Source of the DNA: Acidobacteriota bacterium
Lineage (GTDB): Bacteria; Acidobacteriota; Terriglobia; Acidiferrales; UBA7541
DNA: 64,000 bases
Reading direction: 5' to 3'
Assembly (NCBI GenBank): GCA_003225295.1
Contig: QHYZ01000055.1
Span: 1-64,000 of the forward strand
Shown here: positions 1-64,000 of the stretch, piece after piece
Layout: the number at the start of each line of letters is the position of its first letter
Position numbering within the stretch: position 1 is the first letter of the stretch
Position numbers and translations under genes: made by a program
Notes under the pieces: model-generated
The model's input: the letters and a program-made list of their open reading frames with translations, nothing else
Database searches by the model: none
Told to the model about the DNA's origin: nothing

Positions 1-1
1 C

Positions 2-3000
2 AACATCGTGAGCAAGAGTGGCACCAACGATTTTCACGGAAACGCCTTCGGGTACTTCCGTAACAAGGCCTTTCAGGCGCGTAATCCTTTTTCTGGTCAA
101 GTCGATCCGGTCACCGGCAATCTCAATCCGGTCAAACAAGCCTACACGCGCACGCAAAGCGGTCTCACGTTCGGCGGCCCACTCGAAAAAGACAAGACGT
201 TTGTTTTTTTCTCCTACGAGTATACGCAACGTGAAGAATCCGGTTTCACCAGCATTGGACGCGGGAATTTCGGGCTGAAGACAGGGGTCGTCTCGCCGTG
301 CATCCCCTTTCCTCTCAGCATGACGCCCGACCAACTGGCTTCTTACACGGCGCTTCTCAATACTGTCACCGGTGGCGGGGCTTCTTGCTCGAATCCTGTG
401 GCCATGCAGGTCGAGCAAGCTGCGGCACTCACAGCCGCTTCCTCAAACGTCGCAGTGAATGCCGATATGAACAAGAACATCGACGGGACCACGGTCCCCA
501 TTTCTTCCGCGCTGTTTGGAATTCCTACGGCCCTAGGTTCCAAGTTTTTTCCCATCCCAGTGCCTTGCCCTCTCGGACAACAGGTCAACAGCGTGGTGTG
601 TCTCCCGGTGGGGGCCGGCGTCCCCTTGGGTATCGGAACAGGTCTCGTTCCGCTGCCGGTTTCATCCGATGGTCATTTCCATTATGTGGCATTGAATTCT
701 ATTCGGGGAAATTACCCGGCCATGGAGAAGACCAGCTTATGGTCTGCCCGCCTCGACCATCACTGGGACAATCGCAACAACTCCTTCCTCCGCGTGGGCG
801 TTTCGCCCTCTCTCGTTACCGGCCTTCCGTCCACGTCGCAGAACCAGGTGTTCGGCCAGAATTCCGGGTCGCGCGCGGGCCTGAGCCAGACGCGCGACCT
901 CAACTTCACATTTCAGCATGACACTATTGTCAGCGATACCGCTTTCAACGAGTTCCGCATGCAAGTCGCCCGCCGCGGAATCCACTTTGGTTTTTCACAA
1001 CTTCCCGGTGGCGACCTGATCGCTGTCAATATCCCCGGGACCGGCTATTTCGGCCGGGAACCCTATTCTCCGGTCGACCGCATCGAGCGCCGCTTTGAAT
1101 TCACGGACAACGTGAGCCTCGTTCGCGGCAAACACACATTCAAAATGGGCGCTGATGTAAACCTCATTCAACTGCGCTCGAAAAAACAGCAAATCTTCCA
1201 GCTGGACTTTGGCGGTGATGTCAATTTTGGCGGCATCTCCATCGGCGCTGGTGTTCCCAACACGACCGGGCTGCAGGCCTACGGCCTGGGAATCCCGCAG
1301 TCTTACATCCAGGGAATCGGCAGTTCCAACAATCCTTTCGACAATGTCCCCATAGGCTTCTTCCTCCAGGATAATTGGCGGCTGAACCGGCACCTGACCG
1401 TCAATTACGGTGTGCGCTATGACGTGGAAATCAGCCCGCTATTCGCGGCCGGAACGGCCCTAAATGCCGCCGCGGAGCAGGCACTCGGCGTTGTGGAAGG
1501 CATTCCGCGCGATTACAACAATGTCGCCCCCCGGATAGGCTTGGCCTGGGATCCCGCCGGCAATGGCAAGACCGTTATCCGCGCCGGCTTCGGGATTTTC
1601 TACGATCATCCACTACTAGCTACTGCTTTCAACGCCGTGACTGCCGACGGTGGCCGCTCCGTACAACTGCTTTCTATCGGCGACAAAGCATCCGCTTGCG
1701 GCCTGCTGCCTCCGCCGGCCCCTCCCGTATGCGGCTCGGGGTTCGATTCGCCGGCGAATCTCAACGGCGGTTCTATTTTCCAGGGCACACTGAACGCCCT
1801 TCCGAACATGTTTTACCTGCCCAATCAGCAGCGCTTCGATCCTCTTGCTTCCAGTTCTCTTTTTGCCAATCAAAACTATTTGACCGCAGGATTCCCCCTT
1901 CCCATTCTGCCCTTCACGCTTCCTCTCGGGAAAAACTTTGTTTATGGCTATGCCGAGCAGGGGAATCTCACCATCGAGCGCGAAATCGCGGGCTCCTGGA
2001 AATTCAGCCTGGGTTACCAGCGGTCCCGCGGGTTGCACTTGAACCATGCGCAGGATGTGAATAGCACGGATCCCCGTCTGCTCGCCCAGAACATGTTCAA
2101 CGCGGTGGCCTCGGGGCTAAGCGCCAGCCAGCCGCTGGCCGTCCTCGTGCCCGGTGGCGCGCCGAACACCTGTGTCAATAACGGTTCCGGTAGTATCTTC
2201 CTGATTGCTCCGAGCGCTCTGGGCCAGGGCTTTGCGGCGCCGAACTGCAACCCGGCAGCGGCCGTCGGATTGGTGGGCACGGCGGCCTTCTTCAACTTCT
2301 TCCGCCCCTCTGGCCCTAATCCGTCATTCGCCGGTCTGGTTGCGCCGGGACAGCCTCTCGCCGTCGGGTACGCAACGCAAGTCGCTCTGGCGACTCTGGC
2401 TGGCTACCCCAAGGGCTTTGGCGTTCCTGTTCCTTTCAACAGCGTCGACGCGCAGCTCTCCAACGCCAACTCCTGGTACAACGCCTTGACCTTTAACCTC
2501 TCGAAGCGTTTCTCCCATGGCTTCGAGCTGCTTTCCAGCTACACCTGGTCCCATTCCATTGACGACGCCACCGACCTGCAATCCCCCCTGGAGCCTCAGG
2601 ACAGCCGCTTCCTCAATCTCGAGCGCTCTAATTCCGTGAACGACCAGCGCCACCGCTGGGTGAACAGTGCCGTCTTCCAATCGGCCGGTGCCAAGTCCGG
2701 AGATGGCTTCTTCAAGCATGTGGTCGCCGATTTCACTGTTTCCCCCATTATCGAGTACTCTTCCGGTAGGCCGTTCAACGTCATCACCGGTGAAAACACA
2801 CGTCTCGACTTCAGCACTTCGACGGGACGCCCCTCGGTTGGCGGAGCCACCTCTTCGCCCTTTATTCCCGGCGTGACCTTCGGTCCGCCCAGCCTGTGTC
2901 TCAACAGCGACGGCACAACATTTAAGGTGCCCCTCGTAGCTCCGCCCGCAGGCTGCAACGGAAATCTCGGCCGGAACGCCTTCACCTCACCGAACTTCTT

Positions 3001-3214
3001 CCAGGCGGATATGCGCCTCTCGCGCCGCATCCCCCTCGGCGAACGATTCAAGATCGACCTCATCGCCGATGCGTTCAACCTCTTCAATCGCACCAACATT
3101 GCTGCCGTCGACCAGCTTTGCGATCCCTTGGCTGGCACAACCTGCACCGCAGGCCAGCCAACCGCCTCCTACGACGCGCGCCAGTTCCAGTTCGCGCTCA
3201 AGGTGAGCTGGTAA
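2..3214 (+). CDS. TonB-dependent receptor, Oar-like (5' truncated)
   Basis: The frame is already open at the window edge, so the N-terminus (signal peptide, usual carboxypeptidase-regulatory-like domain and the start of the plug) is missing. The first visible residues, NIVSKSGTNDFHG, match the plug segment of Oar-type receptors, which in acidobacteria form large paralogous families. The remaining roughly 1070 residues read as a long outer-membrane beta-barrel: repeated aromatic/glycine strands such as GFFLQDNWRLNRHLTVNYG, the barrel signature NVAPRIGLAWDPAGNGKTV, and a C-terminal strand ending in Phe-Ala-Leu-Lys-Val-Ser-Trp. The probable role is TonB-driven uptake or surface binding of a large ligand; the substrate cannot be read from sequence. 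A near-perfect hairpin terminator follows the stop codon. Confidence 0.9.
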   Translation, partial: NIVSKSGTNDFHGNAFGYFRNKAFQARNPFSGQVDPVTGNLNPVKQAYTRTQSGLTFGGPLEKDKTFVFFSYEYTQREESGFTSIGRGNFGLKTGVVSPCIPFPLSMTPDQLASYTALLNTVTGGGASCSNPVAMQVEQAAALTAASSNVAVNADMNKNIDGTTVPISSALFGIPTALGSKFFPIPVPCPLGQQVNSVVCLPVGAGVPLGIGTGLVPLPVSSDGHFHYVALNSIRGNYPAMEKTSLWSARLDHHWDNRNNSFLRVGVSPSLVTGLPSTSQNQVFGQNSGSRAGLSQTRDLNFTFQHDTIVSDTAFNEFRMQVARRGIHFGFSQLPGGDLIAVNIPGTGYFGREPYSPVDRIERRFEFTDNVSLVRGKHTFKMGADVNLIQLRSKKQQIFQLDFGGDVNFGGISIGAGVPNTTGLQAYGLGIPQSYIQGIGSSNNPFDNVPIGFFLQDNWRLNRHLTVNYGVRYDVEISPLFAAGTALNAAAEQALGVVEGIPRDYNNVAPRIGLAWDPAGNGKTVIRAGFGIFYDHPLLATAFNAVTADGGRSVQLLSIGDKASACGLLPPPAPPVCGSGFDSPANLNGGSIFQGTLNALPNMFYLPNQQRFDPLASSSLFANQNYLTAGFPLPILPFTLPLGKNFVYGYAEQGNLTIEREIAGSWKFSLGYQRSRGLHLNHAQDVNSTDPRLLAQNMFNAVASGLSASQPLAVLVPGGAPNTCVNNGSGSIFLIAPSALGQGFAAPNCNPAAAVGLVGTAAFFNFFRPSGPNPSFAGLVAPGQPLAVGYATQVALATLAGYPKGFGVPVPFNSVDAQLSNANSWYNALTFNLSKRFSHGFELLSSYTWSHSIDDATDLQSPLEPQDSRFLNLERSNSVNDQRHRWVNSAVFQSAGAKSGDGFFKHVVADFTVSPIIEYSSGRPFNVITGENTRLDFSTSTGRPSVGGATSSPFIPGVTFGPPSLCLNSDGTTFKVPLVAPPAGCNGNLGRNAFTSPNFFQADMRLSRRIPLGERFKIDLIADAFNLFNRTNIAAVDQLCDPLAGTTCTAGQPTASYDARQFQFALKVSW

Positions 3215-3240
3215 AGGACAGACCACCGGCATCAGTTGAA

Positions 3241-3282
3241 AGCAGAGAGCTCCCCGGCCGGGTCGGGGAGCTCTCTGCTTTT
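3241..3282 (+). terminator. Rho-independent terminator after the TonB receptor
   Basis: A perfect 15-bp stem (arms 3241-3255 and 3265-3279) with a 9-nt loop runs directly into four T residues. It begins 26 nt after the receptor stop codon and is one of the clearest terminators in the window. Confidence 0.88.
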
Positions 3283-3357
3283 CGGGAGGAGTTTTCAGAA
3301 CATAGCGAGTGCGAGTAGAGTAAGAAGACCGTTTCCCGTGTTCGTATCGGAGAGTGA

Positions 3358-4503
3358 ATGAACGCATTCTTGATTGGCGGCGTGATCCTTGTGGCCATCC
3401 TGGTGATCTGGCTGGCTTTCGAGACCTTGCAGGGCCGCCAGAAGAGCGGCGCCATCGCATCACAAATGACCGAATTGCGCCGCGACCTGCAGACCATTGC
3501 CACGTCGCAAGCCCAAAGCACTGGACAACTAGAAACCATCGCCAAGAGCGTCGCGCAGCGTCTCGATAGCGTGGCCCCCGCCCTGCAGGACGCCGTTAAG
3601 AACTCCGCCCAGATTACCGGCCAGATGACTTCCGACGCGCAAAACAAGATGGCTGACGAACTCAAGAACACGCGTGATCAGATCAGCCAAATGCAGCTGC
3701 TGCTCGGCGAAGTGCAGCAAGCCGGTAAACAAATGTCCCAGACCGCGCAGACGCTCGAAGGTATTTTGGGTGGCGCCAAGTCGCGTGGCTCTCTGGGGGA
3801 AGTGACGCTCGAACGCTTGCTCGAGGATTCCCTTCCCTCCGCGCAGTACGCGATGCAGTACCGCTTTTCCAGCGGAGAAGCAGCGGATGCCGTGATCAAA
3901 CTCCGCGACAACAAATTGATGGCCATCGATTCGAAATTTCCCCTGGATGCTTATCGCCGAATCAGTACGGAGGGCGACGAAGCGCGCCGGGCCTTCGTGA
4001 CTGCGGTAAAGGGCCATGCCGATGCCATCACCAAAAAATACATCGTGCCCGATGAAGGCACGCTTGATGTGGCCCTGATGTTCGTCCCTTCGGAAAGCGT
4101 GTACTACGAACTTCTTATGACCCAAGACGGCAAGGGGCAGTCACTGGATGCCTACTGCCGCGACAAACAGGTCATCGCTGTTTCGCCAAATACTCTCTAT
4201 GCGCATCTCCATGTCATCGCCCTGGGACTACGGGGCATGCAGATGGAAGAGAACACCAAGCAGCTAGTGGAAAGTCTCTTGGGAATGGAGAAACAGTTGG
4301 AGAAATTCGCGGACAAGTTCGGAACATTGGGCACTCACCTCAGGAACGCCCAGCAAAGCTACAGTGACTCGGACAAACTCTTCGAAAAGGCGCAGAGCAC
4401 GCTGAAAAACATGCTCGGCGCGGGTGCCGGTGAGGCACTCCCGGAGCCCTCCGCGGCGGCGCTGGCCCTCCCACCGGAAGCAAGCGCCAAGACGAGCGCC
4501 TAG
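3358..4503 (+). CDS. rmuC: DNA recombination protein RmuC homolog
   Basis: 381 residues with the RmuC layout: an N-terminal membrane anchor at about residues 4-20, a long coiled coil at about 30-130, and the RmuC domain from about 140 to 330. The domain shows GSLGEVTLERLLED, a conserved AIDSKFPLDAYRRI segment, and VPSESVYYELL. RmuC domains have a PD-(D/E)XK-like nuclease fold and the E. coli protein limits recombination between inverted repeats. The C-terminal 40 residues are Ala/Pro-rich and look unstructured. It stands alone between the terminator of the receptor and a convergent gene 70 nt downstream, so it probably has its own promoter in the 75 nt before the start codon. Confidence 0.88.
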   Translation: MNAFLIGGVILVAILVIWLAFETLQGRQKSGAIASQMTELRRDLQTIATSQAQSTGQLETIAKSVAQRLDSVAPALQDAVKNSAQITGQMTSDAQNKMADELKNTRDQISQMQLLLGEVQQAGKQMSQTAQTLEGILGGAKSRGSLGEVTLERLLEDSLPSAQYAMQYRFSSGEAADAVIKLRDNKLMAIDSKFPLDAYRRISTEGDEARRAFVTAVKGHADAITKKYIVPDEGTLDVALMFVPSESVYYELLMTQDGKGQSLDAYCRDKQVIAVSPNTLYAHLHVIALGLRGMQMEENTKQLVESLLGMEKQLEKFADKFGTLGTHLRNAQQSYSDSDKLFEKAQSTLKNMLGAGAGEALPEPSAAALALPPEASAKTSA

Positions 4504-4573
4504 CCGTTCTCCGCAGAATGGGAACCGCATTTGCACAAGCCCGCGGGCGAATGAAGCCGGCGCGAGTTCTCCT

Positions 4574-5443
4574 TCATTGAGGACGCCCCAGCGAGGGAAC
4601 CAGCCGGATCGAAATCCGGAAGCTGCCGTTCTTCCGTCCCACCACCTCAAACCGGGCGAAATTCTCCGCGCCTCCGCTGCTTGAGGCCCGCAGCGGATTG
4701 CCCCCGGAAAGTTCCGCGATTTCCGGGGCGAGGTTTCGCGCCTCCAGCGCAATCTTCGCCGTCGTCCCGCGCACACGCACCGAAAGCGCTCGACGCTCGC
4801 CCGTTTTCAATGGCAAGGAGCTGGCCTCGAGTTCGAGCCCGACAAGCGTGATGGAAAACGGCGGCGACTGGCGTTTCGCGCAGGAGACTCCCACGGGCGC
4901 AGGGCCGGGTCGCAGGTCCTGGGGAGGAAGCACCACCAGTGAAGTTGGCGAAGACGCGAGCACGATCGCGGGCTGCCCCGCGATCGTCACTCGATTGGCG
5001 TCGGCATCGCCGCAGAAACTTCTCCCAAAAAATTCGAAGCGGTCGGTCAACGAGGCCACTTGTGGCGCGGATGAGACTTGGATCTCCGCCGCCGCGGCCT
5101 CACCGGGCGACAGAATTGCGGTGGCCACTCGCTCCGTGCGTCCGGCAATCGAACCAAAAATCACGCCGGGATTTAGCGGCGCGACGAAAAGAGCCCTGCC
5201 TGTCGCATCGGTCGTAAGCCGGTCCCCATTCGAAAAATTCACCGTAACCCCCGGCGTCAGCCGCCCGTTCACATCCAGCACGGCGAGCGTGGCGCGCTCG
5301 CCCGAAACGATTCGCCGCGGCAGCAGCAGCATCCGCGCCCCGGAAGCCGGTGGCAGAGGCTGCTGGGCACTAACCCGGTGCGCCAGCACGCCGGCAATGA
5401 GGCAGGCAAAGAGGAGCGCAGGGCCGCGGGCGTGCGCGAACAT
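4574..5443 (-). CDS. Exported protein of unknown function, possible IPT/TIG fold
   Basis: 289 residues with a Sec signal peptide (hydrophobic LLFACLIAGVLAHRVSA, cleavage near residue 26). The mature part is rich in beta-strand-like segments. A block at about 30-110 resembles an Ig-like surface domain (invasin/bacterial Ig style: VLDVNGRLTPGVTVNFSNG), and residues around 125-200, with VTIAGQPAIVLASSPTSLVV, resemble an IPT/TIG domain. No catalytic motif is visible. It probably sits in the periplasm or at the cell surface. The next gene upstream on the same strand ends 72 nt away and the two may be co-transcribed. Function is not known. Confidence 0.6.
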   Translation of the reverse strand: MFAHARGPALLFACLIAGVLAHRVSAQQPLPPASGARMLLLPRRIVSGERATLAVLDVNGRLTPGVTVNFSNGDRLTTDATGRALFVAPLNPGVIFGSIAGRTERVATAILSPGEAAAAEIQVSSAPQVASLTDRFEFFGRSFCGDADANRVTIAGQPAIVLASSPTSLVVLPPQDLRPGPAPVGVSCAKRQSPPFSITLVGLELEASSLPLKTGERRALSVRVRGTTAKIALEARNLAPEIAELSGGNPLRASSSGGAENFARFEVVGRKNGSFRISIRLVPSLGRPQ

Positions 5444-5515
5444 GCGTGGAATTGTAGTGTAGAACCTCGTGCCGATGAAAGCGATGCGCCGGCCAGCCGC
5501 GGAACATCCCGCACT

Positions 5516-6274
5516 TCATCTCTTTGCGAGGACCGGGGCATCCCCCGGCGAATAGACCAGAACAGTCCGACCCATCACACCCGCCGGCAGTTTCCGCAAA
5601 GTGTAGCGAAACGGCCTCGGTGCGCTGCCCCCGGACAACGCCTCCAACCGGTAATAGCTATCCTGGAAACGGACCGTGCGCGGCGGGTTCCAGTCCGCCT
5701 TTCTCCGGCACGCGCGAATTTCGAGCAGTTCATCTGGCACGCTTCCGCTAAAGCAAAGTTCATCCGGGAGCCCCTTAACCAGGGCTTTCTCTCGAATAGC
5801 GCCAAAGAAGGAGGAAAAATTCGCTTGCGAGTAGCCCGCGGCCTTGGCCAAGCTTGGTTCGCTGCGCCCGGAAAATTTCCCGATGATCTTATCCAGCAAG
5901 AACAGCGGGAGAATCCCCAGGTCAGTCTCTGTGAACGCCGCTCCCAGGAAGCGCACGCTCCCCTCGACTCCGGCATACGCAATCAGCCAGGTCAGCGGAT
6001 GGGTGGCCCAAATCAACAGCGCGGCAAAGCCGATACCGTGATCGGTGACTCCGCTAGGCAATTTCCCGGTGGGGGCTGCATCCAAGCCATGGTCCGCCAT
6101 CACTGCCATGTAGTACGAATACCAGTACATCAGTGCAATGAGTGCGATCACCGCCTCCCCAAACCCGCTGAGGACCGTCGCCCTGCGCCACTCCACGGCG
6201 GAACCGGCGGGCAGCAATTTACGCCACCTTCGCGGGAACAGCGCCAGGAGTGGTCCAAGAAGATAAATCAGCAC
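5516..6274 (-). CDS. Multi-pass membrane protein of unknown function
   Basis: 252 residues, starting at a GTG preceded by an AAAGGTGG ribosome binding site. The N-terminal half is strongly hydrophobic, with helices at about 1-14, 33-58, 85-105 and 118-132 (including YWYSYYMAVMA and FAALLIWATHPLTWLIAYAG), followed by a soluble C-terminal half of about 120 residues with several Cys and Arg residues. The arrangement fits an inner-membrane protein with a cytoplasmic tail. No family was recognised. It lies between the exported protein downstream and the HD-GYP gene upstream, all on the minus strand. Confidence 0.6.
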   Translation of the reverse strand: MLIYLLGPLLALFPRRWRKLLPAGSAVEWRRATVLSGFGEAVIALIALMYWYSYYMAVMADHGLDAAPTGKLPSGVTDHGIGFAALLIWATHPLTWLIAYAGVEGSVRFLGAAFTETDLGILPLFLLDKIIGKFSGRSEPSLAKAAGYSQANFSSFFGAIREKALVKGLPDELCFSGSVPDELLEIRACRRKADWNPPRTVRFQDSYYRLEALSGGSAPRPFRYTLRKLPAGVMGRTVLVYSPGDAPVLAKR

Positions 6275-6358
6275 GGCAAACCCACCTTTCGCTAGTTTAA
6301 GGGAAGCCGTCGGCCGTTGGTTGCTTGAACCACGGATTGAGCCAATGAATAATGGAGA

Positions 6359-8002
6359 CTAAGACGATTTCCCGGCCAGCCGGTAGATCTGGGCGTCCAG
6401 AAAAACGCGAAAGAGTTCGGCATCGATCTCTTCGTCGCGCGCGCAGAGTTTCAAGATGTCCAGCGCGCGGTTGGTGGGAACCGCGCGCTTGTAAGGACGG
6501 TCCGAAGCGGATAACGCGTCGAAAATATCGCAAATCGCCATCATCTTGGCCTGCACCGGGATCTGCCCGGAATTCAGCCCGAACGGGTATCCCTTGCCGT
6601 TGGGCTTTTCATGATGGGCGCGCGCAATCTCCGGGATGGCCCGGAATTCCGGTGTCCACGGAATCTGCGCCAGAAAATTGAAGCTGTGCACCACGTGCGA
6701 CTCGATCTGACGGCGCTCATCGGCATCCAGACTGCCGCGGGGGATTGAAAGAAACCGCACTTCCTCGGAGGAAAGGTAGGGACGCTCCGTCCCGCGCGGG
6801 TCGCGATAGGTTTTCTGCCCAATCTCGTTCAGCACTTCGAAGTCTGCGGAAGGCAGAAGCGTCGGCTCGTTGGCCTTGGCGATGAATTCGGCAAATCGAT
6901 CCACTTCGCCGTGCAACCGGCGCGATTCCTCGTCGAGCGTGCGCAAGCGCTCCGCGGCTTGCTTCCGGGACAGCGAAAGCAACGCTTCCACCTTCTGCTC
7001 CGCGATTCGCGCCTCAATGTCCCGCCGGATGTAGTCGAAGCGGTCCAGCACGCGCGCCAAGTGCTGCGGATAGAGTTTTCTTGCCTTCACCAGCACTTCT
7101 TCGCGTACTCCCACCTTACCGAAATCGTGCAGCAACGCGGCGTAGCGCAGTTCTTTCATCTGTTCGCGGGAAAACCGCAGATCCCCATAAGGGCCGCGCA
7201 GCACGCGGTCCACTGCTTCGGCCAAAGCCACAGTCATTTCGCAAACTCGCTGCGAATGACCGGACGTCGTCGGGTCGCGCTGTTCGATGGCCTTCGCCGC
7301 CGCACCCACAAATCCGTCGAACAGATTCTCAATGTCTCGATAGAGCCTTGAATTTTCGTAAGCCACCGCCGCCTGCGAAGCCAACGACAACCCCAGCCGC
7401 ACAGCGCGCTCCGGAAAGGGATGCACCCAGCGCCGCACTGCGCCAGAATCGGTCAGCCGCGCCTTGGTGTTGCGCTTGCAATTGATCAACTGCAACACGC
7501 CGAGGACTTCGCCCTTCCCGTTTCTCATCGGCAGCGTTATCAACGAGCGCGTGCGGTAGCCGGCCTGCTGATCGAACGCGGCATTGAAATGAAACGGCCG
7601 CGCTTTTGGTATGCGATACGCGTCGGAGAGCTCGATGACTTCTCCGTGCAGCGCGCAGTATCCCGCCATCGAATCTTCCGTCAGCGGAAGCGTGTGTTCG
7701 CTGAAAGGAAACTGTACGCTGTCGTTTTGCGTCAGCTTGAACCGCAGCAACGGAACAGGCAGTCCAGCCGTCACAGAAACCCCGTCCCTCTCCAGGAGAT
7801 ACAGGGAGCCGGCGTCTGCCGCGGTGATTTCCCTGGCCTTCTTAAGAATCAGATCGAGCAGCTGCCCTACATCGCGCGTCTCGGATAGGGCAATCCCGAC
7901 GCGGTTCAGCTCTTCAAGGTCACGGGTGGCCCTCGTCCGGCTGAGCGCCTTGTTTGGGGCTCTCGGGACGCGCTTAGGCGTCGATTTTTTGATTCCCGCC
8001 AT
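6359..8002 (-). CDS. GAF / HD-GYP domain protein, putative cyclic-di-GMP phosphodiesterase
   Basis: The chosen ATG gives MAGIKKSTPK; an in-frame ATG 81 nt upstream would add a low-complexity Arg-rich stretch and is less likely. After a basic N-terminus comes a GAF domain (about residues 30-195, with ADAGSLYLLERDG and ITLPMRNGKGEVLGVLQLI), then an HD-GYP domain with GHSQRVCEMTVALA, the HD pair in ALLHDFGKVG (about residue 290) and HHEKPNGKGYPFGL (about 460). HD-GYP enzymes hydrolyse cyclic-di-GMP. Two features differ from the textbook enzyme: Asn replaces Asp in the HHExxDG motif, and HD and HHE are about 170 residues apart because of a charged coiled-coil insert. GAF probably senses a small ligand. 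The gene is divergent from the phosphatase operon. Confidence 0.85.
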   Translation of the reverse strand: MAGIKKSTPKRVPRAPNKALSRTRATRDLEELNRVGIALSETRDVGQLLDLILKKAREITAADAGSLYLLERDGVSVTAGLPVPLLRFKLTQNDSVQFPFSEHTLPLTEDSMAGYCALHGEVIELSDAYRIPKARPFHFNAAFDQQAGYRTRSLITLPMRNGKGEVLGVLQLINCKRNTKARLTDSGAVRRWVHPFPERAVRLGLSLASQAAVAYENSRLYRDIENLFDGFVGAAAKAIEQRDPTTSGHSQRVCEMTVALAEAVDRVLRGPYGDLRFSREQMKELRYAALLHDFGKVGVREEVLVKARKLYPQHLARVLDRFDYIRRDIEARIAEQKVEALLSLSRKQAAERLRTLDEESRRLHGEVDRFAEFIAKANEPTLLPSADFEVLNEIGQKTYRDPRGTERPYLSSEEVRFLSIPRGSLDADERRQIESHVVHSFNFLAQIPWTPEFRAIPEIARAHHEKPNGKGYPFGLNSGQIPVQAKMMAICDIFDALSASDRPYKRAVPTNRALDILKLCARDEEIDAELFRVFLDAQIYRLAGKSS

Positions 8003-8278
8003 CGAAAAAGGGGCGTTGCGCCGCAGCCGCAAGGGCCGGGCAGATCGAAAGTATAACGAAAGCTCGTACGGCGGGCACGCCAAGTGTGCCCCAACACGGC
8101 GATCGCCCCTAAACCAACGAGGAGCGGTCGCATCTCCCCCCGCTTGTGGCGAAAGAGCGAGTAATCAGTAGGGTTCAAAGCCTTTCGCCGGCCTTGGGGC
8201 TCTGTTAGCGTGAGAATAGAGTCGCCGGGTACAAGTGTGGGCCGGGGGTGTAAGCTCAGGGCGGCAACAGGAGTTTGT

Positions 8279-9118
8279 GTGCGAATCACGACTGGCGGCG
8301 TGACCGATATGGGTCGCGTGCGTACAAACAACGAAGATTGCTACAAAATTGTTGAGCCGTTGCAGCTCTTCGTGCTCTCCGACGGTATGGGGGGCGAAGC
8401 CCATGGTGAAATCGCCAGCGCCATGGCGGTTGAAACCGTCGTGAAACACTGCCTCGACGTCGAGACCAATCCGGCCGCCTGGGTCATCGGCAGGGTTGAC
8501 CCGAATTGGAGTGCTCGAACAAAACGCCTTTCTACCGCCGTCCATCTTGCCAACAAGAACATTTTCAAGTCCGCCGAAGAAAACCCGGATCGGCACGGCA
8601 TGGGCGCCACTCTGACGGCAGTATGGATTGATGACGCGAAACTCAGCATCGCCCACGTTGGCGACAGCCGCGCCTACCTGCTCCGCAGCGGCAGCTTGCT
8701 TCAGCTCACGCGGGATCATTCTCTCGTGGCCGAACAGGTGCGGCGCGGCATTTTGACTGCCGCCGAGGCCGAAGAAAGTGAAATGCAGAGCGTTTTGCTG
8801 CGCGCGCTTGGCGCACAAGCGGAAATCGAAGTGGACGCTGAGGAGCACACGCTTTTCCCACGGGATATTCTGCTGCTCTGCTCCGATGGATTGACACGCG
8901 TGGTCACGGAGCCCGAAATCGCGGGAACGCTGCAGGCGGAGACCGACGCCGCCCGGGCCTCGGAAAAGCTCGTTGCACTCGCCAATGAGCGCGGCGGCCC
9001 GGACAACATCTCGGTAGTGACCGTGCGGCTCGAAAAGGAATCCAAGGGGTGGTTTTCGTGGTTGCGTCGTGGGTCAGGCAAGAATCTAGGTTCAAATGGT
9101 AGCGTTGGAGGAAAATGA
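8279..9118 (+). CDS. PP2C-family serine/threonine protein phosphatase
   Basis: About 279 residues. GTG at 8279 is preferred because a GGAG sits 6 nt upstream; an ATG at 8210 in the same frame lacks a comparable site. All PP2C metal-binding motifs are present: TDMGRVRTNNED, SDGMGGEAHGE, GDSRAYLLR, CSDGLT and GGPDNIS. These enzymes are Mn/Mg-dependent cytoplasmic phosphatases that reverse Hanks-type kinase phosphorylation. The stop codon overlaps the ribosome binding region of the FHA gene, and the cyclase follows 13 nt after that, so the three form one operon. No Ser/Thr kinase is encoded in the window. An 80-residue C-terminal tail is basic and Gly-rich. Confidence 0.9.
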   Translation: MRITTGGVTDMGRVRTNNEDCYKIVEPLQLFVLSDGMGGEAHGEIASAMAVETVVKHCLDVETNPAAWVIGRVDPNWSARTKRLSTAVHLANKNIFKSAEENPDRHGMGATLTAVWIDDAKLSIAHVGDSRAYLLRSGSLLQLTRDHSLVAEQVRRGILTAAEAEESEMQSVLLRALGAQAEIEVDAEEHTLFPRDILLLCSDGLTRVVTEPEIAGTLQAETDAARASEKLVALANERGGPDNISVVTVRLEKESKGWFSWLRRGSGKNLGSNGSVGGK

Positions 9119-9119
9119 G

Positions 9120-9845
9120 ATGGCGAAGCTCAGCCTCATGTTTGACAACAAAATCATGAAAGAGGTTCCCGTGGGCAGCCGGCCCGTAACCATCGGCCGC
9201 TCCCCGGACAACGATTTGCCCGTCGATAACCTCGCCGTGTCCAACTATCACGCGAAAATCTATTTTGAAGCCGGCCGCATGGTCATTGAAGACCTCGACA
9301 GCCTCAACGGCACTTTTGTGAACGATCTCCGTGTCGAGCGCGCCACCCTGCACGACGGCGACAACATCCATATCGGCAAACACAAGATCAAGGTCGATAC
9401 CAGCGGCGATGCCCCGGTGCCCTGGGACTCCGGCCGCAAAGCCGCCGCGCCGCGCATCGACGAAACCATGGTGCTGGACACCAAGGAACGCCGTCAGATG
9501 CTCCAGCAAGCTGCCGCCATGGGCGAATCCATGCAGTTTGCCTCGTCTCGCATGAAAGTCCCGACCCTAGTCACTCTCAATGGCCGGACCGATCAGAAGG
9601 AGTATGTTCTGACCAACAAACTCACGGTCATTGGAAAATCCGCGATGGCCACCGTTCGCCTCAAGGGCTGGTTCAAGCCTCAGATGGCCGCGCAGATCAA
9701 TCAGCGCGATGACGGCTACTATCTCGGTCCCGGCGACAAGGTGCCCAAAATCAACGGCGCTCCCATCTCCGGCCAAGTGCGCCTCAACGACGGCGATCTC
9801 GTCGAAGTCTGCGGCGTCCGCCTGAGCTTCATCTTCCGCGAGTAG
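9120..9845 (+). CDS. Forkhead-associated (FHA) domain protein, two FHA-like modules
   Basis: 241 residues, starting at the ATG behind GGAGG that overlaps the end of the phosphatase gene. The N-terminal FHA domain (about residues 1-95) has VTIGRSPDND, SNYH and SLNGTFVND, the residues that bind phosphothreonine. The C-terminal half (about 150-241) has the same strand pattern: VTLNGRTDQKEYVL, LTVIGKSAMATVRL, VPKINGAPISGQVRLNDGD. It lacks the GR-S-H signature and is best called a degenerate FHA. A linker around 100-148 contains Thr and Ser residues that could be kinase targets. The position between a PP2C phosphatase and a cyclase suggests a phosphorylation-dependent adaptor. Confidence 0.88.
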   Translation: MAKLSLMFDNKIMKEVPVGSRPVTIGRSPDNDLPVDNLAVSNYHAKIYFEAGRMVIEDLDSLNGTFVNDLRVERATLHDGDNIHIGKHKIKVDTSGDAPVPWDSGRKAAAPRIDETMVLDTKERRQMLQQAAAMGESMQFASSRMKVPTLVTLNGRTDQKEYVLTNKLTVIGKSAMATVRLKGWFKPQMAAQINQRDDGYYLGPGDKVPKINGAPISGQVRLNDGDLVEVCGVRLSFIFRE

Positions 9846-9858
9846 CGCCAGACAAGCG

Positions 9859-12288
9859 ATGGCAGCTCCGTCAGAAGGATTCTGGCAGCGGCGGGGCGCT
9901 CTTAGCCTCTACGAATTGCTTCTAACATGGTGGCGTCACCGCGTCTCGTTTGTCATCAGTGTGGTCATCACCCTTCTTGCGCTGGCGCTGTACTACTTTA
10001 CGTTCGTCGGAGAACGCACTACTCCCATTTTCAATTTTATCCAGCGCCTGGAGTACGACTCGCTGGATACGCGCTTCCGCTATCGCCCGCGCCGCGCCAT
10101 GCCCATCGATCCGCGAATCGTTATCGTGGACATCGATCAGCACTCGCAGGAAGTGCTGGGAAAGTGGCCTTTTTCCAGAACCCATTTTGCAAGGATGCTC
10201 GACGTGCTTCGTGAAGATGGCGCGAAGGTGGTCGCCTTTGACGTGACCTTCAGCAAACCGGACCAGAGCGCCGCTCCGATCCGCGCGTTGTGGGCAGAGA
10301 TGGAGGCCCACCGAAAATCCGGAGAAACCATCGATCCCCTATTCTCAGCGGAAGTTCAAAAGCTGGCCACCCAGTACGACGCGGACAGGCAGTTCGCCAA
10401 CGCCATTCAACGTTTTGGCGCGGTTGTGCTTGGAAATTTCTTTCTGCACACCGAAGCAGACCTCCGCGGCCTGGATGACAAAACGCTCGACACCTACGCA
10501 AATCAAATCGCCTTCTATTCTTTTCCGAGCGTGCGTCCGCTCCGCCCAGAAACCGGCAAGCAGGATCGCATCAGCCTCATGGAGAAATTTCAACCGGACA
10601 ACCTCTTACCCAGGGGCACGGAAGCAAACCTGGAAATCCTTACCAGCGCGCTCAGCGAGGAAGCCTCCTCGACGGGGTTCTTTAACGTGTATCCCGACGT
10701 GGACGGGGTTGTCCGCCAGGCCAACCTCATCGTTCCTTATGGGCGCTCCAAGGACTTCGGTGATTGGGACATTTACGCCTCACTCGACGTGCAGACGGTG
10801 CGATCCTATTTCCGCCTGCCTAATGAACAGGTTGTTTTGGAATACGGACCGGTGGGGGTGTACCGCATTCTCTTCGACCAAGCGGCGCAGGTTCGCACGG
10901 ACGATCTCGGACGCGTGGTCATCAACTTTCATGGACCAGGTTACACATACCCTCACTATTCACTCGCTGACGTCGTGGAAAAGAAAATCTCTCCCCATGC
11001 GTTTGGCGGCACTATCGTCCTGGTCGGCGCCACCGCAACGGGCATTGGCGATCTGCGAACGACGCCATACGGAGGTCTCGACTACCCCGGTGTGGAAATC
11101 CATGCGAACGTGATCGATTGCATTCTGCACCAGTCGTTTCTTTATCGCGGAGCCAAGCAAACGCTGGCCGACGTTCTGCTCATTTTTTTCTTCGGTATCC
11201 CCCTGGGAATCTGGATGGCCCTGGTTACGCCACGCTGGATGTGGTTCGGCGCGTTCCTGATCGTGCCTTTGGTGGCGCTCGACTATTTTGCATTTCTGCA
11301 CGGCTGGTGGCTCAACTTCGGCGTGCCGGCGCTTACGCTGAGTTCCAACGTGCTTCTCGTCTCCCTATATCGGGCGCTGTTCGAAGAAAAAGAAAAACGC
11401 CGCGTGCGCTCCGCGTTTGGTCAGTATCTCAGTCCTGAAGTCATCCGCCGCCTGCTCGTCAATCCGCGTCTTGTCGAACCAAAGAAAACCGACATTACCG
11501 TCATGTTCAGCGATATTCGAGGTTTCACCACCATTTCCGAAAAATTGGACGCTCAGGATCTGGCGAATTTCCTGAACCAGTATCTTTCGGACATGACTCG
11601 TCTGGTTTTCGAACATCACGGCACTCTTGACAAATACATTGGCGACGCGGTGATGGCCTTCTGGGGTGCACCCTTCGAAGAACCCGGCCACGCGGCCAGA
11701 GCCTGCAATACAGCACTGAAAATGATGGAGCGAGTCCGCGAGATGCAAAAGAAATGGGAGTCCGAAGGCAAGCCGCATCTCGACATCGGCATCGGCCTGA
11801 ACACCGGCGTGGCCAGCGTCGGCAACATGGGCTCCGTGCTGCGCTACGGCTACACGGCCCTGGGCGACACCGTGAATCTCTCCTCACGCCTGGAAGGGCT
11901 GAATAAAGACTACGGCACGCACATCCTGGTCAACGAAACCACCTATTCCGCCGCCAAGGACGACGGTTTCGTCTTCCGCGAACTCGATCTCATCCGCGTG
12001 AAAGGCAAGCTCCAGCCGGTGGCCATCTACGAGCTTATTGGTGGCGCGGCTGAAAACTCCATTTACGGCACCCCGGACGAAGTGCGCAGCCGCCTGGATC
12101 TGTTCGAACAGGCCCATGAGCTCTACCGCAAACGCCGCTGGGGAGACGCCCAGAAATCTTTCCAAACCACTCTCGACCGGTGGCCCGAAGACGGCCCGTC
12201 CCGCGCCTATTGGAAGCGCTGCCAGGAATACTTATTCGATGAGCCTCCCTCGGGCTGGGACGGCGTCTTCACCATGACCCACAAATAA
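9859..12288 (+). CDS. CHASE2 sensor adenylate/guanylate cyclase
   Basis: 809 residues. An N-terminal membrane helix (about 30-52) precedes an extracytoplasmic CHASE2 domain (about 70-415; DPRIVIVDIDQHSQEVLGKW is diagnostic). Three helices follow at about 435-510, then a cytoplasmic class III cyclase domain (about 545-725). The metal-binding Asp residues are in FSDIRGFTTI and KYIGDAVMAFWGAP; the purine-contacting region reads YTALGDTVNLSSRLEG. The Lys/Asp pattern favours ATP as substrate, but this is inferred. The last 80 residues are TPR-like (LDLFEQAHELYRKRRWGDAQ). It is the third gene of the phosphatase-FHA operon, so cAMP output may depend on protein phosphorylation. Confidence 0.92.
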   Translation: MAAPSEGFWQRRGALSLYELLLTWWRHRVSFVISVVITLLALALYYFTFVGERTTPIFNFIQRLEYDSLDTRFRYRPRRAMPIDPRIVIVDIDQHSQEVLGKWPFSRTHFARMLDVLREDGAKVVAFDVTFSKPDQSAAPIRALWAEMEAHRKSGETIDPLFSAEVQKLATQYDADRQFANAIQRFGAVVLGNFFLHTEADLRGLDDKTLDTYANQIAFYSFPSVRPLRPETGKQDRISLMEKFQPDNLLPRGTEANLEILTSALSEEASSTGFFNVYPDVDGVVRQANLIVPYGRSKDFGDWDIYASLDVQTVRSYFRLPNEQVVLEYGPVGVYRILFDQAAQVRTDDLGRVVINFHGPGYTYPHYSLADVVEKKISPHAFGGTIVLVGATATGIGDLRTTPYGGLDYPGVEIHANVIDCILHQSFLYRGAKQTLADVLLIFFFGIPLGIWMALVTPRWMWFGAFLIVPLVALDYFAFLHGWWLNFGVPALTLSSNVLLVSLYRALFEEKEKRRVRSAFGQYLSPEVIRRLLVNPRLVEPKKTDITVMFSDIRGFTTISEKLDAQDLANFLNQYLSDMTRLVFEHHGTLDKYIGDAVMAFWGAPFEEPGHAARACNTALKMMERVREMQKKWESEGKPHLDIGIGLNTGVASVGNMGSVLRYGYTALGDTVNLSSRLEGLNKDYGTHILVNETTYSAAKDDGFVFRELDLIRVKGKLQPVAIYELIGGAAENSIYGTPDEVRSRLDLFEQAHELYRKRRWGDAQKSFQTTLDRWPEDGPSRAYWKRCQEYLFDEPPSGWDGVFTMTHK

Positions 12289-12645
12289 CCCCTGCTGCCT
12301 CCAGCACTCGTCTTCCACGCCTTACCCATGGCCACAGTTCGCCGTCCAATTTGGATGGAGTCTCGATGGTGCGCTATGTCAGAATGTGGGCCTCGAAGGA
12401 CTCCTGAAACAGGGGAGCAAGGCCCTTCGATGTTTCTAACTGATACTGGACGCAAGACTTAATCCGGTCGACATGCTATTTCGATTGGCTTCGACACGGG
12501 TTCCCGCGCGCATGGTCAGGTCATCGATAGCGGCCCGACCGGGGACGTACCCAAACAAACGCTCCCGGGAATCTAATTCGAATCGGGTAAGCAGCCCTGC
12601 GGCTAATCCGGGGCGCCGCCGGTACGAGAGAGCGAACTAAGGCTT
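12289..12645 (+). other. Intergenic region before the RND operon
   Basis: 357 nt between the cyclase and the efflux pump. No convincing gene, structured RNA or repeat was seen. It must hold the promoter of the efflux operon, but no good -35/-10 pair stands out, and no adjacent TetR- or MarR-type regulator is present. Confidence 0.4.
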
Positions 12646-15600
12646 ATGTGGATTGTCCGACTAGCACTGCGGAGGCCATACACGTTTGTCGTGTTGGCGC
12701 TGGCCATCATCCTGCTGACGCCGGTGGTGCTGCTACGCACGCCTGTGGACATTTTTCCCGACATCAACATTCCAGTCATCAGTCTTGTGTGGACCTACAA
12801 TGGCCTGCAACCTCAGGAGATGGAGCAGCGCATCACCTCCAACGTCGAACGCGGGGTCACCACCCTGGTGAGCGACGTCGAGCACATCGAATCGCAATCC
12901 TTGTCGGGCATCGCCGTCATCAAGGTCTTCTTTCAACCGGGCGCCAACATTCAAACGGCACTGGCCCAGACTGCTGCCATCTCGCAAACCTTCTTGCGAT
13001 TCCTCCCGCCGGGAACCACGCCGCCGCTGGTAATCATCTATTCGGCGTCGACCGTGCCGGTCATCCAGATCGGCCTGACCAGCGGTACTCTCAGCGAACA
13101 GCAGCTTTTCGATTTCGGCAACTACTTTATCCGCACGCAGCTGGCGACCGTGCCGGGTGCTGCCACGCCCTTCCCCTACGGTGGCAAGCAGCGCGTCATC
13201 AGCGTGGATATCAATCCAACGTCGCTCCAGGCTAAGGGGCTTTCTGCCGTTGACATCGTCAACGCCGTCAGCGCGCAAAACCTGATTCTCCCGACGGGCA
13301 CTGCAAAACTTGGCACTCTTGAGTACAACGTGGAGATGAACGGCAGCCCGCAAACCGTCGAGGAACTCAACGATCTCCCGGTCAAGACGGTCAATGGCGC
13401 GACGATTTACATGCGGGAAGTCGCTCACGTGCGCGACGGCTTTTCTCCACAGACCAACATCGTTCTGTCCAATGGACAGCGCGGCGTACTCATGAGCATC
13501 TACAAGACGGGTACCGCTTCAACGATCGATATCGTTGATCGTGTCAAGCAGATGCTCGAGTACAACAAAGGCTCGGTCCCTGAAGGCCTGCATATCTCTA
13601 CCTTTTTCGACCAGTCGCTCTACGTCCGCGCTTCCATCCAGGGCGTCATTCGCGAAGCGATCATCGCCGCCTGCCTCACGGCCGTCATGATTCTGCTCTT
13701 CCTCGGAAACTGGAGAAGCACGCTGATCATTGCCATCTCTATTCCCTTGTCCATTCTCGTCAGCATCCTCTGTCTCAGCGCTCTCGGCCAAACCATCAAT
13801 ATCATGACCTTGGGCGGCCTGGCGCTCGCTGTCGGCATCCTCGTCGATGACGCCACCGTCGAAATCGAAAACATCAACCGCAACCTGGCCGTGGGCAAGG
13901 AAACCGTCCAGGCGATTCTCGACGGCGCGCAGCAAATTGCCGTGCCCGCTCTTGTTTCCACGCTCTGCATTTGTATCGTTTTCATTCCCATGTTTTTTCT
14001 GTCCGGCGTGGCTAAATTCCTTTTCGTACCGCTAGCCGAAGCCGTAAGCTTTGCGATGCTGGCTTCTTATATGTGGTCGCGCACCATTGTACCCACCTTG
14101 GCCATGTATCTCCTGAGCACCGAAGACGAATACCGCGCCGACGAGCACATCGGAGAAAAGATGGGCTTCTTCCGCCGCTATCAACAGGGTTTTGAGCGGA
14201 GTTTTGAAAAATTCCGGGGTGGCTACCAGAGAGCGTTGGGTATCGCACTGCAGTCGCCCAAGCTGTTCGCCGTGTGCTTCCTGGCCTTCTGCGTTTTTTC
14301 CGTCTTAATCGCCGGGTTTCTCGGCCGCGATTTCTTTCCGAAGGTGGACGCCGGACAGATTCGCCTGCACATGCGCGCTCGCACTGGTCTGCGCATCGAG
14401 GAAACGGCGCGTCTCGCCGACCAGGTAAACGGCGTCATCCGTGAAACCATCCCGAAGGAGGAGCTCACCACGGTCCTCGACAATATCGGCTTGCCTTACA
14501 GCGGCATTAACCTCACCTACAGCAACGCCGGCACGGTGGGGAGCTCAGATGCAGAAATTCTTGTCCAGCTGAAGGAAGTGCGCGGCAAGCCCACCGGGGC
14601 GTACATCAACGATTTGCGCGAGAAGCTCCCGCAGCGTTTTCCCGGCGTGCAGTTCTTCTTTCAGCCGGCGGACATCGTGACACAAATCTTGAATTTCGGC
14701 ACTCCCGCGCCTATCGACGTGGAAGTCACCGGCATGAACCAGCGCGGAAATTATCTCATCGGGGAAAGACTCGCGAACGAGTTCCGTCACATTCCCGGTG
14801 CGGTGGATGTGCACGTTCAGCAGGCCTTTGATAATCCCACGCTCTATATGGAAATCGATCGGGCCCGGGCCCAATCCGTGGGCATGCAGTCGCGTGACGT
14901 GGCACAAAACGTTCTTGTTTCGCTCAGTTCCAGCTTCCAGACCGCCCCGGCCTTCTGGCTGGATCCGAAAAACGGCGTGGAGTACTCCGTGGCGGTGCAG
15001 GAGCCCCAGTATCGCGTGGACTCTTACCAGGCGCTGCAAAATACACCCATCAGCGGCAGCATGCCGGGTTCGAGACCTCAGATTCTGGGAAACCTGGTCA
15101 AAACCTCTACGACTGCCCGGCCCGCGGAAATATCGCACTACACCACGCAACCGATGATCAATGTTTATGCGGCCGTGGATGGCCGCGACCTTGGTGGCGT
15201 CGCCGACGAAGTGGAAAAGCGCGTCCAGGCCATCGAGAAGGATTTGCCGAAGGGCAGTCACATCGTCATTCGCGGCCAGGTCCAAACCATGAAGAGTTCC
15301 TTTGCCGGGCTGGGCTTTGGTTTGCTCGCCGCGATCGTGCTTGCCTATCTCCTGATCGTGGTCAATTTTCAGTCTTGGCTCGATCCCTTCGTCATCATTA
15401 CCGCTTTGCCCGGCGCGCTCGCCGGCATCTGCTGGACGCTGCTGCTGACGCATACCACGGTCAACGTCCCATCGTTGACCGGCGCGATCATGTGCATGGG
15501 CGTGGCCACGGCGAACAGCATCTTGATGGTTTCCTTCGCGCGCGAGCAGCTGGAGGAGGGCAAGAACGCCCGGGATGCCGCCATCGAAGCCGGTTTTGTG

Positions 15601-15837
15601 CGCATCCGGCCCGTGCTCATGACCGCGCTGGCGATGATCATCGGAATGGTGCCGATGGCCGTGGGGCTCGGCGAAGGCGGCGAGCAAAACGCGCCTCTGG
15701 GCCGCGCCGTGATTGGTGGGCTGGTTTTTGCCACCTTCGCCACGCTCTTTTTTGTGCCGTGCGTTTTCTCCATGATCCACGGGCGCCGGGAGCGGAGATC
15801 GGCGCAGCGGGGATCGTTGTCACCGGCAACGGTTTGA
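12646..15837 (+). CDS. RND efflux transporter, AcrB/HAE1-like inner membrane pump
   Basis: 1063 residues, the full length of RND pumps. It starts MWIVRLALRRPYTFVVLAL and shows the two halves expected: six helices plus a large periplasmic loop, duplicated. The proton-relay Asp pair is in LAVGILVDDATVEIENINR at about residue 400. The second half contains the loop segment IVIRGQVQTMKSSFAGLGFG before TM7, then PGALAGICWTLLL, MCMGVATANSILMVSFA and IIGMVPMAVGLGEGGEQNAP. The family exports drugs, detergents or metabolites by proton antiport. The adaptor gene follows 36 nt downstream and the outer-membrane component after that. The pump-first order differs from the common adaptor-pump-channel order. 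Confidence 0.93.
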   Translation: MWIVRLALRRPYTFVVLALAIILLTPVVLLRTPVDIFPDINIPVISLVWTYNGLQPQEMEQRITSNVERGVTTLVSDVEHIESQSLSGIAVIKVFFQPGANIQTALAQTAAISQTFLRFLPPGTTPPLVIIYSASTVPVIQIGLTSGTLSEQQLFDFGNYFIRTQLATVPGAATPFPYGGKQRVISVDINPTSLQAKGLSAVDIVNAVSAQNLILPTGTAKLGTLEYNVEMNGSPQTVEELNDLPVKTVNGATIYMREVAHVRDGFSPQTNIVLSNGQRGVLMSIYKTGTASTIDIVDRVKQMLEYNKGSVPEGLHISTFFDQSLYVRASIQGVIREAIIAACLTAVMILLFLGNWRSTLIIAISIPLSILVSILCLSALGQTINIMTLGGLALAVGILVDDATVEIENINRNLAVGKETVQAILDGAQQIAVPALVSTLCICIVFIPMFFLSGVAKFLFVPLAEAVSFAMLASYMWSRTIVPTLAMYLLSTEDEYRADEHIGEKMGFFRRYQQGFERSFEKFRGGYQRALGIALQSPKLFAVCFLAFCVFSVLIAGFLGRDFFPKVDAGQIRLHMRARTGLRIEETARLADQVNGVIRETIPKEELTTVLDNIGLPYSGINLTYSNAGTVGSSDAEILVQLKEVRGKPTGAYINDLREKLPQRFPGVQFFFQPADIVTQILNFGTPAPIDVEVTGMNQRGNYLIGERLANEFRHIPGAVDVHVQQAFDNPTLYMEIDRARAQSVGMQSRDVAQNVLVSLSSSFQTAPAFWLDPKNGVEYSVAVQEPQYRVDSYQALQNTPISGSMPGSRPQILGNLVKTSTTARPAEISHYTTQPMINVYAAVDGRDLGGVADEVEKRVQAIEKDLPKGSHIVIRGQVQTMKSSFAGLGFGLLAAIVLAYLLIVVNFQSWLDPFVIITALPGALAGICWTLLLTHTTVNVPSLTGAIMCMGVATANSILMVSFAREQLEEGKNARDAAIEAGFVRIRPVLMTALAMIIGMVPMAVGLGEGGEQNAPLGRAVIGGLVFATFATLFFVPCVFSMIHGRRERRSAQRGSLSPATV

Positions 15838-15873
15838 AATTTTCTATCTGGAATTAAGAGCGAGGATGGGGTA

Positions 15874-17118
15874 ATGATGGAAGGCGGAGTTCAGATGGAT
15901 CCTCGAGACCAGGGGCAACCACAGAGAAAGGGCAGCCAAGTCTTCACGATTCTTTTCGTTATCGTGATGGTGCTGGTGGTCCTCGGGGCGGTAACGCTGT
16001 TCGAGCGCCGCTCGCAGTATCAGGCGCTCGCCAAGGAGACGGAAACACTGGCGATTCCCACGGTGGCCGTGATTCATGCTTCGGTGGAATCAGCGGAGGA
16101 GGACCTCGTCCTGCCTGGCGCCATGCAAGCCTATGTTGAATCGCCCATCTATGCGCGCACCAACGGCTATCTGAAAAAGTGGTATCACGACATCGGCAGC
16201 CGCGTCCCGCAAGGCGAGTTGCTGGCGGACATCGACACTCCCGAAGTGGATCAGCAGTTGTCTCAGGCGCGCGCCGAACTCAATACCGCGCAAGCCAACG
16301 CGAATCTCTCCAAGATCACCGCAACGCGTTACCAGGAACTCATCAAAACCGACGGCGTCTCCAAGCAGGAGGTCGATAACGCCGTCGGTGATCAGGAAGC
16401 CAAACTCGCCACCGTAAAATCCTCGGAAGCTAACGTGCGGCGGCTCGAGGAACTGGAATCCTTCAAACATATTTATGCGCCTTTTAGCGGCGTCATCACG
16501 CGGCGCAGCGTGGACACGGGCACGTTGATAAACGCGGGGAACGGCGGCACATCGCAGCAGCTGTTTTCTCTCGCGCAGACCGATCCCATTCGCGCTTACG
16601 TCAGCGTGCCAGAAGCCTACGCGTCCTCTATTCGCGCGGGACTTGGCGCCTACCTCGAGCTCACTCAGTATCCCGGTCAGAACTTCCAAGGCAAGGTCGT
16701 TCGCACGGCTGAGTCGATCGACCCCGGCACGCGTACCCTGCTCACCGAAGTGGACGTGCCGAACCACAATGGCGCGCTGCTTCCCGGCGGTTACGCCCAA
16801 GCGCACTTGCAAGTGAAGGTCTCCGGAGCCCGGCTTGTTGTGCCGGTGAACGCGCTGTTATTTCGCTCCGAGGGGCTTCGCGCGGTGGTTGTGGATGCAA
16901 ATCACAAAACGCACCTCAAGTCGCTCACCGTCGGCCGCGACTACGGCACCACTCTCGAAGTCCTCGCGGGCCTCGACGCTCACGACTGGATCGTGTTGAA
17001 TCCCGCGGATTCCCTCGACGACGGCCAGGAAGTACGTGTCAAGGAAATCGCACTCGACAACCCGCCGAGCCAGCCGGCTGCGCGGCCAAACCCCGCGCCA
17101 GGGGCCAAGAAACAATAA
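15874..17118 (+). CDS. RND efflux adaptor (membrane fusion protein)
   Basis: 414 residues. A second in-frame ATG at 15895, behind GGCGGAG, is an equally good start and would remove seven residues. A single membrane helix lies at about 25-45. The rest follows the AcrA layout: first beta-barrel/lipoyl half (PIYARTNGYLKKWYHDIGSR), alpha-hairpin (about 105-175, ELNTAQANANLSKITATRYQ), second lipoyl half (FKHIYAPFSGVITRRSVDTG), then the beta-barrel and membrane-proximal domains (GARLVVPVNALLFRSEGL). It bridges the pump to the outer-membrane channel. A Pro/Ala-rich tail ends two nt before the channel gene, so translation is probably coupled. Confidence 0.92.
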   Translation: MMEGGVQMDPRDQGQPQRKGSQVFTILFVIVMVLVVLGAVTLFERRSQYQALAKETETLAIPTVAVIHASVESAEEDLVLPGAMQAYVESPIYARTNGYLKKWYHDIGSRVPQGELLADIDTPEVDQQLSQARAELNTAQANANLSKITATRYQELIKTDGVSKQEVDNAVGDQEAKLATVKSSEANVRRLEELESFKHIYAPFSGVITRRSVDTGTLINAGNGGTSQQLFSLAQTDPIRAYVSVPEAYASSIRAGLGAYLELTQYPGQNFQGKVVRTAESIDPGTRTLLTEVDVPNHNGALLPGGYAQAHLQVKVSGARLVVPVNALLFRSEGLRAVVVDANHKTHLKSLTVGRDYGTTLEVLAGLDAHDWIVLNPADSLDDGQEVRVKEIALDNPPSQPAARPNPAPGAKKQ

Positions 17119-17120
17119 TA

Positions 17121-18599
17121 ATGAGACGCACCAGGCAATTCTCCGCCCTGGCCGGGCTTGCCGTTTGTGCCCTCATCGGCGGCTGCACGGTGGGGCCGAA
17201 ATACCAGCGCGCCACGGCTCCCGTGCCAGCGAAATGGGATGTCGCCGAGCCGTGGCGCGAAAGCGCTCCGAAAGACGGCCTCGCCAAGGGCCAATGGTGG
17301 AGCGCTTTCAACGATGACGATTTGGGCGCCCTTGAAAAACAATCCCTCGACGCAAACCAAACCATCAAAGTTGCAGCCGCTCGGCTGGAGCAGGCCCGCG
17401 CCTCCGCTGCCGTTCAGATCGCCACGCAATTCCCTGTCCTTTCGACAACTCCAAGCACCGGACGCCAGCGGCTCTCCGGTAACCGGCCGGCTAACAGCAA
17501 TCTTCCTGTGAATTCCGCGGTATCGCAGTCCAATAACATTCTGCCGTTCACGGTGGGCTACGAAGTTGATCTCTTCGGCCGGCGCCGCCGCAGCATCGAG
17601 GCGGCCCAGGCGTCCTACCAAGCCAGCGCCGCGGATCTCGAAAATGTTCGTCTGGTCATCACTGCCGAGCTCGCAGGCGATTACTTCACCCTGCGCCAGC
17701 TGGATACGGAACTGGGAATTCTGAACCGCACCGTCCAGAATCTGAAAAAAGGCCTGCAATTGGTGGATTCGCGGCACAAGGGCGGGGTAGCCTCGGGGCT
17801 GGACGTGGCTCAGGAAGAGACCCTGCTCAACACCACCGAGACGCAGGCGATCCTGCTGCTGCAGCAGAGAAAACAGTTTGAGGATGCCATCGCCGTACTG
17901 GTGGGCAAGCCGGCGCCGGATTTCCGTCTTCCGAGTAAGGAACTGAACGCGGCGCCGCCCTCCTTGGCCGCCGGGCTGCCTTCCGATCTCCTGGAGCGGC
18001 GTCCGGACATCGCCGAAGCCGAGCGCCAAATGGCCGTCGCCAACGCGCAGATCGGAATTACCCGGGCCGCCTACTTTCCTTCGCTGAATCTTCTTGGAAA
18101 TGGCGGCTGGCAGGCCGCGGACATCGCCAAGCTCTTCAATGTGCAGAGCACCGTTTGGGGGGTTGGCGCAAACGTGGCGGAAACCATTTTCAGTGGTGGT
18201 TCCCGGCGCGCCCAGGTCCAATTCGCGAAGTCCGGCTACGACGCCAGCGTGGCCGGCTATCGCGACACGGTCCTAAATGCCTTCCGTGAAGTGCAGGACG
18301 GTGTTACCGGCTTGACCGTTCTGGAGCAGGCCAAGCAATCACAGCAACAGGCCGTCGACTCCGCCCGCCGTACTCTGGACATCGCCAACAGCAGGTACAC
18401 CGGCGGGCTGGTGAGTTACCTGGACGTGGTCAACGCACAGCAGAATCTGCTCAACAACGAGCAGGAACTTGCCGTCATCCAGGGCCAGGAGCTCGTCACC
18501 AGCGTCCTGCTCATCAAAGCCCTCGGCGGCGGCTGGGACGCGTCAAGCCTTTCGGCTGTGCAGGTGAAGTCCAAGCTGAAAGACGTCGTGGCGCCTTAA
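17121..18599 (+). CDS. Efflux outer-membrane lipoprotein, NodT/OprM family
   Basis: 492 residues. The signal peptide ends in a lipobox (LIGGC, Cys at about residue 22), and the mature N-terminus continues TVGPKYQRATAPVPAKW, a hallmark of NodT/OprM-type channels. Two OEP repeats are visible, with the conserved motifs TVGYEVDLFGRRRRSIEAAQ, DLLERRPDIAEAERQMAVAN and ITRAAYFPSLNLLGNGGWQA. The C-terminal repeat ends with DVVNAQQNLLNNEQELAVIQ. It completes the tripartite pump encoded by the two preceding genes. The stop codon lies 16 nt from the end of a convergent gene, so transcripts of both strands meet here. Confidence 0.93.
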   Translation: MRRTRQFSALAGLAVCALIGGCTVGPKYQRATAPVPAKWDVAEPWRESAPKDGLAKGQWWSAFNDDDLGALEKQSLDANQTIKVAAARLEQARASAAVQIATQFPVLSTTPSTGRQRLSGNRPANSNLPVNSAVSQSNNILPFTVGYEVDLFGRRRRSIEAAQASYQASAADLENVRLVITAELAGDYFTLRQLDTELGILNRTVQNLKKGLQLVDSRHKGGVASGLDVAQEETLLNTTETQAILLLQQRKQFEDAIAVLVGKPAPDFRLPSKELNAAPPSLAAGLPSDLLERRPDIAEAERQMAVANAQIGITRAAYFPSLNLLGNGGWQAADIAKLFNVQSTVWGVGANVAETIFSGGSRRAQVQFAKSGYDASVAGYRDTVLNAFREVQDGVTGLTVLEQAKQSQQQAVDSARRTLDIANSRYTGGLVSYLDVVNAQQNLLNNEQELAVIQGQELVTSVLLIKALGGGWDASSLSAVQVKSKLKDVVAP

Positions 18600-18615
18600 C
18601 AGAAAAGGCATCCCA

Positions 18616-19545
18616 TCAGGGGTTGCCCGTGTCGTGAGCGGAAACAACGCGGCCGTATGGGGATGCACGGCTGAGGCGGTCGAACATTTGATACGCAGCC
18701 GTCGCAATCCGAATGATTGCTTCCCCGCCGTCCTTTTCCCGGTGCAAATAGGTGGTCATCACGCTGATGACGAACGGTCGATTGCCAGTGAAAACGATGC
18801 CGGAGTCATTGCGCACGCCCTCGAGTTCCCCCGGCTTATTGGCTATTCGCAGATCTTCGGGTAATTCTCGCGGGATGTAGCTTTCCTTGTGGATGCTGAG
18901 GAGCTCAAAGAAATCGTCGGTCATCTGCTTATTTAATATTTTTGCGCGATACAAATCTTCCAGCAGCATCATCATCTCGCGCGGCGTAGCGATGTTCTCG
19001 CGGCCTTCTGCGGCGGCCTTCACATCCATCATCTTTCGGCGAAGACGGGTATGCGTCAGGCCAAGCGAATCGAGCAGCGCATTCACGTTTTCCATTCCGA
19101 TGCGGTCAATGATGACATTGGTGGCGGAATTGTCACTAACAGAAATCATCAAAGCGGCAACGTCGCGAAGTGTGAGCCGCGTGACGCCGGGCGTGAGCGC
19201 GCCGGCGACGCCGCTTCCGCCAACGAGATCGGACGATTGCAGCGTGTAGAGGTCGCCGAGTTTGAGTTTGCCCTGCTGCACCTGATGATAGAGTTCGGCG
19301 AGGATGGCGATCTTGATGGAGCTGGCCGTGGGAAGCACTTCATCGGCGTGGAACAAGTATTTCTGCCCGGTGGAGAGATCGAGAATGGCCACCGCCAGAA
19401 CGCCGTCGAGGTTGCGATCGATGTCTTGGATTGCGGCTTCCAGCTTTTGCCAAAGAATTTGCTCTTTCTCCTGCGGCGTTTGCTGCGCCAGCGCAGGAGT
19501 AGGAAGCAGGGCCAACAAGGCAACCGAGAGAATTCGTCTGAGCAC
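18616..19545 (-). CDS. Class A beta-lactamase-like serine hydrolase
   Basis: 309 residues, starting at a GTG five nt after GGAGG; the reading frame continues upstream, but that part is antisense to the next gene. A Sec signal peptide ends at ALA-QQ (residue 20). The nucleophile motif Ser-x-x-Lys is in PTASSIKI (about 73) and the SDN loop in SVSDNSATNV (about 137). The third motif reads Lys-Pro-Gly (NKPGELEGVRNDSG, about 235) where class A enzymes have Lys-Thr/Ser-Gly. In the omega-loop region (KMMDVKAAAEGRENIATP) I cannot place a Glu equivalent to Glu166. It is therefore a periplasmic serine hydrolase of the beta-lactamase fold whose activity on beta-lactams is uncertain. Confidence 0.82.
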   Translation of the reverse strand: MLRRILSVALLALLPTPALAQQTPQEKEQILWQKLEAAIQDIDRNLDGVLAVAILDLSTGQKYLFHADEVLPTASSIKIAILAELYHQVQQGKLKLGDLYTLQSSDLVGGSGVAGALTPGVTRLTLRDVAALMISVSDNSATNVIIDRIGMENVNALLDSLGLTHTRLRRKMMDVKAAAEGRENIATPREMMMLLEDLYRAKILNKQMTDDFFELLSIHKESYIPRELPEDLRIANKPGELEGVRNDSGIVFTGNRPFVISVMTTYLHREKDGGEAIIRIATAAYQMFDRLSRASPYGRVVSAHDTGNP

Positions 19546-19821
19546 GGTGACCTCCGGGTCGGCCGGATTATAAGGCCTAAGCGCGTGGAAAGAACGAAGA
19601 TAAAGGCCGTCCTCTAGAGAAAGAGCAGCTGCACGATGCTTCATTCCGCGTCTGGGGCGTACCGAATGGACAAAGCAAATTTCTTGTTCCTGGAAAGGAA
19701 AGGCAGCCTGGGAGGACAATGAATCATGCACCCATTTGCCTGTGGAAATCCGAACCGGCAGATTTTGGGGCATCAGGCGAAGGAACACCGACCAGCATGG
19801 CAATTTCTGGAGAAAACACTT

Positions 19822-20316
19822 ATGCGCAAAATCATAGCGGGCGCTTTGTTCATGGCTTTGGCAGGAGCGCTCACGGTCGCAGCACCCCAGCGGGACCGCG
19901 ATGACCGGCACGACAATGGCAAACACAAAGGTCAGGAGAAACACGAAGATCGCGGCGATGATCGGCACGACAATGGCAAACACAAGGGCTGGGATAACCC
20001 GCAAAACGCCCACTACCGCAACTGGGATTCCGAACACGACCGCATTCGGCCGGGCCGGGCGTACCCGCATGGCCGCTACGAACACGTGAAAGCGGAGTTT
20101 GTCGCGCGGCGAATCGATTACCGGTCGCGGCGCGTGGTGCTGTACGACAATTCGAACTGGGTGGTTGCCTCGTACGACCTCGATCACTGCCGCGATTGGG
20201 AATGGAACCGCGATCGCGTATACGTCTACGACGACGATCACCACCCCGGCTGGTATTTGCTGTTCAATGCGCGACTCGGACGCTACGTCCACGTCGAGTA
20301 TTTCGGCCTGCAGTAG
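19822..20316 (+). CDS. Small exported charged protein with DRHDNGKHKG repeats
   Basis: 164 residues. The ATG behind CTGGAG gives a clean signal peptide (MRKIIAGALFMALAGALTVA). Immediately after it a 19-residue unit containing DRHDNGKHKG occurs twice (DNA copies starting near 19906 and 19963), making a His/Asp/Lys-rich region of low hydrophobicity. The C-terminal half is Tyr/Arg/Asp-rich: FVARRIDYRSRRVVLYDNSN and VYDDDHHPGWYLLFNARLGR. No family was recognised. The His/Asp clusters could bind metal, which is inference only. It is divergent from the beta-lactamase-like gene and shares a 276-nt intergenic region with it. Confidence 0.62.
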   Translation: MRKIIAGALFMALAGALTVAAPQRDRDDRHDNGKHKGQEKHEDRGDDRHDNGKHKGWDNPQNAHYRNWDSEHDRIRPGRAYPHGRYEHVKAEFVARRIDYRSRRVVLYDNSNWVVASYDLDHCRDWEWNRDRVYVYDDDHHPGWYLLFNARLGRYVHVEYFGLQ

Positions 20317-20365
20317 ATAAGTCGCGCCATAGACGCACATCAATCGGGCGCGGCTGCTCGACAGA

Positions 20366-22597
20366 TCAAAGGTTATCGAGGAAGAATTGAGTGACGCGTT
20401 GCATCAGGACGCGGCGCGCCGGTGGATCGCTGACCCCATGGCCGCGACCGGGAAACGCCAGAACCTCAACGTATTTCCCCGCCGCAATAAGATCGTTAAT
20501 CACCGATAGGGTGTTCGCGAAATGCACGTTGTCGTCGCCGGTTCCATGAGCGATGAGCAGTTTGCCTTTGAGCTGACTGGCATATTTTACCGGTGACGAA
20601 TCTTGATACCCTTTCTCGTTTTTCTGCGGAAGGCCGAGGTAGCGCTCGGTGTAGATGGAATCGTAGTAGCGCCAGTCGGTGACCGGGCCGCCCGCGAAAC
20701 CCACTTTGAAAACATCGCCGGCTTCAAACATGGCGTGCAGCGTCATGTGACCGCCGTAGCTCCATCCCCAGATGCCGATGCGATTGGCATCAACATAGGG
20801 AAGCGACTTGAGATATTCGACGCCGTCGCGCTGGTCGGAAAGCTCCTGTGCGCCCATGCGAAAGTGCAGCGGCGTTTCAAAGGCATGGCCCCGCCCCGCC
20901 GAACCGCGATTGTCCAGGGCAAAAATGATGTAGCCTTTTTGTGCCATGAGCTGGTGCCAAAGGAAGTTGGCGCCACCCCAGGCATTGCGCACAACTTGAG
21001 CGTGAGGACCACCATAGGTATAAACCAACACGGGATATTTCTTTTGAGGATTGAATTCTGGCGGCTTGATGATGCTGGCGTTGAGTTGGACGCCGTCCCG
21101 CGATTTCACGGTGAGAATTTCCATGGAAGAGAGACGGTAGTCCGCAAGCTCGGCGACTTTGTTTTCGTTAATGGTAGCGATACGCGATCCATCGGCGCGG
21201 TAGAGGTCCTGGCGCGGTGGCGTCGCGGTGTTCGAATAGGTGTCGTAGAAAGCGGCAGCATTGGGCGCAAGAACTGCGGTGTGCGTGCCTTCGTCCTTGG
21301 TGAGCCGGGTGAACCCGGTTCCGTCGATGCCCACGCGGTAGAGGTGGCGTTCCAGAGGAGATTTTTCCGCGGCGGTGAAATAGACAAAGCCCTTGGATTC
21401 GTCGACAGCGTCCAGCGATGAGACGTCCCAGTCGCCCTTGGTGAGCTGCGCGAGCTGTTTCCCTTCAAGGTCGTAGAGATAGAAGTGGCGATGGCCGCTT
21501 CGCTCGCTCGACCACAGGAAGCGCCTGCCATCCTTGAGAAAATAGAGATCGTCGCTCACGTTGATCCAATTGGGATCATTTTCGCTGAGAGCGGTGCGGG
21601 TCTTGCCTGTGACGGTGTCGGCAAAAAGGAGATCAAGCATGGTTTGGGTGCGATTCAGGCGCTGAACCGCGAGATGTTTGGAGTCCGGGAGCCAGTTCAC
21701 GCGAGGAATGTAGATGTCGGTTTCCGCTGCAGTGTCCACAGCGCGAGGTTTGCCGCCGCTCAGTGAGGCCACAAAAACGCGTACGACGGGATTGGCGCCC
21801 CCGGCCGTAGGATAACGCTCCATTTCCGCTTCCCCGCTCGGCGAGGAAAAATCGACCAAGGGGTACTGCGAGACTTTGCGTTCGTCCATTTGGAGATAAG
21901 CGATCGCCGAGGAATCCGGCGACCACCAGTACGCGGTCTTGATCTCCAGCTCTTCGGGATAAACCCAATCGAGTTCGCCCTTGCGAATCTCTTCCGTGCC
22001 ACCTTCGGTGATCGCGCGTTCTTTGCCGTCGGCGAGATTGACGAGCCAAAGGTTGTGATCGCGGACAAAACTCACATTTCGCCGATCGGGAGAAATCTTG
22101 ACGTCCGCCAGCGTGGCTTTACCCGCGACCAGCGTGCGCCCCGTTTGCGACTTCACATCCAGCCATGCAAGTGCCGTGGGGCCTTGAAACAGAATGCTCG
22201 CGCCATCGGGCATCCATTGATATTCCGAGGGTGCGCGACGGCCGAGGCCCGTGGCTTGCGTCGGTCTCGAGGTATCCACCGGCAAAATGGATTCCAGTTG
22301 GTCGGCGGCAACGAGCAGACGGCGTTCCCCTGACGTGGCGTCCATCACCCAAAGTTCTGTCTTGGCTTCCTTTCCGGAACCTTTTGTTTCGAAAAAGCTG
22401 AGCTGCTTGCCGTCGGGAGTCCAGGTGAGCCCGCGCGTCAACCGCCCACTCAAGCTCGGCGAAGAATAGATGCGCTCCACGGTGAGCGCCTTGCCTCCGG
22501 CAACCGTCTGAGCCCGTGCCCCGGGCGCAAACCATGCCAGCAGCATCAGGGCGATCAGGTGACAGATCGTCAAAAAAGAGCAACGTCGCGAACCCAT
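20366..22597 (-). CDS. Dipeptidyl peptidase IV, S9B prolyl peptidase family
   Basis: 743 residues with a Sec signal peptide (LIALMLLAWFAPGARA). The N-terminal two thirds form the DPP-IV beta-propeller: ELEIKTAYWWSPDSSAIAYL with the Glu-containing YPEELE segment that anchors the substrate N-terminus. The C-terminal alpha/beta-hydrolase domain has the nucleophile Ser in GWSYGGHMT (about 611), the Asp in GTGDDNVHF (about 687) and the His in GRGHG (about 718). The enzyme removes X-Pro/X-Ala dipeptides and should act in the periplasm on imported peptides. It is a single-gene unit: the stop is 50 nt from the convergent charged-protein gene and 205 nt separate it from HIT upstream. Confidence 0.93.
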   Translation of the reverse strand: MGSRRCSFLTICHLIALMLLAWFAPGARAQTVAGGKALTVERIYSSPSLSGRLTRGLTWTPDGKQLSFFETKGSGKEAKTELWVMDATSGERRLLVAADQLESILPVDTSRPTQATGLGRRAPSEYQWMPDGASILFQGPTALAWLDVKSQTGRTLVAGKATLADVKISPDRRNVSFVRDHNLWLVNLADGKERAITEGGTEEIRKGELDWVYPEELEIKTAYWWSPDSSAIAYLQMDERKVSQYPLVDFSSPSGEAEMERYPTAGGANPVVRVFVASLSGGKPRAVDTAAETDIYIPRVNWLPDSKHLAVQRLNRTQTMLDLLFADTVTGKTRTALSENDPNWINVSDDLYFLKDGRRFLWSSERSGHRHFYLYDLEGKQLAQLTKGDWDVSSLDAVDESKGFVYFTAAEKSPLERHLYRVGIDGTGFTRLTKDEGTHTAVLAPNAAAFYDTYSNTATPPRQDLYRADGSRIATINENKVAELADYRLSSMEILTVKSRDGVQLNASIIKPPEFNPQKKYPVLVYTYGGPHAQVVRNAWGGANFLWHQLMAQKGYIIFALDNRGSAGRGHAFETPLHFRMGAQELSDQRDGVEYLKSLPYVDANRIGIWGWSYGGHMTLHAMFEAGDVFKVGFAGGPVTDWRYYDSIYTERYLGLPQKNEKGYQDSSPVKYASQLKGKLLIAHGTGDDNVHFANTLSVINDLIAAGKYVEVLAFPGRGHGVSDPPARRVLMQRVTQFFLDNL

Positions 22598-22802
22598 CTG
22601 GTCCTCCGAAAGCGCGCCATTCTATCCCGGTGTGGGCATCAAGCGAAATGGGAGAGTGCCGGAGAGCACTCCGAGCCAAATCAGTTGCTGGAGAGAGCGG
22701 TGTAAGCCATGAAAGTCCAGGACCGGCTCATCCAGAAACACTCCACCGTCCATCAAGCCGTCCACCCGAGCCTCCGCGTTACCGCGGCTTCACCATCAAC
22801 AT

Positions 22803-23147
22803 CTAACCCGGAGGCCAGCGGAAATTGCGACCTCCCAGCAAATGCAAATGGAGATGGAAAACGGACTGGCCCGCGCCGCTGCCATTGTTCAACACCGTGC
22901 GGTAGCCTACGAGGAGGTTGCGTTCGCGGGCAAGCTGTGCGGCGACCAGCTGCAACTTGCCTAGAACAAGTTGATCTTCGGATGCGGCTTCAGTCAACGA
23001 CTCGAAATGCTTCCGCGGACAGATCAGGATGTGCGTGGGCGCTTGCGGGCTGACATCCTCGAAGGCGAAGACTTCAGGATCTTCGTAGACCATCTTCGAT
23101 GGAATCTTCTTGGCCGCGATCTTACAGAACAGGCAGTCGGTGCTCAT
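22803..23147 (-). CDS. HIT family protein, HinT-like nucleotide hydrolase
   Basis: 114 residues, the normal size of bacterial HinT. It opens with [19 protein letters not shown] and carries the histidine triad in [11 protein letters not shown] (about 96-106) plus the conserved NNGSGAGQS loop. HinT proteins cleave nucleoside phosphoramidates, with the middle His as nucleophile. The start codon overlaps the stop codon of the upstream rlpA gene (ATGA), so the two are probably translated together, although no shared pathway is obvious. Confidence 0.92.
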
Positions 23148-24031
23148 CGGTTCCCTCCTCCGGGTGGGCCTTCGTCGAGACGCGTAACAAACGGAGTAAA
23201 TCCTTCGCGGTCGTGGAGTTGCTCGCCGAGCTGGCGCGCGGCGTCTTCGCCGGAGATCCTGCCGACGCGCACGCGATAAAACATGCCATCGGGAGAATCA
23301 TATTGCTGAATAAAGATGGGCGAATAGGAGGCGCTGAGCAGGTCGCGGAGCCGTTCGGCGTTGCCGCGATCGCGGAAAGCACCGACCTGCACGGTGAAAA
23401 AACCAGCGATAGGATCGACGCCGCCAAGAACTTCCACGCGCACCGGCACGACCCCGGCGTCAACCGAATCGACCTCTCGCGCAGCGGCGAGAGAGAGATC
23501 GATGATGCGATTATCGACAAACGGGCCGCGGTCGGTAATGCGAACCACCGTGGACTTGCCGTTGTTTAGGTTGGTGACGCGAACCATGGTCTCGAATGGC
23601 AGCGTGCGGTGTGCCGCGGTGAGTTTATACATGTCGTAGATCTCGCCGTTCGAAGCGTGCCGCCCGTGAAACGGTACGCCATACCAGGAAGCGTTGCCTT
23701 CCTCCGTGTAGCCGGAGGGAGCAGGCGCGGGAGCGGGCCTGTTGCGCTTCGCAGTTGCCCCCGGCGCAGGAACTTCGGGGATGCCCGTGGCCCGTTTGGC
23801 AGACTCAGCGGTGTCTGCGGGCGTCTCGGAAGGCTGCGCGGGAGGCCGCTGGCGGCGATCGGCGATCGGTTTGCGCGATGCACAGCCGGGAGAACTGACG
23901 GAGAGGACACCGAGAGTCGAGAGCGCACAGAGAAGAAGTGCTGGCGTGCGTGAATGATTCAGACCACCAGGTTGCCGCTGGGAAACGCGTTTGCGCGAAT
24001 CTAAGGTGAATGTTTCCGGTGAACGGTTCAA
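23144..24031 (-). CDS. rlpA: Septal ring lytic transglycosylase RlpA family lipoprotein with SPOR domain
   Basis: The domain order is lipoprotein signal ([20 protein letters not shown]), a Pro/Ala-rich linker, the RlpA double-psi beta-barrel ([35 protein letters not shown]), and a C-terminal SPOR domain ([20 protein letters not shown]) that binds denuded septal glycan. RlpA cleaves or binds peptidoglycan at the division site. The start is uncertain: no ATG or GTG lies close to the signal peptide. TTG at 24031, just after the upstream gene's stop, is used here; a CTG at 23962 would give a textbook lipoprotein leader; the frame stays open to 24202 but would then overlap the upstream gene. Confidence 0.85.
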
Positions 24032-24044
24032 AGCGTCGCCTGGA

Positions 24045-24335
24045 TCATGACGATGGCGGAGGCTGCGCTGCCGGAGGAGGCTCGCCGCTCCGCGCATTGC
24101 GCCCAGCGTTGCGCGCTTCAATCCAAGCGGCCGCCTCGGTGAGCTTTTCGGAAACCTCACGCAAAAACTGCGCCGCTCGCTTTTCCGTTTCGGGCGCGAC
24201 ATCCTCTTTTACAAAACTCTTCACGCGCGCGAGTTCTTCGTCAACTCGCTTGCCAAAATCTTCGAAGTTTCTGATGCTCTTAAGCCGCCCGAATTCTTCG
24301 TCGATGCGCTTGCCGAAATCTTCGAATTTGTCCAT
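24045..24335 (-). CDS. Small coiled-coil protein with a tandem 20-residue repeat
   Basis: 96 residues from the ATG at 24335 ([20 protein letters not shown]). The 20-residue unit FEDFGKR(I/V)DEE(F/L)xR(L/V)KS occurs twice in a row, followed by more heptad-like sequence ([20 protein letters not shown]) and a Pro/Ala/Ser tail. It has no signal peptide and looks like a cytoplasmic coiled coil. A sigma-70-type promoter (TTGCGA, 17 nt, TATAAT) lies 58 nt upstream. It heads a probable minus-strand operon with rlpA and the HIT gene. No family was recognised. Confidence 0.62.
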
Positions 24336-24392
24336 AAGTGCCAGGTCCTCGCAAAAAACCGCCATGCAGAGAAGAAGCGCGGCGACTTGGGT

Positions 24393-24421
24393 ATTATAGG
24401 AACGCGGTGTGCGGGTCGCAA
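24393..24421 (-). promoter_or_regulatory. Sigma-70-type promoter for the coiled-coil/rlpA/HIT operon
   Basis: On the minus strand, -35 TTGCGA (24416-24421) and a perfect -10 TATAAT (24393-24398) are separated by 17 nt. Transcription would start about 50 nt upstream of the coiled-coil gene's ATG. The rhomboid gene reads away on the other strand from 24431. Confidence 0.6.
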
Positions 24422-24430
24422 GGAGGAGAA

Positions 24431-25354
24431 TTGGCGCTTCCCTATCGGTGGCAGTGGCGCGTGGAAAAGTGGAAGAACGCGGTGCAGACATTTTTTGGCG
24501 GAGGTGACCAGCAACCTCGGCCGAAAATATGCCCGGCTTGCGGAGCGCTGGTGGGCATCAGCGCGACGCGCTGCCACGAGTGTGGCGCCAACCTGCGATT
24601 TTCTCTGGCGGCACTGAGCAAGAAGCTTTCCGGACTTTTCGGCGAACAAGAAACTCCGGTGACCTCCGCGCTGCTGGTCGCCAACATTCTGATGTTCGGC
24701 ATCAGTTGGGTGGCCCTCGTCAATGAGGGAGGAGGAGGAGGCTTTCGGATTCTGTGGGGCATGGGCGGCGAGACCGTGTACCGCCTGGGTGCCAGCCATC
24801 CTTTCCCGGTTTTTGTCGGACATGAATGGTGGAGACTGGTTACCGCCATGTTCCTGCATGGCGGGCTGATCCACATCGGATTCAACATGATGTCCTTGAT
24901 GCAACTTGGTCCAGCTTTGGAAGAACTCTATGGTTCTGCGCGTTACCTGTTTCTGTATGTCGCCACAGGGGCTTTTGGCTTCCTGGTCAGCGCTTGGTTT
25001 GGCAACTTCTCGCTGGGGGCAAGCGGCGCGCTCCTGGGGCTGGTCGGAGTAATGCTGGCAATCACCACAAAGCGCGGTGGAGCTTACATGCGAGACTTAC
25101 GGTCAAGGTTGGTCACTTCTGTGGTCATCCTTTTTGTCCTCGGTTTTTCCGGGATGGGGATCGATAACTACGCGCACTTCGCCGGATTGGCGGCGGGATT
25201 TGGGCTCGGAAAGTTGTTTGCCGATCGGCAGCCGATGAATGCCAGTGAACGCCGCACCGCTTATGGGTTGGGATGGCTGGCAGGTATAGTTGTGATTGCA
25301 TGCTTCGCTCTGATGATATTGCATTATCGCGACACTCTGCCCTGGCAGCGGTAG
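24431..25354 (+). CDS. Rhomboid-family intramembrane serine protease with N-terminal zinc ribbon
   Basis: About 307 residues from a TTG directly behind AGGAGGAGAA, the best ribosome binding site in the area; a GTG at 24461 is an alternative. The cytoplasmic N-terminus has a four-Cys zinc ribbon (CPACG, then CHECG, about residues 33-51). Six or seven membrane helices follow, with the rhomboid marks: the L1-loop/TM2 segment HIGFNMMSLMQLGPALEELY, the nucleophile Ser in LGASGALLG (about 198) and the catalytic His in NYAHFAGLAAGFGLG (about 247). Rhomboids cleave membrane proteins inside or near the bilayer. The zinc ribbon may recruit substrate or nucleic acid, which is inference. Confidence 0.88.
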   Translation: MALPYRWQWRVEKWKNAVQTFFGGGDQQPRPKICPACGALVGISATRCHECGANLRFSLAALSKKLSGLFGEQETPVTSALLVANILMFGISWVALVNEGGGGGFRILWGMGGETVYRLGASHPFPVFVGHEWWRLVTAMFLHGGLIHIGFNMMSLMQLGPALEELYGSARYLFLYVATGAFGFLVSAWFGNFSLGASGALLGLVGVMLAITTKRGGAYMRDLRSRLVTSVVILFVLGFSGMGIDNYAHFAGLAAGFGLGKLFADRQPMNASERRTAYGLGWLAGIVVIACFALMILHYRDTLPWQR

Positions 25355-25568
25355 AAAGAAGTTTTAGGACTAGGGTATTCTCGTACGCTGGTTGGCGTTT
25401 CGCCGGCCTTCTTTTTTCGCTTCGAATCCACTCTGGTCATCCTCGCTGGTGCCAGGACACATTCTTTGTTCTACGCGTGCTTTCCTCTTCAACCAGATTT
25501 TTCCGCAGTTTTCTTTTGGTCCAACTCCCCACGTCCCGCAATTTGCGATACTCTTGGTCAAGACAGCA

Positions 25569-25877
25569 ATGGATCCACACTCCATAGTCGTCGTCAGCCT
25601 GCACACACCCAAGGAAAAAGTGTGGGGCGAGCTCCTGACCATCAACCCTTCCGGGGTTACGATCCGCGGTGTTGATTTGAATTCCTTCGATCACTTCATA
25701 CGGCAGATCAATCAGCCCGATGGCGAGCGCATGGGTCTTCCCACCATTTTCTTTCCCATGAACCGCGTCGAGCGCATCTCTCTGGACGAACCCTCCGGCT
25801 CCATCCCCTCGATGAATGAGCTTTTCGCGCGGAAAGTGGGGCGTTCCCTCTCCGACTATCTCGCGCAATTTGCCTGA
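25569..25877 (+). CDS. Small conserved-looking protein of unknown function
   Basis: 102 residues from the ATG giving MDPHSIVVVSLHTPKEKVWG; the frame is open further upstream, but that part has no protein-like character. The sequence has alternating beta strands (VWGELLTINPSGVTIRGVDL), a helix (FDHFIRQINQ) and a C-terminal region (MNELFARKVGRSLSDYLAQ), reading as a compact cytoplasmic domain, perhaps an SH3- or Sm-like barrel by strand pattern only. It lies 21 nt upstream of the phosphatidyltransferase gene and is probably co-transcribed with it. Confidence 0.6.
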   Translation: MDPHSIVVVSLHTPKEKVWGELLTINPSGVTIRGVDLNSFDHFIRQINQPDGERMGLPTIFFPMNRVERISLDEPSGSIPSMNELFARKVGRSLSDYLAQFA

Positions 25878-25898
25878 ACTGCGCTATCCTGAAACACA

Positions 25899-26465
25899 AT
25901 GCAAGGTCGCATTTGGACGGTACCCAATCAAATTACCTTTCTCCGGCTTGGCTTTCTGCCGCTGTTTCTCATACTCATGTCGTACGAGAGGTACCGGTGG
26001 GCTCTGCTCGTTCTGGTGGTCTCGGGGCTATCGGACGGAATCGATGGGCTTCTGGCCCGCAGCCTCAATCAACGTTCCTCTCTCGGTGCGTATCTGGATC
26101 CCATCGCCGACAAGCTCTTGCTCTCTTCTTCATTCCTCATCCTGGCATTCAAGAAGCAGCTCGCCTGGTGGCTCACCATCCTGGTTCTCAGCCGCGACGT
26201 CCTGATCCTCATTGTCGCCGTCGTGATTCTGCTCATCTCCGGCTACCGGCCATTTCCTCCCAGCATTTACGGTAAGCTGACCACCGCCACCGAGATCATC
26301 CTTGTCTTCCTGGTCGTTTTAGGCGCTGCCTATCCCCATTACCATGTGGGTGTGCTTAACCACTTGCTGGTCTATACGGTCACGGTGTTGAGCATCGTAT
26401 CCGGATTCCACTATTCGTTCACCACCGCCCGGCACCTCAGTGGTTCCACTCCTGAAGCCAAGTGA
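25899..26465 (+). CDS. CDP-alcohol phosphatidyltransferase, PgsA-like
   Basis: 188 residues with about five membrane helices. The CDP-alcohol phosphotransferase signature D-G-x2-A-R-x8-G-x3-D-x3-D is complete at about residues 47-72 (SDGIDGLLARSLNQ, then LGAYLDPIADKLL), and the N-terminus PNQITFLRLGFLPLFLILM is typical of PgsA. The likely reaction is transfer of a phosphatidyl group from CDP-diacylglycerol to glycerol-3-phosphate, the committed step to phosphatidylglycerol; the exact acceptor cannot be proven from sequence. It converges on the CoA-transferase gene 13 nt away. Confidence 0.87.
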   Translation: MQGRIWTVPNQITFLRLGFLPLFLILMSYERYRWALLVLVVSGLSDGIDGLLARSLNQRSSLGAYLDPIADKLLLSSSFLILAFKKQLAWWLTILVLSRDVLILIVAVVILLISGYRPFPPSIYGKLTTATEIILVFLVVLGAAYPHYHVGVLNHLLVYTVTVLSIVSGFHYSFTTARHLSGSTPEAK

Positions 26466-26477
26466 AAAGCCGGTCGT

Positions 26478-27149
26478 TCAGATCGGCATGGGCTTAGGGC
26501 CGCCAGGAGGAACGAGCAATAGGGGCTCGCTGAGAGACTGGACGAGGTCCAGCGTGGCGTCGGGAGCGAGTTCCCGGAGCAGGAGGCCGCCAGGAGTAAC
26601 ATCGATCAGGGCGAGCTCGGTGACGATGTGATCGACGACTTCGACGCCGGTGAGCGGGAGCGTGCATTTTTTCAGGATTTTTGGTTTGTTGTCGCGGGTG
26701 GCGTGTTCCATGGCGATGAAGACGCGCTTGGCGCCGGCGACGAGGTCCATGGCGCCCCCCATACCTTTGAGCATTTTTCCGGGGATGGCCCAATTGGCCA
26801 GGGTTCCCTTCTCATCGACCTGCAACGCGCCGAGAACGGTGAGATCGACGTGGCCGCCACGAATCATGGCGAAAGAATCGGCCGAGGAAAAGAAGCAGGT
26901 GCCGGGGAGTTCGGTAATGGTTTCCTTGCCGGCATTGATGAGGTCGGGATCGACTTCGGATTCGAGCGGATAGGGGCCCACTCCGAGCATTCCGTTTTCG
27001 GATTGCAGAATGACATCCATGCCCTTGGGGACGTAATTGGCGACCAGTGTGGGCATGCCGATGCCAAGATTGACGTAGTAACCGTCACGGAGTTCGAGGG
27101 CGATCCGGCGGGCGATGCGTTCGCGTTTTTGGTCTTCGGTCAATGGCAT
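26478..27149 (-). CDS. scoB: 3-oxoacid (succinyl-CoA:acetoacetate type) CoA-transferase subunit B
   Basis: 223 residues, full length for the beta subunit. The catalytic Glu lies in SENGMLGVG (about residue 50), and [18 protein letters not shown] and [19 protein letters not shown] are family signatures. Together with the alpha subunit it exchanges CoA between succinyl-CoA and a 3-oxoacid such as acetoacetate in ketone body or short-chain acid use. The alpha gene lies upstream on the same strand but is separated by 228 nt, whereas these subunits are usually adjacent or overlapping. Confidence 0.92.
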
Positions 27150-27377
27150 AAAAAATTCTCAGCCATACGTCTTCCGTTGTAAAGAAGAACCGATACCGTC
27201 TCTGCGGGCGATTATCGCTGTCGTCCGTTTGAGCCCAGGATGTTTGCGCTTGTGCCCAGTAAAGTCTCGGCTACTTTTTCGCCATCTCGGTCTTCGGTCA
27301 GGGCCATGGCCAAATCCTCGGGAGCCGGGACCCAGCCCGCGGCCTACAAAGAATCAAAAGATGCCCACGCCTCAAGA

Positions 27378-28073
27378 TCACACCTTCCTGGTGGTGCGGC
27401 GTTCGATTCGCTTTTCGTAGTTCGGACCTTGGAAGATGGCGTCGATGAAGATGCCGGGAGTATGAACTTGATTGGGGTCGAGCTGGCCGAGTTCCACGAG
27501 TTGTTCGACTTCGGCGATCACATAGTCGGCAGCGGTGGCCATCATGGGATTGAAGTTGCGCGCGGTTTTGCGGTAGATGAGATTGCCCCAGCGGTCACCT
27601 TTCCAAGCTTTGATGAAGGCGAAATTGCCGCGGATGGCGCGCTCCATGACGTACTGGCGGCCGTCGAATTCGCGAGTTTCTTTTCCGTCAGCCACCATGG
27701 TGCCGTATCCCGTGGGGGTGTAGAACGCGGGTATGCCAGCGCCACCGGCGCGGAGGCGCTCGCTGAGCGTGCCTTGCGGATTCAATTCCACTTGCAATTC
27801 CCCACCGAGAACGAGCTGCTCGAAGAGCTTGTTTTCACCGACGTAGGTGGAGATCATTTTTTTGACCTGGCGCCCCTGGAGCAGCAGGCCGATGCCGAAA
27901 TCGTCGACGCCGGCGTTATTGCTGACGATGGTCAGGTCCTTTGTACCTTTGCGGCGGACAGCAGCGATGAGGTTTTCTGGGATGCCACAGAGACCGAAGC
28001 CGCCCATGAGGATGGTTGCGCCGTCGTGGATGTTCTCCATGGCGACGTCGGCGGAGGCGATGCGTTTGTCCAT
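27378..28073 (-). CDS. scoA: 3-oxoacid (succinyl-CoA:acetoacetate type) CoA-transferase subunit A
   Basis: 231 residues beginning MDKRIASADVAMENIHDGAT, with the alpha-subunit marks MGGFGLCGIPENLI (CoA-binding), TIVSNNAGVDDFGIGLLL and GAGIPAFYTPTGYGT. It pairs with the beta subunit encoded downstream. The 228-nt spacer between them holds no gene that I can support. The region upstream of the start (309 nt) holds a hairpin but no clear promoter. Confidence 0.92.
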   Translation of the reverse strand: MDKRIASADVAMENIHDGATILMGGFGLCGIPENLIAAVRRKGTKDLTIVSNNAGVDDFGIGLLLQGRQVKKMISTYVGENKLFEQLVLGGELQVELNPQGTLSERLRAGGAGIPAFYTPTGYGTMVADGKETREFDGRQYVMERAIRGNFAFIKAWKGDRWGNLIYRKTARNFNPMMATAADYVIAEVEQLVELGQLDPNQVHTPGIFIDAIFQGPNYEKRIERRTTRKV

Positions 28074-28382
28074 ACGGTGCTCCGAAGGCAGTTTACTTCA
28101 TCAGCGGCGGAGCTGGAAGACGCCCCAAGTGTGGGAATCGGTCGCGCTGGACTCGAAAAAAATGAACGGACATAGATGGGCGGGCCTGTAGCGATTGGTA
28201 GCACACCAAAGTCTCCGGAAGGAGAGCCATTTACGCTTGGGCGGGCTCTCGCGAGGATGAGGCAGAGCGATTCGATGTGCGTACCACCGACCAAGTTGTC
28301 GGCAAGAATTTGGATGTTTAGCCCGCTGCGGAAGCCGCGCAGATCAACCCTTTTCGCCATCTAAGTGTGGTGAGGAAGTGAG
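28074..28382 (-). other. Intergenic region upstream of scoA
   Basis: 309 nt between scoA and the amidohydrolase. It contains a hairpin with 7-bp arms (28222-28228 and 28244-28250, GAGAGCC/GGCTCTC) and a 15-nt loop, lacking a T-run. A 79-codon open stretch on the minus strand overlaps scoA out of frame and looks non-coding. Nothing else was recognised. Confidence 0.4.
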
Positions 28383-29798
28383 CTAGTGCAGCGTGCTTTT
28401 GCCGGAGCGGCGCTTGGCGTCTTCGAGGAGCCGGTCGAGGGAGGAGCGGTCGAGGTATTTTCCGTGGAGCCAGACGGCTTGAATCTGCATGGTGTTGTGG
28501 ATGTCGGCGAGGGGATCGGCGGAAAGGAGAACGAGGTCGGCGCGTTTTCCTGGGGCGATGAGGCCGAGCTCTGCGGTGCGGCCGAGAAATTCGGCGGCGT
28601 GAAGCGTGGCGGATTGCAGCGCGGCCAGGGGAGTCAGCCCCGATTCGACGAGCAGGGCGAGTTCGTCGTGCAAGCTGAAGCCGGGAAAGCAGAACGGGTT
28701 CATGGCATCGGTGCCAGCCAGAAGCGGCACGCCTGCGCGGAACATGAGTCCGACCAACTGCTTGTCCGCAGTGAAGAGGTTGCGGTGGAGCTCGAATTCA
28801 GCGGGCGTCCAGCGACGGAACCGAAAATCGTTCTCTGGTTGCCAGCGATGGCGTACCTCGCCGCTCATGTAGGCGAGGCGCAGGTCGGAGGTGAAACGGC
28901 GGTCATTTAGAAAAGCCATGCCGCGATGCACGGTGAGCGTGGGGACCTGCCAAGTGTCATTGCGGCGGAATTGCGCGAAGAGGGCCTGGCACTGAGCGCT
29001 GTCATAGCTGCGAATCGCTTCCGCGACGAGATTCATTTTCTCCAGATAGTGAAGCGGGCGCAGTTCCTTGATGATGCTTTGTTCTCGTTTGGAACAGGCG
29101 ATGGTGATGCCGTCGAGATGCTCGATGGAATGCTGGCCGGCATCGGAAGCCTCGGACGCCCGGACGGCGTAGGGCAGATGGCCGACGAAGGAAATGCTTT
29201 GCTTGTGAGCTTCGTCGGCGAGCGCGAAATAGGCGTCGCGGGGTATCCCGTTATAAATCTTGACGAAGTCGGCGCCACGCGACTTGATTTCGTCGACGGT
29301 GCGGCGCGCTTGGTCTGATTTTCTAACGATGAAGGAGCTCTCCCAAACCGGAGGGTCGCCGTCGACGATGGCGCTGCCGACTATGATTTCTGGTGCCCGG
29401 GATGCGCTGGCGAATTTGGCGCGAAGCTTCGGGGTGTCTTTGCTGCCGGACATCATGCGAACGCCTGCGACTCCGTTGGCGATGTAGAGCGGCAAGTCCT
29501 CGAGGTCCTGAACATGGACATGCATGTCCCAGAGACCTGGGATTAGGAAATTGCCGTGGGCATCAACGACGCGGCCTTCGAGCGGGTTTGCGGAATCGAA
29601 TGCGGCGACGGAGAGGATGCGCTCGCCTTGAACGACGACGGTTTGATCCGGGAGTTTTTTGCCGGTGGCAACATCGACAACGGTGACGTGAGTGATAGAG
29701 ACCGCTTCAGGGCTAGGAGCTTGCCCCGCTAAAGGGTAGGCGGCCCCACCGGCCAGTAGGAGAGTCAGAGTGAGGGCGCGCAGGTGCATTTTTGACAT
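28383..29798 (-). CDS. Exported amidohydrolase family protein, imidazolonepropionase-like
   Basis: 471 residues with a Sec signal peptide (TLTLLLAGGAAYPLAG). It could also start three codons downstream, where spacing to AGAGAGG is better. The metal-dependent hydrolase fold shows HVHV after PGLWDM (about 92), a candidate bridging Lys in FVKIYNG, His residues in VGHLP and SIEHLDG, and the Asp in LLAGTDAM. The closing segment TAELGLIAPGKRADLVLLSA is typical of the prolidase/imidazolonepropionase-like subgroup often found exported in acidobacteria. The substrate is unknown; a dipeptide or cyclic amide would be usual. A strong hairpin lies 31 nt upstream of the start. Confidence 0.87.
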   Translation of the reverse strand: MSKMHLRALTLTLLLAGGAAYPLAGQAPSPEAVSITHVTVVDVATGKKLPDQTVVVQGERILSVAAFDSANPLEGRVVDAHGNFLIPGLWDMHVHVQDLEDLPLYIANGVAGVRMMSGSKDTPKLRAKFASASRAPEIIVGSAIVDGDPPVWESSFIVRKSDQARRTVDEIKSRGADFVKIYNGIPRDAYFALADEAHKQSISFVGHLPYAVRASEASDAGQHSIEHLDGITIACSKREQSIIKELRPLHYLEKMNLVAEAIRSYDSAQCQALFAQFRRNDTWQVPTLTVHRGMAFLNDRRFTSDLRLAYMSGEVRHRWQPENDFRFRRWTPAEFELHRNLFTADKQLVGLMFRAGVPLLAGTDAMNPFCFPGFSLHDELALLVESGLTPLAALQSATLHAAEFLGRTAELGLIAPGKRADLVLLSADPLADIHNTMQIQAVWLHGKYLDRSSLDRLLEDAKRRSGKSTLH

Positions 29799-29828
29799 CC
29801 TCTCTCCCTAAGAGGGCGAGCGTTGCTC

Positions 29829-29856
29829 GGCCTCCCGCTGGTTTTTGCGGGAGGCC
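29829..29856 (-). other. Perfect 10-bp hairpin in the amidohydrolase leader
   Basis: Arms GGCCTCCCGC (29829-29838) and GCGGGAGGCC (29847-29856) enclose an 8-nt loop. There is no T-run on either side long enough for a standard terminator. On the minus strand a second short hairpin (CGAGC-AAC-GCTCG) follows at once. It could end the aromatic operon read-through, protect RNA ends, or regulate the amidohydrolase leader. Confidence 0.5.
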
Positions 29857-30053
29857 TTCGCGGGGTTCCTGACCTGGCGCCCTTAGTTCAGGCGAAAACA
29901 GCGAACCGGCTCGAAAACCATGCCATGCCTCGACGGAAGAGCCTAGGACCACGGGCCGCAGAAATCAAGGAGGGCCCTGCATCCGGGGCCTAAATTGCCG
30001 AGGTCTTGCGGCCCACATGGCAATCGTTATCACGAATGAATGAGAGAGTTTTG

Positions 30054-31007
30054 TCACAGCGAACGGAGGAGTTTGTAGAGTTCGTTGGCGGCCTCGAAGT
30101 CGGCTTCAAGCTCGCGGGAGGCGAGTTTTTCGCGAAGATCGTCGAGGCGGCGGGCAAACAGATCGAGCGCGGCGGAGAGGACTTCCTGATTAGTGAGGAC
30201 GATATCGCGCCACGTGGAATAGGGGCTGCCGGCGAGGCGGAGCGAGTCGCGGAGGCCAGGGCCAGCGAGCGTGATGGGCAGGCCGTTCTCATCGAGGCGG
30301 TCGTAAAGGAAAGACGCCAGAGCCACGGCTGCCAGTTGGGGGAGATGCGAGGCCAGTCCGACGGCGTAATCATGTTGCGGGGCGCCAAGCCAGAGCGGGC
30401 GGGCGCCGATTTTCTCAAGGATTTTGACGAAGGCCGAAATGCGGGGCTCGTCAGTGGAGGCGGGCCGATTGGCCGCGGAAGAAGAACCGGTCTCCCGACC
30501 CGGCGGGGACAAATTCCGACCCGCCACAACGGGTTCGGAGGACTTGGCGATTAGGGCGTAAGTGTTCTCGCGGAAGAGATCGGCGTCGGCATGCGTGATT
30601 CCCGGGAGTTCCCTGCCGGCCATGGGATGGCCGCCGAGGAAAAGCGGGTCCTTTTCGCCAGGAAAGAGTTCGGCGGCGGCTTGGGCGATGCGGACTTTGG
30701 TGCTACAGGCGTCGGTGACGAGCGCGTGAGGAGAGGCGTGGCGCGCGATTTCCGGAAGAAGATCTATCGTCGCGGCGATGGGCAGCGCGATGTAGATGAG
30801 ATCGGAGTTTTGCAGGGCGGGAGCGAGGTCGCCGGAGAAGGCTTCGTTGACGGCGCCGCGAGTCTGCGCTTCACGAACGACCTCGGGGCGGTCCCAGCCG
30901 GAGATGTGCATCTCCGAGGTGTACTTGCGGAGAGCGAGGGCGAAGGAGCCGCCGATTAGGCCGGTGCCGACGATGGTGACGCGGGAGATGAGGTGGGCGC
31001 CGGGCAT
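30054..31007 (-). CDS. tyrA: Prephenate dehydrogenase TyrA
   Basis: 317 residues. The NAD(P)-binding Rossmann motif is VTIVGTGLIGGSFALAL near the N-terminus, and GGHPMAGRELPGI (about 125-137) and SHLPQLAAVALA are TyrA signatures. The enzyme converts prephenate to 4-hydroxyphenylpyruvate for tyrosine synthesis. Residues about 157-189 (VVAGRNLSPPGRETGSSSAA and onwards) form a low-complexity insert not expected in the family, encoded by a palindromic GC-rich stretch at 30440-30540. The gene starts three nt after the DAHP synthase stop codon, so it is the last gene of the aromatic operon. Confidence 0.92.
   Translation of the reverse strand: MPGAHLISRVTIVGTGLIGGSFALALRKYTSEMHISGWDRPEVVREAQTRGAVNEAFSGDLAPALQNSDLIYIALPIAATIDLLPEIARHASPHALVTDACSTKVRIAQAAAELFPGEKDPLFLGGHPMAGRELPGITHADADLFRENTYALIAKSSEPVVAGRNLSPPGRETGSSSAANRPASTDEPRISAFVKILEKIGARPLWLGAPQHDYAVGLASHLPQLAAVALASFLYDRLDENGLPITLAGPGLRDSLRLAGSPYSTWRDIVLTNQEVLSAALDLFARRLDDLREKLASRELEADFEAANELYKLLRSL
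30440..30540 (-). repeat. Palindromic repeat-like insert inside tyrA
   Basis: On the minus strand the stretch contains GGCGGG...CCCGCC arms around 12 nt and then CCGG-GTC-GGGA-GACCGG. It resembles dispersed intergenic palindromes that I recall from acidobacterial genomes. It keeps the tyrA frame and encodes about 33 extra residues of Ser/Ala/Pro-rich sequence. Only this copy is visible in the window, so its repeat status is inferred. Confidence 0.45.
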
Positions 31008-31010
31008 GGG

Positions 31011-32030
31011 TCAGGCGATGCGGCGGCCGATGGCTGGGGCGATGATGCGGAGCTCGGCCATGAGTTGGGTAAAGGAAGCGGGCTCGAGAGATTGGGCGCC
31101 GTCGGAGAGGGCGTGGTCGGGATCGTTGTGAACTTCGATCAGCAGACCATCGGCACCTGCGGCCACGGCAGCGCGGGCCATGGGCGGCACTTTGTCGCGG
31201 CGTCCGGTACCGTGAGAAGGATCGGCGAGCATCGGCAGATGGGAAAGTTTTTTGATGACCGGAATGGCGGCGATATCGAAGGTGTTGCGGGTGTAGGTTT
31301 CGAAAGTGCGAATGCCGCGCTCGCAGAGAACTACGTTGTAGTTGCCACCAGCAAGGACGTATTCGGCGCTCATCAGAAGTTCTTCCATGGTGGCGGACAT
31401 GCCGCGCTTGAGGAGAACAGGTTTGCGGATTTCGCCAAGCGCGCGAAGGAGATAGTAGTTCTGCATGTTGCGCGCGCCGACCTGGAAGATGTCGACATAA
31501 CCCATCATCATCTGAATCTGCGAAGCGTCCATCACTTCGCTGATGGTGAAGAGGCCGAATTTGTCGGCGGCTTCGCGCATGAGCTGGAGGCCCGGTTCAC
31601 CCAGGCCTTGGAAGGCGTAAGGAGAAGTGCGCGGCTTGAAGGCTCCACCGCGCAGGATCTTCGCGCCGGCCTGGGCGACGCTTGCGGCAACGGAATGGAT
31701 TTGCTCGCGGGATTCGACCGAACAGGGGCCCGCGGCGACGACCACTTCCGCGCCACCGATGCGAACACCCCGGCCGAGATCGACGATGGTGCCTTCGGGC
31801 TTAAACTGGCGGCTGGCAAGTTTGAACGGCTGAGTAATGCGCATGACCTCGCGCACGCCGTCGAGCAATTCGAAGTCGCGGTGATCGAAGTCGCGGTGAA
31901 CGCCGACGGCGCCGAGGACGGTGTGCGATTCGCCGGTGGAGCGGTGAACGTTGAAGCCGCTGGCGACGAGGCGGTCGATGACCTGCTGGATTTGGGCGTC
32001 GGTGGCCCCTTCTTGCATCACGATGACCAT
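31011..32030 (-). CDS. aroF: 3-deoxy-7-phosphoheptulonate (DAHP) synthase, AroF type I-beta
   Basis: 339 residues. An N-terminal ferredoxin-like regulatory domain ([20 protein letters not shown], about 1-75) precedes the TIM barrel (about 85-335). Signatures include [56 protein letters not shown] and [12 protein letters not shown]. It condenses PEP with erythrose-4-phosphate at the entry to the shikimate pathway. The ferredoxin-like domain mediates feedback control in the Thermotoga-type enzyme. It sits between chorismate mutase and tyrA, a pairing consistent with chorismate/prephenate-sensitive regulation. Confidence 0.95.
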
Positions 32031-32122
32031 AAGAGTTTCCCGTTTCCTTCTCTAAATGATTCCAAGCGAAAAGCACTGGACAAAAGTCCCGCCACTGCAG
32101 TTACCCTTCCAAAAAGAGCGGC

Positions 32123-32422
32123 TCATTCCTGCCCGCCTTTGGCACTGCCGTCGCCAGAGTGCATGGCGTCGCGTTCGGCGGCGCGGGCTTCGTCGATAAT
32201 GCGTTCGAACAGACGGCGAATGGCAGCGTCGGTCAGCGGACCGGGATTATTGCGCTCGGCGTTCTCCAAGACGTCGTTTTCGCGGTCGGGCTGATAGAGT
32301 GGAATTTTCGCCGCTTGTTTGAGCTTGCCGATTTCGAGAGCGCAGCGCGAGCGTTCGTTCAAGAGTTCCACGAGCTTCTTGTCGATTTCGTCGATGCGGC
32401 GGCGCCAGTCGCTGAGGTTCAT
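32123..32422 (-). CDS. Chorismate mutase, AroQ class
   Basis: 99 residues from the ATG behind AGAGGCG, giving MNLSDWRRRIDEIDKKLVEL. This is the compact all-helical AroQ fold: first-helix Arg residues, LLNERSRCALEIGKLKQ, and PLYQPDRENDVLENA. It isomerises chorismate to prephenate. It stands 93 nt upstream of the DAHP synthase and two genes before tyrA, so three enzymes of the tyrosine branch are together. The frame extends far upstream, but that portion overlaps trpA out of frame and is not coding. Confidence 0.93.
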   Translation of the reverse strand: MNLSDWRRRIDEIDKKLVELLNERSRCALEIGKLKQAAKIPLYQPDRENDVLENAERNNPGPLTDAAIRRLFERIIDEARAAERDAMHSGDGSAKGGQE

Positions 32423-32468
32423 GGGATCGCCTCTAGCCAGAAACGAAGTGGTTGCCATCGATGGACGG

Positions 32469-32540
32469 CGGGCGGGTTTGTCGCCCGTGTTGACGCTGAG
32501 ATCCTTCGGCGATCCTTGTCGCATCGCCCCGGGATGACAG
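32469..32540 (+). repeat. Structured intergenic element between trpA and chorismate mutase
   Basis: Two hairpins stand in tandem: CGGGCG/CGCCCG (32469-32474 and 32482-32487, 7-nt loop) and GGCGAT/ATCGCC (32508-32513 and 32523-32528). The second sits inside a GATCCTTCGG...GGATGACAG frame that I recall as a dispersed intergenic motif in acidobacteria. It interrupts an otherwise tight operon. Confidence 0.4.
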
Positions 32541-32576
32541 CGGCGTGGCGAAGTGCGAAAACTCGAGGGGTGCTCA

Positions 32577-33452
32577 TCATGGGGCGACCTCGCGGCGGGA
32601 GAGGCCGTGGCGGGCGGCTTCTTTGAGCGCATGGATGCGATTGCCAAGCGCAGTAGGGGCATCGCTCGCGGCGGCCGAAGAGCCGGACTTCGTGGCACTT
32701 TCGATTTCGGAAACCAGAGCGGAGCCGATGACGGCGGCGTCGGCCAGGCCGCCGAGAACGGAAACGTGGCCGGGAAGTGAGATGCCGAAGCCCACGGCGA
32801 TGGGAAGTTGCGTGACGGCGCGGGAGCGGCGCAAGAGCGCGGGGAGATCGTCGGGCAAGGCATCCTTCGCACCGGTGACGCCGGTTCGCGAAATGAGATA
32901 GAGGAAACCGGAAGAGCAGGCGGCGATTTTCGCGAGGCGGTCGTCGGTGGAAGTCGGAGCACCGAGAAAGATGGTATCGAGGTGTTGAGCGGCGAGAATG
33001 CGGCGATAGTCGTCGGATTCTTCGGGCGTGAGATCGGTGGCCAGAACGCCGTCTGCGCCGGCAGCCGCGGCCGAAGATGCGAATTTTTCGAGGCCCATCT
33101 GCAAGATGGGATTGTAGTAGCTGAACAGGACGAGAGGAACTTCGCTCGCGGGCGGAGTCGACTTGCGAATGCGGCGAACTAGATCGATGACGCCGGCGAG
33201 CGTCGTGCCCGATTTCAGGGCGCGTTCGGAGGCGCGCTGGATGGTGGGACCATCGGCAAGCGGGTCGCTGAAGGGCACGCCGAGTTCGATGAAGTCCGCA
33301 CCGCCTTCGGCGAGTGCCAGGACGTATTTTAATGAGGCGTCGAGGGAAGGATCGCCAGCGACGATGTAAGCGACGATGCCAAGTTCGCCGGATGCGCGCA
33401 GTTCGGCGAAGCGTTTGGAGATGCGGGTCGAGTGGGGAGGCCTAACCATCAT
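32577..33452 (-). CDS. trpA: Tryptophan synthase alpha subunit
   Basis: 291 residues; TIM-barrel enzyme that splits indole-3-glycerol phosphate into indole and glyceraldehyde-3-phosphate. The catalytic Glu is in FIELGVPFSDPLADGPTIQR, the Asp in ATDLTPEESDDYR, and the phosphate-binding end reads LPIAVGFGISLPGHV. It is about 20 residues longer than E. coli TrpA, with the excess at a Ser/Ala-rich segment near the C-terminus (ESATKSGSSAAASDAPTA). It follows trpB with an unusual 314-nt spacer. Confidence 0.95.
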   Translation of the reverse strand: MMVRPPHSTRISKRFAELRASGELGIVAYIVAGDPSLDASLKYVLALAEGGADFIELGVPFSDPLADGPTIQRASERALKSGTTLAGVIDLVRRIRKSTPPASEVPLVLFSYYNPILQMGLEKFASSAAAAGADGVLATDLTPEESDDYRRILAAQHLDTIFLGAPTSTDDRLAKIAACSSGFLYLISRTGVTGAKDALPDDLPALLRRSRAVTQLPIAVGFGISLPGHVSVLGGLADAAVIGSALVSEIESATKSGSSAAASDAPTALGNRIHALKEAARHGLSRREVAP

Positions 33453-33766
33453 TTGAGCCTGAAGAAGATTAGCAAAAACCGCACCTAAATATAGGACCTC
33501 TTGAGGAAAGCATCACCGCTGTGGGTCAGACATCCCATCCGCGGTCTTGGGCCGCAGTTTGGAGCCGATCTCGCATGGTTCGAAGTAATTCTTCAAATTC
33601 TGTAATCGGAGGCGGCGCAAATAAGTTAAACGCTGCCTGCCACGCTGTTACTCCACCAAACGCCACAATCTCGGTGATGAATTTGTTGCCCGTTCTCCAT
33701 CAACCTATCAATCGCTCGCCAGCACAGAGGCCGTCGATTGATCCAAAGTATTGTGCCTCTAAACAG
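33453..33766 (-). pseudogene. trpB-trpA spacer with a possible decayed reading frame
   Basis: The 314-nt spacer is more AT-rich than its neighbours. On the minus strand one frame reads FITEIVAFGGVTAWQAAF and then ITEFEELLRTMRDRLQTAAQ to a stop near 33530, with protein-like character but no start codon. A second frame has an ATG (MENGQQIHHRD) over the same bases, as if a frameshift had occurred. This may be the end of a small inserted gene that has decayed. No family was recognised. Confidence 0.3.
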
Positions 33767-34984
33767 CTACGCTGAAAGCAGGCGGGAGTAAGTGTCCATG
33801 TCCTTGTCGCCGCGGCCAGAGAGGTTGAGGATAACGAGATCATTTTTGCTCATTTTGGGCAGGCGCTCGAGGAGTCCAGCGATGGCGTGGGCGGATTCGA
33901 GCGCGGGAATGATGCCTTCGGTGCGGGATAGCAGGCGCGCGGCCTCGAGAGCGGCTTGGTCGGAAACGGCGGTATACTCCGAGCGGCGCTGGTCGGCGAG
34001 CCAGGCGTGCTCGGGACCGATGGCGGGGTAATCGAGGCCGGCAGAAATGGAATGCGTCGTGGCGATCTGGCCGTCTTCGTTCTGCAATACGTAAGTGTAC
34101 GTGCCTTGGAGAACTCCGGGGCGCGCTCCAGAAAAACCCTGATGAGCGGCGAGGCGCGCGGCGTGTTCGCCGAGTTCGCGGCCGCGGCCGCCGGCTTCAA
34201 TGCCCATCATTTTCACACCAGCATCGCCGAGGAAATGGTAGAAGAGGCCAATGGAATTCGAACCGCCGCCGACGCAGGCGAATAGGTGTGTGGGAAGACG
34301 CTTTTCGGCAGCCAGAATTTGCTCGCGGGCTTCGCGGCCGATGACCACTTGAAAATCGCGGACCATAGTGGGATAGGGATGCGCTCCGAGGACAGAGCCA
34401 AGAAGATAGTGGGTGGTGCGAACGTTGGTGACCCAATCGCGCATGGCTTCATTGATGGCATCCTTGAGCGTGCGGCTGCCGGAATCGACGCCCACGACTT
34501 GGGTGCCAAGCATGCGCATACGGGCGACGTTGAGCGCCTGGCGCGCCATGTCTTCCGTACCCATGTAGACAACGCATTCGAGGCCGAGATGCGCGGCGAC
34601 GGTGGCGCAAGCGACTCCGTGCTGGCCTGCGCCGGTTTCCGCGATGATGCGCGGCTTGCCCATCTTCACGGCGAGCAGGCCCTGGCCGATGGCGTTGTTG
34701 ATTTTGTGCGCACCGGTGTGAAGCAAATCTTCGCGCTTGAGATAAATGCGCGGGCCTGCGAGTTTTTCGGTGAGGCGCGAAGCAAGTTGCAGCGGTGTGG
34801 GGCGGCCAGCAAAATTTTTCAGCAGGTATTGAAATTGGGCCTGAAACGTCGAATCCGACTTCGCCGCTTCATAGGCACGCTCAAGCTCGAAGAGCGGCAC
34901 CATGAGCGTTTCGGGAACGTAGCGGCCTCCGTAGGGGCCGAAACGTCCCGGCGCCGTTTTTGGGGAATGCAGGATCGAACTCAT
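33767..34984 (-). CDS. trpB: Tryptophan synthase beta subunit
   Basis: 405 residues, canonical length. It opens [20 protein letters not shown]; the PLP-binding Lys is in [13 protein letters not shown], and [20 protein letters not shown] and the phosphate loop [14 protein letters not shown] are intact. It condenses indole with serine. It starts 29 nt downstream of trpF on the same strand. Confidence 0.96.
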
Positions 34985-35013
34985 AGATTTCCGTAAATCT
35001 CCGCTGGATGATT

Positions 35014-35643
35014 CTATTTCCGCTCGCCGCGGCGGACTTCCTGAATGAACTCCCGAAGCAGGCCGTGATCTTTGTTTCCGGGCCTTGATTCTACGCCGCT
35101 GGCGACGTCAATTCCGTAGGGCCGTACAATACGCACCGCCGCAGCTACATTTTCGACTTTCAGACCACCGGCCAAAATGATACGTCGGCCAACCGCGGCG
35201 CGCCGAGCAACATCCCAATCCGTGGCGCGGCCCGTACCACCATATTGTCCTGTGTGCGCGGCGTCAAACAGAAAGGCAAACGCCTCGGGATATTCATCCA
35301 GAATACCCAAGGGAAAATCAGGTTCGACGCGGAAGGCTTTGACGACTGGGAGGTTGCGGGCCAGCTCGGCAACGATTTCCGGGGTCTCATCGCCATGAAG
35401 CTGGGCAGCATCGAGCTTTAGCGATTTGCAAACTACGGCGACGTCAGCAGCCGGGGCATTGACGAAAATGCCCACCGCGTCGACCTTTGTCGGAAGCTGC
35501 GGGCGGATCTTGGCGACTTCGGCTTCGGCGATATGGCGGGGACTGTGGGGGTAGAAATTGAACCCGAGGAGATTAGCGCCGGCATCGATGGCGGCCAGGG
35601 CGTCCGCTGCGTTGGTGATGCCGCAGATTTTGACGCGGATCAT
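35014..35643 (-). CDS. trpF: Phosphoribosylanthranilate isomerase
   Basis: About 209 residues. The catalytic Cys is in [20 protein letters not shown] and the catalytic Asp in [35 protein letters not shown] and [16 protein letters not shown] complete the pattern. The enzyme performs the Amadori rearrangement of phosphoribosylanthranilate. An in-frame GTG six nt upstream abuts the trpC stop codon directly and could be used instead; either way the two genes are coupled. Confidence 0.95.
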
Positions 35644-35649
35644 GGCCAC

Positions 35650-36462
35650 CTACGGCGTTCCCGGCGGAGAAATGAGGAGGGCGGAAAGCGCCGCTGCGGG
35701 ATCGGGAGAGAGCATGAGATGCGTGCCGACGAGGAAAGCGTCGAAGCCTGCGGCGCGAAGCTTCACGAGATCGTCATGGGTGCGCAAGCCGGATTCGCTG
35801 ACCGCGATGCAGTCGTCTGGAATGCCGCCGATCAGTTCGAAGGATGCTTCGACGCTGACGGTGAGGGTTTTGAGGTTACGGTTGTTTACACCGACGATGC
35901 GGGCGCCGGCGGCGAGCGCGCGGTCGAGTTCTTCGGCGGTGTGCACCTCGACGAGCGGCTCCATGCCCAGCTCGCGGCCCAGGGCGATGAGGTCGCAAAG
36001 CAGCGCATCTTCAAGTACGGAGACGATCAGGAGAAAGCTATCCCCGTCGTTGGCGCGGGTTTCCCAGACTTGCCAGGGATCGAAGATAAAATCCTTGCGA
36101 AGCACCGGGAGCTGGATCGACTTGCGAGCATCGCGGAGATTTTTTAACGAGCCTCGGAAGAACTCGCCTTCAGTTAGAACGGAAAGGGCCGAAGCACCCG
36201 CGGACTCCAGCGTTTCTGCGAGGGCTACGGGATCGAAGGGATCGCGAAGGACACCGCGTGAAGGTGAGGCGGGCTTCAGTTCGGCGAGAACATTTAGAGT
36301 ATCGCGGCAGAGCGCTGCGGAAAAATTGCGGAGCGGGGTGGCAGCCTTCACGCCGTACCTCAAGGCGGTCTCCGGTAAGACGCGCTTGCGATGATCGACC
36401 TCGGCGCGGCGCGCTTCGAGAATGCGGTCGAGGACTGCCCCGGTGTTCGTTTGAGCAGACAT
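35650..36462 (-). CDS. trpC: Indole-3-glycerol phosphate synthase
   Basis: 270 residues. The substrate-binding segment is LAELKPASPSRG (with the catalytic Glu and Lys), followed by LSVLTEGEFFRGS, LPVLRKDFIFDPWQVWE, VGVNNRNLKTL and AVSESGLRTHDDL. It closes the indole ring from CdRP. It is the first gene of the visible tryptophan block. Upstream lies a 123-nt gap to the divergent inositol-monophosphatase-family gene, which must hold the promoter. trpE, trpG and trpD are absent from the window. Confidence 0.95.
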   Translation of the reverse strand: MSAQTNTGAVLDRILEARRAEVDHRKRVLPETALRYGVKAATPLRNFSAALCRDTLNVLAELKPASPSRGVLRDPFDPVALAETLESAGASALSVLTEGEFFRGSLKNLRDARKSIQLPVLRKDFIFDPWQVWETRANDGDSFLLIVSVLEDALLCDLIALGRELGMEPLVEVHTAEELDRALAAGARIVGVNNRNLKTLTVSVEASFELIGGIPDDCIAVSESGLRTHDDLVKLRAAGFDAFLVGTHLMLSPDPAAALSALLISPPGTP

Positions 36463-36585
36463 GGTCGTAAGTTTGTATGCTAGGGGTGCAGAAGGAGAGA
36501 GTCAAATCGGAAGAAAGCGGATAATCAACAGTTGAAAGTCGAAAGCTGAGAGTCGCGGGGCACGAGTTGTGGGCCCAGGGATACC

Positions 36586-37380
36586 ATGGGAGAAGCAATG
36601 GGATACGGCGAAACGTATGGGGCTTTGCTGGACGGGATCGCGGAGCAGGCGGATTCGATTGCCATGCGGTATTTCCGCGCCGAGGAGCTGCGCACGGAGA
36701 GAAAGGGTGACGGGACAGCGGTAACGCAGGCGGACCGAGCCGTGGAAGAGATGGCGCGTGCAAAAGTGGCGGCGGGTGGGCTGGCGCTGGATGTTCTGGG
36801 AGAGGAGATGGGCGGCGGAGATTGGCATGCCGCGAGCCAGTCGGGGCGAGCGAGGATGATCATTGATCCCATCGATGGCACCGAAGAGTTTTCGCGGGGG
36901 ATTCCGACGTTTGGGACGCTGTTGGGAATCGAGTTAAACGGCGAGATCGTCGCAGGAATCGCCAGCGCGCCCGGACTGGGGTCACGCTGGTGGGCCTACC
37001 GTGGGGAAGGCGCTTATCGGAACGGAAAGAGGATCCATGTATCGCAGGTCGGGAAGCTCAGCGAGGCCATGATTTTTACGACCGGTACGGGTCCGAGCAA
37101 GAATCGTGAAATCATAGAAAGAATTCGACGCTTGCCGGATGCATCACGGAACAGCCGCGCGTTCGGAGGATATTGGCAACATATGCTGGTGGCCGAGGGG
37201 GCCATTGATGCGGCGTTGGATTGGACATCCAAGCCGTGGGACCTTGCTCCGCTGGGAATCATCGTGGAGGAGGCCGGTGGCCGTTCGACGAATCTTCGCG
37301 GCGAGAGAACGATTTATTCAGGGCAACTCGTGAGCACCAATGGCAAGATTCACGACGAGGTACTAAAGATTTTGGAGTGA
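36586..37380 (+). CDS. Inositol monophosphatase family phosphatase, possibly histidinol-phosphatase HisN
   Basis: 264 residues. The metal-binding motifs are DGTAVTQADRAVEE, LGEEMGGGD, IDPIDGTEEFSRGIP (about 93-107) and the C-terminal WDLAPLGIIVEEAGG (about 217-231). Sequence around DPIDGTEEFSRG-P-FGTLLGI is closer to the HisN/CysQ-like subgroup than to classical inositol phosphatase, so histidinol phosphate is a plausible substrate given the amino-acid biosynthesis next door; this is inference. ATG codons at 36586 and 36598 are both possible starts. A DUF488 gene follows eight nt after the stop. Confidence 0.82.
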   Translation: MGEAMGYGETYGALLDGIAEQADSIAMRYFRAEELRTERKGDGTAVTQADRAVEEMARAKVAAGGLALDVLGEEMGGGDWHAASQSGRARMIIDPIDGTEEFSRGIPTFGTLLGIELNGEIVAGIASAPGLGSRWWAYRGEGAYRNGKRIHVSQVGKLSEAMIFTTGTGPSKNREIIERIRRLPDASRNSRAFGGYWQHMLVAEGAIDAALDWTSKPWDLAPLGIIVEEAGGRSTNLRGERTIYSGQLVSTNGKIHDEVLKILE

Positions 37381-37388
37381 AGCAGAGG

Positions 37389-37739
37389 ATGATTCGGATC
37401 AAGAGAGTCTACGACCGTGCATCGAAAGAGGACTGCTGGCGCGTGCTGGTGGATCGGCTGTGGCCGCGGGGCATGAAAAAGGAAGCTGCGAAGATCGATT
37501 TGTGGATGAAGGACATTGCTCCGAGCGATGCATTGCGGAAATCCTACGGTCACGATGTGAAAAAATGGCCAAGCTTTCAAATGAACTATAGGACTGAGCT
37601 AAAGAAGAAGAAGCATCTGCTCAAGGAACTGAGAAGCATGGAGAAGGAGCACGGAACGTTGACACTTCTTTTTGGCGCAAAGGATGAAGCCCACAACCAG
37701 GCGTTAGTTCTGGCGGAAGTACTGAAGCAAACTGAGTGA
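37389..37739 (+). CDS. DUF488 family protein, YeaO-like
   Basis: 116 residues from the ATG behind AGAGG, giving MIRIKRVYDRASKEDCWRVL. The family marks are VDRLWPRGMKKE, DLWMKDIAPSDALRK and TLLFGAKDEAHNQALVL. YeaO-like proteins are small, cytoplasmic and uncharacterised; some copies lie near stress or metal genes. The gene starts eight nt after the phosphatase and is probably co-transcribed with it. Confidence 0.85.
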   Translation: MIRIKRVYDRASKEDCWRVLVDRLWPRGMKKEAAKIDLWMKDIAPSDALRKSYGHDVKKWPSFQMNYRTELKKKKHLLKELRSMEKEHGTLTLLFGAKDEAHNQALVLAEVLKQTE

Positions 37740-37882
37740 ACACATCCGGGCATGGTCCAGCGACGTTCACGAGAGATTCGGCGAGGGATCGCTTCTCCAA
37801 ATTCGTGGTTTCCGGAAAGTGTGGGCAATCCCTGGTCTCGGATTCCTGGACTACCTGGCCTTTCTCCCCTGGAGGTTTTCCG

Positions 37883-38731
37883 ATGAACGCCCGCAGACAA
37901 CCCGAGAAAGCCGAGCAGTTCCGAAAATTGCACGGAGGACCTCGTATCCTGGCACTTCCCAATGCCTGGGATGTGGCCAGTGCCAGAATTCTGGAAGAAG
38001 CTGGTTATCCGGCGATCGCCACAAGTAGCGCGGGGATTGCTTTTTCACTCGGGTATCCGGACGGCCAGCGCATCTCGAAAGACGAAATGCTCGATGTGGT
38101 GGCGCGGATTGCAAATGCTGTTCGGGTTCCCGTGACCGCGGATATGGAATCGGGCTATGGCACCACGATCCGAGACTTGGCAGAAACCGCGAAGGCCGTG
38201 ATCGCCGCGGGGGCCATCGGCATGAACCTCGAAGACGTGAACGGAGATGAGGAGAGCTCGCAGGTTTCCTTGTCTTTGCAAGTGGAAAAGATCCGCGCCA
38301 TCCGGGAAACGGCTTCAGCGGCTGGTGTTCCGCTGGTGCTAAATGCGCGCACGGATATTTACCTGATGCCGATCGGTGAAGCCGCCACGCGCTTCGAACG
38401 AACGGTGGAGCGGCTGCGCGCTTATCATCAAGCGGGGGCGGATTGTGTCTTCGCTCCCGGAGTCAGCAGCCGCGATACCATCGCCAAGTTGGTTAAGGCG
38501 ATCGCCGCGCCGCTCAACATTCTGATCTCACCCGCCTGTCCCTCGCTCACGGAAATGGAAAAGATCGGAGTCGCACGGGTAAGCGCGGGTTCCGCCGTGA
38601 TGCGCGCTACGCTCGGACTCGTTCGGCGGATTGGGAGGGAATGGATGGAAGCAGGAACGTGCGCCTCCCTGTTCGATGGGGCTATCCCCTTTGCCGACGT
38701 GAACCGAATGATGGGGCGTCAGACCTGCTAA
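37883..38731 (+). CDS. PEP mutase / isocitrate lyase family enzyme
   Basis: 282 residues from the ATG behind CTGGAGG; the frame is open upstream but that part is not protein-like. Family residues are seen in ILALPNAWDVASARILEEAG, the Mg-binding VTADMESGYG, GAIGMNLEDVNG, and VLNARTDIYL. It lacks the KKCGH motif of isocitrate lyase and resembles the 2-methylisocitrate lyase/phosphonopyruvate hydrolase/oxaloacetate decarboxylase group. The substrate cannot be settled from sequence. The glycosylase gene starts four nt after the stop codon. Confidence 0.85.
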   Translation: MNARRQPEKAEQFRKLHGGPRILALPNAWDVASARILEEAGYPAIATSSAGIAFSLGYPDGQRISKDEMLDVVARIANAVRVPVTADMESGYGTTIRDLAETAKAVIAAGAIGMNLEDVNGDEESSQVSLSLQVEKIRAIRETASAAGVPLVLNARTDIYLMPIGEAATRFERTVERLRAYHQAGADCVFAPGVSSRDTIAKLVKAIAAPLNILISPACPSLTEMEKIGVARVSAGSAVMRATLGLVRRIGREWMEAGTCASLFDGAIPFADVNRMMGRQTC

Positions 38732-38735
38732 CCTC

Positions 38736-39431
38736 ATGGCTGAAAAACAATTGTTGCTCCGCATTCTGAATGAGGAAATTGTGACTTGCCGGAAGTGTCC
38801 GCGGCTGCTGCGCTATCGGGAGAAAGTAGCGCAGAAAAAGCGGCGTGCGTATCGCGAGTGGACGTACTGGGGGAAGCCAGTCCCGGGATTCGGAGATGCT
38901 CACGCGCAGCTTTTGATTCTGGGACTTGCACCCGCAGCGCATGGAGCAAATCGCACGGGGCGTATGTTCACGGGCGACCGCTCGGGCGATTTTCTGTGCG
39001 CGGCGCTGTACCAAGCGGGCTTCGCGAATCAGGCTACTTGCCTCGACAGGAATGATGGGTTGCGGCTCGAGGACGCCTACATCAGCGCGACGTGCAGGTG
39101 CGCACCGCCGGACAATAAGCCGTTGCCGGAGGAGGTTTCGAATTGCAGAGGCTACCTCGAACGCGAGATGGAGATTTTGAAGCCGAGAGCGGTGCTGGCG
39201 CTGGGGAAGATCGCGTGGGACGGGTATCTCGACATCTTAAAGCTACGCGGATTGATTTCTTCCCGCGCGCCCTACCAATTTCGGCACGGCGCGGAAGCCC
39301 AAGTGGCGCCGGGCGGTCCTCGACTGTTTGGCGTCTACCACCCCAGCCAGCAAAATACCCAGACGGGGCGCGTTACCCCGGCCATGTATTCCTCCGTGCT
39401 GCGCCGAATTCGGCACTTCCTTCGAAAATAG
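38736..39431 (+). CDS. Uracil-DNA glycosylase, family 5 (UDGb)
   Basis: 231 residues. The 4Fe-4S cysteines are in CRKCPRLL (about 18-21) and later CRCAPPDNKPLPEEVSNC. Motif A reads GLAPAAHGANRTGRMFTGD, with Ala-Ala-His where other UDG families have a polar general base, as known for UDGb. The C-terminal motif is YHPSQQNTQTGR. The enzyme removes uracil and other deaminated bases from DNA. It is tightly linked to the preceding PEP-mutase-family gene. Confidence 0.92.
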   Translation: MAEKQLLLRILNEEIVTCRKCPRLLRYREKVAQKKRRAYREWTYWGKPVPGFGDAHAQLLILGLAPAAHGANRTGRMFTGDRSGDFLCAALYQAGFANQATCLDRNDGLRLEDAYISATCRCAPPDNKPLPEEVSNCRGYLEREMEILKPRAVLALGKIAWDGYLDILKLRGLISSRAPYQFRHGAEAQVAPGGPRLFGVYHPSQQNTQTGRVTPAMYSSVLRRIRHFLRK

Positions 39432-39643
39432 TCTCTCTCGACTGGCAGTTCTTGAACGGAGCATGTCGGGAAATCCTTTCGGGCCGATGGCGGGATTCGC
39501 CGACAGAACGATCGGCATGTGCTTGGGGTGCCCGGTAACACCTCCAAGTGCATCTTTTTCAATCCCTTGCGGCACTTCCCGTGGCTCGGTCATGGTACCC
39601 AGCGTGCATTCCTCGACTGCCGAGCATTTACGGGAGGAAGAAC

Positions 39644-40384
39644 ATGGAACCAAGGAAACTCAACAGTGTATCCGCAGGAATCGCCATCCTGACCGTTACG
39701 CTTCTGCCGGGAGTCGTTGGCGGTGCACAGGAGCCAGTCGATGGACCGGCACGACCAGCCCCCATGCAAGCGGCAGACCAGCTGCGTCAGAAGGCCGACG
39801 GTGAACGCCACGGACTGCCGATTGAAACGTTTGCCGTTGCTCCGGGGACGAAGTTTCTGGTGCGGCTCGAAGATGAATTGGGTACCAAGGGCCCAAAGGA
39901 AAACGAAAAATTCAAAGTAAAGACGCTCGAACCACTCGAAGCGGGCAGCGGGATTTATCTGCCGTCCGGCGCCGAGATTTGCGGACACATCAGCCATGTG
40001 GAGCCGGCGGGAGTCGCGGGGCGAGCGAAACTCTGGCTAACGTTTGATGAGATTCGAACCACCTTTGGCGCTCTGCCGATCGTCGCGGAAGTGGTGAGCG
40101 TGCCGGGCGATCATAGTGTGAAGCCTGGTCCGAGGCAGGAAGGTTTGATCGAGGGGCGATCCAGCAATCAGCATGACGCGGCGGAAGCCGCTGCTGCGGG
40201 CGCGGCGGTTGGCGCGGTGAAAGGCGTGAAGGACAAGGACAAGAAAGAAGCCGCGGAAGGAGCGGCGTTAGGGGCGCTGACGGCATATCTGATGGAATCT
40301 GGCCGTGGCCACGAGCTGAATCTTCCCAAGGGCGCAAAACTCGAGCTGGAGCTGGAGCGCGCGCTATACCTCGTGAAAGAGTGA
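39644..40384 (+). CDS. Exported TrbI/VirB10-like beta-domain protein, copy 1
   Basis: 246 residues from the ATG behind GGGAGGAAG. A signal peptide (ISVSAGIAILTVTLLPGVVG-like hydrophobic run) is followed by a Pro-rich stretch and a beta-rich domain: VAPGTKFLVRLEDELGTKGP, LEPLEAGSGIYLPSGAEICG. A Gly/Ala glycine-zipper-like segment (AAAAGAAVGAVKGV, AAEGAALGALTAYL) precedes the final strands LPKGAKLELELERALYLVKE. The same order occurs in two genes near 46-48 kb. The fold resembles the periplasmic beta-barrel of TrbI/VirB10, but no secretion genes are nearby. Function unknown. Confidence 0.62.
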   Translation: MEPRKLNSVSAGIAILTVTLLPGVVGGAQEPVDGPARPAPMQAADQLRQKADGERHGLPIETFAVAPGTKFLVRLEDELGTKGPKENEKFKVKTLEPLEAGSGIYLPSGAEICGHISHVEPAGVAGRAKLWLTFDEIRTTFGALPIVAEVVSVPGDHSVKPGPRQEGLIEGRSSNQHDAAEAAAAGAAVGAVKGVKDKDKKEAAEGAALGALTAYLMESGRGHELNLPKGAKLELELERALYLVKE

Positions 40385-40395
40385 TTGGTCCAACA

Positions 40396-40530
40396 ATGCA
40401 CAAGCTGATGGCTGGATTCCTCCTGGTGCTTGGAAGCGGAGTCGCACCAGCCGATACGCCACAGCGCAAGACGGCCTTACTGGTCGAGACCCATGGCATG
40501 CCAGAGTATGCCGGACTGGACGCTCAGTAG
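40396..40530 (+). CDS. Possible 44-residue exported peptide
   Basis: MHKLMAGFLLVLGSGVAPAD reads as a signal peptide followed by a short polar tail ending DAQ. It begins 12 nt after the TrbI-like gene. No good ribosome binding site is visible and no homolog comes to mind, so it may be chance. Confidence 0.25.
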   Translation: MHKLMAGFLLVLGSGVAPADTPQRKTALLVETHGMPEYAGLDAQ

Positions 40531-40895
40531 GTGGCCCATGCCAGACGACGTCGATTTTTGTTTTCAGGTGGACGACCACTTTTATGCGGCCGGCAGCGTC
40601 CGCCGGGAGTACCGTGAGCAGCAAGAGGTAAGTCATTGTTGATGATCGAAGGAAAGAGTGTTGGGATGATCATGAAAGATAAGCAAATTATGGTCATCGC
40701 TCCCCGAATCTGTCTCCGCCTGACCAGGGTGCATGACCACCCGTTATTCAGCTGGACTCCCTGCGCTCACAACTGACGACCTCCCCCCGCTGACGACCAG
40801 CTTGGCAACTCGGTGCCCTCTTGTTAGAGTCGAGGTGTCCCGCAAGTCGAGGGTAAGCCATTCATCAAGAGCATGCCGAAGAGAGGTTGATACCG
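40531..40895 (+). other. Intergenic region before the NtrC-type operon
   Basis: 365 nt without a convincing gene. A 34-codon stretch from 40538 (MPDDVDFCFQVDDHF) is too short to support. No sigma-54 promoter (TGGCAC-N5-TTGC) was found here, although the downstream gene encodes a sigma-54 activator. Confidence 0.35.
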
Positions 40896-42320
40896 ATGGG
40901 GGAAGAAACTCGTGCGGCGGTGCGGGCCATCGAAATGGTGGAGCGGAAGGACCGCGTTCTCATTGTCGAAGATGAAGACAATGCGCGAAAGGGCTACGAA
41001 CAGCTCTTGCAGCGCTGGGGGTGCGACGTTGTGGGCGTGGGAACCGCGGAAGAAGCGCTGGCGAGATTTGCGAGCTACCAGCCAGACACGTTGATCGCGG
41101 ACGTCGAATTACCCGGGATGAACGGGCTGGACCTGCTGAAGCAACTCGGGGCGGAACTCCGCGAAGTGCCGGCCATCGTCATTACCGGCAAGGGCAGCGA
41201 AGAACGCGCGGTGGCGGCGATCGAGGCGGGGGCTTTCTGGTACATCGAAAAGCCGCTGAAGGGGCCGGTGTTGCGCGCGCTGCTGGACCGCGCTCTGAGC
41301 AAGGCGCGAGATGCGCGGCAGCTCGCGCTGCTGCAGCGGCAACTGCGCGAGACCGGAAGGCTGGGGGACCTGGTGGGCACGTCGAAGCCCATGCAGGAAG
41401 TGATGCGCATCGTGGAGATGGCCGCGCCGAGCTCGGCGTCCGTGCTGATCACCGGAGAAACAGGTTCGGGCAAGGAAATCGTCGCGCGGACGCTGCACCG
41501 GCTTTCGCCGCGTGCCAATGGACCGTTTGTGGCCATCAATTGTTCCGCCATCCCCGAGACATTGATGGAGAGCGAGATTTTTGGCCACGAGCGCGGCGCC
41601 TTCACGGGGGCAGCCGAGCGGCGCATCGGCTGCTTCGAGCTCGCCGACGCAGGAACGCTGCTGCTGGATGAAATCGGCGAAATGCCGGCCCCCACGCAGG
41701 CGAAACTATTGCGCGTTCTGGAAGATCGCAAAGTGCGCCGACTGGGGAGCAAGAGTGAGACACCGGTTGACGTACGCGTTCTCGCGGCAACCAACAAAGA
41801 ACCTGAGCAGGCCGTCAGCACCGGCCAGTTGCGGCAAGACCTTTACTTCCGCCTGAATGTGTTTCACATCAATCTCCCGCCGCTGCGCGAGCACAAGGAC
41901 GACATTCCGCTTCTTGTCGAGCATATTCTGCGCGACGTCAACGCCAAGCATGGGAAGCATGTAAGAGGGATCGGCGCTGAAGTTCTGGACATTTTTATGG
42001 GGCACACCTGGCCGGGAAACATCCGTGAGCTGCGCAACGTATTGGAGCGCGCCTCCATCATGTGCGAGAAGGACCTGATCACCCGCTCTTGCCTTCCGGG
42101 AGAATTCGGAAAGTCTGCGGCGAAAGGCCCGAGCGATCTTTCGGCGATCAAGTTTCCCGTGGGGACGACGGTCGATGCGATGGAGCGCGAGCTTATACTG
42201 CAAACGCTGGGCGCAACCGGAAACAACAAAACGCGGGCGGCAGAACTGCTCGGCATCAGCCTGAAAACACTTCATAATAAGCTCAAGGAATACGGCGGCG
42301 ATCGCGCCGAAACGGAGTAA
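40896..42320 (+). CDS. Sigma-54-dependent response regulator, NtrC family
   Basis: 474 residues. The receiver domain (about 20-135) has the acidic pocket VLIVEDEDNARKG, phospho-acceptor Asp in IADVELPGMNG (about 68) and Lys in YIEKPL. The AAA+ domain (about 160-385) has Walker A GETGSGKE, the sigma-54-contact loop GAFTGA (about 235) and Walker B LLLDEIGEM. A Fis-type HTH ends the protein (NNKTRAAELLGISLKTLHNK). It starts behind GAGAGG and is followed nine nt later by its cognate histidine kinase. It should activate sigma-54 promoters when phosphorylated. Confidence 0.94.
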   Translation: MGEETRAAVRAIEMVERKDRVLIVEDEDNARKGYEQLLQRWGCDVVGVGTAEEALARFASYQPDTLIADVELPGMNGLDLLKQLGAELREVPAIVITGKGSEERAVAAIEAGAFWYIEKPLKGPVLRALLDRALSKARDARQLALLQRQLRETGRLGDLVGTSKPMQEVMRIVEMAAPSSASVLITGETGSGKEIVARTLHRLSPRANGPFVAINCSAIPETLMESEIFGHERGAFTGAAERRIGCFELADAGTLLLDEIGEMPAPTQAKLLRVLEDRKVRRLGSKSETPVDVRVLAATNKEPEQAVSTGQLRQDLYFRLNVFHINLPPLREHKDDIPLLVEHILRDVNAKHGKHVRGIGAEVLDIFMGHTWPGNIRELRNVLERASIMCEKDLITRSCLPGEFGKSAAKGPSDLSAIKFPVGTTVDAMERELILQTLGATGNNKTRAAELLGISLKTLHNKLKEYGGDRAETE

Positions 42321-42329
42321 GGACGCAGA

Positions 42330-44180
42330 ATGCAGCTGCGGCTGCGGACAAAACTCACACTGGTGATGACGGGCCTAGTGCTGCTCGTTGTAGCCGTCCT
42401 GTCTGGTGTGTTTTTTTGGCAGCTACTGGAACAAGTGCTCCGCGAAACTAACAAGCGCACGGTAGATCTGGCGACAGACAGTTTTGTGCAGGTGGACCGC
42501 GCCCTCGCCGATGCGAGCAACCACGGCTGGCGGCCGGAATCGAACTCGGCCGGAGACATCCGCGACTATGTGCGTTACGCGCTGCAAGCCAGCGAGGGGC
42601 TGCAGGCGCAATTGAAAGCCGCCATTGCCTCAACTGCGATTTATGAAGTCTCTATCATCGACCAGGACGGCATAGTTCTGATTTCCAGCGACAAGTCACA
42701 AGAAGGGAAAATTCACTTACGGCATAATCCACTTTCGGAGCTTATGCAACGCGGCTTCCTGCATCAGGTGACGGTGTTGCGCGGCTCATCGAGAATCTAC
42801 GAGTACAGTTTCCCGTTTAAAGCCGGGCAGCCTTTCGATATTCGCGTGGCCATGTCGACCGGGCTGCTCCTGGATGAGATTTCTCCGAGCCTGCGCAAGT
42901 CAGGAACCATCGTACTGGTGGCGGTGGTGATCTCGACGCTACTGGCCGCAGTGGTGAGCAGGGCGACGCTGGCTCCCTTACGCGATATCGCCGCACACTT
43001 GGATCGTATCTCGGCAGGACAATATGACGCGCCTTCTCCGGACGTCAAGGGTTTCGCGGGAAGCGGCGATGAACTCGGGCTGGTGAGCAGGAAAATCACA
43101 CAAGTCGGCCAGCAGCTGCGCGGCGTGCATGAAATCTTCAGTACCATGCGCGAAAACATGAATTCCGTCATGGCCGGGCTTGAGGACGGTTTGCTGTTGT
43201 TCACCCGGGACGCGCGCGCCGTGATGATCAGCCCTGCGGCGGAAAAATTTCTGGGTGCACCTGCTGGACACCTTCTGGGGCGGCGCGTGACGGAGATTTT
43301 CCCTCTGGGCCACCCCCTGCACGAGGCGCTGCACATTGAAGGCGATGAACTGAGTGAAGTGGCGGCCGAAACGGAGCTACAGACAAGCGAAGGGCCGAGA
43401 CGCGTGAGCGTCACTGTGCAAGCCATCCAGGAAGATGGCGAGCGCATGGGTGCACTCGTGACGCTGCGCGATCTTGACTCGCTGGAAAGCATCAATACCC
43501 AGCTTCAAGTGAGTGAACGCCTGGCGGCGTTGGGGCGCATCACCGCGGGCGTAGCGCACGAAGTCAAGAATCCGTTGAATTCGATGCGGCTGTGGCTGGA
43601 AAACCTGAAGGAATCGCTGCCTGCAGAACAAGACGGCGCTTCGCAACAAGCCGTTCAGGTGCTGGACAAAGAAATCGACCGGCTGGACGCGGTGGTAAAG
43701 CGCTTCCTCGATTTCACCCGGCCCATGGATATCCGGCTCGAAGCAACGCAACTCGCAGAGCTTTTGAAGGAAGTCCTGGAGGTAGCAAGACCGCAATTTC
43801 AGAAATCCAACATCCAACTGGCGCAATTGCTGCCAATCGATGTGCCGGAGGTGTACGTGGATCGCGCGCTGCTCAAGCAGGCGGTGCTGAACCTGGTGCT
43901 GAACGCCGCAGAGGCCATGCCCAGCGGTGGGCAATTGCGGCTGGTCCTGAGCCGCCGCGGCGAAATGGCGGAAATTACCGTGGGCGATACGGGCAAAGGC
44001 ATTCCACTGGAAAACCGCCAGAAAATTTTCCAACTATTTTTCACCACGCGTCCCGGAGGCAGCGGAATCGGACTTGCAAGCACCTTCCGAATTGTGCAGC
44101 TTCATAACGGTTCGATAGACTTTACTTCGGAGGTCGGCCGGGGCACGACGTTCCGCATCGAATTGCCACTCGCGGCCTGA
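42330..44180 (+). CDS. Sensor histidine kinase with periplasmic sensor, HAMP and PAS domains
   Basis: 616 residues. Two membrane helices (about 10-32 and 192-212) flank a periplasmic sensor. A HAMP domain follows (LAPLRDIAAHLDRISAGQYD), then a PAS domain (about 270-385, GLEDGLLLFTRDARAVMISP), the phospho-acceptor His in ITAGVAHEVKNPLNSMRL, and the ATPase: N box LNLVLNAAEAMP, G1 VGDTGKGIP, G2 GGSGIGLAS. The layout matches NtrB/AtoS-type kinases that partner NtrC-family regulators. The signal is unknown. The lipoprotein gene starts two nt after the stop. Confidence 0.94.
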   Translation: MQLRLRTKLTLVMTGLVLLVVAVLSGVFFWQLLEQVLRETNKRTVDLATDSFVQVDRALADASNHGWRPESNSAGDIRDYVRYALQASEGLQAQLKAAIASTAIYEVSIIDQDGIVLISSDKSQEGKIHLRHNPLSELMQRGFLHQVTVLRGSSRIYEYSFPFKAGQPFDIRVAMSTGLLLDEISPSLRKSGTIVLVAVVISTLLAAVVSRATLAPLRDIAAHLDRISAGQYDAPSPDVKGFAGSGDELGLVSRKITQVGQQLRGVHEIFSTMRENMNSVMAGLEDGLLLFTRDARAVMISPAAEKFLGAPAGHLLGRRVTEIFPLGHPLHEALHIEGDELSEVAAETELQTSEGPRRVSVTVQAIQEDGERMGALVTLRDLDSLESINTQLQVSERLAALGRITAGVAHEVKNPLNSMRLWLENLKESLPAEQDGASQQAVQVLDKEIDRLDAVVKRFLDFTRPMDIRLEATQLAELLKEVLEVARPQFQKSNIQLAQLLPIDVPEVYVDRALLKQAVLNLVLNAAEAMPSGGQLRLVLSRRGEMAEITVGDTGKGIPLENRQKIFQLFFTTRPGGSGIGLASTFRIVQLHNGSIDFTSEVGRGTTFRIELPLAA

Positions 44181-44182
44181 AC

Positions 44183-44779
44183 ATGACGGAAACCCCAGCC
44201 CGGTCCCTAACAGTGTCGCCGCGCAGCTCCCTCTATTCGGTGGTTGTTTTTCTCTGTTGTGCTGCATGCGTGTTTGCTGGATGCAGCATGAGGAAACGTC
44301 CGACTATTCCCTGGGCCGCTGCGGTACAGGTGAAGCCGGTAATCGACCCACAGACCGTGGACACAACCAGTGTTCCGGATGACGCGCTCCCGGAGCTGCT
44401 GCCCGAACTGCCACCTTTTCCCGGCTATCTGATCACCGTGCGGACCGCACCTCCGCGGCCACGCGCCATCACGTCGCCCTCGGCAGTCGTGGGGACGGAA
44501 GCCGAAAAGATGGAAGCTCCGATGATTGCCCCGCAGCTTACGCCACAAGAATCCGCGGTTGCCCAGCAGCAGACCAACCAGAGTCTGGGAATCGCGGAAA
44601 AGAATCTGGAGTCCGCGCGCGGCAAAAATCTGAATGCGGCACAAGCGGACTTGGTGTCCAAGATCAGAGGCTTCATCAAGGACGCGCGAGAAGCCGCGCA
44701 GATCACGGATTGGAGCCGCGCTCGCAGTCTGGCCAAGAAAGCGCAGGTCCTCTCTGAAGAACTCACCGGTTCACTTTAG
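44183..44779 (+). CDS. Lipoprotein of unknown function, coupled to the two-component system
   Basis: 198 residues. The signal peptide carries a lipobox (VFAGC, about residue 34). A Pro-rich middle (PELLPELPPFPGYLITVRTA, PPRPRAITSP) could span the periplasm. The C-terminal 80 residues are helical (AEKNLESARGKNLNAAQADL, RGFIKDAREAAQITDW) and may form a coiled coil. It starts two nt after the kinase gene, so it may be a periplasmic partner of the sensor, which is inference. No family was recognised. Confidence 0.68.
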   Translation: MTETPARSLTVSPRSSLYSVVVFLCCAACVFAGCSMRKRPTIPWAAAVQVKPVIDPQTVDTTSVPDDALPELLPELPPFPGYLITVRTAPPRPRAITSPSAVVGTEAEKMEAPMIAPQLTPQESAVAQQQTNQSLGIAEKNLESARGKNLNAAQADLVSKIRGFIKDAREAAQITDWSRARSLAKKAQVLSEELTGSL

Positions 44780-44882
44780 TTTCTTATTCTCCTCAAATGT
44801 TTTTTTGCTGGGGTAGGCAATCAGCCCATAGAAACTTGCGGCCATCAAGGAAGCGCGCCAGCAGATGCGATAAGATGAATTT

Positions 44883-46022
44883 ATGAAGAAGTTCGATGTG
44901 GCCATCGCGGGCGGTGGAGTGATTGGGGGGGCCATCGCACTGGAGCTTGCGCGTGCCGGTCTGCGCGTAGCGGTCTTCGACCGGCAACACCCGGGCCGAG
45001 AAGCGTCCTGGGCCAGCGCCGGAATCCTTTCCCCAGCACCGGAGAATCCCGGGATGGTGGTGATGGTGCCGCTGGGGAAGGCCAGCCTCGCACTCTATCC
45101 AGAATTTGTTGCGCAGGTCGAGGAGATTTCCGGAAAGACCACCGGCTTTCGACCGAAGGGGACGCTCGAGGCGTTGTTCTCGCGTGATACGAAAGCGGAG
45201 CTCAGCACGATTATCGCGCTGCATCACGGCCTGGGATTGAGGGCCGAGCCGCTGGGGGCCGAGGATGCCCGCCAGTTTGAACCGGCGCTGAATGAAGAAG
45301 TCGCAGCCGCCGTGCTCAGGCCGGATGAAGCATCGGTTGACAACCGCGCGCTGACGGCTGCCATTTTGGAAGCAGCGCAACGCAGTGGCGCGGAGGTCTT
45401 TTCCGGCAACGGCGCGAAAGCGATGTGGCGCGAGAAGAATCGCTGTGCGGGGTTGGTCCTCGAAAATGAGAGAGTGGCAGCCCAATGGACGATCATCGCG
45501 GCCGGCTGCTTTTCAGTCACGATCGAAGGAATTGCGCCGTACGCGCCGGTGCGGCCCGCGAAGGGCCAGATGGCCGCGCTGCGCGCGGACCATTTGAAGA
45601 TGGAACGCGTGCTCTGGTCCGAGAAGGTCTATCTCGTGCCGCGGAACGACGGGCGAATTGTCGCGGGGGCCACCGTCGAGTACGCCGGTTTCGACAAGCG
45701 AACCACCGCGGGTGGCATCGAGAAAATTCTTTCAGCAGCCATCGAGCTTGCGCCGGGCCTCGCGGAGGCGCGCATCGAAGAAATGTGGGCAGGCCTGCGG
45801 CCCGATTCTCCCGATCACCTTCCCATTCTCGGTCCCACCGACATCGACGGCCTGCTGATAGCCACCGGACACTTCCGCAGCGGAATCCTGCTGACGCCCG
45901 TCACCGCGCGCCTGGTCCGCGAATGGATCATCGAACAGCGCGTGAGCGTGGATTGGGACCGCTTCAGCCCGTTGCGATTTCAGACCGAAAAGACCGATGC
46001 GACAAATACGATGCCTGCTTGA
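44883..46022 (+). CDS. thiO: FAD-dependent glycine oxidase ThiO-like
   Basis: 379 residues. The FAD-binding dinucleotide fold is FDVAIAGGGVIGGAIALELA, followed by REASWASAGILSPA, a ThiO signature. Later come VDNRALTAAILEAAQRSG, GRIVAGATVEYAGFDKRTTA and the C-terminal flavin site LIATGHFRSGILLTPVTAR. The enzyme oxidises glycine to iminoacetate for the thiazole part of thiamine; other amino-acid oxidases share the fold, so the substrate is probable, not proven. No other thi gene is present in the window. It is flanked by a convergent gene 32 nt downstream. Confidence 0.85.
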   Translation: MKKFDVAIAGGGVIGGAIALELARAGLRVAVFDRQHPGREASWASAGILSPAPENPGMVVMVPLGKASLALYPEFVAQVEEISGKTTGFRPKGTLEALFSRDTKAELSTIIALHHGLGLRAEPLGAEDARQFEPALNEEVAAAVLRPDEASVDNRALTAAILEAAQRSGAEVFSGNGAKAMWREKNRCAGLVLENERVAAQWTIIAAGCFSVTIEGIAPYAPVRPAKGQMAALRADHLKMERVLWSEKVYLVPRNDGRIVAGATVEYAGFDKRTTAGGIEKILSAAIELAPGLAEARIEEMWAGLRPDSPDHLPILGPTDIDGLLIATGHFRSGILLTPVTARLVREWIIEQRVSVDWDRFSPLRFQTEKTDATNTMPA

Positions 46023-46054
46023 GACCGAGCGCGACAAGAACCTTTGTCAGCTCC

Positions 46055-46921
46055 CTAAAAATGCAGAAACGGAAGCGGCAGGCCAAGCGGCGTGCGGCTT
46101 CTAGGACGTTCGCGCGCATGGGTCTCCTGTTGAGAATTGACCGGCCACAGTGGTTGAGAAAGTCTCCCTGGATCATTCGCCGGCAAATGATCTACGTCCA
46201 GGATAAGCTCGTGATCGAAGACGACATCCAGCATGGTGCCGCGCGGCAGTTCCGCTTCCGGACCGCGTGTGAGTAAGATGGCTATCAAACCGGCAGCCGC
46301 TCCGACGCCCCCACCAATCAAGGCACCCTTAACCGGAGCGCCGCTGGCTACTGTACCTGCCAGTGTCCCGATGTAGGCGCCACCCGCTGTCGTAGCGAGA
46401 ACGAGCATTTTGTCGCGCCCGGAGCCCGACGGCCCTCTGATCCTGCCCTCGGCATCGACGCCTTCCCGGGCACCGCGGTCCGCGCTGGCTGGCGTGGCCG
46501 CGAGGCTGACGGTGTAGCCATTCGGAAAAGTCATCTGCTCAAGAACGATGCGAAATTCGCCGCGGCCCTTGATGAGACCCGGCCGCTTGAAATCCAGGAT
46601 TCTCCCGCGCACAAACGCACCCATCGGAATAACCGTACGATTGTTCTGTGCGATGGGGTACGCCGTCTCGAAATAAACGGAATCGCCAGCCTTGGCCGTG
46701 CGCGTGTTGAGCCCGTTGCGAAGCAATAGCGGGACTCGCGTGCCCGTGGGAACGGCAATTTGATCGCTATTCCGCGCGGTGGAGTCAGCGGTTGCTTGCG
46801 TTGCGGGCGCTGCTCCTGACCAGGGGCTCGCGGAAGGCTCTTGTGCGAGAAGGTTCGGCGCCGCAGCGGAAGAAACGAGCAGTGTGAAGGTAGAGAGACC
46901 CGTGGAGAGCCGGGAGAACAT
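46055..46921 (-). CDS. Exported TrbI/VirB10-like beta-domain protein, copy 2
   Basis: 288 residues from the ATG behind GAGGTGA. After a signal peptide the protein reads VPTGTRVPLLLRNGLNTRTA, a Gly-stop strand series (GDSVYFETAYPIAQNNRTVI, GRGEFRIVLEQMTFPNGYTV), a glycine-zipper segment (GAYIGTLAGTVASG, GALIGGGVGAAAGLIAIL) and closing strands LPRGTMLDVVFDHELILDVD. This matches copy 3 closely and copy 1 more distantly. Such a split beta domain around a glycine zipper suggests an envelope protein that inserts or oligomerises. Its C-terminal tail is Arg/Pro-rich. Function unknown. Confidence 0.68.
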   Translation of the reverse strand: MFSRLSTGLSTFTLLVSSAAAPNLLAQEPSASPWSGAAPATQATADSTARNSDQIAVPTGTRVPLLLRNGLNTRTAKAGDSVYFETAYPIAQNNRTVIPMGAFVRGRILDFKRPGLIKGRGEFRIVLEQMTFPNGYTVSLAATPASADRGAREGVDAEGRIRGPSGSGRDKMLVLATTAGGAYIGTLAGTVASGAPVKGALIGGGVGAAAGLIAILLTRGPEAELPRGTMLDVVFDHELILDVDHLPANDPGRLSQPLWPVNSQQETHARERPRSRTPLGLPLPFLHF

Positions 46922-47121
46922 GAAAATCACCTCGAGGGGTCTGGCCTGGCCCCTGGAAGTGAAATGCATGACCATCTCCAGACGAGAGGGATAGGGGGAT
47001 GGGCGGCGAGGACTCCGGCCTTTTTGCCTAAGGGTTTTTGATACCAGCAGTTATGGCTCAAAGTACGGAGATTCAGCAGGTGCACATGGTGACCGAACGG
47101 CGTTCCTGCGATGGATGTGGT

Positions 47122-47154
47122 TGTCAGCGACAGGCACCGGTGTCAGCGAGAGGC
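47122..47154 (+). repeat. Two near-identical 14-nt direct repeats
   Basis: TGTCAGCGAcAGGC and TGTCAGCGAgAGGC start 19 nt apart, just downstream of copy 3 and about 200 nt upstream of the copy 2 start. They could be a protein-binding pair on the upstream side of copy 2. Confidence 0.4.
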
Positions 47155-47171
47155 GCCAAGTCCCTCGTGAA

Positions 47172-47972
47172 CTAAGGCTCAGGCTGTTGCGGCCGGACCG
47201 GGGGTTGAATGGCAGGCTGAAATTGCCCGAGATTGCTAAATTGAATCTGGCTGCCGTCGAGAGAAAGATCGTGTTCGAGAACAATGTCCAGCGTGGAGCC
47301 GCGTGGGAGCTCCGCTTCTGGTCCGCGCGTCAAGAGCACAGCGGCTAATCCCGCCGCCGCGCCAATCCCTGCGCCGATACCGAGTCCCTTGACTCCGTGG
47401 GCAATCGCCCCGATCCCCGCTCCGGCCGCCGTGGTCTGCGCGACCGTACCGGCGTCCTTCCCCTTACCACCAGGGCCGTTGACTTTGCCCTCGGGATCCG
47501 TCGTTTCCTTACCGCCGGAATCGGCGCTGCGCGGGGCGGCGTTCAAACTGACGGTGTAACCATTCGGCAGGATCAACGTGTCCAGACGCAGCCGGAATTC
47601 ACCGCGGCCCTTGATGCGCCCGGGCCGCTTCGATTCCAGCAACTCACCGCGAAGATAGGAACCGACTGGGATCACAACGCGATTGCTCTGGGTGATCGGA
47701 AAAGACGTTTGAAGGTAGACCGAGTCTCCCGGCTTGGCGCTGTGCGTGGAGATACCGTTCTGGAGCACGACGCCGACGCGAGTTCCTGCAGGAACGGTGA
47801 TTCTTTCACTGGGGCCAATTTGCTGTGCCGGAGCAGGCTTGGGCGCGGCCAGGGACGGGGCAGCGGTCTGCGGCCCTTCGGGTTGCTGCGCTTTGCAGGA
47901 TGCGCCCGCTGACAGCAACGAGGCAATCAAACAGAAGTAGTGGCGAATCCCTCGACGCAGCTCTGCTTTCAC
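47172..47972 (-). CDS. Exported TrbI/VirB10-like beta-domain protein, copy 3
   Basis: 266 residues from a GTG five nt behind GGAGGGA. Signal peptide (HYFCLIASLLSAGASC), then VPAGTRVGVVLQNGISTHSA, GDSVYLQTSFPITQSNRVVI and GRGEFRLRLDTLILPNGYTV, which align position by position with copy 2. A Gly/Ala zipper (GAGIGAIAHGVKGLGIGAGI, GAAAGLAAVLLTRGPE) is followed by LPRGSTLDIVLEHDLSLDGS. The Cys in GASC might be lipidated, though the lipobox is poor. A perfect 8-bp inverted repeat lies 17 nt upstream of the start codon. Function unknown. Confidence 0.68.
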   Translation of the reverse strand: MKAELRRGIRHYFCLIASLLSAGASCKAQQPEGPQTAAPSLAAPKPAPAQQIGPSERITVPAGTRVGVVLQNGISTHSAKPGDSVYLQTSFPITQSNRVVIPVGSYLRGELLESKRPGRIKGRGEFRLRLDTLILPNGYTVSLNAAPRSADSGGKETTDPEGKVNGPGGKGKDAGTVAQTTAAGAGIGAIAHGVKGLGIGAGIGAAAGLAAVLLTRGPEAELPRGSTLDIVLEHDLSLDGSQIQFSNLGQFQPAIQPPVRPQQPEP

Positions 47973-47989
47973 GGCATCCCTCCGCAACG

Positions 47990-48008
47990 CTTGATGCGAT
48001 GCATCAAG
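47990..48008 (-). promoter_or_regulatory. Perfect inverted repeat upstream of the copy 3 TrbI-like gene
   Basis: CTTGATGC-GAT-GCATCAAG, 8-bp arms with 3-nt spacer, placed between a possible -10 (TATACT, 48028-48033 on the minus strand) and the ribosome binding site. It could be a dimeric repressor site or an RNA hairpin near the start codon. Confidence 0.5.
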
Positions 48009-48254
48009 AGGCGATCTTGGATGCCTGAGTATACTGCGAGCTGAGCCGCAAGTCGTCAGCAGGCGAGAGACGGAACCGTGGTTTGCAGTCGCGCAATTCA
48101 GTGCGAGTTCCCGCTGCTGGCACGGGCCGGGACGCAGCTGGGAGGTCGGTGAACCGAATCCATTGCTGCGCGGGAGGTCAGGTGGCGGGACGGCATGGCG
48201 GTTTGACCTGTGGGAGGGCGAAGACTACGCTGGAAACAGAGTGAGGAGAATCGC

Positions 48255-48455
48255 ATGGCGAAGCTGGCGTTGATTTACGGGATGAGGTTGCTACCCGAGG
48301 AAGAGCTCGGCGAAGTCAAGGATGCGACGGTGGTGTTGAAGAATGGCCGCACGGCACGCGTGACCATGCACTTAATCGAAGGCAGCAAGGAAGAGATCGA
48401 GAACACTTTTCGCCAGTCCATCGAAGCTTTCTTTGAGATGTATCCGGAAATTTGA
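48255..48455 (+). CDS. 66-residue protein of unknown function
   Basis: MAKLALIYGMRLLPEEELGE starts behind GGAG. The sequence alternates strands and charged helices (EVKDATVVLKNGRTARVTMH, EEIENTFRQSIEAFFEMYPE), like a small alpha/beta domain, and is not rich in codons of a neighbouring frame. A weak promoter pair, TTGACC (48203-48208) and TACGCT (48226-48231) with 17-nt spacing, sits upstream. No family was recognised; it stands alone. Confidence 0.6.
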   Translation: MAKLALIYGMRLLPEEELGEVKDATVVLKNGRTARVTMHLIEGSKEEIENTFRQSIEAFFEMYPEI

Positions 48456-48867
48456 GTACCACTCAGCCTTAAGCAGTTAGTTGCTTTAGGGGGCGAAGAT
48501 CCGAATACGAGGTAGCCCGATCCATTGAGCCTCGTGAGACGTAGCCTGTGGGTTGGTTCAATCCGTTTCCTGAGAGAAGGACTAAACGAAAGCGCACCTG
48601 CTCGAAGCTAAAGCGAACCTTCTGCGTGTGCGCCAGGACATCCCGTGGCCGATGCGGAACTCTCCGCTGTGGAAGATGACGCGCTGTAGGTCCCGCGGGC
48701 GTCGGCACGTCGATCAGCTTTGCTAACGACTTTTCGTACGCAGCAAGTTCAACTTATGGCCGGACGTTTGGTGCAACTGGAAGAAATGCGTGCCGGAGAA
48801 AGGCGCACTACCGAACTCGGGAGATCGACGCGACAGTGATCATTCATTGCGGTTGCCTGCGACCTTC
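48456..48867 (+). other. Intergenic region downstream of the ADOP operon
   Basis: 412 nt between the 66-residue gene and the end of the second ADOP gene. A GGTTCAATCC string resembles a tRNA T-arm, but no acceptor or anticodon stem can be built around it. No gene, repeat or terminator was recognised. Confidence 0.4.
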
Positions 48868-51564
48868 TCAATCATAACGCAGCGCGACCATGGGATCGAC
48901 ATGCATCGCCCTCCGCGCCGGTGCCCACGACGCGGCAAGCACGACATTCGTCAGCAGCGCGGCCGCAGCTAAATACGTAAGACTATCCGTTCGGGAGACG
49001 CCGTAGAGAAAGATTCCCGATCCGCTCCAGCCGATGCCTTCGGTTGGGAAAAAACGCGTGATTGCAAATGCGCAGAACGTACCCACGGCCAGGCCCGCGA
49101 ACGCGACCCTCAGAGATTCACGAAAGACTAAGCCTGCGATTTCTTGGCGGGCCGCTCCGAGCGCGACACGAATGCCGATCTCTCGCGTGCGCTCGGCGAC
49201 GGAATACGAGGTCACCCCAAAAACGCCGACGACCACTAACATCATGGCCAATCCGCCGAATGAAGCCAAAAGCGTGATGATGGGTCGGCGCAGGGTGAGG
49301 GACTCGGAATCGTGGATCTGCTGCGGCATGCTGCCCATAGCCCAGTAAAGCTGGGGATCCAGGGAGCCAAGCTGCTTGCCGAAGGCTGCTGCAACGTTGC
49401 CCATGTCGCTCGCGGCCCGAACCCGGATGGCGATGCTCCATCGTCCCGGTAACGTTTGCGCAACCGGGAAATAGGCAAGCGGCCTCAAATCTTCCTCTGG
49501 GTTGCGCTGCCGGAAATCGGAAACCACACCCACGATCTCTTTCCATGCCGCGGGAGAATCCACAAACGCAATGCGAGAGCCAATGGGATTCGCTCCTGGA
49601 AAATACTGCTTCGCGAAAGTTTGATTGACGATGGCAACTGGACTGGCTTCTCGATTGTCTGTTTCACGGAGAGCACGTCCGGCAAGCATTGGTATTTTCA
49701 AAGTTGAGAAATATTCGGGACTTACCGAGACAAAATAGACTGTTTCATTCATGGCCGCCGGCTGGGAGGAAGCTGTCCAAATGTTGAGTTGCGCGCTGTC
49801 CGCCCCATCCATTGGGAGCGAGTCGGTGATACCAGCTGATATCACACCTGGCATGCAGCCCACTCGCTCCACTGCTTCGTGCAACAAGCGGGCTCGATCC
49901 GATGGGGCGGTGTGACGCGTAGCGGGCAACCGGAGCGTGGCGGTCAAAACGTTGCGCGGGTCGTATCCCATCGGTGAGGATTCCACGTACAGAAAACTGC
50001 GTAGCAACAATCCGAAGCCCACGAGCAGCACCATGCCCAGCGCAACCTGGGCTCCGATCAAGACTTCTCGCATGCGGCGCGGGTGCGACCCGCCCGCCGC
50101 GTTGGGAGCTGCATCTTTCAAACTTTCAATTGGATTCACGGCGGTGGCCTGCAACGCGGGAATCATTCCAAAGACCAGGGCGCTCACAAGTGAAACTCCC
50201 AGACTGACCAGGAAAACGCGCGTATCCACTTGCAAATACGCGCCAGGAAGCATGCCGGACGCCACTTTGGTGATGATCTCCTCGCACCATCGCGTCACGA
50301 CGATGGCGACGCTCCCGCCGCAAAGGAACAGCAGCGCGCTTTCGGTCAGAAGCTGCCGAATCATTCGTCTGCGCGAGCAGCCCAGAGCCGCGCGCACCGC
50401 GACTTCTCTGTGACGCTTCACACCGCGAGCCAGAAGCAAACTCGCGACGTTGGCGCAGGCGATCAGAAGCACAACTCCCGCCGCGACCGCCGTCATCCAC
50501 AAACCGCGCCGGGCATTTTGCACTGTCGGCCCGGCGTGCTGGCGCATTTCTTCAAAGTCTTCCACCACGAAGCGATCAGCCTTATCGGCAGGAGAACCCG
50601 GATTTTTGAATTGGCTAGCGATGACTTCGGCTTCCGAACGCGCTTGCCCCAGCGTCGCGCCAGGCCTCAAGCGCGCGATGATTTGGACTCTCATTTTTCC
50701 TGCTCTGACATTTCCTTGGCTTGCGTAAGAGTCCAGAACCAAAGGAGCAAAGATCTCAAGCTCTTGGTAATAAGGTCCCAAGGATTGCGGCAGTACGCCA
50801 ATAACCGTAACTGGACGGCGATTCAGAACAATTTGCTTTCCTGCAACCTGCGGGTCGGCGTGAAATCGAGTGTGCCAGCAGTCGTAGGAAAGCATCACCA
50901 CCGCGTCTTGGCCGGCGATCTGTTCTTCCTCTCGAAAGTCGCGGCCCAGCAATGGCTGAACGCCGAGCGTGGATAGCCAGTTCGAAGTTACCAGGAATCC
51001 CGGAAGGTTTTGCGAGACGGAGTCATCGGCATCGTAAAAATAGTCCGCCCATCCGGCGGCGGCAACTTGCTCGAATGACGAGCTCTCTTTCCGCACTGCC
51101 AGATACTGCATTGGAGTGGGCGTGTGCCAGTCGTGGTCGGGCTCGACCGTCCAGATGTGGACCAGGCGGTCCGGTTCGCGGAAAGGTAAGCCGCGCAAGA
51201 ACGCGGAGTCCACAAGCCCGAAGATCGCCGCGTTCGCCCCCATGCCAAGCGCGAGTGTGACAACCGCTACGACAGTAAAGCCCGGATTCTTCTGCAGCGT
51301 GCGCAGCCCATAGCGCACATCTTGGATGAGGCTTTCGAGAATGTTCACACCACGAGCTTCCCGGCACTCTTCTTTGGCTCGCTCGATGCCGCCAAACTCA
51401 ATCCGCGCCTGCCTCATCGCTTCCTTGTGCGGCACTCCGCCGCGCACCAAATCCTCAGCATACGCCTCCACGTGAAAGCGCAGTTCCGCATCCATTTCGC
51501 TCTCCATCCGGGAGTGCTTCAGCGTCGCGCGCAACCAGGAGCGCAGGCGAGTCCAAAGATTCAT
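48868..51564 (-). CDS. ADOP-family permease (MacB-like, FtsX domains), second of tandem pair
   Basis: 898 residues. The N-terminal 80 residues form the ADOP prefix (MNLWTRLRSWLRATLKHSRM, DAELRFHVEAYAEDLVRGG). Then comes a MacB-like periplasmic core (FTVVAVVTLALGMGANAAIF, DPDHDW segment) and two FtsX-type permease modules, the first near residues 360-500 (GVVLLIACANVASLLLARGV) and the second near the C-terminus (AERTREIGIRVALGAARQEI, YLAAAALLTNVVLAASWAPA). About eight to ten membrane helices are expected. ADOP proteins occur in many copies in acidobacteria without an adjacent ATPase; cargo and partner are not known. It starts six nt after the first copy's stop codon. Confidence 0.9.
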   Translation of the reverse strand: MNLWTRLRSWLRATLKHSRMESEMDAELRFHVEAYAEDLVRGGVPHKEAMRQARIEFGGIERAKEECREARGVNILESLIQDVRYGLRTLQKNPGFTVVAVVTLALGMGANAAIFGLVDSAFLRGLPFREPDRLVHIWTVEPDHDWHTPTPMQYLAVRKESSSFEQVAAAGWADYFYDADDSVSQNLPGFLVTSNWLSTLGVQPLLGRDFREEEQIAGQDAVVMLSYDCWHTRFHADPQVAGKQIVLNRRPVTVIGVLPQSLGPYYQELEIFAPLVLDSYASQGNVRAGKMRVQIIARLRPGATLGQARSEAEVIASQFKNPGSPADKADRFVVEDFEEMRQHAGPTVQNARRGLWMTAVAAGVVLLIACANVASLLLARGVKRHREVAVRAALGCSRRRMIRQLLTESALLFLCGGSVAIVVTRWCEEIITKVASGMLPGAYLQVDTRVFLVSLGVSLVSALVFGMIPALQATAVNPIESLKDAAPNAAGGSHPRRMREVLIGAQVALGMVLLVGFGLLLRSFLYVESSPMGYDPRNVLTATLRLPATRHTAPSDRARLLHEAVERVGCMPGVISAGITDSLPMDGADSAQLNIWTASSQPAAMNETVYFVSVSPEYFSTLKIPMLAGRALRETDNREASPVAIVNQTFAKQYFPGANPIGSRIAFVDSPAAWKEIVGVVSDFRQRNPEEDLRPLAYFPVAQTLPGRWSIAIRVRAASDMGNVAAAFGKQLGSLDPQLYWAMGSMPQQIHDSESLTLRRPIITLLASFGGLAMMLVVVGVFGVTSYSVAERTREIGIRVALGAARQEIAGLVFRESLRVAFAGLAVGTFCAFAITRFFPTEGIGWSGSGIFLYGVSRTDSLTYLAAAALLTNVVLAASWAPARRAMHVDPMVALRYD

Positions 51565-51570
51565 GGTTCC

Positions 51571-54219
51571 TCATTCATAGCGCAAAGCGATCACGGGATC
51601 GACGCGAGTTGCCCGGCGCGCCGGCATATACGCAGCGCCCGCGGTAACGGCCATCATCACGGTCATCGCAAGCAAAAGGGTCTTCAGGTCAGTGGTGGTT
51701 ACACCAAAAAGGAGGCTGGACAAGAATTGTGTCAGGTTTAGGGCCGCGATAAGTCCGATGGCCATTCCCATCAAAGCCAGGAATGCGGTTTGCCCCACCA
51801 CACTTTTCAAAATGTCTCGGTGACGAGCTCCGAGCGCGATACGCACCCCGATTTCGTGAGTTCGCAGGATAACCGTGTAGGAGATCAGACTATAGATCCC
51901 GAAAGAGGCCAGCAGGACCGCCACACCGGCAAACAGCATCAGGAGCAACATACTAGACCGACGCAGAGCAATTGAATCGGTCGCCCAAGCGTCCATGGAG
52001 CGAAGAGAATTGATTGGCTGATCTTTGTCTACAGACTGCACGGCCTGACGAATCGCGCCGGCTAGTCGTTCAGGATCGAGGGATGTGCGGATGACTAGAC
52101 CAAAAAATGGCCAGTACGTCTGATACGCTGGTCGGTAGATTTCAATGGGAGGCTCTGAGGCGAGCCCCGCATGTCGGACGTCGCCGACTACACCGATGAT
52201 TTCCGTTAGCAATGGAATGGCAGTGTCTGGTACGAGAATATGCTGACCAATAGGGTTTGAATGGGGCCACAAGAGACGAGCCAGCTTCTGGTTGACAATG
52301 GCCACCGGCGGAGAACCTACTCGTTCGCGGTCGTCGAAGAATCTTCCTTCGCGCAATGGTATGCGCATGGCTCGGAAATAATCTGGCGTCACCACGCGGA
52401 ATTGGGCAACATTTTGCTGCCCGGAATCATCGGGCATGCCCGGCACGGTAATCGGCCGCCGCGCATCCATTCCTGACAATGGCAGCGTATTGATGCCGCC
52501 TGCTGACTCCACGCCGGGCAGTACCCGGATACGAGCTAACACTTGTTCAAGGAACGAGCCCGTCTTGCTCACATTTGGATATCGCTTGGGAGGAAGAGAG
52601 AACACACAGGTTAGAAGATGATCGGTTTCAAAACCCAAAGACCGAGCTTGCAAGCGCAGGAAGGTGCGAATCAGCAAGCCCGAACCAACCAACAGGAGCA
52701 AAGATAAAGCCACTTGGCCGACGATCAGGACGCGCCGAATGCGGAGAGCACTCTTACGCTCAATGGTCGCTCGGCTACTGATGTTCAGAGTCTCCGATGA
52801 CGGACTTGGGTTGTGGAAAGCGGGTATCGCGCCAAAGATCAGACTGGTCATCGCGGTGATTGCCAGAGTGAGGAGAAGAACCGGCCAGTTCATCCAACCG
52901 CTGGCGCGTGCGGGCAGCGGCAAATTCGCAAGCTGTGCCTTGAACATCAGTGGCAGCACTTGCACGCCCCACCATGCCAGCAGGACGCCCGCTCCGGTCC
53001 CCATAACGGCTAGAGTCAGGCCTTGTATCAGGAACTGTCTGAAAAGCCGGCCCCTGCTCGCGCCCAATGCCAGCCGAATGGCCACTTCGCGTTCTTGCGT
53101 GCCCGCGCGCGCGAGCAACATATTTCCAACATTGGCGCAGGCCATGATCAACATGAACAGCACGGACACTTGGAGGACCCACAGTGCCGGTCGCACGTTT
53201 CCCGTATAGGTGTCGCGAATCGGTTTGAGCTGGATACCCCAGTGCTGGTTTGTTTGTGGATGCCGGCGTGCGTTGTCTTGGGCTAGAGATTCGAGTTCCT
53301 GCTGAGCCTGGGCAAGGCTTACACCTGATCTGAGTTTCGCAATCACTTGAAAGACGTGCAGTCCGCGGTTCTCAAGAAGCTCGACGGGAAATGGAAGAGG
53401 AGTCCAAATATCTGTGCTGGCGGACGGATGCCCGAAATCGGATGGCATTACTCCAATCACTATATAGTGGCCACCATCGAGCTGAATCGTGCGCCCGATT
53501 ACATCTTCATCAGAGGCAAACCGGTTTCGCCAGAACTGGTAGCTAAGGACAACCACGTGATCTCGACCCTGGGTTCCTTCTTCAGGTAGAAACGTGCGGC
53601 CCAGCAGAGGGCGCGCGCCTAAAAGGGAAAAGAAATTCGCCGAGAATTGATAGCCCATGACCGATTGAGAATCCCCGGGGCCAGTCAAGGTATAGGCGGC
53701 ATCCCAGGAAAAGGCCAAGTCATCGAACACGCGATTCCGTGTTTTCCAATCGTTGAAGTCAGCGACAGTCGCCTTGTCCAGTTGCTGCCGTTGCACATTT
53801 TCTTGCCACACAGTGACGAGTCGGTCTGGATCGCGGTAGGGGAGGGGACGAAGAAGAACAGTATGCAGAATGCTGAAGACCGCTGTATTCGCTCCCGTGC
53901 CTAGCGCCAGAGCGATGACGACGGCAAGGGTGAAACCGGAGTTTCTCCGAATCTGCCGAACACTGAAACGCATGTCCTCGATCAGTGAGTCGACAAGGCT
54001 CACACGGCGTTCGTTCCGGCACTCCTCTTTGGCTCGCTCGATTCCCCCAAACGCAATCCGCGCCCGCCGCATCGCCTCTTGCCGAGAGAGGCCGCCGCGC
54101 ACCAAATCCTCCGCAAATGCCTCGATGTGAAATCGCAGTTCCGCATCCATCTCGCTTTCCATCCGCGAGCGCCGCAGCATGGTCTGCACCCAGGATCGAA
54201 GGCGGCTCCACAGAGTCAT
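51571..54219 (-). CDS. ADOP-family permease (MacB-like, FtsX domains), first of tandem pair
   Basis: 882 residues with the same architecture as the next gene: prefix MTLWSRLRSWVQTMLRRSRM and DAELRFHIEAFAEDLVRGGL, a first helix FTLAVVIALALGTGANTAVF, MacB-like periplasmic domain, then FtsX modules (VLFMLIMACANVGNMLLARA; VILRTHEIGVRIALGARHRD) and the final LRYE typical of the family. Its ATG overlaps the stop codon of the PadR gene, so expression is tied to that regulator. Whether it needs an ATPase encoded elsewhere or acts alone cannot be read from the sequence. Confidence 0.9.
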   Translation of the reverse strand: MTLWSRLRSWVQTMLRRSRMESEMDAELRFHIEAFAEDLVRGGLSRQEAMRRARIAFGGIERAKEECRNERRVSLVDSLIEDMRFSVRQIRRNSGFTLAVVIALALGTGANTAVFSILHTVLLRPLPYRDPDRLVTVWQENVQRQQLDKATVADFNDWKTRNRVFDDLAFSWDAAYTLTGPGDSQSVMGYQFSANFFSLLGARPLLGRTFLPEEGTQGRDHVVVLSYQFWRNRFASDEDVIGRTIQLDGGHYIVIGVMPSDFGHPSASTDIWTPLPFPVELLENRGLHVFQVIAKLRSGVSLAQAQQELESLAQDNARRHPQTNQHWGIQLKPIRDTYTGNVRPALWVLQVSVLFMLIMACANVGNMLLARAGTQEREVAIRLALGASRGRLFRQFLIQGLTLAVMGTGAGVLLAWWGVQVLPLMFKAQLANLPLPARASGWMNWPVLLLTLAITAMTSLIFGAIPAFHNPSPSSETLNISSRATIERKSALRIRRVLIVGQVALSLLLLVGSGLLIRTFLRLQARSLGFETDHLLTCVFSLPPKRYPNVSKTGSFLEQVLARIRVLPGVESAGGINTLPLSGMDARRPITVPGMPDDSGQQNVAQFRVVTPDYFRAMRIPLREGRFFDDRERVGSPPVAIVNQKLARLLWPHSNPIGQHILVPDTAIPLLTEIIGVVGDVRHAGLASEPPIEIYRPAYQTYWPFFGLVIRTSLDPERLAGAIRQAVQSVDKDQPINSLRSMDAWATDSIALRRSSMLLLMLFAGVAVLLASFGIYSLISYTVILRTHEIGVRIALGARHRDILKSVVGQTAFLALMGMAIGLIAALNLTQFLSSLLFGVTTTDLKTLLLAMTVMMAVTAGAAYMPARRATRVDPVIALRYE

Positions 54220-54557
54220 ACTTCCTCAGGTGTGGTACCCGGGATTCCCGCGATGACATCCGCAATGCGGTTCCACTTTTCGACTTCCGTTGGCAGTCTA
54301 CGCTTGCCTGCCGCTGTGAGACGGTAATACTTTGCTGTTCGATTGTTTTCCGACTCGTCGCATTCGCTAGTGATCCGGGCCCGGTGGTCAAGGCGATACA
54401 AGGCGGGATACAGAGGGCCCTGCTGAATCTCCAGACGATTTTTTGAAATCTGTTGAATGCGCAACAGCACGCCGTAAGCGCGCAAGGACTCGAGGGAAAC
54501 GGCCGTGCGGATCAGCCTGTCGAGCGTGCCCGGCAGAAGGTCGAGCGGTTTGTCCAC
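54216..54557 (-). CDS. PadR family transcriptional regulator
   Basis: 113 residues from the GTG behind AGGAG, giving the standard PadR opening DLLPGTLDRLIRTAVSLESL. The winged helix includes AYGVLLRIQQISKNRLEIQQ and GPLYPALYRLDHR, followed by the wing NNRTAKYYRLTAAGKRRL. PadR proteins are usually repressors that respond to a ligand and control the transporter or enzyme next to them; here two ADOP permeases follow with overlapping coding sequence. Upstream lie a good promoter and three CTAGGA half-sites. Its ribosome binding site is one arm of a 5-bp hairpin ending at the start codon. Confidence 0.92.
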   Translation of the reverse strand: MDKPLDLLPGTLDRLIRTAVSLESLRAYGVLLRIQQISKNRLEIQQGPLYPALYRLDHRARITSECDESENNRTAKYYRLTAAGKRRLPTEVEKWNRIADVIAGIPGTTPEEV

Positions 54558-54569
54558 AGGAGCAATCTC

Positions 54570-54606
54570 TCCTAGATGGACTAGGAATATAATCACAGTC
54601 TCCTAG
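54570..54606 (-). promoter_or_regulatory. CTAGGA half-site array, probable PadR operator
   Basis: The dyad TCCTAG-ATGGA-CTAGGA occupies 54570-54586, overlapping the -10 box and the start point. A further half-site TCCTAG lies at 54601-54606, between -10 and -35. The three sites are placed to block RNA polymerase and suggest autorepression. Confidence 0.6.
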
Positions 54607-54614
54607 ATTGTCAA
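54586..54614 (-). promoter_or_regulatory. Sigma-70-type promoter of the padR-ADOP operon
   Basis: On the minus strand, a consensus -35 TTGACA (54609-54614) and -10 TATATT (54586-54591) are separated by exactly 17 nt. Transcription should start near 54579, giving a leader of about 22 nt. Confidence 0.75.
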
Positions 54615-54777
54615 GGAGAGAGACCAGCGCTCATCTCGCCACCCGCTGTGGCAAGGTCACTGCGACGAGTACCCGACTATTGGACCTGGTGGTCACGAAC
54701 GACATCAAAATTTGTTTTGGGAATGCGAGGACGACCATCACAGATGGAAAAAAAGGCATGTCTTCCCAGGTTGCAGG

Positions 54778-57477
54778 TCAATGGCACCGCGCGACGATCA
54801 GCGTGATGTCGTCTGCTTGGGTGGCCCCACTGAACTCCTGTACGCTTGCTTGAATAGCGGCGAGGAGTTCATTGACAGGCAAGTCCCTATTTGCTTGGAT
54901 GAGCTCGGCGAGTCGCCCTTGGCCATACTCTTCGCCGTGCGGATTCGGTGCTTCGGTCACCCCGTCTGTGCAGATGACCAAGAGATCCCCAGGGCACAGC
55001 TTCTCTTCGTCGATAGTGCTTTCCCATTTGACAAACAATCCCAGCACAGTCGTTGTGCTCGTCAGGGGTTGTACGGATCCGTCGCTGCGCAAAATCAGCG
55101 GGGCCACGTGGCCACAGTTGGCGAACCGAAGGCTCCGGCTGGAGTCGTCATAAACGCCAAAGAACATCGTGGCGTAGGACTCGTCCGTGGTGTTTTCGTA
55201 GAAAAGACGGTTGACGGATTGCAGCAGACGCGGCAGATCCTCCCGTGCGACGGCATACTGGCTGCGAAGATTTGCTTGCAAATTGGCCATCAGTAACGCC
55301 CCGGACATCCCTTTTCCCGAGATATCCGCAAGAACGATTCCCACCACTCCCGGCCCCATGTCCAGGAAATCGTAGTAGTCACCACCGACTTGCCGGGCCT
55401 GGACGCAGCCGCCGATATAGTCAAGCGTTTCAAGTGGCGGAAGATTTTGCGGGAACAGCCTGGCCTGCACGCGGCGGGCAATGTCGATCTCCATGGCAGC
55501 CTTGCGCTCCGCTTCCATCCGCTCAGCCATCTTTTCCGCGAGATCGAGGTTTTCCAAAGTGATGCCTGCCTGGCTCGCGACGGAGTCCAGCAAGTGTTTG
55601 TCCTCGCTCGAATAAGACTCTTCCGAAAGCCGCGGGCCTAGCACCAGCAAGCCGATCAGTCTGCTGTTGCGTCCGAGAATAGGTACAAGGCATTCCGGCG
55701 CAAGCGGTCCCACGCCGAGCCCCTCTAGGCCCGCGGGGACGTCCCAGGCTTTTCCGCGCTTCGCGATGTCCGCGAGCAGCGGCAGCGTGGCTGGTATCGT
55801 GCCCAGGTCTCGCGGAATAAAGACGGCGCCGAAGCGGAAAGGGAACTTCGGCCGAGGTAGTGCGGCTCGAATCTTGTCGGACTCTCCGGGCCATGAACCA
55901 CATTCCACGACGAGGTTTCCATCACCGGCTTCCAAGTAACAAGCCAGCGACTTCGGATGCAGTGCTCCTGCTATCTGAATCTCCAGCAACTTCACGAGTT
56001 CATGGCGGTCCGCTACTGTTCGTGTTTTTTCCGCCAGGTCCTGCAGGATCACGCGGGCGTCGTAGGCGCTGCGGAAGAAAAGCCGGTCAATCCGCTCCGT
56101 TCCCCGCTTCACCATCGGTGCCGACGCCCACACCAGCACAATCCCAAACGCGGCGCTCAAGGCCATGCCAATATTGGTGCCTTCTGCGAAGAACCGTGAA
56201 ATCGTGTGGGTGAAGAGCGCGATGGCTGTCGCCGCTGCCGCAAACAGGAGAACGAAATAGCCACGCTGTACCAGAACATAACGGGCGCTGCGCTTCAAAA
56301 GCACCGGGATCTCAAGCACCCTGTGCTTCGCCACTGCATAAGCAAACGACAGCGGCCATACCGACGACAGGAGCACGACGGAGGCCTGCCACAAAACCAG
56401 GGGCACGCTTACCGGTCCCCCCATGAACGTTGCTCCGACAGCCAGGGTGACAGGAGCGACCCCGATTACCGTTCCCCACACCAGCACGTGTGCTTTGCGC
56501 CGAACTTGGGCATCCGCCGACAAGAAATTGTTAGAGAGTAATGACACCAAGCCGAGCGTCGTGGCACCCAGAAAAGACCCCAAGAATACGACTCCGGGGC
56601 CGGACCAGGGCCCGCGGGACGCGCGTACAGGCAATCCCGCTTGTCCGGCGAGAAGCCAAGTCACTGCGGTCGAACCGGGTAAATGAGAGTCCAGGTAGAG
56701 GGGCAAGGCTCCACCCGCAAACAAGCAACGGAGTCCGATGGGAACTGTGGCGATGATCGCTACTGCCAGGAGAACATATTTCAACCAGGGGAGCTTTCGA
56801 TCCCATGGGGAAGGAGAGGGAAATACCGCAAAGAAGTAGTAGAAAAGCGCCCCCGAGAGCCAGGGCATCACAATTTTGTAGCCGACTGCAAATCCTCGCA
56901 GGGGCGGTGGAATCGCGCCCTCGAACAATGGTCCGCCTGCGACAAAACCGCCAAAAAGCAGCGCCAAAAGCCACGCGTGAGGGTCATCAGGCCGTAGAAA
57001 TAAAACCGCGAGACCCACGACGAGGAAACCCAGGGGATAGTAGCCGATAGGCAAGCTCAACAGATGTTCCAATCGAGTCATGCGCAGCGGTGCCGGCTGG
57101 CTGCCGCGCAGCGCCAATTTCATTGTCCGCCGTCCACCGGCTGAACTTGGCCGTTCAGTGGTGAACTCGACGACGTCCTTCTGGCCGACAACAATCGCCT
57201 CATAGAAGGGACGAAGGCTCTCGAGCGGCTTTCCGTCAATTGCAACAATGCGGTCTCCCGTCTGGAGGCCCGCTGCCTCGGCCGGGCTCCCCGGGAATAC
57301 AGCACCGACGACCATCGAGCGAGTCGCTGCCGAATACTCATAGCTCACAAAACCTGGTTGTCGTGTCGCCTGCCTCACATGCTGGACCCACAGGACGCTA
57401 TAGGTCGTGGCGGCTACGGCAAAGAGGATCGCCAGCAAATAACGCAACAGCCGGCGAAGTGAGATCGCGGTTCGCAT
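54778..57477 (-). CDS. PDZ, multi-pass membrane, GAF and SpoIIE/RsbU-type phosphatase
   Basis: 899 residues. A first membrane helix precedes a PDZ domain (about 45-120, VVGAVFPGSPAEAAGLQTGD, RIVAIDGKPL). Seven or eight helices follow (about 135-455). A GAF-like domain spans about 480-640 (LLGLLVLGPRLSEESYSSED). The C-terminal PP2C/SpoIIE domain has VGGDYYDF, VLADISGKGMSGALL, FANCGHVAPLIL, CTDGVTEAPNPHGEEYGQGR and DDITLIVARC. These phosphatases act on anti-anti-sigma (STAS) proteins to switch on a stress sigma factor. No STAS or kinase partner is present nearby. The PDZ-plus-membrane front may read envelope damage. Confidence 0.9.
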   Translation of the reverse strand: MRTAISLRRLLRYLLAILFAVAATTYSVLWVQHVRQATRQPGFVSYEYSAATRSMVVGAVFPGSPAEAAGLQTGDRIVAIDGKPLESLRPFYEAIVVGQKDVVEFTTERPSSAGGRRTMKLALRGSQPAPLRMTRLEHLLSLPIGYYPLGFLVVGLAVLFLRPDDPHAWLLALLFGGFVAGGPLFEGAIPPPLRGFAVGYKIVMPWLSGALFYYFFAVFPSPSPWDRKLPWLKYVLLAVAIIATVPIGLRCLFAGGALPLYLDSHLPGSTAVTWLLAGQAGLPVRASRGPWSGPGVVFLGSFLGATTLGLVSLLSNNFLSADAQVRRKAHVLVWGTVIGVAPVTLAVGATFMGGPVSVPLVLWQASVVLLSSVWPLSFAYAVAKHRVLEIPVLLKRSARYVLVQRGYFVLLFAAAATAIALFTHTISRFFAEGTNIGMALSAAFGIVLVWASAPMVKRGTERIDRLFFRSAYDARVILQDLAEKTRTVADRHELVKLLEIQIAGALHPKSLACYLEAGDGNLVVECGSWPGESDKIRAALPRPKFPFRFGAVFIPRDLGTIPATLPLLADIAKRGKAWDVPAGLEGLGVGPLAPECLVPILGRNSRLIGLLVLGPRLSEESYSSEDKHLLDSVASQAGITLENLDLAEKMAERMEAERKAAMEIDIARRVQARLFPQNLPPLETLDYIGGCVQARQVGGDYYDFLDMGPGVVGIVLADISGKGMSGALLMANLQANLRSQYAVAREDLPRLLQSVNRLFYENTTDESYATMFFGVYDDSSRSLRFANCGHVAPLILRSDGSVQPLTSTTTVLGLFVKWESTIDEEKLCPGDLLVICTDGVTEAPNPHGEEYGQGRLAELIQANRDLPVNELLAAIQASVQEFSGATQADDITLIVARCH

Positions 57478-57810
57478 GTTACCAGGCTGAAGAATCCACC
57501 AGGCCGCCTAGCTTAAGCTGAGGCAAGTGGCGAATCAACCGTGGCGCTCTATGGTGCTGCGGAAGTGGAGCTCCGCATGTGGGAGACCGTAACTCTCTAC
57601 CATTTCCGACGGTAGTCGGGAATCGCACATTGCGTCTGACCAGAGTTGCAGCATAGACCATCACTCGACAGGGAAGGGTACCTGTTGTCAGAATCCTCCG
57701 GTGTAACAGCCGCGACACTAAGCCCGCGGATGGAGAGATTCCGAGCAGCTCGACAAGGGCGTGACGAGGGAAGAGCCTCCCGCCAGGAGGCTTTTCATGT
57801 TTAAAACATT
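57478..57810 (-). other. Intergenic region between the zinc protein and the SpoIIE phosphatase
   Basis: 333 nt. Apart from the hairpin at 57774-57795 no gene or repeat was recognised. It must contain the promoter of the phosphatase gene. Confidence 0.4.
57774..57795 (+). terminator. Hairpin with T-run, possible terminator
   Basis: Arms AGCCTCC (57774-57780) and GGAGGCT (57786-57792) with a 5-nt loop, followed on the plus strand by TTTT. It lies just past the 3' end of the minus-strand zinc-protein gene, where it has the stem but not a T-run in that gene's direction. Confidence 0.45.
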
Positions 57811-58125
57811 TCAGCGGTTGCCGAAGTTTTCTGGATCGGCGTTGGGGTCGCCGAGATTGTCGTTGATGAGCACCGTCGACTGGCCGGTCAATTCGAAACG
57901 CTTGCGGCACTTGTAGCAGGCCACCAGATCATCCAGCCGCACCATGTAGGAACTGGCCTTCTGAAACTTCCGCTTGTCTTCCTCGCCGACTCCGCGCGGC
58001 AATTCTTTCTTCTTCCTGCAGACCTTCCAGCGCACGGGGGCTTCGAATTCACCGCGGCAGCTCGGGCAAACCAGCTTTACTTTTCGGGTCTCTTCTTTTT
58101 CCGAGTAAAACGCGCGTTCGTCCAT
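57811..58125 (-). CDS. Small protein with two CxxC zinc-binding pairs
   Basis: 104 residues. The pairs CPSC (about 20-23) and CYKC (about 70-73) could jointly bind one zinc; the stretch between them is Lys/Arg-rich (VRWKVCRKKKELPRGVGEED). A C-terminal tail is Asn/Asp-rich. This could be a DNA- or RNA-binding or adaptor protein; no family was recognised. It begins two nt after the stop of the polysaccharide deacetylase gene and is probably co-transcribed with it. Confidence 0.62.
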   Translation of the reverse strand: MDERAFYSEKEETRKVKLVCPSCRGEFEAPVRWKVCRKKKELPRGVGEEDKRKFQKASSYMVRLDDLVACYKCRKRFELTGQSTVLINDNLGDPNADPENFGNR

Positions 58126-58127
58126 GA

Positions 58128-58937
58128 TTAGGGAGCGGGCCTGTTCACCGCTTCTTTGATTGTAACAAATTCGAGGCCGAGGTCACGCCAGCGCGGCAAC
58201 CAATGTTCGAGTGCGGCGAGCGTGCGGAAGCGGTCGCCATTCATTTGGCGATGCGCGCCGTCGTGGAGGCACAGGACGTCGCCCGTACCCGCAGCGGCGC
58301 GGTTGGAGCCCTCTCCCAGGCTGCGCTGCGCATGGTCGGCGATAGGCTGCAGGCGCGGAATCAGCCATTCCGCCGGTCCCTCCTTCCAATCCCTGGGAAG
58401 CAGCGTCCACATGACCGTGCGGTAGCCGAGTTCGCGGGCCGCCGGAATAACCCAAGGATTTCGCATCCCAAAAGGCGGGCGAAACCACTTTGGCGGCGAG
58501 TCCAGGACACTAGAAATCGCGTCGTGGCACAGGCGCAGTTCAATGCGGATTTCTCTGCGAGTGAGCCGGAAAAGATTCGGATGTGTTTCGGTGTGATTGC
58601 CAACAAGGTGTCCACGCGCGATGGTTTCGCGAACCAACTCAGGACATTCGCGCACGTATCGCCCAATCAGGAAAAATGTCGCCTTAGCGTCGTGCCGCTC
58701 TAGAAGATCGAGCAGCTTGGGGGTGATCGCGGGATTCGGCCCATCGTCAAAGGTGATGGCCAGCTTGCGCGGTGAAGCGGTGCGGCAAATTGTCTGTCCA
58801 AAGAGTTGCGCCCGGGGATGTACTGCCCCATAGGCGATAACCCCTGCGGTCGTCAGCGCGCCAGGAACGGCAATGAGGAGCGGATGCACCTTAGAGTTCC
58901 CCAAAATCTTAGAAATGCTAAGGCTAGAATACCTCAT
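58128..58937 (-). CDS. Polysaccharide deacetylase, NodB family
   Basis: 269 residues with an N-terminal hydrophobic anchor (HPLLIAVPGALTTAGVIAYG). The NodB domain has the metal and base Asp pair in ITFDDGPNPA, the metal-binding HxxxH in VGNHTETHPN, the RPPFGMRNPWV groove and the C-terminal LCLHDGAHR. The family removes N- or O-acetyl groups from cell-surface or peptidoglycan polysaccharides. Anchoring suggests action in the periplasm. It forms a two-gene unit with the small zinc protein. Confidence 0.9.
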   Translation of the reverse strand: MRYSSLSISKILGNSKVHPLLIAVPGALTTAGVIAYGAVHPRAQLFGQTICRTASPRKLAITFDDGPNPAITPKLLDLLERHDAKATFFLIGRYVRECPELVRETIARGHLVGNHTETHPNLFRLTRREIRIELRLCHDAISSVLDSPPKWFRPPFGMRNPWVIPAARELGYRTVMWTLLPRDWKEGPAEWLIPRLQPIADHAQRSLGEGSNRAAAGTGDVLCLHDGAHRQMNGDRFRTLAALEHWLPRWRDLGLEFVTIKEAVNRPAP

Positions 58938-59014
58938 CTCAGAAGGGAAACGGTCTCGGCCGCTCCTGCGCTATCCAGCGATCCAACTGTGAACGCCGCA
59001 AGTCCCCATTCCCG

Positions 59015-59680
59015 CTAAGCCCGGAGGCCGCGACGGGCTTTCAGATCGGCGAGGAGGCGGTCAACCTCGGCGTCGCGGTCCAGGCGCGTCAGCTTCTCTC
59101 CGACGTCGTCGCTCAGTAGCTCGACTTCGGCAGTAGCGACTGCTTCCGTCAGATGCACGCGGTCTTTGAGCCGGTCGAACGCGGCGCTGTTGGAATTGTC
59201 GCCCATGCCGGTTTGTGCGCGCGCCGCTTTGCCCAGGGCAATACCGCGCCGATGGCGTGCCAGGAGCAGATCGCGCTTGGACTTCGCTTCGTCGAGCTTT
59301 TGTTCGAGTTTCACGAGCGCCCCTTTCAGCGTTTCGACCTGCGCCTTCTGGTCGTCCACCTGTTCGCGGTAGCTTTGCGCCAACCGCTGCGAGGTCTGAA
59401 AGCGGTCGAGCGCGGCGCGGGCTAGATCATCCTGGCTCTTGTCCACGGCGGTTTCTGCCTTGCGCATCCAGTCTTTCCCGAAGTCCTCGTTCTCGCGCCA
59501 CTTTTTTTCAAGCATGTGCTGGTCGGCGATGGAAACCGCCACCTGCGTCTTGACCTGGAGATACTGGTTTTCCATGTCGAGAATCACCTGCTTGATCATC
59601 TTTTCAGGATCCTCCGCGCGATCGACCATGTCATTGATGTTGGCGCGAATCAGTGTGCTTACTCGTTCCAAAAGTCCCAT
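59015..59680 (-). CDS. pspA: PspA/IM30 family envelope stress protein
   Basis: 221 residues from the ATG behind AAAGGAGA, giving MGLLERVSTLIRANINDMVD, a typical amphipathic helix 1. The rest is one long coiled coil (MIKQVILDMENQYLQVKTQV, LKGALVKLEQKLDEAKSKRD) without membrane helices. PspA/IM30 proteins polymerise on damaged inner membrane and stabilise it. It is the last gene of a minus-strand cluster with XRE, NfeD-like, flotillin and a small membrane protein, but no pspB or pspC is present. Confidence 0.93.
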   Translation of the reverse strand: MGLLERVSTLIRANINDMVDRAEDPEKMIKQVILDMENQYLQVKTQVAVSIADQHMLEKKWRENEDFGKDWMRKAETAVDKSQDDLARAALDRFQTSQRLAQSYREQVDDQKAQVETLKGALVKLEQKLDEAKSKRDLLLARHRRGIALGKAARAQTGMGDNSNSAAFDRLKDRVHLTEAVATAEVELLSDDVGEKLTRLDRDAEVDRLLADLKARRGLRA

Positions 59681-59744
59681 GATGAATCTCCTTTCGAACT
59701 CCAAATGATCGAAACCACCCGAAACAATCGAGCCTGCAAACTGA

Positions 59745-59936
59745 TCAGGGCAAGAGGTGCAGGCTCGAAATTCCCACGGCGAACTTCGCAAGACCCGGCA
59801 GTGAAGCAAGGTTCAACGCGACGGCCCTGCCAAGCGCATAGACCGTGCTTGCCCAAAAGTGGCGGAATATAAAACTGCATGCCACCACCACGAGAAGCCA
59901 AACGAAGAGAACTTTTTCTTTCATACTCATGGCCAT
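59745..59936 (-). CDS. Small membrane protein between flotillin and PspA
   Basis: 63 residues, MAMSMKEKVLFVWLLVVVAC, with one clear helix (about 9-26) and a second hydrophobic or amphipathic segment (VALNLASLPGLAKFAVGISS). It begins 62 nt after flotillin's stop and ends 64 nt before pspA, on the same strand. Size and position recall the small membrane partners of PspA (PspB-like), though I see no sequence match. A second ATG three codons in is also possible. Confidence 0.55.
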   Translation of the reverse strand: MAMSMKEKVLFVWLLVVVACSFIFRHFWASTVYALGRAVALNLASLPGLAKFAVGISSLHLLP

Positions 59937-59998
59937 CCCCCCGAGACCATTGGGCTCCCGGGTGGGCTTTGGACGGCCCCCCGGGGCGGAAGCGATCG

Positions 59999-61438
59999 TT
60001 ACGCCTTCTTGATCGGCGCTTGTGGCTGCTCCGGCTTCGGCGCTTGGTCGCCGATCAGCCGGACTTTGCTGAGCAGTTCTGACATCTGCATGCCGGAGAG
60101 GGCCTCGAAGAGCGCGGGGACCTGCGCCGCGATCTTGGTGATGTCTCCGGTCAGTTTGTAGGCACCAGCGGCGTCGCCGTTGCCCGTGGAAACGATGGTC
60201 ACCTTGTCCACCTTGCTGAGCGGCTCGCTGAGGGCCCGCACCACTTCCGGCAGTCCGGTGATGAGTTTGTCGAGCACGGCGGCCTGGTTGTACTCCTGGA
60301 AGGCCTCCGCCTTGACGTTCATGGCCTTGGCTTCGGCTTCGCCCTTCTTGAAGATGATCTCGGCTTCGGCTTCACCCTGCGCGCGAATGGCAGAGGCGCG
60401 GCCTTCGGCTTCGGTGATCAATCGCTGACGCTCGGCGCTGGCCAGCGTTTCGATGCGCCGGCGCTCGACTTCCGCCTGCTTCAGCACGGTGGCGATGAGT
60501 TCGCGTTCGCGGCGGTCGATTTCCGCGTCCTGCACTTTCACCTGGGCCTCGCGCTCGACTTGCTGCACTTTCACTGATTCGGCAACGACCTGCTGCTGCA
60601 TCACGTTGGTCTCGATTTCGTAGGCTTTGTCGGCGGTCGCCTGGGCCTTTTTGGTCATTTCGAGGTAGCTGGCTTTCTTGAGGTCCAGATCGCGTTCGGC
60701 CTCAGCTTGCTTTGCCAGCGAAGCTGTTTCCGCGGCGACGCGCTCCTGGTCGGCCTGTGCCTTGGCGACCGCCGCCGCGCGCTGGGACTCAGCCCGCTTG
60801 ATGGCGATGTCGCGATCGGCTTCTGCTGCGGCTACTTCCGCATCGCGCTTGATGCGCGCGATATCGGGCCGGCCCATATTGGTGATGTATTCGTTCTTGT
60901 CGCGCACTTCCTTGAGAGTGAAGCTCACGACGTCGAGCCCCATCTTGTTCATGTCCGCGGCGCAGGTCGAACGCATGCGATCACCGACCATCTCGGGCTC
61001 TTTCACGATCTGCTCGACGGTGAGCTGGCCGATGATCCCGCGCAGGTGACCTTCCATCACCAGGCGGATCAAGCCTTCGCGCTGCTCCGGCCTCTTAGTC
61101 AGAAATTGTTCTGCTGCCGTACGAATCGATACGGGGTCGGACTTCACCTTCAACTGGGCCACCGCCTCGACGGTCACGGCAACTCCTTGGTTGGTGTAAA
61201 GGCTCTGCTGCGGAGCAACGTCAAAGGACATTAGCTCCAGCGAGAGCTCGCGGCACTGTTCCAGCATCGGAATGAGAATGGTGCCGCCATTCGTCACCGT
61301 TCTCGGACCGCGTATGCCATAAACGATGAGTGCTTCGTGCGGTCCCACTTTTCGCAACAATGTGGCGAAACCGGCCATCGCAAAAAGAATCGCGAGTACC
61401 AGCAGCCCGGCCACAACGGGAACCGAAAGACCAAACAT
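59999..61438 (-). CDS. Flotillin family (SPFH/Band 7) membrane scaffold protein
   Basis: 479 residues from the ATG behind AAAGGAGGT, a better start than the upstream ATG. An N-terminal hairpin/membrane helix (VVAGLLVLAILFAMAGFATL) leads to the SPFH domain (about 30-200; VGPHEALIVYGIRGPRTVTN, GVAVTVEAVAQLKVKSD). The flotillin coiled coil follows with many Ala-Glu repeats (DAEVAAAEADRDIAIKRAES), then a C-terminal region (AAVLDKLITGLPEVVRALSE). Flotillins organise membrane domains and affect fluidity. It is close to the YqiK type, which often has a YqiJ/NfeD-like neighbour, as here. Confidence 0.93.
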   Translation of the reverse strand: MFGLSVPVVAGLLVLAILFAMAGFATLLRKVGPHEALIVYGIRGPRTVTNGGTILIPMLEQCRELSLELMSFDVAPQQSLYTNQGVAVTVEAVAQLKVKSDPVSIRTAAEQFLTKRPEQREGLIRLVMEGHLRGIIGQLTVEQIVKEPEMVGDRMRSTCAADMNKMGLDVVSFTLKEVRDKNEYITNMGRPDIARIKRDAEVAAAEADRDIAIKRAESQRAAAVAKAQADQERVAAETASLAKQAEAERDLDLKKASYLEMTKKAQATADKAYEIETNVMQQQVVAESVKVQQVEREAQVKVQDAEIDRRERELIATVLKQAEVERRRIETLASAERQRLITEAEGRASAIRAQGEAEAEIIFKKGEAEAKAMNVKAEAFQEYNQAAVLDKLITGLPEVVRALSEPLSKVDKVTIVSTGNGDAAGAYKLTGDITKIAAQVPALFEALSGMQMSELLSKVRLIGDQAPKPEQPQAPIKKA

Positions 61439-61508
61439 AAAGACCTCCTTTTCCACCCTGCTCCGGACCGTTCCGATCGTTCATCAGTCCGAGAAATTCT
61501 CCTGAAGG

Positions 61509-62099
61509 TCAACTCGTAAAGTCTTCCCACTTCTTCACGTAGGCGATTCCGTTCTCGTAGCGGGTGATCGCGACTTCCGTGCCATTCGCAAGAGGCTTGC
61601 CATCCTCGCTCCGTGCTCCCAGGGCCTTACGCACGCCGCGTTGCTCGAAAGTCATTTCCCCGGTGCCATCCTCACGAATGGGCGAGCTGATCGTGCCCAC
61701 CGTTCCCTCGACCCGGTAATCCCAATCCAGCATTTGGGCGTCGCTCACTTTCACAATTCGCGCCATGAACTTGAACACCACACCCGCGGCCAGCAGTCCC
61801 GAGATGATGGAGATGCCCAAGGCGACGATCGCCACCAGCCGCGAATGAGTTGAGACCAGGTAGCCAATCCCCCCAAACCAGGCGAGGAAGGTCATGATCG
61901 TCAGGGCGTTGAACCACCCTAGGCCGCCCGGGGCATGCAACGCACCGCGTCCCGCCATTCCGCCGGTGTGATGTCCGCCTTGAAAGGGCCAGTGCAAGCG
62001 GGACGGCAGATGGATATGAGTCGCACCACCGAGAAACGACAGCACGCTGAGGGAGAAGCCCACAATGAAGCAGAGGAGATAAACATCAGTCCAGGTCAT
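61509..62099 (-). CDS. NfeD/YqiJ-like membrane protein with C-terminal OB fold
   Basis: 196 residues from the ATG (MTWTDVYLLCFIVGFSLSVL) behind GAGGTG. Three helices lie at about 3-27, 65-88 and 90-118; a His/Gly-rich loop (HHTGGMAGRG) lies between the first two. The C-terminal soluble part (about 130-196) reads YRVEGTVGTISSPIREDGTG and GIAYVKKWEDF, an OB-fold pattern shared with YqiJ/NfeD proteins that partner flotillins. It lies 70 nt upstream of the flotillin gene. Confidence 0.82.
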   Translation of the reverse strand: MTWTDVYLLCFIVGFSLSVLSFLGGATHIHLPSRLHWPFQGGHHTGGMAGRGALHAPGGLGWFNALTIMTFLAWFGGIGYLVSTHSRLVAIVALGISIISGLLAAGVVFKFMARIVKVSDAQMLDWDYRVEGTVGTISSPIREDGTGEMTFEQRGVRKALGARSEDGKPLANGTEVAITRYENGIAYVKKWEDFTS

Positions 62100-62195
62100 G
62101 GCACACCTCGAGCGCACTTTGTGCGCGAGCTGGAATTCGAGACGCAGGCCCTGTTAGTTGCTACCCCAACCCTCGTCGGGGTCGACGCCACTCAG

Positions 62196-62720
62196 TTACG
62201 GAGAGAAAGCGGACGGCGGATGATCGCTGCCCTGCTTTCCCCCGTTCTGATGATGGCCTGAATACAAGACTTCACCGAGGCGCTCGGCTAATTCGGGCGT
62301 CCGGAGAATCTCCGCCAGGAGCAAAATCGCCCGGCGTGAGTCTTCATGCTCGGCGACGGTCAGAAGTGCACGTTGCAGCACCGGATCCGCCGTGAACTGT
62401 TCGGCGCCGGCAAAGAGCCAGGAATCGACTTTCGCGTCGATGGCCCGCAATTCAGACTGCAGCCCGGGCGTATAGCCTTCCGGGTCGTCCACCAGGAAAC
62501 CTGGGTAAACGCGGAAGAATCGCGCCAGCAGCTCGCGCGTCGTATGTGTCAGGTGGGGCCGGGCGCCATTCTCGATCTGCGAGAGATACGCCTGGCTCAA
62601 ACCGCGGCCGATCTCGGTCTTCATGGCCGTGGCCAATTCTTGCTGTGTCATCGAACGGCCCAGGCCGCGAAGCGAGCCTTCGACGGCGCGGAGGGAGCGG
62701 AGTTTGTCGCCAAGTTTCAT
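62196..62720 (-). CDS. XRE-family transcriptional regulator
   Basis: 174 residues from the ATG giving MKLGDKLRSLRAVEGSLRGL; an ATG nine codons upstream overlaps a dyad and is less likely. The HTH is MTQQELATAMKTEIGRGLSQ followed by AYLSQIENGARPHL. After the HTH comes a segment like that of regulators linked to PspA (ELLARFFRVYPGFLVDDPEG) and a helical C-terminal domain. It starts the cluster and lies behind a strong promoter with a dyad between -10 and start codon, so it probably regulates itself and the membrane-stress genes below. Confidence 0.87.
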   Translation of the reverse strand: MKLGDKLRSLRAVEGSLRGLGRSMTQQELATAMKTEIGRGLSQAYLSQIENGARPHLTHTTRELLARFFRVYPGFLVDDPEGYTPGLQSELRAIDAKVDSWLFAGAEQFTADPVLQRALLTVAEHEDSRRAILLLAEILRTPELAERLGEVLYSGHHQNGGKQGSDHPPSAFSP

Positions 62721-62734
62721 AGAAGACTCACTTA

Positions 62735-62747
62735 TTGCAATCTGCAA
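62735..62747 (-). promoter_or_regulatory. TTGCA-N3-TGCAA dyad, probable XRE operator
   Basis: Perfect inverted repeat with 5-bp arms, two nt downstream of the -10 box and 15 nt upstream of the XRE start codon, at the expected transcription start. The position suits autorepression. Confidence 0.6.
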
Positions 62748-62749
62748 AT

Positions 62750-62777
62750 ATAATATTACGATACGCTATTTTGTCAA
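62750..62777 (-). promoter_or_regulatory. Sigma-70-type promoter of the XRE-flotillin-PspA cluster
   Basis: On the minus strand, a consensus -35 TTGACA (62772-62777) and -10 TATTAT (62750-62755) are separated by 16 nt in an AT-rich patch that contrasts with the GC-rich surroundings. Confidence 0.75.
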
Positions 62778-62831
62778 GGGGAAAATTAGACCTGTTTTCA
62801 ACAACTTACACGCAATCTTTCGGATGGTTGC

Positions 62832-64000
62832 CTATTCTGGCTTGCGGAGGGATTGCAGATCGATTCCCAGTTGCTGGCACTTCTTATACAGGTGGCTGCG
62901 CTCGAGACCCAAGGCCCGCGCTACGTTGGTCATATGGAAGTTGCAGCGCCGCAGTTCGGCCAGCATCACTTCCCTTTCGAAAGCTTCCGCGCGCTCGGCC
63001 AGCGTGGCCCCCGAACTGCCCGCCGAAAAGGCTGATGGGCCGCCAGGCGGAGCGTCTGCAGGAGGAAGAACGAGGCGGACATCCGCAGCCGCCACGTTTT
63101 CGCCCAAGGCCAGCAAACTGAGACGTTCCACGACGTTGCGGAGTTCACGGACATTTCCGGGCCAGCCGTACTTACGCAATTCCCCGATGGCTTCTTCGGT
63201 GAAAATTTTCTCTTTCCAGCCGTTTTGCGCCGCCACCTGGCGCGTGAAATGGCTGACCAGTTCGGGAAAATCCTCCAGGCGCTCGCCTAAGGGCGGCAGC
63301 GTCAACGGAAAAACATAAATACGGTGAAAAAGATCGCGTCGAAAGGCGTTCTGCTTCACCAGATCTTCCAGGTTGCGATGCGTGGCAACCACCACGCGCA
63401 CATTCACTTTGATGGGTTTGTCGCCGCCGACGCGCTCGACCTCTCCTTCTTCCAGCACGCGCAGTAGCTTCGCCTGCATGCCCACCGGCATGTCGCCGAT
63501 TTCATCCAGAAAAAGCGTCCCGCCGTCGGCTTGTTCGAATTTGCCTAAATGCTTGACCGCGGCGCCGGTGAAAGCACCCTTTTCGTGGCCAAAGAGCTCT
63601 GATTCAATCAATTCCGCGGGCACGGCCGCGCAATTCAGGGTGATGAACGGGTGCTCCTGCCGCGGCGATTTTTCATGGATCGCGCGCGCCACCAGCTCCT
63701 TGCCCGTGCCCGTCGCGCCGAGAATGCACACACGCGTTTCGCTCGCCGCGACACGATCGATCTGGGCCATCAACTTCTTCATTGCTGGACCAGAACCCAC
63801 CAGCTCGTGTTTTCCCAGGCGATGGCGCAGTTCGCGGTTCTCATCTTCGAGCCGCGACAAGCGCAGCGCATTCTCTACGGTCACAAGCAGTTTCTCGGTG
63901 GAAAGCGGTTTCTCCAGGAAATCAAGCGCGCCCAGTTTCGTGGCTTTCACCGCCATCTCGATATTTGCTTGCCCGGAAATGAGCACGATGGGCGTCTTCA
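62832..64000 (-). CDS. Sigma-54-dependent response regulator, NtrX-like (5' truncated)
   Basis: The coding frame continues beyond the right edge; the phospho-acceptor Asp lies outside the window. What remains is the end of a receiver domain (SGQANIEMAVKATKLGALDF, LEKPLS, the pattern of NtrX), the AAA+ domain with GATGTGKE, GAFTGA and TLFLDEIGDM, and a C-terminal Fis-type HTH (FHMTNVARALGLERSHLYKK). It activates sigma-54 promoters, and NtrX-type proteins usually pair with a membrane kinase (NtrY). The gene ends 54 nt upstream of the XRE promoter on the same strand; no terminator separates them, so read-through is possible. Confidence 0.92.
   Translation of the reverse strand, partial: KTPIVLISGQANIEMAVKATKLGALDFLEKPLSTEKLLVTVENALRLSRLEDENRELRHRLGKHELVGSGPAMKKLMAQIDRVAASETRVCILGATGTGKELVARAIHEKSPRQEHPFITLNCAAVPAELIESELFGHEKGAFTGAAVKHLGKFEQADGGTLFLDEIGDMPVGMQAKLLRVLEEGEVERVGGDKPIKVNVRVVVATHRNLEDLVKQNAFRRDLFHRIYVFPLTLPPLGERLEDFPELVSHFTRQVAAQNGWKEKIFTEEAIGELRKYGWPGNVRELRNVVERLSLLALGENVAAADVRLVLPPADAPPGGPSAFSAGSSGATLAERAEAFEREVMLAELRRCNFHMTNVARALGLERSHLYKKCQQLGIDLQSLRKPE

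Follow-up and report, generated by a model that had tools for sequence, protein, structure and literature searches.

The DNA analysed here, a 64-kb stretch that we call the window, comes from a genome near Candidatus Acidiferrum (Acidobacteriota). Genes for a PP2C phosphatase, an FHA protein and a CHASE2 cyclase lie head to tail on the + strand at 8279-12288, beside a divergent gene. The features are listed by position in the window:

6359..8083, - strand: GAF-HD protein (HD-GYP-like), divergent, possible associate (Pfam GAF, HD, HD_5)
8279..9118, + strand: PP2C-family Ser/Thr phosphatase, 279 aa (Pfam PP2C_2, PP2C)
9120..9845, + strand: putative FHA relay protein, 241 aa (Pfam FHA; start from relatives; AlphaFold2 model)
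9120..9407, + strand: FHA domain 1, residues 1-96, canonical phosphothreonine (pThr) pocket (alignment, fold matches)
9465..9467, + strand: Thr116 codon in the linker motif [DE]xT[MV][VI][LI], here DETMVLDTK (conservation, model)
9552..9842, + strand: second FHA fold lacking the pThr pocket, about residues 145-241 (alignment, model, KIF13A/KIF1A FHA matches)
9859..12288, + strand: 809-aa CHASE2 class III nucleotide cyclase, predicted to be of adenylyl type (Pfam CHASE2, Guanylate_cyc)

Pfam matches of the three genes were PP2C_2 (7.6e-13), PP2C (7.8e-13), FHA (5.3e-23), CHASE2 (1.8e-57) and Guanylate_cyc (7.6e-28). The initial annotation described the genes as overlapping or nearly touching, and so they were found: 1 nt separates PP2C from FHA, and the ATG of the cyclase (9859) stands 13 nt past the FHA stop. 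The phosphatase has a GTG start at 8279 behind AGGAG and a TGA stop at 9116-9118; the first gap is 1 nt because FHA most likely starts at ATG 9120, as in relatives, which makes a start at 9096 (gene overlap, 249 aa) less likely. No sigma-70-type promoter was found in 8050-12700 (0 vs a shuffled mean of 1.5), and terminator-like sites there numbered 8 vs 4.9 after shuffling; the case for co-transcription therefore rests on spacing and strand. Plasmid carriage was considered and rejected, megablast having returned no near match. Neighbours examined by Pfam comprised GAF-HD, RmuC and an RND pump, with no secretion or cell-wall set. The GAF-HD gene was present in 9 of the 21 cyclase-bearing vs none of the 14 cyclase-less genomes of the genus (Fisher p 0.005), counting among the 9 genome G005, whose entry rests on a fragment where the contig ends and which is missing from the later GAF-HD list. 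The association was not significant in phylogenetic pairs and, with only 4 supported pairs in that test, this gene stays a possible fifth member.

The phosphatase carries the motif residues NNED, DGMGG, GDSR, DGL and DN, which we take to be its metal ligands; they are invariant in 35/35 genomes of the genus, with variation at the C, S and P positions next to them. For the FHA protein, the AlphaFold2 model (mean pLDDT 85.5, pTM 0.43) predicts two FHA folds. The initial label of a double FHA protein thus stands for the folds but not for the pThr pocket, which is present in the first domain only. Domain 1 has the makeup of a canonical pThr-binding FHA domain as in GarA/OdhI-type switches: G26, R27, S41, H44, S61, N63, G64, T65 and N68, presumably the pThr-pocket residues by role, are kept in 35/35 genus genomes, and G26, R27, S41, H44 and N68 occur in 93/93 aligned homologues (the homologue search pattern had itself partly selected for positions 57-65). 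Structure alignment of the model placed GarA, OdhI, EmbR and FhaA among the best fold matches of this domain. In domain 2, GK stands instead of GR and the S/H pair is absent. Model residues 145-240 matched the FHA domain of KIF13A (Z 15.0, 94 residues, rmsd 1.9), and that of KIF1A also matched residues 145-241; structure alignments say little on domain 2, because domain 1 fills the match list.

Thr116 lies between the two folds, in a segment (residues 111-119) where model pLDDT is below 50. It is present in 35/35 genus genomes, in 85/93 homologues, and in 71/79 of the homologues obtained without the motif as a search pattern; the linker motif occurs in 74/93 homologues vs 0.85 expected after shuffling. 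The 8/93 homologues without Thr at this position count against the relay proposed below.

The cyclase spans CHASE2 (residues 56-445) and Guanylate_cyc (542-722), and hydropathy gave TM-like stretches at 26-52, 434-459 and 460-483, so that CHASE2 lies between TM segments in a protein with a class III catalytic domain. Catalytic motifs are FSDIRGF at 550, LDKYIGD at 590 and YTALGDTVNLSSR at 665, which we take to supply the metal Asp, substrate Lys/Thr and transition-state Asn/Arg residues; both metal Asp and the remainder of this set are present in the predicted enzyme. K592/T666 are presumably the adenylyl (class IIIb) pair. CRP-like receptors (PF00027) were tried as a sign of cAMP use and set aside as uninformative, being present in 58/61 relatives, cyclase-less ones included.

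No Hanks kinase was found in the 64-kb window, where the kinase HMM matched no ORF and an HRD-motif scan (ORFs >=150 aa) gave none, in agreement with the initial annotation; of the 42 kinase matches in the genome, none falls on the contig that holds the window. The further claim, that the writer must be elsewhere, was too simple, for relatives carry a kinase of the operon's own. In the sister genus (G036) the gene order is CHASE2-Ser/Thr-kinase, PP2C, FHA, CHASE2-cyclase. The CHASE2-kinase likewise precedes PP2C and FHA, with no adjacent cyclase, in four other families (G043, G044, G047, G051, G055) and in G131 and G179 of a phylum-wide sample. Because the sister genus and other families keep the CHASE2-kinase in front of PP2C, the kinase-less arrangement is a derived state. 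This kinase was found in 0/36 genus genomes, some of them incomplete. Relocation within the genome was rejected: a G036 kinase-plus-linker query gave <=1.7e-150 in six CHASE2-kinase genomes and no better than 1.3e-78 in genus genomes, where alignments started at query residue 87 at the least among the matches listed, and the gene therefore seems to have been lost rather than moved. A second CHASE2 protein of genome G000, considered as a hidden CHASE2-kinase, is a histidine kinase. A PEGA-domain kinase is encoded about 15.7 kb upstream of the trio (12-23 kb off where linked); its likely orthologue is present in 33/36 genus genomes, and G036 has it alongside the CHASE2-kinase, which makes its distribution of little help.

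In CHASE2-kinases, motifs like that of the FHA linker stand ahead of the kinase domain; no such motif is shared among the cyclases. Kinase-adjacent Thr motifs were counted in 33/40 CHASE2-kinases vs about 0.6 expected, in motif forms picked after inspecting the sequences and leaving out duplicates L137-L140 and kinases having <60 residues ahead of the domain; the first, stricter form gave 22/44, 4 duplicates included. Among 25 other G000 kinases, 7 also show a loose Thr motif following the kinase domain, which counts against the relay model. A stricter motif was found in 3/25 of these and not in the G000 PEGA kinase.

Gene content, gene order, their repeated gain and loss and the conservation of residues can be read directly from relatives. 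PP2C-FHA is the constant core, present in 35/35 genus genomes having the FHA gene. A cyclase directly follows FHA in 21/35 (many genus loci have 1500 bases of flank, and the cyclase is seen there as its N-terminal part) and is absent at the site in 14/35, with about 8 changes on the genus tree. The cyclase has been lost repeatedly within the genus and is therefore dispensable. After its loss PP2C-FHA remains intact with all pThr residues kept (35 genus genomes), and must therefore serve other clients too. In the phylum-wide sample, 0/10 FHA loci outside the genus had a cyclase beside FHA. We also used 80 named FHA loci, the best 80 of 561 relatives from two peptide patterns and thus not a random sample: PP2C is present in 78/80, a same-strand kinase in 60/80, a cyclase after FHA in 19/80 (18 labelled Betaproteobacteria or taxa within, 1 only 'Proteobacteria') and all four genes in 14/80, nearly all Betaproteobacterial (a count that includes L080, and L104 with a short kinase frame). 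Conservation of the trio, on which the initial annotation had staked its case, is thus divided: linkage recurs in the genus, in G036 and among the named loci, but fails in the 14 genus genomes and in all 10 loci outside the genus.

We read the trio, with a probability of about one half, as a kinase-less descendant of a four-gene pThr unit in which a GarA/OdhI-like FHA relay tunes the cyclase as one among several clients. The full unit would consist of a CHASE2-Ser/Thr-kinase, a PP2C, the FHA relay protein and a CHASE2-adenylyl cyclase. We infer each biochemical step as follows: the membrane kinase would autophosphorylate Thr motifs beside its own kinase domain; FHA domain 1 would dock on the kinase pThr, and the FHA protein would be phosphorylated on linker Thr116; pThr116 would then compete for the domain 1 pocket, in cis or between monomers, changing the binding partners; and PP2C would reset the relay. 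The pThr state and the CHASE2 signal may jointly set cAMP through the co-encoded cyclase, and other clients would explain the survival of PP2C-FHA where the cyclase is gone. In the genus, which seems to have lost the operon kinase, the writer would be another Hanks kinase, for which the PEGA-domain kinase is the strongest candidate. The intact state of PP2C-FHA, pocket and Thr116 in 35/35 genomes, despite no CHASE2-kinase having been found in the genus, argues for this reading.

The cyclase could instead be a passenger that shares only a promoter with a PP2C-FHA pair serving an unrelated pThr pathway. The 14 cyclase-less genomes that retain PP2C-FHA, and FHA genes with no adjoining cyclase in further families of the class and of the phylum, are what this would predict. 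It nevertheless appears somewhat unlikely: in a second phylum a like cyclase is the next gene downstream of FHA and has the same orientation, probably by separate origin, and a kinase-less PP2C-FHA-cyclase arrangement recurs in Burkholderiales (L072, L100). Moreover, FHA-linker-class III cyclase fusions exist (L116, L224, L225), one of them adjoining an FHA protein, a kinase and a PP2C.

How often the cyclase joined was examined with a tree of 55 cyclase sequences, from which duplicates (L175-L188, L055, L056, L156) were left out, as was L199 because the domain search gave no cyclase domain in it. Acidobacterial operon cyclases grouped with the non-operon CHASE2-cyclases of their own class, and the Betaproteobacterial ones formed another clade. 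A single clade of operon cyclases was rejected (AU p 0.0025; long or aberrant L198, L200, L162, L163, L164 and L201 omitted, with duplicates). Since the operon cyclases fall in separate clades, the cyclase probably joined twice, the link having arisen separately in Acidobacteriota and Betaproteobacteria. An old four-gene order inherited by both phyla, with one joining and many exits, would be compatible with the relay; the shared order of all four genes across two phyla speaks for it, and the AU test by itself leaves room for an old operon with later exits. It is unlikely, however, as it needs exits in those Nitrospirota, Elusimicrobiota, Syntrophaceae and Acidobacteriota loci of the sample that retain kinase-PP2C-FHA but no cyclase. 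Returning to two joinings, we suggest tentatively that a widespread membrane unit couples a CHASE2-kinase to a CHASE2-adenylyl cyclase, alike in sensor type, through a GarA-like FHA relay and PP2C, and may carry Hanks-kinase signalling directly to cAMP. Acidobacteriota and Betaproteobacteria would each have recruited a cyclase of their own, and both would later have dropped the kinase.

The initial annotation proposed a pThr switch controlling the cyclase: the cyclase itself would be Thr-phosphorylated, the FHA protein would bind the phosphorylated cyclase, and PP2C would erase the mark. A reader and eraser pair does adjoin a membrane cyclase, the pThr pocket is invariant, and T544 (KKTDIT), just ahead of the catalytic domain, is present in 6/7 Acidobacterial operon cyclases and in 0 other aligned cyclases at that column. 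That the switch exists for the cyclase is not supported, as FHA and PP2C stay where the cyclase is gone and it is the FHA linker and the kinases that hold the conserved candidate phosphosites. No Thr motif common to both operon clades was found in an alignment of operon and other cyclases (leaving out L200, L100 and L085 besides the duplicates and L199 dropped from the tree), so the sequences reveal no way by which the relay touches the cyclase. We consider direct cyclase phosphorylation quite improbable. A chance neighbourhood, although gene order is fluid in MAGs and each genome has many cyclases and kinases (one scoring of candidates took <=3 per genome), is hardly credible given an FHA-cyclase gap of 10-16 nt in 17/21 genus copies and linkage across two phyla in 41 genomes (21 of the genus, G036 and 19 named loci).

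The relay reading has counterparts among known systems. Kinase-PP2C-FHA cassettes include PpkA-PppA-Fha of type VI secretion and PknA/B-PstP-FhaA/B. Relatives of the trio similarly encode writer, eraser and reader together; the window differs in having a CHASE2 cyclase and neither a writer nor, among the neighbours examined, a secretion or cell-wall set. GarA and OdhI (PknG or PknB, Actinobacteria) share with the window protein the fold of domain 1 and a conserved Thr in a low-confidence, probably disordered segment adjoining it. The autophosphorylated tail of PknG is reported to dock its FHA substrate GarA/OdhI (PMC8546545). The partner kinases here likewise have Thr motifs that lie beyond their catalytic domain, and in PknG such sites are shown to recruit GarA (PMC8546545). 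Unlike GarA/OdhI, the window protein starts at its FHA domain with no N-terminal ETTS motif, its Thr lies C-terminal to that domain between two FHA folds, it adds a second, pocket-less fold, and its neighbours are PP2C and a cyclase rather than metabolic enzymes. With the Thr C-terminal and ETTS absent, we do not class it as GarA/OdhI, although its mode of action may resemble that of GarA.

DgcB of Bdellovibrio is reported to have a pThr in its own tail that is read by its own FHA domain and gates a diguanylate cyclase (PMC6733907). The gating proposed here would be analogous, but DgcB is one polypeptide with GGDEF, whereas FHA and the class III cyclase are separate proteins in the window. CyaD1, CyaD2 and CyaK of Sinorhizobium meliloti, like the window cyclase, pair a CHASE2 sensor with a class III cyclase domain (there making cAMP; here of predicted adenylyl type), and the available text of that report mentions no FHA or PP2C partner (PMC13001267). 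Full-text searches of open-licence PMC papers brought up none whose title or opening lines of the abstract describe the four-gene unit.

Bacterial Ser/Thr phosphorylation and cAMP signalling have mostly been studied apart. If the relay reading is true, a kinase-phosphatase-FHA-adenylyl cyclase operon would be a concrete bridge from one to the other. The four-gene unit occurs in culturable Betaproteobacteria (relatives of Rhodoferax, Polaromonas and Hydrogenophaga), with one predicted phosphosite. The Acidobacterial genus would then present the unit being taken apart, the kinase first and the cyclase then repeatedly, while the phosphatase and the reader stay.

The window is the beginning of contig C160, part of an 8.13 Mb genome in 385 contigs. 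The genes under study were located with Pfam and in the DNA:

8279-9118, + strand, PP2C phosphatase
9120-9845, + strand, FHA protein
9859-12288, + strand, CHASE2 cyclase

Gaps of 1 nt (PP2C-FHA) and 13 nt (FHA-cyclase) in the window DNA bear out the initial annotation of three nearly touching genes. The trio contains motifs that we take to be the PP2C metal ligands, the FHA phosphothreonine contacts and the catalytic residues of a class III cyclase. As first annotated, the 64-kb window yielded no kinase; the accompanying proposal, that the kinase writing the mark lies elsewhere, is too simple, since relatives carry a CHASE2-kinase in the operon that was found in 0 of 36 genomes of this genus (best match there 1.3e-78, vs 1.7e-150 or better where the kinase exists).

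In a sister-genus genome (G036, locus L035), the order was CHASE2-Ser/Thr kinase, PP2C, FHA, CHASE2-cyclase. The first three genes recurred in that order in five more genomes (G043, G044, G047, G051, G055), which represent four further families of the class. CHASE2-cyclases were located elsewhere in the genome in G043, G047 and G055. The cyclase encoded 2.5 kb downstream of FHA in G051 is of another kind, with an HD domain fused to it and no CHASE2; G041 had PP2C-FHA only. At 10 further FHA loci from a phylum sample of 297 genomes, PP2C was adjacent in seven, a CHASE2-kinase in two and a cyclase in none. With the kinase present in relatives and found in none of the genus genomes, the writer was most probably lost in this genus. 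The G051 fusion (L037:11511-13613; 701 aa) joins a class III cyclase, TPR-like repeats and HD_5; in the window, PP2C-FHA has the cyclase on one side and an HD protein on the other, each encoded by its own gene. One genus genome also has a second, paralogous kinase-PP2C-FHA set (L042, G003:C24).

The FHA protein was detected in 35 of the 36 genus genomes, the exception (G015) being 63% complete. The trio as first described held in part: PP2C adjoined FHA in 35/35, but the cyclase lay 3' of FHA in 21 of these (including G025, where a contig end cuts it, and G030, where its frame is broken) and was absent at the site in 14. No CHASE2 match was found anywhere in 11 of those 14 genomes, and the remaining three had one on another contig. 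The cyclase state changed about 8 times on the PP2C+FHA tree (7-9 across bootstrap replicates, with 5 or more changes on supported branches). Because G036 has the cyclase and stretches matching its 3' end persist in G026, G027, G013 and G028, we read the absences within the genus as losses. The G030 cyclase (L017) has an internal stop and shifted pieces, reflecting either decay or assembly error. A divergent GAF-HD protein (window 6359-8083, - strand; HD-GYP-like HHE..NGKGYP motif) is encoded in 9/21 cyclase-bearing and 0/14 cyclase-less genomes; in G029 its remnant alone remains, the cyclase also being lost. The window genome encodes one other CHASE2 protein (L147, contig C129), a histidine kinase with this sensor domain.

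Beyond the phylum, the named FHA loci were the best 80 of 561 pattern-selected relatives, two genus members among them. PP2C was adjacent in 78 of these 80 and a same-strand kinase in 60; a CHASE2-cyclase lay directly downstream in 19, plus two cut by contig ends, and all four genes stood in order in 14, one (L104) with a short kinase frame. Two Burkholderiales loci (L072, L100) matched the reduced form in the window: PP2C-FHA-cyclase without a kinase, the upstream genes lying on the opposite strand.

When 55 CHASE2-cyclases and relatives were placed in one tree, the operon cyclases of Acidobacteriota formed a single clade (support 100), within a group (95) that also contained nine CHASE2-cyclases encoded outside the operon in the same taxonomic class; the betaproteobacterial operon cyclases formed a separate clade (98). 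Forcing both operon groups together cost 44 log-likelihood units (AU p 0.0025, with six long rows taken out). An old operon that the cyclase left many times would require one joining; we consider this unlikely. The simplest reading of the tree is that the cyclase joined twice, separately, at the same place. Among the open-licence PMC papers listed by full-text searches, no title or abstract opening described the four-gene combination or its repeated origin; each component is already known, and the combination and its probable repeated origin appear to be what is new.

An AlphaFold2 model of the FHA protein (mean pLDDT 85.5, pTM 0.43) was divided as follows:

residues 3-94, FHA fold 1
residues ~97-119, low-confidence stretch, probably disordered
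residues 121-134, helix
residues 147-240, FHA fold 2

The closest folds to domain 1 were GarA, OdhI, EmbR and FhaA; domain 2 aligned with kinesin FHA domains yet lacks the phosphothreonine residues. The linker is little conserved except for Thr116, within [DE]xT[MV][VI][LI], which was kept in 35/35 genus genomes, in 85/93 homologues, and in 71 of the 79 homologues for which the motif was not a search pattern. A related motif occurred in 74/93 linkers, vs 0.85 expected by shuffling. Similar motifs (ETVILG, GGTLIL and others) stood just before the kinase domain in 33/40 CHASE2-kinases, vs 0.03 and 0.56 expected for two forms, both picked after inspecting the sequences; a stricter form used earlier matched 22/44, four duplicates among them. 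No such Thr motif outside the catalytic core was common to the operon cyclases of both clades.

Queried with the G036 kinase, 33 of the 36 genus genomes gave as best match a kinase domain 44-49% identical to the query, in open frames of 757-861 aa (30 genomes) or 543-662 aa (three). From score, length and place we take these as one orthologous group; PEGA repeats were confirmed in three members, those of the window genome (G000), G014 and G036. In 18 of the 33 genomes and in G036, this kinase is encoded on the FHA strand, 12.0-22.6 kb upstream of FHA. Linkage is not universal, since G033 and G030 have it on another contig although their FHA contigs reach far enough upstream. In the window genome it is on contig C360, whose low end and window positions 1-1400 carry overlapping parts of one gene, ordered as in G014; this places the kinase, by calculation, ~15.7 kb upstream of FHA, and contigs C160 and C360 probably adjoin. 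At least one Thr-hydrophobic motif followed the kinase domain in 7/7 orthologues examined vs 7/25 other kinases of the window genome; a stricter motif matched 3/25 of these controls and was absent from that genome's own PEGA kinase. The PEGA kinase is a lead, a candidate writer.

In published work, the autophosphorylated tail of PknG recruits the FHA domain of GarA/OdhI, leading to phosphorylation of the Thr in its flanking segment (PMC8546545), and the FHA domain of DgcB binds the protein's own phosphorylated tail, gating its diguanylate cyclase (PMC6733907). The pattern of the present unit resembles both. Direct FHA-cyclase fusions with a linker Thr also exist. One, in a deltaproteobacterial MAG (L116:6860-7837; linker DETVAF), stands in a gene run that also has an FHA protein, a Hanks kinase and PP2C; the others (L224, L225; linkers AATLMT and EKTQVAV) come from 2 of the 297 Acidobacteriota genomes. 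By analogy with PknG and DgcB, and because of the fusions, we favour a relay in which the FHA protein, with Thr116 as its switch, would act on the cyclase as one of its clients. A model in which the cyclase itself is phosphorylated, closer to the initial annotation, appears unlikely. Since PP2C-FHA persists without the cyclase, the FHA relay would require further clients.
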